A stretch of DNA of 45,982 bases. Origin: Candidatus Thorarchaeota archaeon (GTDB taxonomy: Archaea; Asgardarchaeota; Thorarchaeia; Thorarchaeales; Thorarchaeaceae). The stretch is taken from contig JABCTJ010000093.1 of assembly GCA_018238375.1 (NCBI GenBank), forward strand, positions 1-45,982. The letters run 5' to 3'. This document shows positions 1-45,982 of this stretch, piece by piece (positions within the stretch are counted from its first letter, which is position 1; every line of letters starts with the position of its first letter). The notes under the pieces are model-generated. The model was not told the origin of the DNA. It ran no database searches and saw only the letters and a program-made list of their open reading frames with translations. A program made the translations under genes and the position numbers.

Positions 1-1594
1 ACGAGTTGTCTGTTCCACAGAGGGATAAGATAGGAGCACCATGAAACGCTGCAGAGAATGTGGCAGGAGCAAAGAACTCGCTGCCGTCTCCAGTTGGCAC
101 ACTAATCACAACATCATTCTGACCGGACAGATTTCGTATCATGTTCGTTAACATCGGGTAGTTGCTAATGTTGACGAAAGTGCTGTAGTCGTCAAGCTCG
201 TTCTCAAGAGATAAGGAGTGAATATTGGCAGGGTCCACGAGTATGCTAGTAATGACTCCCAACCGTTCAGCTGCCCATGTTGTTATCTCTGGAACAGAGT
301 CAGCGTCCACATAGAGTAGGGGTGCATTCAAGAGAGACGCAAGCACAGCTCCGTTTGCTGCAGACTCGAGATAGTCTTGCAGTTCAGAGGGCATGACGGA
401 AACATCCCAGATGATATCGACGTTATTCTGTTCTTCGACCGCGTCTATCCAAGATACCAAAACAGTCCAGTCGCCAGCCATCGGATAGGGAAAATCTACT
501 GATTCGCCAAGGCCGGATAGTACACTTTCTGTAGGAGACCATTGAGCCAACCTGCCGTCTGGATCTATGAGAGCCAGATTAAGATTCGTTCCAGCATTAT
601 CCCAGGTGATACTGACGTTCAGCCACTTTGCACCGTTGGGAACAGTCACACTACGTGTAAATCCTGGATGATAGCTGACCTCAAACTCAAGGGGAATCGT
701 TCCCGAAACACTGGGCGGCGGGTGGATTATCATCTCCCACGCACCATCTGATGTCTTCGGCACCCAGAAGTTAAGTGGGATACCGACAAGGCGTTCGTGA
801 TAGACCCGTGACCTAACAGAGTAGTCTACGGTATTGCCATCAGGATCCCGAATGGAATGGGTGAATATTTCCCCACTGGTCCAATTGCATGAGCCCTCCA
901 GCCACCCCGTACTGGATGGGGGTGAGAAAGGAATGCTTACGGGCAGGGTTGAAGTCACTTCGGAATCAATCGTTTCCAATTCTGTCTTCATGTTTTGAAA
1001 TGTATAGGATGCTTCGTTGGATGTTATGAGAGGTGCTCCGAAATTCTCGTCGGCAAGAGCGAAGACTGCAATCGCTGACGACTCCCATTCTGCAACTGCC
1101 AGCTGTGCCGCCACATCTGCTGATGTTGCACCAGAGAGCCTAGGGAAAACTTTGGTTCCGATGAGAGACTGAATCTCCAAGATATCAGAATCTGTGAAGT
1201 CACCAATGCTGATAGCTTGAGTCATGCCCCCATCTCCAGATAAGTATTCGACCCAGTCCTGGATTAGCCAGGTTTCGGCATCAGACCCATCTCTAAGGAT
1301 TAGCGGTGATATATATCGGGTACCAGTATCTACATCCGTAAACACAGAGCTAGGTACTGCCGCAATGTACGAGAACTCATCCAAATAGGAGTATGGATCA
1401 TTCGCCACGAAGCCTATCCTGCGTAGTGGAACGGGGGTGGATTCGTCTTGTGCAAGCTCAAACGGGACAACCAAGTCAGGAAATGATACCCTCAGCTCGT
1501 GGTGCACTGATGCATGATCCTGAAACAAAGCGATAGGAGCAAAGAGCAATGCGATTGCAATGAAAACCATGATTGGCTTGCTGAGAGACGTCAT
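1..1594 (-). CDS. Secreted/exported protein, partial (3' end runs off the window)
   Basis: Not in ORF track because no stop lies inside the window. Minus-strand frame from ATG at 1594 reads MTSLSKPIMVFIAIALLFAPIALFQDHASVHHELRVSFPDLVVPFELAQDE... (signal peptide) and looks open to position 2 (...FSAAFHGAPILSLCGTDNS). Confidence 0.75.
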   Translation of the reverse strand, partial: MTSLSKPIMVFIAIALLFAPIALFQDHASVHHELRVSFPDLVVPFELAQDESTPVPLRRIGFVANDPYSYLDEFSYIAAVPSSVFTDVDTGTRYISPLILRDGSDAETWLIQDWVEYLSGDGGMTQAISIGDFTDSDILEIQSLIGTKVFPRLSGATSADVAAQLAVAEWESSAIAVFALADENFGAPLITSNEASYTFQNMKTELETIDSEVTSTLPVSIPFSPPSSTGWLEGSCNWTSGEIFTHSIRDPDGNTVDYSVRSRVYHERLVGIPLNFWVPKTSDGAWEMIIHPPPSVSGTIPLEFEVSYHPGFTRSVTVPNGAKWLNVSITWDNAGTNLNLALIDPDGRLAQWSPTESVLSGLGESVDFPYPMAGDWTVLVSWIDAVEEQNNVDIIWDVSVMPSELQDYLESAANGAVLASLLNAPLLYVDADSVPEITTWAAERLGVITSILVDPANIHSLSLENELDDYSTFVNISNYPMLTNMIRNLSGQNDVVISVPTGDGSEFFAPATFSAAFHGAPILSLCGTDNS

Positions 1595-1700
1595 TCATGA
1601 GCAACTCCGATTATGGACTTGAAATAGAGCCTACGGGGGCGCAAATAGAGTTTTCTTGGTGGAACGCTTCGTATCCTGACTCACACCGGACTCATGTTGC

Positions 1701-2564
1701 TTAGTCCAGATCGGACACATCAAGCAAGTCATCATCATCAGAGGCTTCTTCGGTTTCCTCAGGAAGAGCGTCCTTGATATCATCGATGACGCGTCGAAGT
1801 CGCCGACGAGTGGCCTTCGGTACGTCCCACATCTTCGCCTCAGCCCGATCCACTACCTCACGTGCAATATCGAATATCTCAGAGTCCAGGTAGCATTGAG
1901 CTGCGTTGACAAAATGCTCTGCGGCTTTCTTCTGGTTATTTTTCATCTCCGCGATGTCACCTAACAATGAATGAGCAGTACCTATGCCCGTTTTGTCATC
2001 GAGATCCTTGTAGAGCTTGAGAGCTTTTGCGAATGTTTTTGCGGCTGCTTCCAGGTCCTCCTTATCAGCTTGAGCTGTGCCTATGTCCATTAGCGTAACT
2101 GCGACAGCTTGGTCATTGCCAACGGTCTTGTATACGCGTTGAGCTTTCTTGAAGTAGGTCATTGCATCGTCGAAGTTACCCGACCCAAGACGAGCAAGCG
2201 CAAGCCCGTACATAGCATCGGCAGTTCCGTCCTTATTGTCGACCTTCTCAAAAAGCTTCATGGATGCTTCGCATGCCTTTTCAGCTGCGTCCCATTGCTC
2301 AAGGTTGATCTGAGCAACACCAAGATTGTACATGGCATCGGCTATTCCACTCTCGTCCTTGAGACCTTTATAGATCTCCAAAGACCGCTCAAAGCTTTGA
2401 GCAGCTTCTTGGAACTCAGTTACTGACATGTAGATGTTGCCAGCTGTATTGAATAGCTTCGCGGCTTCCGAATTATCGCCTCCGTCAAGTGCTGTAACAG
2501 CTTGCTCCAGGAGTTCCGCAGGACCTGTGATATCAGAGGAGAGTTCGTCGCTCAATAGCCTCAC
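1701..2564 (-). CDS. TPR-repeat protein
   Basis: Repeated ~40 aa units such as AAQSFERSLEIYKGLKDESGIADAMYNLGVAQINLEQWDAAEKACEASMKLF; acidic C-terminus. Confidence 0.9.
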   Translation of the reverse strand: MRLLSDELSSDITGPAELLEQAVTALDGGDNSEAAKLFNTAGNIYMSVTEFQEAAQSFERSLEIYKGLKDESGIADAMYNLGVAQINLEQWDAAEKACEASMKLFEKVDNKDGTADAMYGLALARLGSGNFDDAMTYFKKAQRVYKTVGNDQAVAVTLMDIGTAQADKEDLEAAAKTFAKALKLYKDLDDKTGIGTAHSLLGDIAEMKNNQKKAAEHFVNAAQCYLDSEIFDIAREVVDRAEAKMWDVPKATRRRLRRVIDDIKDALPEETEEASDDDDLLDVSDLD

Positions 2565-2615
2565 CGATTGAGTTGATGGCGGTTCAACGCGCTTTTGATT
2601 CTTTCTCCCTGACCG

Positions 2616-3317
2616 TCAGCGCTTCATTATCAAGACGGGGTTCTCAAGCAGAGGACGTATCGGTTCTTTCACGGTGAAGCTCTCGTCCCCCACGGCCACC
2701 TCAAGTAGCTTTCTCAGCTCGAATCTCCGCAGGTAGCCCACTGCCTCCTCGCGGGGTAGGTTCAGATCCTTCATCAACTTCTTCAGACCACTCTTCTCGC
2801 CACTGTGTTCAGAGAAAGTGGAAAAGACTGTGCTCCATTGCATCATGCTAAGGTACAGCAGTGTTCTTAGCATACTGTCAACGTTTTTGCCAGTCTTAGC
2901 TGAAATTGGAATCACCGGAAGACCTGCTAGGAAGCTCATCTTCTTGCGCAGTTGATTGACTCGTCGAGCCGCTTTTAGATCCTGTTTGTTAGCAGCAACA
3001 ACACATGGAACACCTGGAAGGAAAAACGCTATCTCTCTGAAGAAGAGCTTGGCACGTGCATCAGATTCAGGATCAACAGAGTCAACAACGAATATAATGC
3101 CATCAGCACCCTCACTCAGGATTTTCCTCATTGTCCTAAATCGGAGGAGTCCGGGTGTACCAAACAAGAAGACATTGAGTCCATCAACATTCGCAAGGCC
3201 GTGGTCCATGGCAATGGTTGTACCCCTTCGTTCTATGTTAATGCAGGAACCATCAGTAATGTGATGTATGATCTGGCTCTTGCCTGACCCATATGGCCCC
3301 GTAACGACGATCTTCAT
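2616..3317 (-). CDS. Small GTP-binding protein (COG2229/SRP-receptor-beta-like or Arf-like) with C-terminal extension
   Basis: G1 GPYGSGKS, G3-like FGTPG, G4 ANKQD, G5 ISA. Confidence 0.85.
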   Translation of the reverse strand: MKIVVTGPYGSGKSQIIHHITDGSCINIERRGTTIAMDHGLANVDGLNVFLFGTPGLLRFRTMRKILSEGADGIIFVVDSVDPESDARAKLFFREIAFFLPGVPCVVAANKQDLKAARRVNQLRKKMSFLAGLPVIPISAKTGKNVDSMLRTLLYLSMMQWSTVFSTFSEHSGEKSGLKKLMKDLNLPREEAVGYLRRFELRKLLEVAVGDESFTVKEPIRPLLENPVLIMKR

Positions 3318-3457
3318 TCGCTATCACCCACACTCGACTCTCGTTGCGTCAATTTCCAAGTAGCTGTTTGCGTGTTAAATGATTTGCCGTAGCCTACTCC
3401 CCTGTAGGCTCTTGGGATGCCATCAGCGAAAATGCTATATCGGCAAGTGACGAAGTA

Positions 3458-3655
3458 ATGGATGAGAGTATAATTAAGGTGGAAATACCGATGGCAGAAT
3501 CCAAACAAATGCTAAAAGAAGATTTCTGGCTTTTCCATGATATTGAGGAAGAAGAGTTCGCGGAGATTAGGAAGTTCATTGACCCCGACTTTGATCTCAG
3601 CTCTCTAAGAGGCATAAACAAGCTATTCGACAAGCTTAACCATCTCCTAGAGTAG
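3458..3655 (+). CDS. Small hypothetical protein (65 aa)
   Basis: Acidic, helical-looking ORF in a gap between minus-strand genes; no known motif. Confidence 0.4.
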   Translation: MDESIIKVEIPMAESKQMLKEDFWLFHDIEEEEFAEIRKFIDPDFDLSSLRGINKLFDKLNHLLE

Positions 3656-3760
3656 AAAATCCAGACATCTACAGCGGACCAGGATAGAGCATAAGATGAA
3701 ATGAGGCCGTCCGCTCGCGACGGCAGTCCTCGACCATCAATCAGCTGTTTCAGATGATTC

Positions 3761-4804
3761 TCATGGGAACTCGGCCTCGATAAACTGAATACCCTTTGCT
3801 AACCGGGCGGTGGGTGCGCCCTTCGCGTTCATAGCTTTGCCAATAGTCCAAGATGGAAGACCTGCACTACGAAGAACTCCGTGGAAGTCATCCGCAACAT
3901 CTGGTTGCAGAAACACCAGCATGCCGCCAGCAGTTTCGGCGCCCATGCCTTCAGAGAGCCTGTGCCCAAAGAAGGTAGCAAGATCGAGTGTTCCCGGAAT
4001 CAATGGCATTGTATCAATGACCACATCAACACCGCTCATAACGGCGACATTGCTTGCATGCCCCAAGAGCCCGAATCCGGTGATGTCCGTTGCGGCGTGA
4101 GTTCCCACTTTATTCATCGCCTGTGCCACTTCAAGATTGCTCTGGGTCATCAGGCGTACTGCAGTATCCTGCATGCGAATGAGATCCGGCTCTTTGAACT
4201 CAGCGAGCAGCGCATCACGCTTCTCATCTTTGAGGTCTCGGTAGGACCTCATCGCCGGTTGGATCCCAAGTGGCTTTGTAAGCAAAACCACGTCGCCAGC
4301 CTTTGCGCCGCCTGAATAGACGACGTTTCTGGGATGTGTTACTCCCAGACAGATTCCTCCGAAGACAGGCACTGGATTCATGATTGTCTGACCGCCTGAC
4401 ACATTCGCGCCAATGCGATTCATGAAATCATTCATCCCCTTGAGCACCCCAACTACAACCTTCTCGGGGAGCTCTTTGGGGTACGCTAGGAATGCTTGAA
4501 GCGAGAGGATGTCAGTTGCACCCATGGCGAAGACATCGTTTGTCGCGTTGCATGCGACTATCTCGCCTTGAGTGTGGGGGTCGTCATGAATCGGTGTGAA
4601 AATATCAACATTCTCCACAACTGCGACGTCTTCACTGACAATCCGCACTACTGCATCATCGCCGATATCTCCAGCGCACTTAGATCCAAGGTCGAGGAGA
4701 TTAGCAGACTTCAGGAGATGGAACAAATCATCCTTCTTGACTTTACAGCTTCAGCCGTGGGTAGTTACCATTGCAGTCAATCGCACTTCAGGCACCTGAT
4801 GCAT
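3761..4804 (-). CDS. selD: Selenide, water dikinase (selenophosphate synthetase), predicted selenoprotein with UGA at 4751-4753
   Basis: Track ORF 3761..4726 has SelD motifs (GDDAVV, DPHTQGEIVACNATNDVFAMGA, NVSGGQT, TDITGFGLLGHA). Extending upstream: AAAGGAGGATTG-ATG (4804), then MHQVPEVRLTAMVTTHG-UGA-SCKVKKDDLFHLLK, with the UGA at the catalytic Cys/Sec of the SelD G(C/U)xCK motif. Confidence 0.9.
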
Positions 4805-4933
4805 CAATCCTCCTTTATTACTAGGCTGTGTAGCCTGCCCGCAGAACTAGCAAGCCCGTTAATAAAACGTGGCGGTCATGATGTTTCACAAGCCTTATAG
4901 CGAATCAGAGAAGTTGTGCGATAAGAACCGGAT

Positions 4934-6388
4934 GTGGCACATTTGGAAATAAAAAAAATAGCTGAAAATGTGTATGAAATTCCCAAGAGCACCCAATCAT
5001 GTATGACAGTCCCGGTGAGAATCTATGCATCTGATTCCTTAGTGAAGAAAATGAAACAGGATAAGACGTTCGAACAGGGAGTGAATGTGGCATGTCTACC
5101 CGGAATCTACTCACACAGCACGATACTTCCTGACGGTCACCAAGGGTATGGGTTCCCAATCGGGGGCGTAGCGGCTACGGACTACGAAAAGGGAGTGATA
5201 TCACCAGGTGGTGTTGGTTATGATATCAACTGTGGTGTCAGGGTTCTAACAACCAACCTGAATGAATCAGATGTACGACCGAAGCTGAGGAGCCTAGTCG
5301 ATTCTCTCTTCCGAAATGTGCCTACCGGGGTCGGCAGGTCCGGCAAAATTATGCTCGCTGGAAAAGCCAGCGTCGACAATGTGCTGAGTGGCGGTTCCAA
5401 ATGGGCTGTAGATGAGGGGTACGGATGGGAAGAAGACCTAGTGCACACGGAGGCAGGAGGGTGCCTTGAATTCGCAGATCCAACCAAGGTGTCACCACAC
5501 GCGAAAGAGAGAGGAAGGAAACAAGTTGGTACTCTGGGCTCCGGAAACCATTTCATAGAGATTCAACTGGTGGATGAAATCTACGACGAAAAGGCTGCAA
5601 AGGCCGTTGGTATAACTCGCAAGGGGCAAGTCACTGTGATGATTCACAGCGGTTCCAGAGGCCTTGGCCACCAAGTCTGTGGTGACTACATCAAGACGAT
5701 GACTCATGCGATGAGGAAGTACAACATCAATGTTCCAGACAGGGAGCTTTGTAGTGCCCCTACGACCTCACCGGAGGGACAAGCGTATTTGGGAGCTATG
5801 TGTGCTGCAGCCAACTACGCGTGGGCAAACAGACAGACCATGATGCATTGGACACGAGAGGTCTTTTCAGAGATATTCCATCAGTCCGCCGAGGACCTAG
5901 ACATGCACTTGGTCTATGATGTTGCACACAATATCGGCAAAGTTGAGGAACACGATATCGAAGGAAAGAAGACGAAGGTCTTAGTTCACCGAAAAGGAGC
6001 GACCAGAGCATTCCCGCCGGGTCATCCCGAAACTCCAGCCAAGTACAAGAGCGTAGGCCAACCCGTACTCATTCCGGGTACGATGGGCACAGCTTCGTAC
6101 ATCCTTGTTGGAAACCAGAAGGGAATGGAGCTTACCTTTGGTTCAACCGCCCATGGAGCTGGCCGCTTCATGAGCAGAAGCAGAGCCAAGAGGCAATTCT
6201 ACGGCAGAGAAGTTCAGGACAAGCTCGCAAGGGAAGGTATCATAGTCAAGGCATCCAAGGGGATTGTGATTGCAGAGGAGGCCCCTGGCGCGTACAAGGA
6301 TGTTGATGAAGTAGTACGCGTATCGGACGCTTTGGGGATTGCAACTAAAGTAGTGAGGCTACGCCCCATGGGTGTCATCAAGGGATAA
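4934..6388 (+). CDS. rtcB: RNA-splicing ligase RtcB
   Basis: GTG start; motifs LPDGHQGYGFPIGGVAATD, GGVGYDINCGVR, GTLGSGNHFIEIQ, HSGSRGLGHQV, GSTAHGAGR. No intein. Confidence 0.97.
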   Translation: MAHLEIKKIAENVYEIPKSTQSCMTVPVRIYASDSLVKKMKQDKTFEQGVNVACLPGIYSHSTILPDGHQGYGFPIGGVAATDYEKGVISPGGVGYDINCGVRVLTTNLNESDVRPKLRSLVDSLFRNVPTGVGRSGKIMLAGKASVDNVLSGGSKWAVDEGYGWEEDLVHTEAGGCLEFADPTKVSPHAKERGRKQVGTLGSGNHFIEIQLVDEIYDEKAAKAVGITRKGQVTVMIHSGSRGLGHQVCGDYIKTMTHAMRKYNINVPDRELCSAPTTSPEGQAYLGAMCAAANYAWANRQTMMHWTREVFSEIFHQSAEDLDMHLVYDVAHNIGKVEEHDIEGKKTKVLVHRKGATRAFPPGHPETPAKYKSVGQPVLIPGTMGTASYILVGNQKGMELTFGSTAHGAGRFMSRSRAKRQFYGREVQDKLAREGIIVKASKGIVIAEEAPGAYKDVDEVVRVSDALGIATKVVRLRPMGVIKG

Positions 6389-7339
6389 GGCACTGTTTCG
6401 ATCCCGTTGGGCCATCCCAGACACCACAAGCGCCACGCCGAATAAGATTATGACAAAAGCTACCAAGGTCATCTCAGGCGGTTGTTCACCGAGAACCAAG
6501 TATCCCAGTATGGTGGCACCTATGGGCTCACCCAGGACTATAGCAGAAACAATGTATGCCGGAACTAGTGTAAGAAGATAATTATTCACTGAATGTCCAA
6601 GAACGGTGGGGAATATCGCCAGGGCTATGAAGAGAGCCATCTCAAAGGGGTCGAGAACAAGAATGTTGATTCCTAAGATTGCGCAAAAGACAAGTGCAGC
6701 AAGCGCAGCGGATGAATAGACCACCGATGTGTATACTGAGTTCGGTAAGCCCTTGGCGTATTTCCGACCCCCAATGAAATAGATTGCGAGAAAGACAGAA
6801 CTCAGAAGCGCCAGGGTGTTTCCCAGAAAGGCACCCGTGCCCTCAGCAACTAGGCTGTTCCAAGTCAGAAAGATAGCTCCCGCCACTGCGATGAGTATTC
6901 CCACCCACGACCGTCGCCTAAGAGACTCTCCAAGAATCACCGTAGATAGAATCGCGGTAGTGATGGGAGCCGTGTGCACTAGCATTACACTGGCTGCAAT
7001 CGTGGTAAGTTTCAGTGAGGCAAACCAAGTGGAAAAATGTAACGAGAGGATAAATCCGATCAACACGAGCCACACCCAATTCTTCTTCAGAACAGGACCC
7101 CGGAACTCGGACAAATCGCCTTTCACCGCACCAATCGAGGCCATCATAATAGCGCCATAGAGGGTTCGCCAGAAAGTGATAACAAGAGCATCTGAAGCAC
7201 TCATCTTGATCAGAACACTGGCGCTAGAAACCATTGATATCGAGAGAAGCATCAGGAGTGTGACTCGCGTGCGATCGACTGATTTTCCAGGAGTATCTTG
7301 CATTACTTCACATCGTATGCTTTTTCCGACATTGTGCAC
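6359..7339 (-). CDS. DMT/EamA-family transporter
   Basis: About 10 hydrophobic segments in two EamA-like halves; small C-terminal overlap with rtcB on the opposite strand. Confidence 0.85.
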   Translation of the reverse strand: MHNVGKSIRCEVMQDTPGKSVDRTRVTLLMLLSISMVSSASVLIKMSASDALVITFWRTLYGAIMMASIGAVKGDLSEFRGPVLKKNWVWLVLIGFILSLHFSTWFASLKLTTIAASVMLVHTAPITTAILSTVILGESLRRRSWVGILIAVAGAIFLTWNSLVAEGTGAFLGNTLALLSSVFLAIYFIGGRKYAKGLPNSVYTSVVYSSAALAALVFCAILGINILVLDPFEMALFIALAIFPTVLGHSVNNYLLTLVPAYIVSAIVLGEPIGATILGYLVLGEQPPEMTLVAFVIILFGVALVVSGMAQRDRNSALSLDDTHGA

Positions 7340-7799
7340 ATATCATCAGGGTACCTGTTTTCTCAGCCACTTGAGAATTGCACGAAGGACATTGTGCTAC
7401 AATCATGTCTTCAAGAGCTCGCGTACGTAACACGCTGCTAACTTCGCTCAAATCACTGTATTCAAACAGAGCTGTCCCATCTGCGCCTTTGACCATAAAC
7501 GAAAGAGGTCGTGCATCCTTATGGCGAAATAGGAGTATGGGTTTCTTGAGCTGAATCGCTAGCATAATCTCCATTCCAACACCAAGTGATGCATGTGAAA
7601 CCTCAGCTATGAGAAGGTCAGACTTAGAAACCTGATCAACATCGCGCCTGTAAACGTGAACTGGGCCAACAGGAGGGAGGAACTGAGGAGCAAAGACGGC
7701 AATCCCTTGCTTCTCAAGCGCATCAATCACTAGGTGATAGAAGTCATCCATTCGTAGCTCAGAGTTGATAATTGGCCCGGAGAGGTATACCTGAACCAT
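7308..7799 (-). CDS. Nucleoside 2-deoxyribosyltransferase-like protein with C-terminal zinc ribbon
   Basis: In-frame M at 7799 gives MVQVYLSGPI...RRDVDQVSKSDLLIAEVSHASLGVGMEIMLAI; CPSC...CAQC at C-terminus. Longer track start (7922) overlaps the OB-fold gene and is probably wrong. Confidence 0.7.
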   Translation of the reverse strand: MVQVYLSGPIINSELRMDDFYHLVIDALEKQGIAVFAPQFLPPVGPVHVYRRDVDQVSKSDLLIAEVSHASLGVGMEIMLAIQLKKPILLFRHKDARPLSFMVKGADGTALFEYSDLSEVSSVLRTRALEDMIVAQCPSCNSQVAEKTGTLMICAQCRKKHTM

Positions 7800-7833
7800 T
7801 CTAGTCACCATGCAGAGAACTGAAGGAATGAAC

Positions 7834-8184
7834 CTAGTTTGCTGTAACGTCCTTAACGAGTTCAGTAATGGGGGCGATTGATTCGTCATCAGGAATCTCT
7901 TCGTAATGGCCAGAGCGTCCAAGAGACAGTTGCACCTTACCCCTCCACTCCTTAGCCCAACCGTCTGTTATCTTAATCACTTTCCCAGCGGACAAGTCAG
8001 AGCCCTCACCAAAACCCCACAGTGACAGGATTACAGTTGCTCCAGGTTCATCCGCGACGAGAACCTCTGTCAGTTGAGTCTTGCGGCCACCGCGGGTTGT
8101 TATGATTCGTGGCGGAGCCACAGAAAGCACACGAACAGTAAGCTCAGTAACGTTATTGCCAGCTTCTACTTCAGATAGTTTCAA
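7834..8184 (-). CDS. OB-fold nucleic-acid-binding (RPA/SSB-like) protein
   Basis: TRGGRKTQLTEVLVADEPGATVILSLWGFGEGSDLSAGKVIKITDGWAKEWRGKVQLSLG is typical of archaeal RPA/SOSS-B-like OB folds. Confidence 0.8.
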   Translation of the reverse strand: MKLSEVEAGNNVTELTVRVLSVAPPRIITTRGGRKTQLTEVLVADEPGATVILSLWGFGEGSDLSAGKVIKITDGWAKEWRGKVQLSLGRSGHYEEIPDDESIAPITELVKDVTAN

Positions 8185-8250
8185 AGAGAATCCCTTTCCC
8201 TCATTGGAACCTAACCAATAAATCAGTCTTCCTAAGTGGACAGAATTTAA

Positions 8251-10002
8251 TCATTCAGAATCCTTTGTGTCCGTTTCATCCATGCTCGCAAGGATCTCGT
8301 CCATCTCATGGATGGCATCACCATCTGGGGGCTCAGCATCCTCGCCCGCCTTTCGCTTGCCAATAGCTCTAGATATCGTCTTCTCAGTTTCGCTGTAGGC
8401 GGCCCAGAGCTCCTTTATCGCGTCATTATCAAAATCCTCAGCTCCTTCAGCCCTTGAGATATCATCTGCATATTCCGCGTCCGTATCAAGATAGCCAAGT
8501 ATCTGATCAAGCTCTTCCACAATGGATATCTCGACACTCTCGGGAGCATCATTCTCACCTTCGACGGGGATAACTTCGTCGGATGATAGTGCTTCAAGAG
8601 CTCCATCCACATCCTCGATGGTTGCCTTGTCCAGCTCGGCGGCGATTATATCATCCGCATCAAGCACATCGGAGAGAAAATCCTTTGCAATCTTCAGGGT
8701 GGTTGTTTCTTGCTCATCAGTCGTCGGAGGTTCGGAAAGAATCTCAACATCAACAGAACTGTCCTCAACTGCACTTGCTGTCTCAGCTGTAGCCACATCA
8801 ACCTCAAAGGCGATAGGCGTTTCAGATGGCTCAGACTCTGATTCAGCGGCGACTGCATCTTCAGGCTCTGTCACAACGGAAACTTCTTCCAGCTCCTCAG
8901 GTGCGCTCACCGACTCTGTAACAATCTCGAATGCATCCGCTGTTGCATCAGCCTCAGCAGGCAAATCCACAGACTCCCCGACATCTTCAATGATCTCATA
9001 ATCGCTAATGTCCTCTATGATTTTACCCGCTTCATCAACGAAGACCTCTTCTATGACCTCCTCATACTCCTCTTCTTCTGCGTATGCCTCGATTACCTTT
9101 GCCTCAGCGGTTTCAGTAAATTGTAGAAGTTCGGATGCGGGCATGTCAGGGAGAACTACGCCGATATATTGAGCTGCCGCTGTCATCAGAATGCTAAGCA
9201 TTTCATCCCGGCGGTTCTCGTCAATGGCTACCATGGGATACGTTGGGACTCCGAGGATTTTCTGCACAACCTCAGGTCTCATTGCATTCGGTAGATCCTG
9301 TTTGTTGGCCAGAGCAAACACGGGAACTTTGGGGGCATCTCGTCTTATCAGCTTGAGAATATCTCTGCTTATGATAACGTTGCGCAGACTTGAGTCGCAA
9401 ACCAGAAAAATTACGTCTGCACCATGGAAGTAGAAACGCCAGAGAGTCCGAAATCTCTCTTGACCTGCAAAGTCCCATAAAACCAGCGAGTAATTTCCAA
9501 ATCTAATATTCTCAACTGTTTCAAGATTGAGCGCGATGGTGGGCACATACTGCAAGGGGGGAGTTTCTCCGAGGAGGAGGTTCAATGTTGTGGTCTTGCC
9601 AGTACCTCCTTCCCCGACCAACGCAATCTTCAGCCGGGTAATGATGCAGGGTTCTATTATTTGCTCGTAGGAATCAATGACTGCTTGGAGACCATCCTTC
9701 TTGAGCTTCCTTCTGAGAGCTTTCGCCGCCGTTTCGAGCTTGTCAGCGATATTGCGTTCATCTTCTCCCTTGTCTGTCACGAAAATCAGAAGCGCGTCTT
9801 CGAGCCAATCATCCGCCATAAATTTCATGTCCCCGACTATCAGGGGCATGTCTGAAACATCGGCACCATGCGTTGTCTTAAGCTCCTCTCTCGTGGATAG
9901 GTACTCCATCAGTTTTTCTTCAGGCACCTCCACTGGCCAGTACTGCGTCGATGCAAGTACCTCTTTTGTCGAAATCCGGACCAGTAGAGTGTTGTGAATC
10001 AT
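8251..10002 (-). CDS. Longin-like N-terminus, Arf-family-like GTPase domain and long acidic tail (583 aa)
   Basis: GTPase motifs GEGGTGKTT, WDFAGQERFRTLW, ANKQD; N-terminal ~120 aa with longin-like strand/helix order; ~250 aa Glu/Asp/Ser-rich C-terminus. Confidence 0.85.
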   Translation of the reverse strand: MIHNTLLVRISTKEVLASTQYWPVEVPEEKLMEYLSTREELKTTHGADVSDMPLIVGDMKFMADDWLEDALLIFVTDKGEDERNIADKLETAAKALRRKLKKDGLQAVIDSYEQIIEPCIITRLKIALVGEGGTGKTTTLNLLLGETPPLQYVPTIALNLETVENIRFGNYSLVLWDFAGQERFRTLWRFYFHGADVIFLVCDSSLRNVIISRDILKLIRRDAPKVPVFALANKQDLPNAMRPEVVQKILGVPTYPMVAIDENRRDEMLSILMTAAAQYIGVVLPDMPASELLQFTETAEAKVIEAYAEEEEYEEVIEEVFVDEAGKIIEDISDYEIIEDVGESVDLPAEADATADAFEIVTESVSAPEELEEVSVVTEPEDAVAAESESEPSETPIAFEVDVATAETASAVEDSSVDVEILSEPPTTDEQETTTLKIAKDFLSDVLDADDIIAAELDKATIEDVDGALEALSSDEVIPVEGENDAPESVEISIVEELDQILGYLDTDAEYADDISRAEGAEDFDNDAIKELWAAYSETEKTISRAIGKRKAGEDAEPPDGDAIHEMDEILASMDETDTKDSE

Positions 10003-10271
10003 TGTCGATCTTCACCAGCTTAAGCGAGCAGAGGATATGACTCTATTTTCCATTTAGCTCAACCAATATGGCAATTAAACCTTTCACGGTTGAATCCAGA
10101 ACCACATTGGCTGTATTATCGCGCTTCGTTGGATAATACCTAGGACTCTGTATATTCCTAGTTGGGTGCAATTGTTTCAACCAATTATGAGATATCTAGG
10201 GCCCATATTCACTCAGCTTGTTGATGTGAAGACATGTATCTCAGGAGAATGAAACAATCAAAAGGCAGAAT

Positions 10272-10505
10272 TTGGAAGCAGAGGACTGCTGGGCCGAAGC
10301 CGCTTTAGAAGCAAGACCCTCTGCATCCGTGGAGCCGTTCCACCTAGGACACGGAAATGCGCAAGTATTGGCCCTTCGCAAGGGACCAATCAAATGGGGA
10401 CCATTTGCTAGAACTCGTTTGGGACCATGCATTGCGAATGCGAGTTCAATGACGGGGGGAACCGTGTACCCAGATTTCGGGCAAATGACCATCACAGTAG
10501 AATAG
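10272..10505 (+). CDS. Hypothetical short ORF (77 aa, TTG start)
   Basis: Open frame in an otherwise gene-free gap; no recognised family; antisense frame also open. Confidence 0.2.
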   Translation: MEAEDCWAEAALEARPSASVEPFHLGHGNAQVLALRKGPIKWGPFARTRLGPCIANASSMTGGTVYPDFGQMTITVE

Positions 10506-10539
10506 CATATGAGTCTTTCTTGTTTTTAAAATATGGAGC

Positions 10540-10557
10540 AGCGATTCATGAATCGCT
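10540..10557. repeat. 18-bp perfect palindrome AGCGATTCATGAATCGCT
   Basis: Direct reading; 9-bp arms. Confidence 0.7.
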
Positions 10558-10725
10558 ATTGCATGAAGAGGGTGAATAGCACCGTTCTGTCGGGAAATTT
10601 CACTGTTAGATGGATTAGAAACTGGGCCAATCGTGGGGACGCTATTGCGACGCCGCTACAAGCTGGAATCAGTCCATAGTATCAATGGGATAGCTACTGA
10701 AGCATTGCGATTCGGACGTGAGAAC

Positions 10726-11865
10726 CTACCTTGGGAAGTTGTCCCTCAAAAGCCGTAGGTGATGATGCACCATCTCACGTTGCGCGTCATCGTCAGGGTT
10801 CTGCTCAAGATTCACAATCAGAGTCTGTAGGAAGTATTCAGGGAAGAACAGCCTGACTCGTATGTCATTCAAAAGGAAAAGCCACTTGTCATATTCTCCT
10901 GATGGTCCTTTCCTCCTCTTCTCTGAAACAACTCGATACTTCTTCAATGTCTGAGAGGCTTGCTTCAACTCCTTTGGAGGGATGCCTAGAGTTGCTTCAA
11001 GCTCGGAGATGTTCACAGGATGGCGTCTAAGAAGAGTTAGTGTATCGTAACAATCGGGATCCGCTAGTATATTTGAAACCGCGACAGTGTCATCAGGAGT
11101 CTTTTGCCACTCCGTGAGGAACTCAAGCACTTCACTCCTGTATTCAGCAGCTAGCTCCGGGTCGAGAACTGAACTCGCTGCATCCATGGCAGTTAGTGGA
11201 GGTGCACGAAAGATTTCCAAATCCTTCACCAAGAAAATGCAGGTTCGTCCTATCTCATCCACCCATTCTGTCTTCACAAGACCTAGTTCCTCGAAGGGTG
11301 CGATGATAGAATCCACGCTTACGCTGGGGAGACCTGTGACCATCTTAAGCCACTCCTCGAGATTCTCTTTGGATATGCCGCCCTTCCAAAGCTTCGGGAA
11401 CACCGCACGAGAAACCTCATCAGAAAAGAGACGAGCAAGACGAGACTCATCAGTCATTCCAGCGAGCCTAATTATTCTGCGGTATGTGCTGTCAAGTTCA
11501 ACCTGTAGTTCAGCATCAGTCATTGATACTACAGCGTTAGTGATTGGAGACACGATAGAGGTGATTGCTGCCTCGTAGACCTTGGGGTCCTCACCGGGGG
11601 TAAGCAGCAAAGAAATGCAATACTGCTCTTCCTCCCTCACAAGTCCAGTGTAGTAAGATGCGACATTGTATTCCTCGCCCCCGATTCGAATGCTCAAGGA
11701 GGCGAATCCTGCTGTGGCATCGCCCATGGCGTGTGATGTGAAGATGCGCATGATCTCCGTATTGAGATCTTCGCGGTAATAATCAGCGAAATCTCCTGGG
11801 ACTTTCGCCTTGAGGACAGCCCCGATTTTCGAGTCCCAATCTATAAGCAACATCGCTACTGGCAT
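10726..11865 (-). CDS. Possible longin/Roadblock-like N-terminal domain with C-terminal winged-helix-like region (379 aa)
   Basis: MPVAMLLIDWDSKIGAVLKAKVP...EEQYCISLLLTPGEDPKVYEAAITSIV at N-terminus; helical C-terminus with VNISELEATLGIPPKELKQASQTLKKYRVVSEKRR. Confidence 0.55.
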   Translation of the reverse strand: MPVAMLLIDWDSKIGAVLKAKVPGDFADYYREDLNTEIMRIFTSHAMGDATAGFASLSIRIGGEEYNVASYYTGLVREEEQYCISLLLTPGEDPKVYEAAITSIVSPITNAVVSMTDAELQVELDSTYRRIIRLAGMTDESRLARLFSDEVSRAVFPKLWKGGISKENLEEWLKMVTGLPSVSVDSIIAPFEELGLVKTEWVDEIGRTCIFLVKDLEIFRAPPLTAMDAASSVLDPELAAEYRSEVLEFLTEWQKTPDDTVAVSNILADPDCYDTLTLLRRHPVNISELEATLGIPPKELKQASQTLKKYRVVSEKRRKGPSGEYDKWLFLLNDIRVRLFFPEYFLQTLIVNLEQNPDDDAQREMVHHHLRLLRDNFPR

Positions 11866-12019
11866 GGTCGTTTTCTCCGGTCCCTAAGCGGCTGGCCGTT
11901 TTGGAGTGGTCCGATATCGTTTTCGAGTGCTTGACTAAAAAAGCTTGTCACTAGTCACTTCGCAATGCAACAGAAAACAAACGAGTAGAAGTCATTTAGT
12001 AATATGCTCGTAATACATG

Positions 12020-12781
12020 CTATTTTCGACTTTGTACATATAGAACAATCTCACTGTACACTTCTGATGTTACTTCTTCTAGCGTTTTTGTGGCATCCAC
12101 GACTACGTACACGCCATTATCTTCCTGAGTCATGGCAAGGTATGCCTCACGAACCTTGATGAGACGGTCGACCTGTTCAAATTGTTCATTCTTCGTTCCA
12201 TTTCGTTGAAGAGCCCTTTCAAGACCAACTTCAACAGACACATCCAATATGAAGATGATATTGGGTTCTGGTGCGCCAATCTCCACGCGGTTCCTGTGAA
12301 GGATCTCCTTCCACGGAATGCCAGTACTGACACTCTGGTATGCACCTGAAGCGAAAAAGTATCGGTCCATTAGCACAAGTTTGCCAGCTTCAAGCGCGGG
12401 ATGAATCCTATTCTCAACATGCCATTGTCTGTCAAGATGGAATAGATTCAGCTCCTCGTCTGGCGCGAGCTCACCCTTTGGCGATCGTTCCCGAATCTCC
12501 AGTCCCCACTGGCTCTCATTGGTGGGCTCCCGGAGTCGCACAACATCATAGTTTCGACTGAGGCGCTCAACGAGCGATTCAACCACAGCAGTCTTGCCAG
12601 CTCCATCAATTCCTTCCAGAACGAAAAGAAAGCCGGGATGCTCATCATGTCGTTTGCTATTCACAGGTAAGATTCTCCCCTTTAGAAGAGTCATTGAGCA
12701 GCCATCATGTGGTTGTATTAGATGCTTCGGTACGAAATGGTATGATATCCAGTTGAGGGGAATTCTTTTATAGCCGCTCAA
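12020..12781 (-). CDS. tmk: Thymidylate kinase (dTMP kinase); true start may be internal
   Basis: FLFVLEGIDGAGKTAVVESLVERL (P-loop), LREPT, DRYFFASGAYQS. Confidence 0.9.
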   Translation of the reverse strand: MSGYKRIPLNWISYHFVPKHLIQPHDGCSMTLLKGRILPVNSKRHDEHPGFLFVLEGIDGAGKTAVVESLVERLSRNYDVVRLREPTNESQWGLEIRERSPKGELAPDEELNLFHLDRQWHVENRIHPALEAGKLVLMDRYFFASGAYQSVSTGIPWKEILHRNRVEIGAPEPNIIFILDVSVEVGLERALQRNGTKNEQFEQVDRLIKVREAYLAMTQEDNGVYVVVDATKTLEEVTSEVYSEIVLYVQSRK

Positions 12782-12787
12782 TTTTGA

Positions 12788-12809
12788 TAGGATAGGTTAA
12801 CCTATCCTA
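12788..12809. promoter_or_regulatory. 22-bp perfect palindrome TAGGATAGGTTAACCTATCCTA between divergent genes
   Basis: 11-bp arms centred on GTTAAC, between tmk and the DUF4430-like gene. Confidence 0.6.
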
Positions 12810-12816
12810 GGAGTTG

Positions 12817-13317
12817 ATGAATGTACTTGCGGCCAAACTGATTCCGACACTTCTAATTGCAGTGCTAATCAGTCAGCCCGCTGGAGCATTCGCAGGAGAA
12901 TTCTCCCACGAGATTGCTGCTACGGATCTGTCGCTGCAGTTGGATTTTGGCAATGGAACGGTTTTAGATTTCCATGATGTTGAGGGCACAAACGTTCTGA
13001 ATGTGACCGAATCGGTCACTGAGGTTGAAGTGGTCTGGTATGGCGACCTCGTGTTTGTGACATCAATCGCCGGCACATCCAACAACAAATCTGCAGGTCT
13101 ATGGTGGCAGTATTGGGTGAACGATGAGTTGGGACCCGTTGCCGCAAACAAGTACCAGGTTCAGGATGGTGACGCTATTTCTTGGAGGCGTATTCCTCCT
13201 GAAATGGAGCCCACAGACCAACCCACTGACTACACAATCATTGGAGGAGCTATTGTTCTTGCAGTCATTGGTCTTGGTTTCTTGTTCTTCCTTTCAACTA
13301 GGAAGGTAAAGGAGTGA
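12817..13317 (+). CDS. Exported, membrane-anchored DUF4430-like (transcobalamin-C-like) protein
   Basis: Signal peptide; SAGLWWQYWVNDELGPVAANKYQVQDGDAISWRR; C-terminal TM segment. Confidence 0.7.
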   Translation: MNVLAAKLIPTLLIAVLISQPAGAFAGEFSHEIAATDLSLQLDFGNGTVLDFHDVEGTNVLNVTESVTEVEVVWYGDLVFVTSIAGTSNNKSAGLWWQYWVNDELGPVAANKYQVQDGDAISWRRIPPEMEPTDQPTDYTIIGGAIVLAVIGLGFLFFLSTRKVKE

Positions 13318-14069
13318 TAAATGAAATGCGAATGAGAGGTCTGCTAATTGCGTTCCTTACACTGTGCTTTCTGACTGCCAGCATTGTGGCAAGCTCGGAT
13401 GACTACTATCAACCGCTTGTTCCCAGTCCGCAGGGAAATACCATTGTCAATTGGAGAATGGTAGAAGTCCCTGAGCTAGCTGTGCAATGGGGTTGGACCG
13501 GTGAAGGCGCTTGGCTCGCTGAGAGCGCAAGCATTATGTCCTTCACGATAACAACGTTGGACGAATATATCACCGGAGACCTGACGATTGGAAACTTCAC
13601 CATCGAAGCTAACAATACAGATGTGGCCAGAGAATTAGTTCTCGGAGTCTGGGGGTTGACTCCGTTCTTCCCAGGGCTGGTTGTTGCAATTGGTCAGGAT
13701 AATCTTGATGATCTCAATGTCACCGCATATGCTTCAGCAGAAAGGGTGCAGGGCAACTACCTGAATGGGACCATGGAATCGTCGTATGAACCAGTTGTTG
13801 TCGGAGGAGCCTCTTACGACTGCATAGTGTTTGACTATGAGCAAGACCCGTCGGGCTTTGGGGAGCCACAAAGAACGTATCTTGCTTACGACACGTTGAC
13901 TGGGGTTCTCGTCCGAGCGAACACAAGCGTTACATTCGTGAACGAGTACATACTCGTACTAGAGCTTCAGTCCATCATCACACCGGGACCAGACATGCTG
14001 TTGATTGTGGGAGGTTTGAGTGTAATCGCAATCGTGGTGATTGTGATAGTTGTCGTCAAGCGCAGATAG
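13314..14069 (+). CDS. Exported protein with C-terminal TM anchor
   Basis: N-terminal signal peptide and C-terminal MLLIVGGLSVIAIVVIVIVVVKRR; overlaps end of upstream gene. Confidence 0.7.
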   Translation: MINEMRMRGLLIAFLTLCFLTASIVASSDDYYQPLVPSPQGNTIVNWRMVEVPELAVQWGWTGEGAWLAESASIMSFTITTLDEYITGDLTIGNFTIEANNTDVARELVLGVWGLTPFFPGLVVAIGQDNLDDLNVTAYASAERVQGNYLNGTMESSYEPVVVGGASYDCIVFDYEQDPSGFGEPQRTYLAYDTLTGVLVRANTSVTFVNEYILVLELQSIITPGPDMLLIVGGLSVIAIVVIVIVVVKRR

Positions 14070-14093
14070 AACACAATACGTGAGGCCTACTAG

Positions 14094-14687
14094 ATGAAAG
14101 CCCTTCGTGCAAGGCATTCGATGAAACTGAGTCGAAGGGTTTCCATCACCAGTATTATGACTGCTTTGGCATTGGTAGGCAACTATTCGCTTGCCGCTAT
14201 TCCGAATGTTGAGCTGGGTTCGACCATCCTATTTACAACTGCTTTCGTCTTCGGCTTCCCGATGGGAGTCGCTTGCGTGCTCCTGATGTCCATCATCTAC
14301 GCATCATTCAATCCATGGGGTCCCTTCATACCTCAGATCTGGCTTGCTCAAGTCATAGGTTGGCTCTTCATGGTAATGGTAGGAGCAATGATGGGGGGCC
14401 GAGCCTCCGAGAGAAGTAACAGCCGATATTATGAACTTGCAGCAGTAGGGGCTTTCACTACGTTGTTTTTTGACCTAATCACAACCCTAGGCTATTCGTG
14501 GGCATTTGGGGTTCCTTACTTGGTTGCACTTGCAACGGGACTTCCCTTCATGATTATCCATGTTTGGTCCAATGCCGCGTGGTTTGTAGCTGTCGCACCA
14601 GGGCTCAATTCCATCCTGAAGACGCATTTTCAGTCCGCTATCTGGGATGAACAAGCAGAACTCATTTTGGAAATTAGCGAAGAATAA
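14094..14687 (+). CDS. ECF-type transporter substrate-specificity (S) component-like membrane protein
   Basis: About 5-6 TM helices; LVGNYSLAAIPNVELGSTILFTTAFVFG resembles ECF S-components. Confidence 0.65.
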   Translation: MKALRARHSMKLSRRVSITSIMTALALVGNYSLAAIPNVELGSTILFTTAFVFGFPMGVACVLLMSIIYASFNPWGPFIPQIWLAQVIGWLFMVMVGAMMGGRASERSNSRYYELAAVGAFTTLFFDLITTLGYSWAFGVPYLVALATGLPFMIIHVWSNAAWFVAVAPGLNSILKTHFQSAIWDEQAELILEISEE

Positions 14688-14717
14688 AAAGCAGGGCATC
14701 AGAGGAATAGATGGACG

Positions 14718-15365
14718 TTGATTAGGGTGACATGGAAGAGAGCGTTTGTTCATCTTGCCGAACCTGCAGATGGCCGTGTGCCGCCTGTGTTCAAACCCTA
14801 TCATGCAGCCGTTGCACTCATGATGATTGGCAGAGCGCAACCACTAGGACGCTACGAACTTTGTGAGAACCTATCAATTGGTGAAGGCAGTGCCAGGACA
14901 CTTCTGAAGCGCTTAGCAGAGTCAAACTACATTGCTGCCGATGGTAAGCAGGGACAAAGACTGACCGCCGCAGGAGATGCCCTCTTCAAGGCGTTCTCAA
15001 GCGATGTGCCTATCGGACTCTTTCTAGACATAGCACCGTTGATTGTTCACAGTCAAGCTTTCGCAAACTTGGTGAAGGGGAAAGCAGCTATGATCACCGA
15101 CGGGATTAGACAGCGGGACGAAGCAATTATTCAGGGAGGATATGGCAAGGCGGGTGCAACAACATTGATTCAGAGAAGTGGTCTACTAGTAATGCCGCCG
15201 GACAACTTCAATGTGCTCTCTACTTACGAGAAAGAAACAATTCTCATATTGGAAAGCCTCCGACCGGAGGAAGATGATGTGATTGTTGTTGGGTCAGCAG
15301 AGGACGGTAATTTGGCCAGAGAGGTTTCAATGGCGGCTGTGATGACTCTCTTTGATGAGGAGTAA
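14718..15365 (+). CDS. DUF4443-like protein with N-terminal winged helix
   Basis: RYELCENLSIGEGSARTLLKRLAESNYIAADGKQGQRLTAAG; GLLVMPPDN...YEKETILILESLRPEEDDVIVVGSA. Confidence 0.55.
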   Translation: MIRVTWKRAFVHLAEPADGRVPPVFKPYHAAVALMMIGRAQPLGRYELCENLSIGEGSARTLLKRLAESNYIAADGKQGQRLTAAGDALFKAFSSDVPIGLFLDIAPLIVHSQAFANLVKGKAAMITDGIRQRDEAIIQGGYGKAGATTLIQRSGLLVMPPDNFNVLSTYEKETILILESLRPEEDDVIVVGSAEDGNLAREVSMAAVMTLFDEE

Positions 15366-15367
15366 GA

Positions 15368-16183
15368 ATGCAGTCGGATCTATTCGGCAATGTTCCAGAG
15401 ATTGTCATTGACATCCACGAAACCGGTGGTAAACGCATGAATGCAGTCAAGCATTTGATGTCCATGCTTGACAAGGAGCAGATTACCTACACAGTTGAAA
15501 AGATACCAATCGGAGATATTCTTGGGACAGATGGGATAGCAATAGAACGCAAGACTGTGAGTGATTTAGTGAACACATTGAAGGGCAGCAGTTCTGGGGT
15601 CCCTCGTCTGACCAAGCAGATGGATGCATTGCTTCAATACGAGAAACCCTACCTTTTGATAGAGAATATCCTGTCAATCAGACGAGACCCCATGAAGAGG
15701 TGCGTTTACATCCCGTTCTCCAGCAAGAAGACGAAGAATAAGGGTTACTTCGTTACGCTAGAGCGGGCTAGCTATATTCATCCGAGCTCTCTTGATGCTT
15801 TGATTGAGAGTGTTCAAGAGAGGGGTATCACGATAATCAAAGGCTTCAATGCACTCCACTCCGCGGGACTTCTCTTTGGCATTCTTGAAGGCGGGGAGAA
15901 GAAAAAGAAGGGTAAAGGCCAAAGGCTCCCAGTGATTCGGACGCGCAAGGGTTTAGAGAGTATTGCGGATGAGCAGGAATTCTTTGTCGCAGGATTCCCA
16001 AGTGTCAATGTTGTAAGAGCAAGAAGCCTCTTGCATCGCTTTGGCTCACCCATGGAAATCCTAACTCGTACAGATGAATGGGCAGAAGTGCCCGGCATAG
16101 GACCAAAGACAGTAGCTTCAGCCAAGAAGCTGCTCTATTCAGATTACGTGAACACCGCTTCCAAGAAGAAAGAGGAGAAATAG
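15368..16183 (+). CDS. ERCC4/XPF-type nuclease with C-terminal HhH
   Basis: IPIGDILGTDGIAIERKTVSDLVNTL (ERxxxxD core) and ...EVPGIGPKTVASAKKLL HhH. Confidence 0.9.
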   Translation: MQSDLFGNVPEIVIDIHETGGKRMNAVKHLMSMLDKEQITYTVEKIPIGDILGTDGIAIERKTVSDLVNTLKGSSSGVPRLTKQMDALLQYEKPYLLIENILSIRRDPMKRCVYIPFSSKKTKNKGYFVTLERASYIHPSSLDALIESVQERGITIIKGFNALHSAGLLFGILEGGEKKKKGKGQRLPVIRTRKGLESIADEQEFFVAGFPSVNVVRARSLLHRFGSPMEILTRTDEWAEVPGIGPKTVASAKKLLYSDYVNTASKKKEEK

Positions 16184-16199
16184 CGAGCTAAGTTCGAAT

Positions 16200-17360
16200 T
16201 TGGCTTTGTCACAACTCGATAGAGTTAAAAACGATTACTATTCTATGAGCAAAGAATACCTCGTGCAAGGTGATGATTTCATGGGTGACATTCGTGTAGC
16301 GATTGCAGGGCTTGGTAACTGCGCCTCAGCTCTAGTGCAAGGAGTTCACTATTATAGGAACGCAAAGGCATCTGAAGAAGTACCAGGCTTAATGCATGTT
16401 GATTTTGGAGGATATTTCCCCAAGGACCTGAAGTTCGTGGCAGTGTTCGAGGCTAACAGGAAGAAGATCGGACTCGATATTGCCGACGCGATTTGGGTTG
16501 AGCCAAACTGCTGCTTGAAGTTCGCTCCTGATGTACCCAAAATAGGAGTGAAAGTTCTGCCAGGACCGGTTTCTGACGGCGTAGCACCTCACATGAAGGA
16601 GTCATTCTTCTCGCATGACCTAGAACCTGTTGATGTGACAGAAGAACTGAGGAAGGCAAAGGCTGATGTCCTTGTTTCCTACCTCCCAGTAGGCAGTGAG
16701 AAGGGTTCGAGAATATACGCACAGGCTGCTCTCGACGCAGGCATTGGTTTCATCAACGCAATTCCCGAGTTCATTGTATCGGATCCTAACGACCCCATTG
16801 CCAAGGGTTTCAAAGAGAAAGGCCTACCTTGCGCGGGAGATGATATCAAGAGCCAGCTAGGAGCAACTATTCTCCACCGCGTGCTTGCTCAACTCTTTGA
16901 CAAACGAGGTCTGATTCTTCAGAATACGTACCAATTGAACATCGGCGGCAACACCGACTTTGAGAACATGCAAGTCGAGAATAGATTGAAGTCTAAGCGA
17001 GTGAGCAAAACCCAGGCAGTAACGAGCTGTGTTGATTACGAGCTGCCAACTAAGATTGGTCCCAGCGATTATGTCCCATTCCTCGAAGACAACAAGGTGT
17101 GCTATATCTCCATGCGATCCAAGGCATTCGGAAACCTGCCACTTGATCTAAATCTGAAGCTGTCAGTACAAGACTCGCCAAACAGTGCAGGAGTTATCAT
17201 TGACGTCATCAGGGCGATAAAGCTTGCATTAGACCGAGGCGTCGGCGGAGAGCTGTCCAGCATCAGCAGCTACAGCTTCAAACACCCACGCTATCAAATC
17301 GATGACTTCGAAGCCAGAGACCGTGTAGATGAATTCATAGACGGTAAGAGGGAGCGCTAG
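16200..17360 (+). CDS. ino1: Inositol-3-phosphate (myo-inositol-1-phosphate) synthase; start possibly 16281
   Basis: VAIAGLGNCASALVQGVHYY, GDDIKSQLGATILHR, NTYQLNIGGNTDFENM, VDVIRAIKLALDRG. Confidence 0.95.
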   Translation: MALSQLDRVKNDYYSMSKEYLVQGDDFMGDIRVAIAGLGNCASALVQGVHYYRNAKASEEVPGLMHVDFGGYFPKDLKFVAVFEANRKKIGLDIADAIWVEPNCCLKFAPDVPKIGVKVLPGPVSDGVAPHMKESFFSHDLEPVDVTEELRKAKADVLVSYLPVGSEKGSRIYAQAALDAGIGFINAIPEFIVSDPNDPIAKGFKEKGLPCAGDDIKSQLGATILHRVLAQLFDKRGLILQNTYQLNIGGNTDFENMQVENRLKSKRVSKTQAVTSCVDYELPTKIGPSDYVPFLEDNKVCYISMRSKAFGNLPLDLNLKLSVQDSPNSAGVIIDVIRAIKLALDRGVGGELSSISSYSFKHPRYQIDDFEARDRVDEFIDGKRER

Positions 17361-17409
17361 GGAAAACCCCTACCACCCCTCAGCATCTTCTTTCTAGAAC
17401 TAGTGAAAT

Positions 17410-18561
17410 CTAGAGCTTTGTGAAGCCTGCCACAGTTGCTTTGTCCAGTCTCTTAATCACTTCGACAAGCAGTTCAACTGCATTCTCAACATCGGACATG
17501 TCTAGCATGCCGTGATGGGAGTGAATATGACGAGTTGGGATCCCTATGAAAAGAGAGGGAGCGCCCATGCCTGTAAGATGGATTGCGCCTGCGTCAGTGC
17601 CACCGAATTTCAAGAATGCGGGCTGATATCTAAGATCCTTCTCCTTTGCGATATCTAGGACGAACTTGCGGAATCGCGGGTTTGGTATCATGGAACCATC
17701 TCCTGCAGAAATAGACACGCCGTTGCCCATCTTCTGAACCAGACCCTCAATACCCGGGACATCGCCTGAAATGTCTACATCGAGGGCAAAGCCAATGTCA
17801 GGCTGAAGCATCTGAGCGGCAGTACGAGCACCTCTCAGACCCACTTCCTCTTGGGTCGTGGATACGCAATATACCGTGTTAGGATGCGAAATCTTACCTT
17901 CGTAAAGTCGTCGTAAGACTTCCAACGCAATAAATACTCCAATCCGATCGTCGAATGCCTTTGCGACCGCAATAGTCACCTCGCGGGTTTCCTCCTTGGC
18001 ATCCTTGTCATCTTCATCCTTCTTCTCTTTGCGAGTTCGCTTCTCGGCCCTAAAGACGGCATGCGGAACAGCGGAGTCTCCAATTCGAATCCCCATCTCC
18101 TCCACATCCTTGGCGGAGGAGCAGCCAATATCAATGAACATCTTGTCCTTGGTTACAACTTTCTTGCGATTCGCGGGAGTCAGCACATGCGGCGGCGGAG
18201 CACCAATAACGCCAAAGACTTTCTTGTCACTTTCAGAGGGTTTGATGACTACTTGATGTCCCAACAGAACTTGGTCCCACCATCCACCAAGTTGATGGAA
18301 ACGTAGGAACCCCGTTTTTTCGATGTGGGTGATGACAAAACCGATTTCATCAATGTGTCCTGCAAGCATAATCTTGGGGCCTGAGTCACCCCTGCGAAAC
18401 ACAACAGAGCCAAGGCGATCATAGAGGATCTCGTCTGCATACTTCTTGCCGTATTCATGGGCGATTTTCTGAGCCTCGTGTTCGTGACCACTTGGGCCGA
18501 AGGCATTGCACAATTGTTCGAGAAATTTAATGTCAAGTTTGAAATCTGTCACAAGCTTCAC
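17410..18561 (-). CDS. M42-family aminopeptidase/endoglucanase
   Basis: LCNAFGPSGHE, MLAGHIDEIGFVI, AKAFDDRIGVF, TTQEEVGLRGARTAA, RHIHSHHGML. Confidence 0.95.
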   Translation of the reverse strand: MKLVTDFKLDIKFLEQLCNAFGPSGHEHEAQKIAHEYGKKYADEILYDRLGSVVFRRGDSGPKIMLAGHIDEIGFVITHIEKTGFLRFHQLGGWWDQVLLGHQVVIKPSESDKKVFGVIGAPPPHVLTPANRKKVVTKDKMFIDIGCSSAKDVEEMGIRIGDSAVPHAVFRAEKRTRKEKKDEDDKDAKEETREVTIAVAKAFDDRIGVFIALEVLRRLYEGKISHPNTVYCVSTTQEEVGLRGARTAAQMLQPDIGFALDVDISGDVPGIEGLVQKMGNGVSISAGDGSMIPNPRFRKFVLDIAKEKDLRYQPAFLKFGGTDAGAIHLTGMGAPSLFIGIPTRHIHSHHGMLDMSDVENAVELLVEVIKRLDKATVAGFTKL

Positions 18562-18636
18562 TTCAGCTGCTTTGAATGAAACTCAGGACACATAATTAGC
18601 AATTATATATAGCGGTCAGGGCGTCAGTGTTAATTG

Positions 18637-19176
18637 CTATGTAAGGCTTGCCGCGGCAAGCAGACGGAAGGCCGCCTCAACGTTTAGCCCGCTCAATGCA
18701 CTTGTTTCAAGATATCCATTGAGGCCATTTTCTTCCACAAACTGCTCGCACATCTCAGTTGAAATCACTCGTTCTTCGACAAGATCCACCTTATTCGCAA
18801 GCAAGATAATCGGAATCCTGTGACCCAAGGAACTCTCAGTTTCTTCAATCCATTTTGAAAGGTCTAGGAAGGTGTTCTTCCGGGTTGTGTCAAAGACAAG
18901 CAGTGCTCCCTTCGAGCCCTTGTAGTAACTGCTTCTGATGAAGTCGAATCGCTGTTGACCTGCCAGATCCCAAACAAGAAGCTTCACATTCACGAGGTTC
19001 CCAGTAGTGCTCTCTACGGTTACAGTTTTGACAGCGAACTGGCTGCCAATCGTCACGATGTACTGCTCGGTGAACTTGTGTGTCAGGAAACGGTTGACCA
19101 GTGCAGTCTTGCCGCTGCCCCCAGCGCCAATCAAGACCACCTTGCGCATAAACATTACTTCGCCTGACGATTGCAT
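18637..19176 (-). CDS. Ras/Rab-like small GTPase
   Basis: GAGGSGKTALVNRF, WDLAGQQRFDFIRSSYYKGSKGALLVFD, LANKVD, ETSA. Confidence 0.95.
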   Translation of the reverse strand: MQSSGEVMFMRKVVLIGAGGSGKTALVNRFLTHKFTEQYIVTIGSQFAVKTVTVESTTGNLVNVKLLVWDLAGQQRFDFIRSSYYKGSKGALLVFDTTRKNTFLDLSKWIEETESSLGHRIPIILLANKVDLVEERVISTEMCEQFVEENGLNGYLETSALSGLNVEAAFRLLAAASLT

Positions 19177-19397
19177 ACCTCAACCCTACATTGTTCGCTA
19201 TCAAATGCGTGGAATATCTTATGAGTGCTGCAAGAACAACAGCCTCCAAACATCCGATGCATTATTGAACTCGCTTAGACTCTATTTAGGCTTTGTCGGA
19301 CTGAACCCTCCTGAGGAAAGAATAAAATTCAGCCAAGGATTGGCGCGTTAGGAGCCCAAATATCTCACGAGCGAGAAGGAGTTATATCACGCTCACA

Positions 19398-19607
19398 ATG
19401 GATGAAAGAATGGGGGCACGCACTATGCGCCTAATCACAGTGAAGATGAGCGACATCTATGTCAAAGGCCTCGATAAGCTTGTAGAGATTGGAATGTACC
19501 CATCGCGTAGCGAGGCGATAAGAGTAGCAGTCCGAGACCTGCTGAGGAGAGAACTCTGGAATGATGGAATGCCGCTCGTAGACAGTGTAGATATTAACGC
19601 CGAGTAA
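19398..19607 (+). CDS. Ribbon-helix-helix (CopG-like) transcriptional regulator
   Basis: MRLITVKMSDIYVKGLDKLVEIGMYPSRSEAIRVAVRDLLRREL. Confidence 0.9.
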   Translation: MDERMGARTMRLITVKMSDIYVKGLDKLVEIGMYPSRSEAIRVAVRDLLRRELWNDGMPLVDSVDINAE

Positions 19608-19728
19608 CTGGAAAGCGCCGCGAGCTGAGGTAAGTTCATCGCTTTGCAATCTTTATCCCCACAACACACATTAGGGAACCAGATGATTCAAAGTTAAAGT
19701 CGTGCCATAATTGGGAGGCCAGAATTAA

Positions 19729-20244
19729 TTGAATTTCAAGATTCTCCTTAAGAGCTTCAAGTTCGCGTTTAGATCCAAGAAACGTGTGTTGTCATTCATT
19801 GTGGTGTATGCATTCCTATTCGTTACCGTTGCTAGAGGATTGGAAACTCCATCATGGTATCTGTACCTTGGCATGGCACTTGTTGTCGGCACATTCTACG
19901 CTATTTTAATCTCCCAGTTCAGGCGTCGGGACATATCCATCTTCAAATGTATAGGTTGGGACAACAGCAATGTCATGCTGCTTCTGGTTGGTGAGGTGGT
20001 CCTTGTATCACTATCAGCCTTTCTAATTCTGTTCCAGCTGAGTGTTGAGATAATTGGGCTTACAGCATACCTGGGTGGATTGGGTTCCGAACTGCTCTCC
20101 AGCCTCCACAGTGCAATAGTGATAGATGCTGGACTGCTGATAACGACTCTGCTTTGGATTGTAGTTCTTCAAATTCCAGGTTTGCTGCTTGCTCAGTTTC
20201 GAGCCACAAGAATACCACCAATGAGAGCACTTAGGGAGGAATAG
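19729..20244 (+). CDS. Minimal FtsX/MacB-type ABC permease
   Basis: About 4 TM segments, FRRRDISIFKCIGWDNSNVMLLLVGEVVLV and C-terminal PPMRALREE; immediately upstream of an ATPase. Confidence 0.7.
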   Translation: MNFKILLKSFKFAFRSKKRVLSFIVVYAFLFVTVARGLETPSWYLYLGMALVVGTFYAILISQFRRRDISIFKCIGWDNSNVMLLLVGEVVLVSLSAFLILFQLSVEIIGLTAYLGGLGSELLSSLHSAIVIDAGLLITTLLWIVVLQIPGLLLAQFRATRIPPMRALREE

Positions 20245-20246
20245 AG

Positions 20247-20933
20247 ATGGCGAATCCGATAATCCAAGTTGAGGGCGTGCATAAGGAATACGGGAAGGGT
20301 AAGAACACCGTCGCCGCCCTGAAGAATATCAATATCGAAATTCAACCGGGGGAGTTTATCGCGGTGGTTGGCCCCTCTGGCTGTGGGAAGTCCACTCTGC
20401 TTCATGTGATGTCAGGTTTGGAAGCACCAACATCTGGTCGAGTTCTGGTAGACAGCGTTGATGTTACTCTAATCAGTGAACGTGATCTCCCGAAGGTGAG
20501 AGCGCAGAAGATAGGCTTCGTATTCCAAGCATTTTTGCTTATTGAGGATCTTACAGCCTTCGAGAATGTTCAGTCAGTTTTGTGGCCGAATGAAGAAATC
20601 AGGAAGGAAAGACAGGAAGAGATGGCGCTTGAAGTGCTGCGCGAAGTTGACATGCTAGAGCGACGCGATCACTTCCCGCGACAGATGAGCGGTGGTGAAC
20701 AGCAACGCATAGCCATTGCAAGAGCCCTCGTCAATAGACCGCCGATTCTTTTCTGCGATGAGCCAACAGGAAATGTTGATTCAAAAACAGGCGACGCCAT
20801 ATTGAAGATAATCGCCCAGCTAAACAGAGAGAAGAAGATGACTGTGGTTCTCGTAACACATAATGATGCCCTCACAAAGTACGCCAAGCGAATCCTCAAG
20901 ATGAAAGACGGCGCCATAATTTCGGATAGATAG
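20247..20933 (+). CDS. ABC transporter ATP-binding protein (LolD/MacB type)
   Basis: Walker A GPSGCGKST, signature MSGGEQQRIAIARAL, Walker B ILFCDEPTGNVD. Confidence 0.97.
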   Translation: MANPIIQVEGVHKEYGKGKNTVAALKNINIEIQPGEFIAVVGPSGCGKSTLLHVMSGLEAPTSGRVLVDSVDVTLISERDLPKVRAQKIGFVFQAFLLIEDLTAFENVQSVLWPNEEIRKERQEEMALEVLREVDMLERRDHFPRQMSGGEQQRIAIARALVNRPPILFCDEPTGNVDSKTGDAILKIIAQLNREKKMTVVLVTHNDALTKYAKRILKMKDGAIISDR

Positions 20934-21033
20934 AAATCTTTGAAGGAAACACTCGAGCGGTCCATCGGACGCCGAACAAAGCTTTAGAAGCGGTTTCAGA
21001 GAGTTCACGCTAAGTCCTAGGAGATTTACAGAT

Positions 21034-21864
21034 ATGGAGTCCTCTGATTGCCTAGCTGCACAGCAAGAGGCTGAAGAGAAGGCAAGCAGAGGTAGCAACG
21101 AAGAGGCAACAGAGCTCTTCGCTCGCTCAGCGAAATGCTGGCAACGATGGGAATCCTTCGCAAAGGCCGCAGGTTGCTATGAGCGCGCGTATGAACATGC
21201 AATGCTGTCGCAACAGTACTCAAGGGCTGCAAGTCTGTTGATGAATGCAGGATCATCGTGGATTAAGCAGGGGGAACATGAGAAGTTCGAGATAGACTGT
21301 CAAATAGCTGCAGAAGCCCACATAATGGCCGCTGAGGAGGAAAAGGATCCTAAGCACTTCGTTGTGGGCGCATTCTGTGCAATAACCGGCGGCGACCTTG
21401 AGATGGCAAAACAGTTGATTCATGCGGCAGTGGAAACTACAAGGGGCCAAGTAAAGGAACTTATCAATCTCGCACTGATGCTGAGCGAGTATCAGTTTGG
21501 AGAGGCAGACCGATACATCGAGTCTACGATAGTGGAAATCCATGACCGGGATAAAATCCGTGAGGTGCGCAAAATCTTTGAACTAGTTTTTGCTGGTTTT
21601 GTTAGAACCTCACTAGAGTCCGAAGCTGCACTGACGATTGTCAGTCTAGTCGAGAGCACAGGCTTAGAAAACACCAAAGTGGAGAAACTTGTCAGAAAAG
21701 GTGTTGAAGAGGGTCTTATTCCAGCCTACTTTGATAGTGAATCGAAAGAGCTAGTCATTGACGCGGACAGGTATGATATGGAGGCTCTCGAGTTGAGGCA
21801 AGGCCCTATTCTTAGTAGAGACCTTAAGGATCCGGGAGCGTGGGACATCGACACGGATGAATGA
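21034..21864 (+). CDS. Alpha-solenoid (alpha-SNAP/TPR-like) protein with possible PCI-like winged helix at C-terminus
   Basis: ATELFARSAKCWQRWESFAKAAGCYERAYEHAMLSQQYSRAASLLMNAGSSWIKQGEHEKF; C-terminal VSLVESTGLENTKVEKLVRKGVEEGLIPAYFDSESKELVID. Confidence 0.6.
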   Translation: MESSDCLAAQQEAEEKASRGSNEEATELFARSAKCWQRWESFAKAAGCYERAYEHAMLSQQYSRAASLLMNAGSSWIKQGEHEKFEIDCQIAAEAHIMAAEEEKDPKHFVVGAFCAITGGDLEMAKQLIHAAVETTRGQVKELINLALMLSEYQFGEADRYIESTIVEIHDRDKIREVRKIFELVFAGFVRTSLESEAALTIVSLVESTGLENTKVEKLVRKGVEEGLIPAYFDSESKELVIDADRYDMEALELRQGPILSRDLKDPGAWDIDTDE

Positions 21865-21961
21865 ATGACCTCAAACCGATATTCTTCCATCTTAATGCTC
21901 TGAGAAATTCTTTTTAGGACGATTGCTGACGCATGCTTAGTTCACCCTCTATGAAACATAG

Positions 21962-22192
21962 GTGTCGCTGATGGGTCAAGGGATGAAATGGCTACAATGT
22001 CCAGTCTGCAAGCAGACAATTTACTGGAAAATCCCAGAAGCTGCAATGAAAGAAGTGAAGCGATTCCCTGCCGCAATAATCATCAAGCACGATGACCACT
22101 ACCTAATTGTGTACGTGGATAGCCATCTTCAGCTTGCGGACACAGAAATAGCCAGTGCATTCGTAGAAGGAATGGCGCAGAAGAAGGAGTAG
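21962..22192 (+). CDS. Small hypothetical protein with single CPVC motif
   Basis: MKWLQCPVCKQTIYWKIPEAAMKEVKRFPAAIIIKHDDHYLIVYVD; plausible in-frame starts. Confidence 0.6.
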   Translation: MSLMGQGMKWLQCPVCKQTIYWKIPEAAMKEVKRFPAAIIIKHDDHYLIVYVDSHLQLADTEIASAFVEGMAQKKE

Positions 22193-22213
22193 TTGAATTC
22201 TCTTCGCGAGTAT

Positions 22214-22795
22214 CTACTGCTGAACGCCGAATGGTACTGCAAGTCCATTATCGTAGGCCCACTCAAGCACTCTGGATGCCTGCGCACTGGCCATGTTCCA
22301 AGTCTTGAGATAAGAAACAAGACGCTCGACCCCGATCACCCAGTCAGACAGCAATTCTTCAATCCTTCGTCGGATGTTTGGTTCTTTGACCTCTTTCAGT
22401 ATGGGAAGAAGACTGCCAACCAGACTTTGCGATAGCACGAGTATTGTTTCCAATCTGGCGACCCACTCTTCCCGAGGCAGGCCTTGCAAGGTCTGAGCTA
22501 CCGCGAGGTGGTAGTCGTACTGTGCGGTGAAATACCTCAGACGCCAGCCGAGTACCTCTAGCACCAACGAACGGTGAGCAGCGGTTGGTGCCGTCTTCAT
22601 CATTAGTGAGAGAAAGCGTTCATGCATCTCATCGGCAGACTGGCTTGCTTCAAAGAACAGAGCCATTGCCTGCTGATAGTCTTCCGTAGCAAGGCATGCT
22701 TCTGCTTGTTTAGATGCTTTCCTAAACTGCTCGAGAACCCTTCGAGTTCTTCCGGCTATGTCAGGAGTTGATCTGCTTTCATTAGATCCCGTCAC
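22214..22795 (-). CDS. Hypothetical alpha-helical protein
   Basis: 193 aa ORF, predominantly helical; no recognised family. Confidence 0.6.
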   Translation of the reverse strand: MTGSNESRSTPDIAGRTRRVLEQFRKASKQAEACLATEDYQQAMALFFEASQSADEMHERFLSLMMKTAPTAAHRSLVLEVLGWRLRYFTAQYDYHLAVAQTLQGLPREEWVARLETILVLSQSLVGSLLPILKEVKEPNIRRRIEELLSDWVIGVERLVSYLKTWNMASAQASRVLEWAYDNGLAVPFGVQQ

Positions 22796-22908
22796 TTTTT
22801 ACACCAGCTAACTCATCTGTCCGTATGGTGTTTCATCTCATAGATTTCAGGTCAATAATCACCCTAAAACAAATCTATGATGTCCTCGCTCATTGTGGAG
22901 GCCCCAAA

Positions 22909-23898
22909 TCAGCTCAGGTCGAGTGACAAGGGAGGCTTATTCTTCCGCTTGAACTCCTCAGTTGCATTGGTCCAGTTCATGAATGCTTCATTCGGGGGAT
23001 ACTCCACGTAGAGTTTTTCGCGCTTCGCCTCAAGTAATTGGTTCTCAAGACCAGCCAGCTGTGCCATGGTGATGAGATTGTTGCCAACCTTTGAAGCAAC
23101 ATCTATGGCTGGTGATAGCCAAGACTCCCAATGTAGAGACCTCAACAAGTGATGGTCCACCACAAGTGTAGGGATTTGCGACGCGAGCTCGGTTATGGCT
23201 GAAAGCGCGGAGGCTTTGTCCGCCTCCTCAAATTGACTGAGATAGATGGGGGGACCTCCGATTATGGCAAGGTCTGCACGAGAAGATATGCAATACTCAA
23301 ACGCCTGTTGAGCAACTGGACCTTGAACATCCGGCGCAAACAGGACTTTTTTCCCGCCGTGGCTAATTACCGTGGCAATAACATAACCAAGGAAGGTTGA
23401 TTCTGGACCGTGCGGCAGTGGTTGAGAATACGTGACTAGAGTGTCACCAAAATTCCAAGATTGGCCATCAGCCCATCGAATCTCCCCTACTATTCCATCC
23501 AAGTCGTTTTGGAAGGAGTGTGCTCTGCGCTTCTGAGAGCGATTGATGTATGATCTGGCGTCTTTCGCAAGAACTGTCTTCCCCTCGAACATGCGTTGAC
23601 GCTCTTCCCGGGAACCGAACGTATGCATGAAGTCGGTGAATCCCGGTCGTACGTGGTCATAATGATAGTGTGATATAGAAAGTATGTCTGCTTTCTTAGC
23701 TGATACAAAGATTGACTCCAGGGATTTCAGAAGAAGTTCATACTCTAATGGGTGTGGCTCAAGTCGATACCTCTTGGAGAGTGCTGCCGACGGGTCAAGA
23801 ACAATGGAGAGATCCGGAGTTTTAACTTGGATGCATAAGGAACGTACGCCCATACTCTCTGCTGCCAGAGGTGTTATTTCCATCTCACCCAGAATCAC
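22909..23898 (-). CDS. MBL-fold metallohydrolase (UPF0282-like)
   Basis: SISHYHYDHVRPGF, LFAPDVQGP, LVVDHHLLR. Confidence 0.85.
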   Translation of the reverse strand: MILGEMEITPLAAESMGVRSLCIQVKTPDLSIVLDPSAALSKRYRLEPHPLEYELLLKSLESIFVSAKKADILSISHYHYDHVRPGFTDFMHTFGSREERQRMFEGKTVLAKDARSYINRSQKRRAHSFQNDLDGIVGEIRWADGQSWNFGDTLVTYSQPLPHGPESTFLGYVIATVISHGGKKVLFAPDVQGPVAQQAFEYCISSRADLAIIGGPPIYLSQFEEADKASALSAITELASQIPTLVVDHHLLRSLHWESWLSPAIDVASKVGNNLITMAQLAGLENQLLEAKREKLYVEYPPNEAFMNWTNATEEFKRKNKPPLSLDLS

Positions 23899-24404
23899 GC
23901 ATCTGCCTTCCTGTAATAGTTGAGGTGATATCGGGTTCCGTCATGCAAGAGCTCTGCTTCGTACATTCCGGACCAACCAGCTGCGACATTGAAGCTTTGG
24001 AACATATGCCAATCAGATGGAAGGAAATCTGCATCCTTCCCAAGAACCTCATCCAATGTGAAGAGCTTCAAATCACCCTCTCGATGGCTGTTTTTGAAGT
24101 CATCAATTTCGGCATAACCAACGAAAATCAGAAAGTGAGCGGAGAGCTCCTGATTCGACGTAAGCAGACGTTCCGAAACCATTCCACGAGATTCATAGTT
24201 CCGAACTCCTGTTGCGCCGGTTTCTTCCATGACCTCTCGTACTGCGGCATCATGTATATGCTCCCCGAGATTCACTTTCCCACCGACCATGCTCCATAGA
24301 TTTTCGTACGGCGGCTTGCGACGCTTAATGAACAGATATTGATCAGCACACCGTAGAATTGTAATCGCGATTGGCACTAGACTAGCCATCGTGTGGTTCA
24401 CCAA
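23895..24404 (-). CDS. NUDIX hydrolase
   Basis: Nudix box GGKVNLGEHIHDAAVREVMEETGA; 4-bp overlap with the downstream MBL gene. Confidence 0.93.
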   Translation of the reverse strand: MVNHTMASLVPIAITILRCADQYLFIKRRKPPYENLWSMVGGKVNLGEHIHDAAVREVMEETGATGVRNYESRGMVSERLLTSNQELSAHFLIFVGYAEIDDFKNSHREGDLKLFTLDEVLGKDADFLPSDWHMFQSFNVAAGWSGMYEAELLHDGTRYHLNYYRKADA

Positions 24405-24547
24405 CTATTGAACTAGGAAAGCAGGAGCGTGGCTTTAAATCTAGGGAAGGTGTGATTGCATAGATTCGAATTCATGCAAGATGATGCATAGGGAATTAGA
24501 GGTAACATTCTTAGCAACCACATCCCAATTGCAGTCAGGTCTTTGCG

Positions 24548-26026
24548 TTGGGAAACATTCTGTGTGACGAGAACAGAACGAGGATATTGGCGACGATAAC
24601 GCCCTCCAAGAGCGAAATCCTTGCTCAACAGGAAATCATCAAGAATCTCACTCACGCACTCGAACAACAAGCAAGGGTCCAAGGGCGAATCTACTCGTTC
24701 ATTGAAGCTCAAGGCTCCACAGGCAAGAAACAAACACAATTGAAAGATGCAGCTGACATCGATCTATTTGTAGGGCTCAGACCAGATGATTACTCGGAAA
24801 TCCTGTCACTCCCAGCGACTGAGCGGCACCGGGCACTTGATGTAACGCTTGACGAGATTGTGGAAAAGTGGTTTATTCCAACAGTTCAAGATTTGAAAGT
24901 TCACGATGTGCAGAAAACCTTCTCACAACATCCATACCTATCGTTGAAGATGGATGGACTTGACATCGACATATTATGCTGTTTCGATATTTCCCAAGCC
25001 GAAATCATGTCAAAAGGACCCATAACAGCCGTGGACAGGACTGTTCATCACTCATGTTATATCGCCGACTGCCTGACAGAGAAGATGAGGGAGGATGTGC
25101 GACTTCTCAAATCATTTGTGCGTGCCAGTCATGCTTATGGCGACATGTGTGCAGTGGGAAGAATGGGCTTCACCGGGTACGCACTGGAACTTCTTGTAGT
25201 CGCCGCGGGTTCACTCGATAGTGCATTGAAAGCATTGGCTGCCCTAGATCAAGCCCCCCACGACCCTCTGAGTCGATCACTGAAGCAACTGAAGAAGATT
25301 CCAGCTTTTCGCGATGACGTCATCTTCGTTATAGATCCTGTTGACGTTGGAAGGAACGTGGCTTCTAGTTTTTCACCCCGAGCATACAGATGGCTGAAGA
25401 AGAGAATTCAAGAGATGAGGAGCGAAGCAAAAGCACAGAAGCACGAAGTGGTAATGGGTGCGTTTCTGGAAAGACCAATCCCCACAACCATTTTGCCTGA
25501 CTGGCTTGTTCCCCATGCCTTGGCATACGAGTTTGCGTCTGATGGGTCTGTGCATTACACTGTTCTCAGAGATAAGCTATACAGGCTAGCACGGAAGGTT
25601 TCTTCCCAATTGAAACGTGAACGGACTGGAGAATCAAGATTCGGAAACATCTTGACTGAAGTGTACTTCGAAGATGCTACATTCTCGATTGGTTTCTTAA
25701 TTGAGAGTCCTGCTGCTGAAGAATCGTATGAACGAAAAGGGCCGCCAGCAGAACTCAATGAGGGAGCGAGAGAGTTTAGGAAAACACACAAGGAAGTATC
25801 TGAGAGAGATGGATTCCTGTGGACCATTGCGAGAAGGGGATGGACAGATGCCTTTGCGCTTGCTGATAATATTGTAGATCGGAACCCCATAAATGGGCTC
25901 ACCCGCTGTCCTGACAGGGGAATAGTTTCTGCTAGAGTGTTGAATACGCTCTATCTGTATGCGGTTCCTGTGGAAAACGTTTTGCTCGAACAATGGCAAG
26001 GATTTAAGGAGCAAGGCACTGAGTAA
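24548..26026 (+). CDS. cca: Archaeal (class I) CCA tRNA nucleotidyltransferase; exact start uncertain
   Basis: EAQGSTGKKQTQLKDAADIDLFVGL nucleotidyltransferase motif, VRLLKSFVRASHAYGD, GRMGFTGYALELLV. Confidence 0.92.
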   Translation: MGNILCDENRTRILATITPSKSEILAQQEIIKNLTHALEQQARVQGRIYSFIEAQGSTGKKQTQLKDAADIDLFVGLRPDDYSEILSLPATERHRALDVTLDEIVEKWFIPTVQDLKVHDVQKTFSQHPYLSLKMDGLDIDILCCFDISQAEIMSKGPITAVDRTVHHSCYIADCLTEKMREDVRLLKSFVRASHAYGDMCAVGRMGFTGYALELLVVAAGSLDSALKALAALDQAPHDPLSRSLKQLKKIPAFRDDVIFVIDPVDVGRNVASSFSPRAYRWLKKRIQEMRSEAKAQKHEVVMGAFLERPIPTTILPDWLVPHALAYEFASDGSVHYTVLRDKLYRLARKVSSQLKRERTGESRFGNILTEVYFEDATFSIGFLIESPAAEESYERKGPPAELNEGAREFRKTHKEVSERDGFLWTIARRGWTDAFALADNIVDRNPINGLTRCPDRGIVSARVLNTLYLYAVPVENVLLEQWQGFKEQGTE

Positions 26027-26041
26027 ACTAAGTGACCAATC

Positions 26042-27112
26042 GTGCCATCAGGGATTGCATTCATTTCTCACCCGAAGTCCATTCTTCATAGACAGCCCTT
26101 TCCAAGGCCGCATCTTGAGTCCTTTGATAGTCCTATCAGAGTTCAGATGGCTGAGAAACATCTGTCAGAGAGAGGTATGCTCCAGACAATGAGTAGAGTG
26201 AAAGCACCCAAGGCGACTCCAGAGGATGCCCTGCTCGTTCATTCTGCATATCTCGTTGACACTGTTGGGTTAATGTCAGATTTGGGCAGCGGGGAGCTTG
26301 GTGAGGGAGCCTATGCAAGTCCGGACCTTCTGGAAACAGCCCTCATAGCGATTGGAGGTTCTATGAAGGCAGCGGAGATTGTGGTGTCAGAAGAAGCTAG
26401 ACACGCATTCGCATTGGTGAGACCTCCGGGGCATCATGCAAGTGTGTCAACACCAATGGGGCTCTGCTACTTCAACAACGTCGCAATCGCAGTGAAACAC
26501 ATCATGAAACGCCACGGTATCAAACGTGTATCAATTCTGGATTTCGACGCCCATCATGGAAATGGCACATCCGAGATATTCTACACGCACCCGGGAGTCC
26601 AGTACATCTCGCTACACGAATATGACTACGAGAACTTCGGATTGGGGCATTACGAGGAGATTGGCTACGGAAAAGGAAAAGGTACAAACATCAACATTCC
26701 CTTGCTTGAAGCGTCTCCTGACGTTTCCTACAAGACGGCAATAGAGAGAGTTGTGCGACCCGTTCTTGAATCCTTCAAGCCCGAAGTTATTGCTGTTTCA
26801 GCAGGCTACGACCCACACTATGCCGACCCTGTTGGCAATATGAATGTCGACAGCTCGACGTTCTGGGAGTTCGGACATGCTGTCAATGAGATTGTAAGTA
26901 CACTTGGAGCAAAGGGATCATTCTGGGTTCTTGAGGGAGGGTATAATCCTCTAGTTCTTGGCCCCTGCATTGAAACAAGCCTCCAAGGGCTACAGGGGAA
27001 GAGAAAAGAGAAACTCGATGATCAAGTTATTCGAGAAGTAGAAGATGAGCTCGTCGACGCCAACAACCAAGTGTTTGACAAAGTCCTAGAAACCCTAGCC
27101 CCCTTCATGTAA
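26042..27112 (+). CDS. Histone deacetylase-family protein
   Basis: LVRPPGHHAS, GLCYFNNVAIAVKH, SILDFDAHHGNGTSEIFY, VSAGYDPHYADP, LEGGYNPLVL. Confidence 0.95.
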   Translation: MPSGIAFISHPKSILHRQPFPRPHLESFDSPIRVQMAEKHLSERGMLQTMSRVKAPKATPEDALLVHSAYLVDTVGLMSDLGSGELGEGAYASPDLLETALIAIGGSMKAAEIVVSEEARHAFALVRPPGHHASVSTPMGLCYFNNVAIAVKHIMKRHGIKRVSILDFDAHHGNGTSEIFYTHPGVQYISLHEYDYENFGLGHYEEIGYGKGKGTNINIPLLEASPDVSYKTAIERVVRPVLESFKPEVIAVSAGYDPHYADPVGNMNVDSSTFWEFGHAVNEIVSTLGAKGSFWVLEGGYNPLVLGPCIETSLQGLQGKRKEKLDDQVIREVEDELVDANNQVFDKVLETLAPFM

Positions 27113-27202
27113 CTTTATTTCCAGCGTCCTACACTCCGACGGCATGGACAAGATTTTAAGGTCAACCGGCATGGGCGGCTCAAGAACGAGTTACGGTGGA
27201 AC

Positions 27203-27502
27203 GTGGAAGTGGCCAAAAAAAGAAAATCTGGTGGGCGCTCGAAAGGCAGCTCCGGTAAATCGAAAACTGTCCAGTGTTCGAAATGCGGACGTATGATCCC
27301 CGTAGACAAGGCGAAACGTCATACTAAGCGGGTTTCGCTTGTAGACTATCAACTTGCGCGAGAACTGAGACAGCAAGGAAGCTTCATACAGACCAAGCAA
27401 ATCACGCAATACTATTGTGTAAGCTGTGCTGTGCATACTGGCAGAGTTCAGATTCGACAAGCCAGCGAGAGGAAGACTGTACCGCGCCGTCGACGCTATT
27501 AG
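27203..27502 (+). CDS. Ribosomal protein eS26
   Basis: KKRKSGGRSKGSSGKSKTVQCSKCGRMIPVDKAKR... and YYCVSCAVHTGRVQIRQASERKTVPRRRRY match S26e architecture. Confidence 0.9.
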   Translation: MEVAKKRKSGGRSKGSSGKSKTVQCSKCGRMIPVDKAKRHTKRVSLVDYQLARELRQQGSFIQTKQITQYYCVSCAVHTGRVQIRQASERKTVPRRRRY

Positions 27503-27581
27503 GTAAAATTGCAAGATGTCCGTCTATCGAAGTAACCCTACAACAGAAGGCTAATGGAATCTCACCTAGCTGGTACTCCAA

Positions 27582-28175
27582 ATGACGCAACCCACAGGAT
27601 TGCTCAGGTTCATACAGGTTTTGCCACAGTCTTCGACTGACGGGAAATTCCTACTTAGAGACCTGCCGGGCTCTGGAAAACGGATAGATATTCTGTGCCG
27701 TGTACTTGCAGCTTGCTTCGACTGGGGCCCTTCTACATGGCCAAAGTCTCAGCTAGAGTTGACAGCTGTCATTGGAAACGAAATCATCTTGACATTTCGC
27801 CATTTGGGGAAAGATCAAGCTAAAGGGGAACCTCAATGGGGCTCAATAATCAGAGATGCGCTGAAAGGCCACTTGTCTGATAATGTCATTGTCAAGCATT
27901 CATCTCTTCACGACTTCATCACTGAGCTGCTAGCATCTGCAGGTTCTCAGCTGTGGGTCCTAGAAGAGGGCGGCATGTCCATCTCGAGAGGTATTGGCAA
28001 TGACGGGGCATCACAAAGCAGTTTTATTGTCGGAGACCATAGAGGTTTCGATTCAGGGACACAGCGAGTCATTGATAACTGCAACATACCGAGTGTGTCG
28101 CTCGGAGCAGCTAGTTATCTGAGTAGCCACTGCATAGCTGCTGTAATTTCAGAGTTTGAAAGGATGACTGAATAA
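27582..28175 (+). CDS. trmY: tRNA (pseudouridine54-N1)-methyltransferase TrmY (DUF358)
   Basis: DLPGSGKRIDILCRVLAACF, IIRDAL, LEEGGMSIS, IVGDHRGF, VSLGAASYLSSHCIAAVISEF. Confidence 0.85.
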   Translation: MTQPTGLLRFIQVLPQSSTDGKFLLRDLPGSGKRIDILCRVLAACFDWGPSTWPKSQLELTAVIGNEIILTFRHLGKDQAKGEPQWGSIIRDALKGHLSDNVIVKHSSLHDFITELLASAGSQLWVLEEGGMSISRGIGNDGASQSSFIVGDHRGFDSGTQRVIDNCNIPSVSLGAASYLSSHCIAAVISEFERMTE

Positions 28176-28525
28176 TGCCAGAAAGTATTCATTCACAAGA
28201 GGAATCTAAGGCCATCAAGCGATTAACAGACAAGCTGACAAAGGAGATGCTTTGGGTTTACATTCTTCGACTCCTTCAGGAGAGACCCCTCTACGGATAC
28301 GAGATAAAACATCTAATAACTCAGAGATTTGCATTCTCTCCTGCTACTGTCAGCGGATATGCAATCATCTACAGATCAGTAAGGGATGGTCTCATAGAGG
28401 CGCAGAAGGGCGATGACACCCCCAGAAAGTACTACACCATCACAGAGAATGGACGTAAAGCAATGAGAGAGGCGAAAGCTTTTCTCGAAAGGACGTTGGG
28501 AACGGTCTTTGATTTAACTGAATGA
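28175..28525 (+). CDS. PadR-family transcriptional regulator
   Basis: WVYILRLLQERPLYGYEIKHLI...SGYAIIYRSVRDGLIEAQ...RKYYTITENGRKAM. Confidence 0.93.
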   Translation: MPESIHSQEESKAIKRLTDKLTKEMLWVYILRLLQERPLYGYEIKHLITQRFAFSPATVSGYAIIYRSVRDGLIEAQKGDDTPRKYYTITENGRKAMREAKAFLERTLGTVFDLTE

Positions 28526-28695
28526 CTGTTCAGCAGGCATGCAAGCTAATGCATTTGTGGTCGATCTACTATTATCCTAGTGCGCTCCTGTAGGTTCGCC
28601 CCAAATTTACAGCATTCCCAGAGATAATCCAGTCCGCACTATGGAAATACGGTGTGTCAAATACGTTGCATTGCGAATTCCCAATAACAACGACA

Positions 28696-29418
28696 TCAAA
28701 TACCGGGGGATTTGCTGTGCTCCAACTCCCCGATGACCTTGCGAGCGTATGCGAGACGTTGAACGACTGTAAAATGTGACAGTATCCCTACTACAACGAT
28801 GCAAATTGTGAGAATGTTCCAAATCTGCAGGGAGAGAAACAGGTCAAGCGCCCACACGGGAATGGAGGAACTATAACCCATCCAGCCATCGACTGTATCA
28901 ACCGCAAGTAGAAGAATCCCAGCCACTGTGATAATGAGTTTTTCCTGGCGCTCGGCAATGCCTACAGCGCAATCGTTCATGCCACCCACAGATTCAGCTT
29001 TTGCGCGGGTGAAGCTAGCCATCAACATTCCGAATAGAGCGAAGTACCCCCAGAACCAAGGAATGAATCCACCCATCATAAGACCCAGCATGAACAGAGC
29101 CTCAGCATAACGGTCCAACGTATGGTCAAATGTTGCCCCAAATCGTGAGATTAGGTTCGCAGCACGAGCTACTGCACCATCGAACATGTCCATAACTACT
29201 GTGAGCACCATTAGCGCAAGACCCAGCAGAAGGTCACCTAAGTAGAAGAAATAGGCACTAAGGAAGGCGACTACCAGCGTCAATGCGGTGATCATGTTTG
29301 GAGTAATTCCAGTACGCGCCAATGCGCTTCCTACGGGCGTCATTGCTTTCTGATAGCGTTCTCTGAGTTTACCTAACATGAAATTCACATATCCATATGG
29401 GTAGCCGGAATCGTGCAA
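28696..29418 (-). CDS. CDP-alcohol phosphatidyltransferase (archaetidylinositol phosphate synthase-like)
   Basis: DMFDGAVARAANLISRFGATFDHTLDR fits the DGxxARx(n)GxxxDxxxD motif; multiple TM helices. Confidence 0.9.
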   Translation of the reverse strand: MHDSGYPYGYVNFMLGKLRERYQKAMTPVGSALARTGITPNMITALTLVVAFLSAYFFYLGDLLLGLALMVLTVVMDMFDGAVARAANLISRFGATFDHTLDRYAEALFMLGLMMGGFIPWFWGYFALFGMLMASFTRAKAESVGGMNDCAVGIAERQEKLIITVAGILLLAVDTVDGWMGYSSSIPVWALDLFLSLQIWNILTICIVVVGILSHFTVVQRLAYARKVIGELEHSKSPGI

Positions 29419-29456
29419 AGTTGGTGTGCTAATAAACGTGTTGTGGAATTTTCACT

Positions 29457-31124
29457 CTACAGAACGCTCGCAATTCGATCGGCCACCCATCCTCGTCCCA
29501 GAGTGGTGATGAATGGAGCAAGACGTGGTCCTGACTTGCGAGAAATGAGAATGCGATATATCACCACAAACGCCCGTCGATCCTTTATTCCAACTCCGCG
29601 GGCGGCTTCAAATATCGCAGACTGTAGACTATCTTCGTCCAGATCATCCTGCTGTAATAGCTCCACTACTTTAGCCAGAAATTCTCTGTCAGAGTCAGTC
29701 AATGTGCTTAGGACATCTTGAGGAACTTCCTCCGCAATTTCTATCCTATCACGTTCAGAACCATACTCACGAACCCAGTACAGCGCGCGTTCCAATCTAG
29801 GCGCAATGAGAGCCTTTGCTTCTTGAGGAACTTCTTCCAAGCCGTACTGTTTTTTCAAGGCTTGCTCGCACTTTTCTAGTGTCACTTTGTGCCCGAGAAT
29901 GTCTGTTAGCTGAGATATGACAGTCGCGAACTTGAACGGGAGTTTCGGGATGTACTCCGGAGATAAGTCCCCAGGCAGACATAGAGGATAGACCAGTTGT
30001 GCGAGTTCGCGCCTGGTCGCATCAGCATCTTCGACACCATAGTAGACGCGCTCAAACCTTTCGTACTCATCAATCATATCAGGGATTCGCTCAGGTTGAA
30101 TATTGATTGCGCGAGTAAGATCAGTCTTCAATAGCAAATATCTGTAGAGCTCTGGTGGAGCAGTTGATAGCCAGACACGGGGAGTGAAAACAATGCCCTC
30201 GGAGGTGCTCATATCACGTCCGCCAATACGTACCCATTCGTAAGGCACCTTGACGGGTCCAGGCCAATCAAATACTCTCCTAGAAACCTCGAGCCCAGTG
30301 TCGTACGACCCTCCTTTAACTGAATGATCCTTGCCAGCTGGTTCGCAGGTAACATTGAGAACATGCCATTTGGTGGGCCAGTCAACTCTCCATACCAATT
30401 TGACTCGAAGTTTGTCAAGAGTGACCTCATCTGAGTGTCCACAGGCTTGGCACTCAAATGAAACCTTATCACTTTCAGGATTGTAGGACGTTATTCTGTT
30501 GGGAGTTATTGCTCCTTTTGCACCTGCCTGAAGATGACCACACTTAGGACAGACCACAGATGCGGGATACCAGTTCTTCATTGATTCGATGTATTGTTCT
30601 TTCTGCTCTTCATTGAAGTCATTAGCAACATACTCAATCATTATGTCCCGGATTACCTCAGTGTGTTTCAAGCAAATGCGGACAGCATCTTGCATCTCAG
30701 GCGTTTCATACAGCTTCGAGGTCCAGATTATCTCAGGATTGACTCCGAAAGTATCGAAGGTCTCTATGAGTTCATTCGCGTAATGAGCCCCGAAGCTATC
30801 ACAACATCCAAACTCGTCAACGACATCTGAATACGGTATGCCAACCCAATCCTTTAGATCGAGGGAAACCGATGCAGGAAACGAACGTACGGGATCATAG
30901 TCGTCGACCACGAACATCGTGCGTGCATCATTTCCTGTTCGAATGAGCTCTCTCTTGATCACATCAGCGATTATGATCTCTCTCATGATGCCAATGTGAA
31001 TACTTCCGCTTGGGCTTTTTCCTGTGGAGATCAGGAATACTGAAGCATCTCTTTTGAGAACCTCTTCAGTCACATCTCGTATCCAATGGATGGAGAACTC
31101 TTCTTCCGGAGCTTCGCTAGTCAT
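29457..31124 (-). CDS. lysS: Class I lysyl-tRNA synthetase
   Basis: STGKSPSGSIHIGIMREIIIADVI, MSTSEG, class I LysRS-specific domains. Confidence 0.93.
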   Translation of the reverse strand: MTSEAPEEEFSIHWIRDVTEEVLKRDASVFLISTGKSPSGSIHIGIMREIIIADVIKRELIRTGNDARTMFVVDDYDPVRSFPASVSLDLKDWVGIPYSDVVDEFGCCDSFGAHYANELIETFDTFGVNPEIIWTSKLYETPEMQDAVRICLKHTEVIRDIMIEYVANDFNEEQKEQYIESMKNWYPASVVCPKCGHLQAGAKGAITPNRITSYNPESDKVSFECQACGHSDEVTLDKLRVKLVWRVDWPTKWHVLNVTCEPAGKDHSVKGGSYDTGLEVSRRVFDWPGPVKVPYEWVRIGGRDMSTSEGIVFTPRVWLSTAPPELYRYLLLKTDLTRAINIQPERIPDMIDEYERFERVYYGVEDADATRRELAQLVYPLCLPGDLSPEYIPKLPFKFATVISQLTDILGHKVTLEKCEQALKKQYGLEEVPQEAKALIAPRLERALYWVREYGSERDRIEIAEEVPQDVLSTLTDSDREFLAKVVELLQQDDLDEDSLQSAIFEAARGVGIKDRRAFVVIYRILISRKSGPRLAPFITTLGRGWVADRIASVL

Positions 31125-31173
31125 TTGGGATTCCTGCTGGCATTTACTGACTTTCTCTAAAGAACGTTGTCCC

Positions 31174-33027
31174 TTAAGCGGCGAATTCCGATACTCTGAG
31201 GTCTCTCCGACTCATGAATATTAGAAACACAGGCACAGTCGACAGCACCACCACTGCGAGCATTGACGCGAGCATAATAGTAATAGCCGCTGGGAGATAC
31301 AGTAGCGAAGGAACTGCAGCTTCCGGCACTAGGAAGTAGATGCTGAACAGTGTCGCTACTAAGACCGCTGGAAGGCCAGCAGTAAGTCCGATTTCAACCC
31401 CTTCTGCAATCATTATCCTTGCAATGAATGAGGGCTTCGCACCAATTGATCTCATAATCACATAGTCTCTAAATCTGCCGAATACTGAAACCAGTAGATA
31501 GTTCATCAAGCTCAGGAATGCACTGAGGAGTGCTATCAATGGCAGTGGCTGAAGCAGACTCCAAAAGGCGCCAAGGGTTTTCAAATTGTTTTCAAGAACC
31601 TCTTGCTGCAGGAAAACCTCAAATCCAGTTTCATCCGATACAAGCGTCTGAATTCGTGAGATCATGGATGGGGAGTAGTCTTCCACTTGCACTAGAACGA
31701 GGTTACTCCCAGATATGCCATAGAGCTGCTGCATAATGGAGATATCCATGAGAGTTACGTTGCCACCATTGATAACATCGAAGGCTATCGCCCTGACCTC
31801 GAATGAAGACCCATGAACTCCAAGACTCTGTATGAGAGGGTCCTCGAAAAGCGTGTTCGCCATCCCCCCACCAACCCACACTTGTTGGGAGGAGTTCGTT
31901 TCATAACCGTAATAATACCAATCGGATACTGTGTTGTCCCAATCCAAACCGATAACGAGCGCCTCTCCAACCCTCGAATCCCCGATGAGTTCGTACTGCT
32001 GAAGATTCTCATTCCAGAGAGATTTGGCAATCTCTGAAACCGTCGCATAATCCACTAGTCGCTGTTCAACTCGTGAAACTCCAGAGAGGGCGTCCAAGTC
32101 CGCGATGAGTGTGGAAGGTACCATGTACGGTGTGTCAATAAAACTGAAGGATTCGTTGAGCATAGAACCTGTCAAAGAATACGCATCATAGTATTGAGAT
32201 AGGAGATCTGGATTGCCGACAGCTATAACGTTTGTGCCCATTGATCGGGAAATGTAGGCGTCGGTAGTTGTATCGACAACCCCTCCGCCAATCCAAAGTA
32301 AGGATGCCAGAGAAAAGCTTAGGAAGAGCGAGACTGCCGTTCTTCGCGTACCCTTGATTCGCCGTCCGGTGGCCTTTGTAGCAATCCTAAAGGGAAGCCC
32401 GAAGCTATCAAGGAAACCATGCTTCTTGATCTTCATTCCAACGTCAGGATTCAGTGCATCAATGGGAGTTTCGTGAACAGTAGAGTAGATAGGTTGTTGA
32501 GCTGAAAAGTATCCAATGAGTAGATAGACGCCGCTAAGAAGAGCCACCTGAAGCACGGGATACTGAAATGTGAACTGTGCGTTGGGGAGCACAGAGGCCA
32601 ACCAGATAAGCCCAGCAAAGTATAGTAGGGTTCCAGCGGCGACTCCAAGTGTCACCCCTCCGACTAACAGTATCACCGCTTGTGTCATGAAATGATCAAA
32701 TATCGTGTCCATCAAAGTCCCGATGGCCTTCATCAGTCCAATATCCTTCCTTCTGCTTACCATCTCCAACGAGATTGTGCTCGAAACAACCACAGTGCCC
32801 AAAACAAAGACCAACAGCAAGACCGACCAAATGAAAGTTTCAAAGAATACCCGCATGGATGATGCTGAAGGAGTCGATGTCAGGAGTGTCGTCACGTCCA
32901 GCAACACATTCCCAAACAGGAAGAGGAATGTTGTCGAAGCCACGACACTGGAAATGGAGAGAAGAGCAAGAGCTGTACGAAAAGGTCTGCGTCTAAGATC
33001 CTGCGATGCATAATCTTGTTCAGACAT
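31174..33027 (-). CDS. FtsX-like ABC permease (two FtsX domains)
   Basis: SRRKDIGLMKAIGT and FGRFRDYVIMRSIGAKPSFIARIMIAEG; multiple TM helices. Confidence 0.93.
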   Translation of the reverse strand: MSEQDYASQDLRRRPFRTALALLSISSVVASTTFLFLFGNVLLDVTTLLTSTPSASSMRVFFETFIWSVLLLVFVLGTVVVSSTISLEMVSRRKDIGLMKAIGTLMDTIFDHFMTQAVILLVGGVTLGVAAGTLLYFAGLIWLASVLPNAQFTFQYPVLQVALLSGVYLLIGYFSAQQPIYSTVHETPIDALNPDVGMKIKKHGFLDSFGLPFRIATKATGRRIKGTRRTAVSLFLSFSLASLLWIGGGVVDTTTDAYISRSMGTNVIAVGNPDLLSQYYDAYSLTGSMLNESFSFIDTPYMVPSTLIADLDALSGVSRVEQRLVDYATVSEIAKSLWNENLQQYELIGDSRVGEALVIGLDWDNTVSDWYYYGYETNSSQQVWVGGGMANTLFEDPLIQSLGVHGSSFEVRAIAFDVINGGNVTLMDISIMQQLYGISGSNLVLVQVEDYSPSMISRIQTLVSDETGFEVFLQQEVLENNLKTLGAFWSLLQPLPLIALLSAFLSLMNYLLVSVFGRFRDYVIMRSIGAKPSFIARIMIAEGVEIGLTAGLPAVLVATLFSIYFLVPEAAVPSLLYLPAAITIMLASMLAVVVLSTVPVFLIFMSRRDLRVSEFAA

Positions 33028-33769
33028 CGCGCATCAACTCTCCTTGCGACATTCTGAAGCGGCGCACTTCCGGCATCGAGAAAATCTTCTCATCGTGCGT
33101 CATGACGATTACTGCTTTGCCTTTGTTGTTGAGATCGCGTAGGATTGCCCGAACCATTTCCGCACTCACTTCGTCCAGATTTGCAGTAGGTTCATCCGCT
33201 AGAATGATTGGAGGATCGTTTGCCATTGCTCGCGCTAAGGCGACCCTTTGTTGCTCTCCGGAACTCAGCTGCCAAGGCAGGTGATCCAATCGGTCATTCA
33301 TGTCAACCATTTCAAGCAGGCGGCGAGCCTCTGCATTCAGCTCTGGGATTTGTTTGGGAGATAGCTGCATGGGAAACATAACGTTCTCAATTGCAGTCAA
33401 CGTAGAGATTAGATTATAGCTCTGAAACATGTAGCCAGTATTCTGAAGTCGAAATGTGGCCCTAAAGGACTCATCATAGTCCTCTATTGGAACATCCATA
33501 ACGTGAATTCGGCCCTCCGTGACTGAGTCTATTGCCCCAATTATGTTCAGAAGTGTCGTCTTTCCTGATCCTGAATGTCCTGAGATAACAATATAGTCCC
33601 CAATGCCAACTTCGAGACTGACACCACGGACTGCATCAATTTTCCGTTTGCCTATCGTGTACGTTCGTGACACATTCACGAGCCGCACCGCATGGCGCAC
33701 TTCGTCCAGCCCTTCAACATCAATCTCATCATGGGCCTCATCGGCTCCGAGGATAGTATCTTCATCCAT
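33020..33769 (-). CDS. ABC transporter ATP-binding protein
   Basis: SGHSGSGKTTLLN, LSSGEQQRVALARAM, IILADEPTANLD; 8-bp overlap with the permease gene. Confidence 0.97.
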   Translation of the reverse strand: MDEDTILGADEAHDEIDVEGLDEVRHAVRLVNVSRTYTIGKRKIDAVRGVSLEVGIGDYIVISGHSGSGKTTLLNIIGAIDSVTEGRIHVMDVPIEDYDESFRATFRLQNTGYMFQSYNLISTLTAIENVMFPMQLSPKQIPELNAEARRLLEMVDMNDRLDHLPWQLSSGEQQRVALARAMANDPPIILADEPTANLDEVSAEMVRAILRDLNNKGKAVIVMTHDEKIFSMPEVRRFRMSQGELMRDV

Positions 33770-33905
33770 TCCCTTTCACGCTCATCATGAATTACTACAT
33801 CAATGATACAGCTCTGGGGCATTCGAGTCAGGCATCTGAGTTGTAGCTTATGCTCAGGAATCCCAAGGGGATGTGAAGATAAGCTTAGAGGTTTAACACG
33901 AGATG

Positions 33906-34685
33906 CTATACCAGAGCGAAGTTCATCAATGCAGAGTGAGCCCATGACGCTAGAATCATGGGCTTTTCGCGTCCAAACACTCGAATCGTGTTCAGCACTC
34001 CTACAGAGAGAAGATTGCTGATATAGTACGAAACCAGGCTCTTGTCAAGAGACAATGCCCTGCTCAGCTCAGCCTGGGTAACTCGACCATTCTTCATGCA
34101 CTCAAAGAGAATCGAGGCAACCGTCGGATTCCTTGACATAGCTGTCAATCGCAGGACCTGCTCATCGTCGGAGAACTCAGGTAGGAAGAAGTGCCTGGAG
34201 TTGCCGTTCTTGAGAGAGGTTATGTAGCCAGCCTGTTCCAGATGCTTCAGATGATATTGAAGAGCCCCCATAGCGCATCCCAGAGAACGTCGCAGCTCAC
34301 GCAAGTGTATACCAGGGTTGGATGCAATTTCATCAACTATGCGATCTCGCAGCTTCGGTGGGCTTTTCTCATCTCGTCGTGAGATTGATACAGTGCCCGC
34401 AGCGAGAACAAAGATGCAGGATGGAGTGTAGAGTTTAGCAATGACTCCAGGGAGGAGTATAGCTGTCCCGCCGCTCACTGGTGCGGCAAGGATCTGGAAA
34501 TCAATGAATACTACTTCTGAAGATCCAGAGAACGAAAGATCCTGGACCGCAACATCCGGACCGATTGGGATTGAATTGAAGAACAGCATACTAACGACTC
34601 CAGTAAGAACGAGTGATAGAGTCACAGCCAGTACGGCTTTTCTAGTACGGTCTCCCATAATTCTGCCCATCTGGAGTACGCTCAA
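33906..34685 (-). CDS. Membrane-anchored winged-helix (ArsR-like, possibly tandem) transcriptional regulator
   Basis: N-terminal TM segments, then PGIHLRELRRSLGCAMGALQYHLKHLEQAGYI and RVTQAELSRALSLDKSLVSYYISNLLSVGVL. Confidence 0.85.
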   Translation of the reverse strand: MSVLQMGRIMGDRTRKAVLAVTLSLVLTGVVSMLFFNSIPIGPDVAVQDLSFSGSSEVVFIDFQILAAPVSGGTAILLPGVIAKLYTPSCIFVLAAGTVSISRRDEKSPPKLRDRIVDEIASNPGIHLRELRRSLGCAMGALQYHLKHLEQAGYITSLKNGNSRHFFLPEFSDDEQVLRLTAMSRNPTVASILFECMKNGRVTQAELSRALSLDKSLVSYYISNLLSVGVLNTIRVFGREKPMILASWAHSALMNFALV

Positions 34686-34920
34686 AATCCAGTTAAAGAC
34701 TATGTTTGTAGTAATTATGTACTAGCTCATTTGTTACCGTTCATTGTAAGTTGTACGAAGTTGGACACCGAAGTCTAGTACGTCCAGAAAACGGTACTGG
34801 ACTACTCCGTGAGGACCCTTTACAGGTGTGTCATATTCCTCAGAAATCAGTATCATATTGGTCTATATAAAGCCCACAATAGAATTGTTCAGGTATGTCT
34901 GACTTTGCAGCCGCTGTTTG

Positions 34921-35466
34921 TTACCCGCGAGCCGGATATGTCATCGTAATTTTGAACGTACATGTTTCGTGGCCTACCGACATGCAGGTGTCCTCGATGA
35001 CATCAAGCTTTTCGAATGTGATCCTATTGAAGTCAATCAAATACTCCAAGACCGCTTCAATGAACCCCTTCAAGAAATGACAGCCAGGTTCAGTGCTCTC
35101 ATATCCTGAGGCATAAGGATTATCTCCAATCTCTATGATTGCCTCCTCGTCCAGCCAGAGCTTGTAGAGCTTAGCAATCCTAACGTCGCCGAACGGTACA
35201 ATGAGCGTTTCAAGTGCAAGCTTAATGAACTCGATAATTCCTTTGAAATCACCTGGAGGCTTCTGTTTCCCCAATTTGAAATACTCACGCTGTGTTTCAA
35301 GACCGGCCAAACGACCTGCGCTATAGTAGAGCGTAGTGGTCTTTTCAGGGAACATAACCATGATTCTACTGCCAAGCTTGTTCCAGGTTTTCGAGAAGAA
35401 GGCTTGCATTAATTGGCGATCTTTCAGCTTACCTTTCCACCATGGGATTACTTCTCTATCGGGCAT
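34921..35466 (-). CDS. V4R-domain protein
   Basis: NPYASGYESTEPGCHFLKGFIEAVLEYLIDFNRITFEKLDVIEDTCMSVGHETCTFKI is a typical V4R C-terminal half. Confidence 0.8.
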   Translation of the reverse strand: MPDREVIPWWKGKLKDRQLMQAFFSKTWNKLGSRIMVMFPEKTTTLYYSAGRLAGLETQREYFKLGKQKPPGDFKGIIEFIKLALETLIVPFGDVRIAKLYKLWLDEEAIIEIGDNPYASGYESTEPGCHFLKGFIEAVLEYLIDFNRITFEKLDVIEDTCMSVGHETCTFKITMTYPARG

Positions 35467-35535
35467 CTGAGTCGCTCCAGTTGGAGTTTATTCTCCGGGG
35501 GTTGTTAAGTGCTTTGCGCTGATGTAACTGTAAGA

Positions 35536-36012
35536 TCACCATACAAGACGTACATTCCAAGTACAGGCATCAGCCCCGGTAGCACGACACAGCTCCTGAA
35601 AAACCTTGGACTCTACGCCCTTGAACTCAAGAATAGATTCGAGAATGCCACTGAAGATTTCACAGTAGCCGAAGCCGCGCATCCCCTCGAGATGCACATC
35701 TTGGCACCACAAGCAGTCTTTGTCAGTTACACGAACAGAACCACGAGCCGTTTCCATGTCTACAGAGGAAGGCTTCCTGTTGAAGAGACTCTTGAATACA
35801 ACATCCATCAGCTTAGCGACATCTTCCCTAGTGGCTATAGTGTCCTTTGTCTTGTCGACTATCTCAGTGGTGAGGTACACCTGTGAACCAATCTCACGAC
35901 CAAGGTCACGCAAGCGCTGATTTGCATCTTCAATGCTAGCCGTACTGGATAGTATTTCTTCGACATATTTTGAATATAGGGTGAGAAGTAAGGGATTCTG
36001 TATCTTCGCCAT
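35536..36012 (-). CDS. Bet3/TRAPP-like (V4R superfamily) protein
   Basis: LLTLYSKYVEEILSSTASIEDANQRLRDLGREIGSQVYLTTEIV...REDVAKLMDVVFKSLFNRKP...YCEIFSGILESILEFKGVESKVFQELCRATGADACTWNVRLVW follows Bet3 order. Confidence 0.75.
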   Translation of the reverse strand: MAKIQNPLLLTLYSKYVEEILSSTASIEDANQRLRDLGREIGSQVYLTTEIVDKTKDTIATREDVAKLMDVVFKSLFNRKPSSVDMETARGSVRVTDKDCLWCQDVHLEGMRGFGYCEIFSGILESILEFKGVESKVFQELCRATGADACTWNVRLVW

Positions 36013-36040
36013 TGAACTCTGACCTCGGATGGTTAGTCAC

Positions 36041-37036
36041 TTACACTGTCTTTCCAATCATCTTGAGACCGTGCTTCCTGTAAAGTGCAACGGTCTGAAT
36101 GACCTTAACGTTTGGGACACCCAGAAGGTCTGCAATCGCGTCCGTCGTCTGTGTGCCGTCACATGCAGCAATAATGCGTCTATCTTCCGGCTTAACCTTG
36201 TCAGGAGAACCTTCGTACTTGGGGCACTTCACAAAGCGGCCAAGAGTTGTTTCCGTTTTCTTGACCTTGCCTGTTTCAATTGGAACATTGACTATTCCCT
36301 TGGACGCCGCCCACATCAACAGCTCCGCTACGCGCTCATTGGATTGGAACATCGAATCTGCAATCCGTTCCACGTTTTGTGCATCATCAACAAGCATCAG
36401 CACGTCAAACCCGAAGTTTCGGTGTTTCTTCTTCATCTCCATGTACAGCTCTGAGTCAAGGGTTAGGGCCGCTGCGTATGTTTCACCGCGCTTCGGAACT
36501 GTGGAAGGTTGAACTGCAAAATCTTCTGGTGACCTTTCGATGACTGGTGCAGGTGCTGCGGACACTGCTGGTGATGCCACTGCTGTCTTTGGTGTTTCGA
36601 CAGGCAACCCATTGGAAGAAGGCACCGGGGAAGTGGATGCTGCATTGATTGCCATAGTTTCTAGTACTTGGAGGTTCCCCTCCACAGAGTCCTCGAACTC
36701 GTCAGGTGGCGGAGGTAGTTCAATACCTTCTAGCATGCGCAATACGTTTTTCGTCTTTGCTATCGCTAAGCCCAATTGCAATTCAGGAACATAGAGAACC
36801 GTTAGTATCCAGTTTACGTCTACTGGTGACAGGACCACTAAGCCCTTCTCAGTATCTATTGTCATAAGGCGTAGATCGGACTTGTAGAGACTGATACTAT
36901 CCCTCACGCGGGGAAACAGTTCATCAGGAAACGAGAAGCTGACAAAGGGCCGTCCGTTCTTGGTCATCAATGAGTAACCCAATACTTGGTCATCAAATCT
37001 GAGCTTTGATAGAGATCGTTCCAGATCGGTCGTCAT
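36041..37036 (-). CDS. Roadblock/LC7-like N-terminal domain, Pro/Ala-rich linker and C-terminal winged-helix-like domain
   Basis: MTTDLERSLSKLRFDDQVLGYSLMTKNGRPFVSFSFPDELFPRVRDSISLYKSDLRLMTIDTEKGLVVLSPVDVNWILTVLY; linker PPPPDEFED...; C-term DGTQTTDAIADLLGV. Longer track start (37084) also possible. Confidence 0.7.
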   Translation of the reverse strand: MTTDLERSLSKLRFDDQVLGYSLMTKNGRPFVSFSFPDELFPRVRDSISLYKSDLRLMTIDTEKGLVVLSPVDVNWILTVLYVPELQLGLAIAKTKNVLRMLEGIELPPPPDEFEDSVEGNLQVLETMAINAASTSPVPSSNGLPVETPKTAVASPAVSAAPAPVIERSPEDFAVQPSTVPKRGETYAAALTLDSELYMEMKKKHRNFGFDVLMLVDDAQNVERIADSMFQSNERVAELLMWAASKGIVNVPIETGKVKKTETTLGRFVKCPKYEGSPDKVKPEDRRIIAACDGTQTTDAIADLLGVPNVKVIQTVALYRKHGLKMIGKTV

Positions 37037-37362
37037 TCTGGTGCACCTTGCAATTTCAATCTGCACTCGGTCCCGCGTGTGCACACTTCTTTCTCAGAGT
37101 GTTCTGAAAAGCATTGCGGTATCATACTCGATGAAGGGGGGTCTGAGTGGCTCAAACGAAACTGACTAGGACTCCATTCTTGGTTCAAAGACAACCTAGC
37201 GGTACGAGAACGTGCATGGGTGGTCGAAGATGTGCACTAGTTGCTCCTACTGGGCTGAACAAATGGCCAAACATTCAAAGCGCTGAATCAGTCCACTATT
37301 GTCAAGCCCAAAACGATTAAGACTCGAACCGACATTCTCAGGACTGTGGAAAAGGAAAAGGA

Positions 37363-37950
37363 TTGACAAGAATGCGGAATATTATCGGAGGTTTGGTTGG
37401 TGCACTGGTTGGTTCAAGCATGATTGCCATCCTGCTGGCCTTGCTTCCAACCGAGTATCCATCACCATTCGGTCTATTCTGGATAGCCTTCAGCGGCAGT
37501 GATTCGCTTCTAGATTCTGCAACCGGCTTGCTCAGTTCAACCACTTGGATATTGTACGTCATGACGTGGATTGCGATTGGGCTCGTAACTGCTCCGTTCG
37601 CTAAATCGGAATGGAATGCTGTGCGAACCGCCCTTTGGGTCGGTGTGTTCCTCTCCATATTCGCTGTTTCATCCGCTCTGCTCTTGGATCCCTCGCTGTG
37701 GACACTTGATAGAGATGCGAGAAACATCTACCTCATTCTGCAGTTTGCCACTGGAATCGCTTATTCGCTACTGGCCCTAGTCAGCTCGATACCATTAGCA
37801 ATACTGCTCCAGAAAGTAAGAAGAGAGTCTGATGTGCCACCTCCAATCAAGATTGAAACTATATGTGAGTGTGGAGCGGTCTTCAAATCTGCTCCGCTCA
37901 TGTGTGCGGAGTGTGGACAGATTCTCAGAAATGAGCCTGAAGCAGTTTGA
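37363..37950 (+). CDS. Membrane protein with C-terminal zinc ribbon
   Basis: About 4 TM segments then CECGAVFKSAPLMCAECGQIL. Confidence 0.75.
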   Translation: MTRMRNIIGGLVGALVGSSMIAILLALLPTEYPSPFGLFWIAFSGSDSLLDSATGLLSSTTWILYVMTWIAIGLVTAPFAKSEWNAVRTALWVGVFLSIFAVSSALLLDPSLWTLDRDARNIYLILQFATGIAYSLLALVSSIPLAILLQKVRRESDVPPPIKIETICECGAVFKSAPLMCAECGQILRNEPEAV

Positions 37951-37964
37951 TTAAAGTGCGACGC

Positions 37965-38480
37965 CTAACGCTCCCTGCTGATTCCTCCGCCGAGAAGGCC
38001 CCCAAAACCTGTTGCTATAGCGGGATACAACGTGCCAGTGAGCACTCTCTGAAGGAGTAGCATGGATTCGGCACCAGCAATCTGTGTGAAGTCTGGTACT
38101 TGGACAAAGAAGACCAACAGCCAAATCAAGAAAGCCCCTATGATAGCTGAGAACAATGCTGAAAGAACTCCAGGCAGTATGTCCTTAGACAGAAGACCAG
38201 CAATGAGACCACCCAGCCCCCAGGTTAGAAACATCAAGACCGGCACTTCCTGCGCGCCATACGTCAGACCGACTCCCAATTCAGAGGGGTAGAGCACAGT
38301 TCCCATAACAACCAGCTTGAGCTCCAAATCAGTAAATGTCAGAAAGTCATTAATGATTCGCGGGTCGACTACATCCGGGGGAATGAACAGACCGAATGTT
38401 AGTATCACGAATGTAACCGTGAAAGTGACTACTAGGCCCACGAGCGTGCCAAGACCTTGTCCCAAAATGATTTCCTCCAT
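37965..38480 (-). CDS. Multi-TM membrane protein
   Basis: 171 aa, about 4 TM segments, Gly-rich. Confidence 0.65.
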   Translation of the reverse strand: MEEIILGQGLGTLVGLVVTFTVTFVILTFGLFIPPDVVDPRIINDFLTFTDLELKLVVMGTVLYPSELGVGLTYGAQEVPVLMFLTWGLGGLIAGLLSKDILPGVLSALFSAIIGAFLIWLLVFFVQVPDFTQIAGAESMLLLQRVLTGTLYPAIATGFGGLLGGGISRER

Positions 38481-38521
38481 GCGTGCTTGCTGCTACCAAT
38501 AAGAAGTAATCCAGAGCATTT

Positions 38522-39208
38522 ATGCCTATTCTATGCGGGCATAGACTGTGTGATTCAACCTTGAACAAGATTGTGGACCTTACATTACCGCTCTATGCCA
38601 ATGTGCCAGTCAGACCGGGCGACCCCGGAGTCGTCATGGGCGATCTCGCAGATATCGCCACTGAGGGGTACCGTTTGACTCATCTCTCAATGAGCACTCA
38701 CACTGGCACTCACGTAGACGCGCCTTCGCACATCATCGAATCGGGGGATACTCTGAACAACATCAGTTTCGATGTACTAGTAGGGCCATGTAGCCTTGTG
38801 AATGTGGCAGGCGAACCTGAGTCTTCTATTACGCTAGACGACCTCATTATTCACAAAGAAGCTATCAGAGGCGCAGGTCGTGTCGTTCTCAAATCGGGTT
38901 GGGCGAAACGGTGGGGCACGCCGGAGTACTACCACAATTCACCATCCATCACCATAGAGGCTGCTAGATGGCTTGCAGGAAAAGATGTACATGTGAAGCT
39001 AGTTGGCTTCGACATGCCTACACCATCAGTGAAGCAAGAAATTGACATCCATAAAGTGTTTCTCGAAGCGGGCATTCCTATAGTGGAATGTCTGAATCTT
39101 GAGAACCTGACTCAATCTCACTTCGAGATAGTGGTAGCCCCACTCCCGCTGCGTAACCGAGAAGGCGCCCCGTGTAGAGTGCTTGGTCTGCTCAATTCGT
39201 TTTCTTAA
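38522..39208 (+). CDS. Cyclase family protein (kynurenine formamidase-like); start uncertain
   Basis: VDLTLPLYANVPVRPGDPG, STHTGTHVDAPSHI, RVVLKSGWAKRWG, LVGFDMPTPS. Confidence 0.9.
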   Translation: MPILCGHRLCDSTLNKIVDLTLPLYANVPVRPGDPGVVMGDLADIATEGYRLTHLSMSTHTGTHVDAPSHIIESGDTLNNISFDVLVGPCSLVNVAGEPESSITLDDLIIHKEAIRGAGRVVLKSGWAKRWGTPEYYHNSPSITIEAARWLAGKDVHVKLVGFDMPTPSVKQEIDIHKVFLEAGIPIVECLNLENLTQSHFEIVVAPLPLRNREGAPCRVLGLLNSFS

Positions 39209-39265
39209 TGGCTCAGGTGCTATCTACATCACCTAGAGCCTTGCAGGATTTTTTGTAAGACTCGC

Positions 39266-39300
39266 CATTGAATCCTCTGAGATTCAATGCCCCTTTTTTT
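39266..39300 (+). terminator. Hairpin plus poly-T terminator-like element after the cyclase gene
   Basis: CATTGAATC-CTCTGA-GATTCAATG then CCCCTTTTTTT; 9-bp perfect stem followed by T7. Confidence 0.6.
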
Positions 39301-39317
39301 CACTCCATATGATGACG

Positions 39318-40247
39318 CTATTCTCTTGTTTTTCTAATCATTCTGAGGTTATTGCCGCGATAAGGTACAATGCACTGTAGAGCATTGAAATGCAGTATGC
39401 CGAGTTTTTCTGCAATCTCATAGACTGTTCGTGTGCCGTCACAAAGCTCAAGAACATCTCTGTGCTTCTTCTTTGCCTTCTTGATTTTCCCCTCGAATAG
39501 GGGCAGTTCAATAATCTCTCTGGCACTGGTTTCCTGTTCCTCTGGGCACTCAACATCCACGACACCCTTTTGCAGACACCACTGAGCAACCTCAAGCACA
39601 TGCTCAACTCGCCTTGACAGGATATCTGCAATCTCGACAACCGTGCGCTTCTTGTCCACCATAAGAAGGATATCCACTCCTACATTGGCAAACTGCTTCT
39701 TGAATTCAATATTCAGAGCTGAGTCAATCATGAATGCATCAGAGTACACAACTCCGGGTAGTACAACACAACCATATCGGACTATGGTGTCAGAGGGAAT
39801 CCACTCCTCAGCTTTCACCATCACAACTGGTTGTGGGTTCTCCTCAACAGCAGGACTGATAGCTGCTGAAGTCCCTGAGCCGACTTCCGATACAACCGAA
39901 ATCGGATGTTCAATGGGCGCTGGTGGAGGCGGTAGCGTGACGTCCTCAAGAAGTCGTGCCACATTCTTAACCTTCTGGAGCGCACTACCAAGTGACTCCG
40001 CGGGTTCGAAAAGAACGCCAAGGATCCATTCCGGGTCCACTCGAGCCAGAATCACTGTGCCTGCATCAGTTATGATATTCATGAGGCGAAGAGATGATTC
40101 ATGGATTTGGAGAGCGCCCTGAATCGGAGGAAGAGCCTCATCAGGCAAGGAGAAGGACAGAAATGGCTGACCATCATTTGTAATCAGCGCATAACCACTG
40201 ACAGACTCGTCATACCTAAGTTTAGTAAGCACACGCTCAAGTTTCAA
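39318..40247 (-). CDS. Roadblock/LC7-like protein with C-terminal winged-helix-like domain; paralogue of 36041..37036
   Basis: KLERVLTKLRYDESVSGYALITNDGQPFLSFSLPDEALPPIQGALQIHESSLRLMNI...LEDVTLPPPPAP; DGTRTVYEIAEKLGI; colinear with 36041 paralogue. Confidence 0.7.
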   Translation of the reverse strand: MKLERVLTKLRYDESVSGYALITNDGQPFLSFSLPDEALPPIQGALQIHESSLRLMNIITDAGTVILARVDPEWILGVLFEPAESLGSALQKVKNVARLLEDVTLPPPPAPIEHPISVVSEVGSGTSAAISPAVEENPQPVVMVKAEEWIPSDTIVRYGCVVLPGVVYSDAFMIDSALNIEFKKQFANVGVDILLMVDKKRTVVEIADILSRRVEHVLEVAQWCLQKGVVDVECPEEQETSAREIIELPLFEGKIKKAKKKHRDVLELCDGTRTVYEIAEKLGILHFNALQCIVPYRGNNLRMIRKTRE

Positions 40248-40298
40248 TGCGGCATCACACCTAGCTAACCGCGACTAATACCTGATTTCTGCTGCGCG

Positions 40299-41405
40299 CT
40301 AATCCATAAGTAAGTTTGTAGCACTTTCAGAAATGGCAGGAGTAGAACTCAGGAACTTAATTACCTCTTCGCCAGAGGGGTGCGTGGCTGAAGGGGAGGA
40401 TACATAGAGAGAAGCAACGGCATTTGCGAGGTGAAGGCGATCCTTCGTCCCAAGATTGGTGAGTGTGCCATAGATGTTGCCCGCGTTCCAAGCATCTCCC
40501 GCTCCACACATAATTTTGCACTCAACCCTGAATGCCGGCACAACTGTGGTTTCATCGTTTTCAATCGACGCAGAGAATTCAGACGTATGGAGATCTACTC
40601 GAACTCCGGTTTCCTTTGAAACCAGTTTCGCTGCGTTGAGCCACTTGGTGGAATCCTGTATCGCTTCGCGCCAGCGATTATCTTCTCCCGAGAGCACCCA
40701 AGCAAGCCAGCAAGCCTCATTTTCGTTCATACCTAGAATGTCGACAAGATCCTCCGAGAGCACTCGACTGACGAGAGGCTGCAAAATGCTCATATTATCA
40801 GAAGGATCACCTATGTCAAGATATGTTGTTGCGCTGGTTTCATCGCGGACCATCTTGAACAAGTCCTCGGCAAGACTAGCACCGTGTCGATTATGATTGA
40901 GACATAGGAGTGCTACAAGCCCGCTGTTGCGTATTGCATCCAGGTCATTCTCGCTGAGCATGGAAAACTCGAATCCTGCCGCGGAACCACTATCGCTGAC
41001 CATCAGGTTGACCTTGCGACCCCGATACTCCGTTTCTATTGAAACCGTCGCTGAGAGGCGGCCATCGGTATGGACATGACTAAGATCCAACTTCGGATTA
41101 ACCAGGCCTCTAAGCATGGAAGCGCCGTGTTCATCAGTTGTCACAATAAGACACGGGTCTGCTCCAAGTGAGAGAAGAGCTGATGCAGTATTGACAGAGT
41201 TCCCACCGCGGCGAATCAACTGAGTGGTATTCATCAAGTTGCCGCCGCCTTGTTCAGCCAATCGCCTTAGCTTCGTCAAGAAGTCTTCGAACTCATCAAC
41301 CACTACGAAGTGATCAAGGAAGAAATCCGGCAGGACCACAACACATGGCATCTCTGGAGGATTCTGCAGTTTCTCAACGAGCTGATTGTAATCCAGCTCA
41401 ATCAC
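40299..41405 (-). CDS. PfkB-family carbohydrate kinase
   Basis: NLMNTTQLIRRGGNSVNTASALLSLGADPCLI and MCGAGDAWNAGNIYGTL catalytic motif. Confidence 0.88.
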   Translation of the reverse strand: MIELDYNQLVEKLQNPPEMPCVVVLPDFFLDHFVVVDEFEDFLTKLRRLAEQGGGNLMNTTQLIRRGGNSVNTASALLSLGADPCLIVTTDEHGASMLRGLVNPKLDLSHVHTDGRLSATVSIETEYRGRKVNLMVSDSGSAAGFEFSMLSENDLDAIRNSGLVALLCLNHNRHGASLAEDLFKMVRDETSATTYLDIGDPSDNMSILQPLVSRVLSEDLVDILGMNENEACWLAWVLSGEDNRWREAIQDSTKWLNAAKLVSKETGVRVDLHTSEFSASIENDETTVVPAFRVECKIMCGAGDAWNAGNIYGTLTNLGTKDRLHLANAVASLYVSSPSATHPSGEEVIKFLSSTPAISESATNLLMD

Positions 41406-41434
41406 CTAGTGTGAGGGGGGGTGAGAAGCTTCCA

Positions 41435-41890
41435 TTAAATCTTCTTCAGTGCAGCCTTGACCATCGCTGTGACCCTGTCCTCGTCAATCCCTGTCTTCTT
41501 GGCCACTTTAGTAATTTCACAGTATGCGAGGTCGGACATATTCATTATGCCGATTTCTACGAGCTGCTTTGCTTCGACCTTCTTAACCGCCCTGAGTGAA
41601 AAGAGCTCATCGATTGCTTTGTCTAATCCCTTCACAGGCTTAGGCTTCGAAACCGTGGCTGCAATCTTCTTCAAGTCTTTAGCGTACTGCTTGAGCGCAT
41701 CGATGTTCTCCTGATGGGTTGTCTTTCTGCGAAGGTCCACAATTAGACCCATCCTTCGCGCCTCAGCAATTGTCAGGCCTGCTTGTTTTGCCTCGTCTAT
41801 ACTGAATCCACGACCTATCTTTGGACGTGCATCTCTTGGGGATTTCACAACAGGCTCAGCAAAGGTATCAAAACTCATGGACTGTTTCAC
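41435..41890 (-). CDS. Ribosomal protein eL13 with C-terminal helical/HhH-like extension
   Basis: GRGFSIDEAKQAGLTIAEARRMGLIVDLRRKTTHQENIDALKQYAKDLKKI matches the L13e core; extension KKVEAKQLVEIGIMNMSDLAYCEITKVAKKTGIDEDRVTAMVKAALKKI. Confidence 0.85.
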   Translation of the reverse strand: MKQSMSFDTFAEPVVKSPRDARPKIGRGFSIDEAKQAGLTIAEARRMGLIVDLRRKTTHQENIDALKQYAKDLKKIAATVSKPKPVKGLDKAIDELFSLRAVKKVEAKQLVEIGIMNMSDLAYCEITKVAKKTGIDEDRVTAMVKAALKKI

Positions 41891-41913
41891 CTGACTCGGC
41901 GCTCGAACAGGGT

Positions 41914-41940
41914 GTTCTCTTATTAGGCTTTCGAGGTGGC
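41914..41940. repeat. Dispersed repeat copy 1: GTTCTCTTATTAGGCTTTCGAGGTGGC
   Basis: 22 bp (GTTCTCTTATTAGGCTTTCGAG) identical to 44651-44672; 19 bp (ATTAGGCTTTCGAGGTGGC) identical to 42694-42712. Confidence 0.85.
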
Positions 41941-42050
41941 TGTTGTTTGCTGTCTATACAGGGCTAAGGAGCAAACGTGGCAATTGGAGGGACGTCATTG
42001 GTTTGGAAACTTATATTGCATAGATTGACAACTCAAGAATCGGTGAAATC

Positions 42051-42440
42051 ATGCATGTAAATACTTGGGACCCACACACGTTCGTATTACTGATTCTGGG
42101 TTTCATGACTCTCTTTTTACTGGTCGGGTACTTCAAAGGATTATTATGGTTTCAACAAGCGCGTACAAGTGCAGCTGACAATTGGCTCGTTTCATTTCAG
42201 CGAAGAGATTTGGCGAGTGGAGGCTGGTTTCATCGATTTGGAAGGCCAGTAATTGTCTTGCACATTGCAGTCATTTTTTCCTACCCAATCTTAATGAATC
42301 TGGTTGTGCTTTCGCCGTTCCAGTCTGTTATCTATATCTGTGTGTTCTACATCCCCATTCAGTTAATTCTAGTAATCATCTCATTCGCAATAATCGCGAG
42401 GGTCAATAGACAGCCTGAGTCCAAGGAAAATGAGGCCTAG
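42051..42440 (+). CDS. Small multi-TM membrane protein
   Basis: 129 aa with about 3 TM segments. Confidence 0.65.
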   Translation: MHVNTWDPHTFVLLILGFMTLFLLVGYFKGLLWFQQARTSAADNWLVSFQRRDLASGGWFHRFGRPVIVLHIAVIFSYPILMNLVVLSPFQSVIYICVFYIPIQLILVIISFAIIARVNRQPESKENEA

Positions 42441-42693
42441 ACCAGACTGACGCATTTGCTCGATCCACGAGACGGAACGCGTGCTAACGAAGTTAATGTT
42501 TGTTTCATTCCATCAAAGTGTCTACGTTTAGCCTCTTCACTCCATTTGCCCAAATCCATCACCTCTTGGATATTGAAACCCACAAATGAATCCGAAATAA
42601 TAGAAAGTCCATGCAAGACCTGGAATGATAAGGAGCTGATAATCAAAGATGACATATGCCGTTGAGCAGATACTCAGTCGCGAAGAGATTCGC

Positions 42694-42712
42694 ATTAGGC
42701 TTTCGAGGTGGC
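42694..42712. repeat. Dispersed repeat copy 2: ATTAGGCTTTCGAGGTGGC
   Basis: Exact 19-bp match to 41922-41940. Confidence 0.85.
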
Positions 42713-42776
42713 AACAGTCTGCATATTCGTGTACGCTAATAGGCAAAGCGTTTTTTGAGATGTTTTCCTATGGTTC

Positions 42777-43052
42777 ATGAGCTCTATGAACGAGTTCTCA
42801 ACACGGAAAGTGAATGAGATGGATGAGGACAGAAGAAATTGGATAATTGTAATTGTACTGGTTATTCCATTAATACTAATATTTCTCATATTTGGACCGT
42901 CATACTATGAAACTTTGACAATTGACGGAAAACATGTTTTTATGTTGGTGTTTCAGATTGTATTCTTATACACAATAGGCAGTCTTGTGTTGCGTTGGTT
43001 TGAAGGTAGACATAAAGTAAAAGATGATATTAATGAGAAAGAGGAAAGATGA
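42777..43052 (+). CDS. Small two-TM membrane protein
   Basis: WIIVIVLVIPLILIFLIFGPSYY and VFMLVFQIVFLYTIGSLVL. Confidence 0.6.
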   Translation: MSSMNEFSTRKVNEMDEDRRNWIIVIVLVIPLILIFLIFGPSYYETLTIDGKHVFMLVFQIVFLYTIGSLVLRWFEGRHKVKDDINEKEER

Positions 43053-43140
43053 ACTATTTTCTAAGAACATTTCAGAAGAAATTCAATAGAATACCAACGT
43101 TTGAAGACATCTACCAAAAATCCCTCGACTCTTACCTGAT

Positions 43141-43500
43141 GTGAAACACTTCAAATTAGAGTATAGCATCATGTTAGAGGTCTATAGAGAGGGTAGGAAT
43201 TCAGTTGTTGGGATCTATGGAATAGCAGATAGACTTCAAAAGAGAATGTTTCCTGATGTTGAAATCAAATTCTGTTTAGTTCCTGATTTGGACGTAGGAT
43301 ACATTGACATTCAAGATGAACATTATGAAATACATACACCGTTTAGTTGGTTCACTCTACTTCATGAGTTTGTACATATCATTCTAAGAGAAGTTGATTA
43401 TCCTGATGATGAGCGTGTAGCGTACGTCATACCCTCAGGTATTTTCTACGATTTCAAGTTCTACGGTAGAAGGAGGTCGACACTTGAGGATTTCATTTAG
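43141..43500 (+). CDS. HExxH putative zinc metalloprotease-like (ImmA/IrrE-like) protein
   Basis: FTLLHEFVHIILREVDYPDDERVAYVIPSG; GTG start overlapping the stop of a short upstream frame (MNYFLRTFQKKFNRIPTFEDIYQKSLDSYLM). Confidence 0.55.
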   Translation: MKHFKLEYSIMLEVYREGRNSVVGIYGIADRLQKRMFPDVEIKFCLVPDLDVGYIDIQDEHYEIHTPFSWFTLLHEFVHIILREVDYPDDERVAYVIPSGIFYDFKFYGRRRSTLEDFI

Positions 43501-43756
43501 ATACCATATCGAGTATCTCTACAGGTCTGTTACCTGCCTTGATATCAGATCCAAGCATTCTGATGACTATAAAACCTAGATTCGATAAATCATGATTCTG
43601 TTGCTCACGTCTTTCTGACTTATCAGCCTGCAAGTACCAGTAGTCGCCATCAACGTAGAAACATATGTTAGGAGGAATAAAGAAATCAACTACAGTATGA
43701 TGGTCTTTGAGTTGAATAGGAAACTGGAATACATGATGGATGTTCTGCTCAAGTAA
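43493..43756 (-). pseudogene. Vsr/DUF559-like endonuclease fragment (no recognisable start in frame)
   Basis: Not in ORF track. Minus-strand translation: LLEQNIHHVFQFPIQLKDHHTVVDFFIPPNICFYVDGDYWYLQADKSERREQQNHDLSNLGFIVIRMLGSDIKAGNRPVEILDMVSK*; UGA directly upstream of the frame, no ATG/GTG/TTG near its beginning. Confidence 0.6.
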
Positions 43757-43852
43757 TCAATCCATATCCGGTCTTCCGAAGCATTCATCGTGCAGATGGA
43801 ATACAATTCTATTGAGGTTTTTCTACTCCATCAGGGGACTTGGCGTCTGCCG

Positions 43853-44551
43853 CTACCACCATTCGAAGCCATCGTCAGGGACAACTTTCAGAACCACATA
43901 CTGGAGCCGCTTTATGAAACCACTTCCACGTCGGAATTCAACCCATTTGACTCTGGAATCATTAGATTTCGCATGCAGAACGAGGAGGACGTATTTCAAC
44001 AAGACAGGAATTGCAAATGCAAGAAAATAGCCAGCATTCGTAAACCAACGAAGGTCACTCAGGAAACGACTAGAGGGGGGCCCATAAACGACGCTGTCCA
44101 ATAGGAAGATTGCATCGAATGGTAATAACAAGAATATCCACCAAACAAAAAGAGCAAAACACATTCTTGCACTGAGTTCAGCCGTTCCCTCTTTCCTCAC
44201 GACGTCAAGTTTCCTTGTTACAAAGCGAACCAGAAATAGACCAATCATCATTCCAATAATGCTTGAAGTCAAGACCACTAGCCGTACTAAGTCAGAACCT
44301 AGCAGTGCCAAAGTGGATTGGTCGATTGGCGAAGGTGCTCCTCTGAGATAGTTGTATTGACCAATTAGCCACGGTAGCTGAGTCAGAGTTAGGATACCAA
44401 GGAGACTAAAGAATACAGGGAAAAACACAAAGAAAATGCCAGGAGAAAGGAACCTCTCCATCTCGTCTAACTCCTTATCTGAACCATCCTCACCAAACAT
44501 CCTATCACCAAATCCATATTCTTCTCTGAGAATATTATTGTATCGTATCAT
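43853..44551 (-). CDS. Multi-TM membrane protein
   Basis: 232 aa with about 5 hydrophobic segments. Confidence 0.65.
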   Translation of the reverse strand: MIRYNNILREEYGFGDRMFGEDGSDKELDEMERFLSPGIFFVFFPVFFSLLGILTLTQLPWLIGQYNYLRGAPSPIDQSTLALLGSDLVRLVVLTSSIIGMMIGLFLVRFVTRKLDVVRKEGTAELSARMCFALFVWWIFLLLPFDAIFLLDSVVYGPPSSRFLSDLRWFTNAGYFLAFAIPVLLKYVLLVLHAKSNDSRVKWVEFRRGSGFIKRLQYVVLKVVPDDGFEWW

Positions 44552-44561
44552 GAACTTGACT

Positions 44562-44619
44562 TACTACTTCAAGAACTACGGTCACAGAAGGAGGTCAACA
44601 CTTGAAGACTTTATTTAGA
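44562..44619 (+). repeat. Partial duplicate of the 3' end of the HExxH gene (43448-43501)
   Basis: TACTTCAAGAACTACGGTCACAGAAGGAGGTCAACACTTGAAGACTTTATTTAG vs GATTTCAAGTTCTACGGTAGAAGGAGGTCGACACTTGAGGATTTCATTTAG; both encode ...RRRSTLEDFI*. Confidence 0.75.
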
Positions 44620-44650
44620 TTTGCCTTTAAGCTAACACTAAGTGGCGGTG

Positions 44651-44672
44651 GTTCTCTTATTAGGCTTTCGAG
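44651..44672. repeat. Dispersed repeat copy 3: GTTCTCTTATTAGGCTTTCGAG
   Basis: Exact 22-bp match to 41914-41935. Confidence 0.85.
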
Positions 44673-44840
44673 AGCGCAAAGTGATTGTCAGTCAGAAATA
44701 GAAAATATGGGACTATAATTTTATTCTTTCATATTCTAACTTAGTAATTATTTCCAGATTTAACTATACAAAATGGTTTTTCTTCTTTTATAAGATTGAC
44801 TTATATAATGGATAGGGAGTTGAGTATTGGAGGTTTTTTA

Positions 44841-45227
44841 GTGGAATTAGAAGCTAAATACGTGTTTATAGCGAATGCTTTAGTAGCGCTCTTCTTTGGC
44901 CTTGGTTTCATCTTTTCCCCAAATATGATACTGGAAATGTGCGGACCCATAACTGGAGGAGCTGGTGAGATAATGGGTGTACACTACGGCATAGCAGTTA
45001 CAATGCTCGCCGTTTTCATGCTTCTCATCAGAAATCAGCCACACTCAGACTTTAGACAGAGTGTCTTCCTTTACCTCATTTTTAGTTGGGCAATGACATT
45101 CATCTATCAAGTCTATATGATTTACGCCTTTGGCTATGGAAATCCGGTGTGGATAACCACTGTTGCGATTGACTTCATCTTAGTCGTTCTGTATGGTTAC
45201 CTATACTACACAAACATGAGCTCTTAG
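44841..45227 (+). CDS. Small four-TM membrane protein, tandem paralogue A
   Basis: SD GGAGGT then GTG at 44841; TATA-like TTATATAA ~38 bp upstream; track start (44796) lies in the promoter region. Confidence 0.75.
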   Translation: MELEAKYVFIANALVALFFGLGFIFSPNMILEMCGPITGGAGEIMGVHYGIAVTMLAVFMLLIRNQPHSDFRQSVFLYLIFSWAMTFIYQVYMIYAFGYGNPVWITTVAIDFILVVLYGYLYYTNMSS

Positions 45228-45449
45228 AGTGTAAAGGGCCGATTCATCACCGGGACTGTTCCTAGTCAGTTCTCCGTCTAGCTCGATTCGTACCTTCTTT
45301 TTGCTTCTGAAGAGCGCCCTCGATCATTTTCTTAGCAGGAATTAATGATTACAGCCCTCATCTAGTAAATTAGTTGCATAAAGTAATATTTATTTTTTAT
45401 TAGCTTGATTTATATAATAGATAGGGAGTTGTGTATTGGAGGTTTTCTA

Positions 45450-45845
45450 GTGGAATTAGAAGCTAAATACGTATTCATACTGAATGCAATAGTAATGCTC
45501 TTCTTTGGCTTGAGTTTCATAGTTTCCCCGTATATGATAATGGAAATGTGCGGACCCACAACACTCGTAGTTGGAGTAGCTGGCGAGGCGCTGGGTGTAC
45601 ACTATGGCATTATGCTTACGGCGGTCGCCATTCTGATGATTCTCATCAGAAATCAGCCACACTCAGACTTTAGACAGAATATATTCCTTTCCTTCATCCT
45701 TCTTTGGATAGCGACAGTCATTTACCAGATCTACATGATTTTCGCCTTTGGTTTTGGAAACCCGACGTGGATGATCACTATCGGGATTGGCATCCTCTGG
45801 CTCGTCCTCTATGTGTACCTATACTACACAAACATGAGCTCTTAG
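45450..45845 (+). CDS. Small four-TM membrane protein, tandem paralogue B
   Basis: Same TATATAA, GGAGGT and GTG arrangement; shares VELEAKYVFI, EMCGP, GVHYGI, LIRNQPHSDFRQ, YLYYTNMSS with paralogue A. Confidence 0.75.
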   Translation: MELEAKYVFILNAIVMLFFGLSFIVSPYMIMEMCGPTTLVVGVAGEALGVHYGIMLTAVAILMILIRNQPHSDFRQNIFLSFILLWIATVIYQIYMIFAFGFGNPTWMITIGIGILWLVLYVYLYYTNMSS

Positions 45846-45982
45846 AGCGTAGAGCATCGATTCGTCACTGGGACTGTTCGTAGTCGGTTCTCCGCTTGGC
45901 TCGCGCTCATATCCCAGCTATTGCGGACTTAGAACTCATCAAGTGAAGTCTGGGTCACGGACATGTGTGTCAACATTCGCTC

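Follow-up and report, generated by a model that had tools for sequence, protein, structure and literature searches.

Three adjacent genes in a stretch of 45,982 nucleotides (the window) from a 2.5-Mb Thorarchaeal genome encode a Roadblock protein with two winged helices (RblA), a TRAPPC3-like protein (TRAPP1) and a V4R protein, and TRAPP genes stand beside a related winged-helix gene in nine Asgard families. We see an even chance that the operon specifies one complex that serves as a platform for a Rab- or Rag-like GTPase and is related to the source material of TRAPP, perhaps also of GATOR1. That the three products assemble physically is probable in our judgement, while their putative part in GTPase regulation is about as likely to hold as to fail. 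The features on which this reading is based are listed in the table.

Table. Features of the operon and of its duplicated counterpart, with window positions and the basis of each assignment.
Feature	Position	Strand	Basis or remark
RblA	36041..37084	minus	AlphaFold, Foldseek, TRAPP1 synteny
Roadblock domain of RblA	residues 1-104 counted from ATG 37036		AlphaFold topology
TRAPP1	35536..36012	minus	PF04051, PDB 7yh2/7yh3 match, invariant cysteines
V4R protein	34921..35466	minus	PF02830, AlphaFold, Foldseek, TRAPP1 synteny
HTH regulator gene	33906..34685	minus	next downstream of V4R; syntenic in Thorarchaea
RblB	39318..40247	minus	RblA paralogue; adjoins TRAPP2 in other Thorarchaea
TRAPP2 remnant	39195..39296	minus	tblastn, 59% identity to TRAPP2 C-terminus

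The three reading frames are separated by gaps of 28 bp (RblA/TRAPP1) and 69 bp (TRAPP1/V4R), exactly as the earlier note on this DNA had stated. Comparison with two congeners gave Ka/Ks values of 0.07-0.15 for RblA, TRAPP1 and V4R, indicating that all three are maintained proteins under purifying selection. RblA probably starts later than the GTG at 37084, since homologues align from the ATG at 37036 (MTTDLER...). RblA lies directly 5' and the V4R gene directly 3' of TRAPP1 in 35/35 Thorarchaeal genomes whose contigs were long enough to check, so that the gene order is not peculiar to this contig, as it would have had to be for the earlier note to see its module refuted; relatives of the operon in other Asgard families lead to the same conclusion. 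With local variations, Thorarchaeal loci read L13e-PfkB-RblB-TRAPP2-(two unannotated genes)-RblA-TRAPP1-V4R-HTH-ABC-FtsX-LysRS-phosphatidyltransferase. In Thorarchaea synteny extends over about 40 kb around the operon and takes in LysRS, a Ras GTPase and a histone-deacetylase-like gene; the last two and an M42 peptidase gene lie up to about 20 kb away. We therefore rejected Thorarchaeal synteny by itself as proof of operon function, and the argument rests on the other Asgard families. Within this conserved neighbourhood, the histone-deacetylase-family gene (26042-27112, plus strand; PF00850, E 3e-77) is syntenic across Thorarchaea, and the L13e-like ribosomal protein (41435-41890, minus strand) has a C-terminus with a weak match to the RadA/NusA type (helix-hairpin-helix).

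TRAPP1 scored 38.5 bits against the TRAPP profile PF04051 (cut-off 27), which had no match in 14 control genomes, and a single-sequence search against the PDB returned 7yh2 (E 1.2e-77) and 7yh3 (E 5.7e-77), which makes it an ortholog of 'Thor-TRAPPC3', the protein whose crystal structures these are (Tran et al. 2024, PMC10933270). Its cysteines C100, C103, C117 and C150, equivalent to the four that coordinate zinc in that structure (PMC10933270), are invariant in Thorarchaea, and two of the loci analysed (L111 and L112) come from the same organisms, SMTZ1-45 and AB25. In PMC10933270 the protein is treated alone, as a homodimer, without mention of an Rbl-TRAPP-V4R operon. In a profile comparison the Asgard TRAPP profile reached eukaryotic TRAPPC3/BET3 (E 1e-19 to 1e-14), TRAPPC6 (4e-10) and TRAPPC5 (3e-9), with neither PoxR nor MopR among the matches. 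The V4R protein scored 39.5 bits against PF02830 (cut-off 31), and its profile had the archaeal V4R protein MJ1460 (E 0.008) as the sole match of any strength. Since the two profiles diverge, one towards TRAPPC3 and the other towards MJ1460, the pair consists of one TRAPP-like and one V4R-like member, and the earlier descriptions of a Bet3/TRAPPC3-like and a canonical V4R protein were both upheld. The refuting outcome named in the earlier note, with both proteins falling among bacterial sensory V4R domains, did not occur: TRAPP1 went to TRAPPC3, and profiles took the V4R protein only to an archaeal V4R. AlphaFold assigned the V4R protein the topology a-a-a-b-b-a-b-b, the TRAPP/V4R fold, and Foldseek listed MopR first and also PoxR and TRAPPC3; the predicted fold is intermediate between MopR/PoxR and TRAPPC3. 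An MsvR-type combination of V4R and HTH in one protein was absent from the loci examined, where the two are found on separate proteins; matches to MsvR reached 18.6 and 21.4 bits against a cut-off of 220 bits, and those to MetOD1, alongside them, were likewise weak.

RblA was modelled by AlphaFold from 38 homologues (overall pLDDT 82.7, pTM 0.39) as an N-terminal domain followed by a proline-rich, acidic and disordered linker and two winged-helix domains. The N-terminal domain, a helix-two strands-helix-three strands-helix arrangement with a pLDDT of about 90, matched solved Roadblocks in Foldseek (E 7e-6, target TM about 0.66-0.73), among them a Thorarchaeal one (7f8m) and 6izw. RblA had no Pfam match to Roadblock/LC7 (PF03259) at E<=1, Pfam and NCBIfam run on RblA alone gave neither a Roadblock nor an NPR2 match, a homologue reached 0.18 with PF03259, and RblA and RblB are absent from the PF03259 matches of the genome; the Roadblock assignment therefore rests on structure. 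Alignment with a Loki roadblock by hhalign was weak (probability 25%, E 8e-4), and the partner alignment A2, searched as a profile against the PDB, returned winged-helix and PqqD chains and one roadblock, the other matches being at chance level. Of the earlier description as a Roadblock protein with a winged-helix C-terminus, the Roadblock thus stands, by structure and not by Pfam, while the single winged helix has become two. The best Foldseek matches overall were full-length ones to KICSTOR-GATOR1 and SEA structures (E 4.4e-7 to 2.6e-5), in which, judging from entry and chain length, we take the matched chains to be NPRL2-type subunits. Over the full length the TM-score was only about 0.2, because the RblA domains have no fixed mutual orientation, and none of the 232 genomes of the phylum had an NPR2 (PF06218) match over the cut-off. 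NPRL2-type subunits consist of a longin N-lobe, a linker and a C-lobe (PMC9646525, PMC8534245), and the model suggests that RblA is built like NPRL2, a resemblance of build rather than demonstrated family membership. The terminal winged helix is of the HTH_47/PqqD type and basic, with a pI of about 9-10 in most members.

The unit is also duplicated. RblB is 38-40% identical to RblA, while TRAPP2 and TRAPP1 share about 25% identity. All that is left of TRAPP2 in the window species is its last ~34 codons, with stops. Of three congeners, one (G226) carries TRAPP2 with a single in-frame stop, one (G230) a short remnant similar to that of the window species and one (G225) a copy that is intact up to the contig end. 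RblB is under selection (Ka/Ks 0.21-0.24), which is looser than that on RblA, TRAPP1 and V4R. Judged from these comparisons, RblB would be the former partner of TRAPP2 in the window species, and the genus appears to be losing TRAPP2 but keeping RblB. The three-gene operon of the earlier note is real, but its second winged helix, NPRL2-like architecture and duplicated module had gone unrecognised. The TRAPP2 remnant is flanked by a cyclase-family gene (38522-39208) on one side and by RblB on the other. In the interval that separates the two Rbl-TRAPP units, Thorarchaea keep two unannotated genes (37363-37950, plus strand; 37965-38480, minus strand), the products of which look membrane-embedded by sequence. 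Across Asgard phyla TRAPP2 starts with MG[IV]KG..., a conserved, basic and tryptophan-containing N-terminus (L099, L101, L103, L126, L128 and others) that could be a membrane-inserting segment; this type of N-terminus is absent from Thorarchaeal TRAPP1.

Considering that synteny among Thorarchaea is weak evidence, we turn to the other Asgard families. The A1 profile of Asgard TRAPP-fold proteins has members in 210/232 genomes of the phylum, and in nine families a TRAPP gene is adjoined by a partner gene that combines a Roadblock, longin or CxxC-bearing N-terminus with a conserved C-terminal winged helix (Thor, f2, f4 (Baldr), f12 (Hermod), f14, f17 (L140), f24, f25 (Njord) and f27 (Borr)). A winged-helix profile had 18 matches among 441 ORFs, each with E<1e-12 and each next to a TRAPP gene, and nothing else was better than 0.037; several of these proteins had served to train the profile, which therefore tests position, not recall. 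An independent scan with the TRAPP2 N-terminal pattern alone found 32 loci (Thor, Hermod, Borr, Baldr and Njord), and the partner was directly upstream in 32/32. About 12 partner-type genes elsewhere are unlinked to TRAPP, and no winged-helix gene is linked to the TRAPP pairs of Loki, f3, f13 and some other families. The winged helices of Thor and Borr are related (hhalign, 95%, 1.8e-8), and the partner keeps this domain throughout, whereas its N-terminus varies. In Hermodarchaeota and f24 a CxxC-bearing domain takes the place of Roadblock or longin (L054:7087-7566, L133:2789-3301, L139:5646-6182), so that the N-terminal domain is exchangeable.

Phylogenetic trees join Thorarchaeal TRAPP1 to the genes that stand first in the TRAPP pairs of f17 and f20 (96/87), and the V4R protein to those that stand second (97/89), the latter in agreement with another tree; long branches meet in both groups. 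Family f20 is taken to be Loki from the composition of its genomes and the pattern published for Loki. As both span Thor, the inferred Loki family and f17, the TRAPP1-V4R pair appears to be old. One Loki protein of 490 aa that had been considered unrelated groups with Thorarchaeal V4R (97/89), and that view was rejected. In f17 (L140) TRAPP1, V4R and an Rbl/winged-helix gene form one run, the same three families as in the Thorarchaeal operon in another order. Eukaryotic TRAPPC3 changes its place among the Asgard clades between two trees in which long branches meet, and PDB profile searches with two tandem TRAPPs of Borrarchaeum did not separate a TRAPPC3 type from a C5/C6 type. Two fusions dispense with the winged helix: L058 has a longin fused to TRAPP, and this longin has an unfused relative in the longin-winged-helix protein encoded next to TRAPP2 in Borrarchaeum L060, and L147 has a longin-like N-terminus fused to V4R. 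Longin assignments in general have weak Pfam scores (0.0015-0.09), sybindin matches are weak as well (Borrarchaeum 0.028, f29 0.045), and a longin-TRAPPC3 fusion from Heimdall has already been published (PMC10933270). A 496-aa protein of family f10 (L148:4127-5617) joins an N-terminal thioredoxin to two V4R stretches.

The three GTPases reported earlier for the window were recovered as Ras matches at 18652-19143, 9286-9630 and 2856-3314. The operon itself contains no GTPase gene, and about 16 kb separate it from the nearest Ras gene. The corresponding genes (2616-3317, 8251-10002 and 18637-19176, minus strand) are 3 of about 20 Ras-family matches in the genome, above the share of a 46-kb window, and the 18637 GTPase is syntenic in 9/10 Thorarchaeal genomes checked. 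In Borrarchaeum two or three tandem Ras-family GTPases, a longin-winged-helix gene and TRAPP2 follow one another on one strand (L060:4744-8364, L086:3281-6281), a possible GTPase and proto-TRAPP operon; its longin-winged-helix gene in L060 has weak sybindin similarity. In f17 (L088) a GTPase with a weakly folliculin-like N-terminus is two genes from a TRAPP-V4R pair. According to PMC10933270, the GTPase genes of MK-D1 do not as a rule share operons with genes for RB, longin or TRAPPC3, a statement that the Borrarchaeum cluster qualifies.

In the mechanism that we propose, RblA would dimerise through its Roadblock domain and present a GTPase-binding face such as is known in MglB, TRAPPC1/C4 and NPRL2/NPRL3. 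TRAPP1 and V4R would contact each other by their N-terminal helices, in the manner of TRAPPC3 with TRAPPC5/C6, and the pair would dock on the RblA dimer, where their hydrophobic cavities may bind lipid or a small ligand and so tether or gate the platform. RblB and TRAPP2 would be a second copy of the unit, half of which has been lost in the window species. The earlier proposal of a GTPase-regulatory module related to TRAPP is strengthened in its relation to TRAPP, by the profile match to TRAPPC3, the association across families and the fusions, while control of a GTPase stays putative and finds its best support outside Thorarchaea, because in Borrarchaeum three Ras-family GTPases are directly upstream of the longin-winged-helix/TRAPP pair. 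The fold matches of RblA to NPRL2-type GATOR1/SEA chains and the TRAPP profile reaching TRAPPC3, C6 and C5 count for a platform. Counted against it are the lack of a GTPase gene in the Thorarchaeal operon, the TRAPP pairs and partner-type genes that occur unlinked to one another, the weak longin scores, the basic terminal winged helix, as in DNA-binding proteins, the diffuse distribution of tested Asgard proteins in HeLa cells and the crystallisation of Thor-TRAPPC3 as a homodimer (PMC10933270).

The operon might instead encode a ligand-responsive transcription regulator, in which V4R and TRAPP sense a small molecule, as the V4R domains of PoxR, MopR and MsvR do, the winged helices of RblA bind DNA and the Roadblock merely dimerises. 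We regard this main rival as rather unlikely, even though the operon holds a canonical V4R protein whose fold matches MopR first, MsvR and MetOD1 give weak matches, and HTH regulator and ABC/FtsX genes come next in Thorarchaea. The winged helix, too, is the part of the partner that stays constant beside a variable N-terminus, and its type and charge are compatible with DNA binding, which they do not prove. Against such a regulator speak the TRAPP1 profile, which leads to TRAPPC3 and not to PoxR/MopR, the repeated occurrence of Roadblock or longin, both GTPase-platform folds, at the partner's N-terminus, the fusions in which a longin joins TRAPP or V4R and no winged helix is present, and the GTPases that precede the pair in Borrarchaeum. 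In PoxR, MopR, DmpR and MsvR, the V4R fold and HTH also recall the third gene and the winged helix of the operon, but here they are on separate proteins and a TRAPPC3-like partner is added.

Alternatively, RblA and RblB could correspond to NPRL2 and NPRL3 in an archaeal GATOR1-like unit that serves nutrient sensing as a GAP for Rag-like GTPases, with the TRAPP proteins as accessories, a second rival that we hold to be improbable. NPRL2-type chains are indeed the top full-length matches of RblA, the predicted layout recalls their dimerising longin/roadblock-type N-lobe, linker and C-lobe, and two neighbouring paralogues mirror NPRL2 and NPRL3 of GATOR1/SEACIT; however, PF06218 is without a match over its cut-off anywhere in the phylum, TM-scores are low for want of a fixed domain arrangement, RblA has a Roadblock in place of a longin, partners in other families carry a single winged helix, and RblA and RblB are associated with TRAPP genes instead. 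Least credible is that conserved Thorarchaeal gene order sets unrelated genes side by side with no functional unit at all. The long syntenic block, with LysRS, the histone-deacetylase-like gene and the Ras GTPase in it, would accommodate this, but the same families adjoin in eight other Asgard families with differing surroundings and two fusions occur, which largely refutes it.

The eukaryotic TRAPP core comprises the longins TRAPPC1/C4, C3 and C5/C6 (PMC10152722), and the Thorarchaeal operon resembles half of this two-fold core, with a TRAPPC3-like subunit, a second protein of the same fold and an adjacent roadblock/longin platform gene; in contrast to the core, a Roadblock with winged helices stands where the bare longin stands, the second subunit is V4R and not C5/C6, and the longin (sybindin) heterodimer at the centre of eukaryotic-type TRAPP is lacking, the Thorarchaeal partner being a Roadblock. 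With MglA/MglB the operon would share a Roadblock homodimer as GTPase platform, 6izw being among the fold matches of RblA, yet it has no adjacent GTPase gene and adds winged helices and TRAPP/V4R proteins. More speculatively, and with considerable doubt on our part, a proto-TRAPP in which the TRAPP1/V4R heteropair and a roadblock/longin-winged-helix platform make up a single complex and exchange nucleotide on a dedicated Rab-like GTPase, encoded next door in Borrarchaeum, might have given rise by duplication to both the TRAPP core and NPRL2/3 of GATOR1, the symmetric eukaryotic core being two halves.

TRAPPC3-like proteins in Thorarchaea, roadblocks in Asgard archaea and one longin-TRAPPC3 fusion were known before (PMC10933270), and an 'NPRL2-like longin domain' category exists in Asgard annotation (PMC9834061). 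In the open-access articles searched, we came upon no account of the operon, of its duplication, of the winged-helix partner or of the conservation of the TRAPP1-V4R pair. Previous work has dealt with the TRAPP, Roadblock and longin proteins of Asgard archaea singly, with published doubt that genome layout matches them up. The origin of the Rab-GEF complexes of the eukaryotic endomembrane system is a long-standing question. The recurrent association names partners, RblA with TRAPP1 and V4R in Thorarchaea and the longin-winged-helix protein with TRAPP2 and three GTPases in Borrarchaeum, and thereby makes complex formation, exchange activity and DNA binding directly testable on about eight small proteins. 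It points to a putative ancestral module for GTPase control that could have supplied the components of eukaryotic TRAPP.
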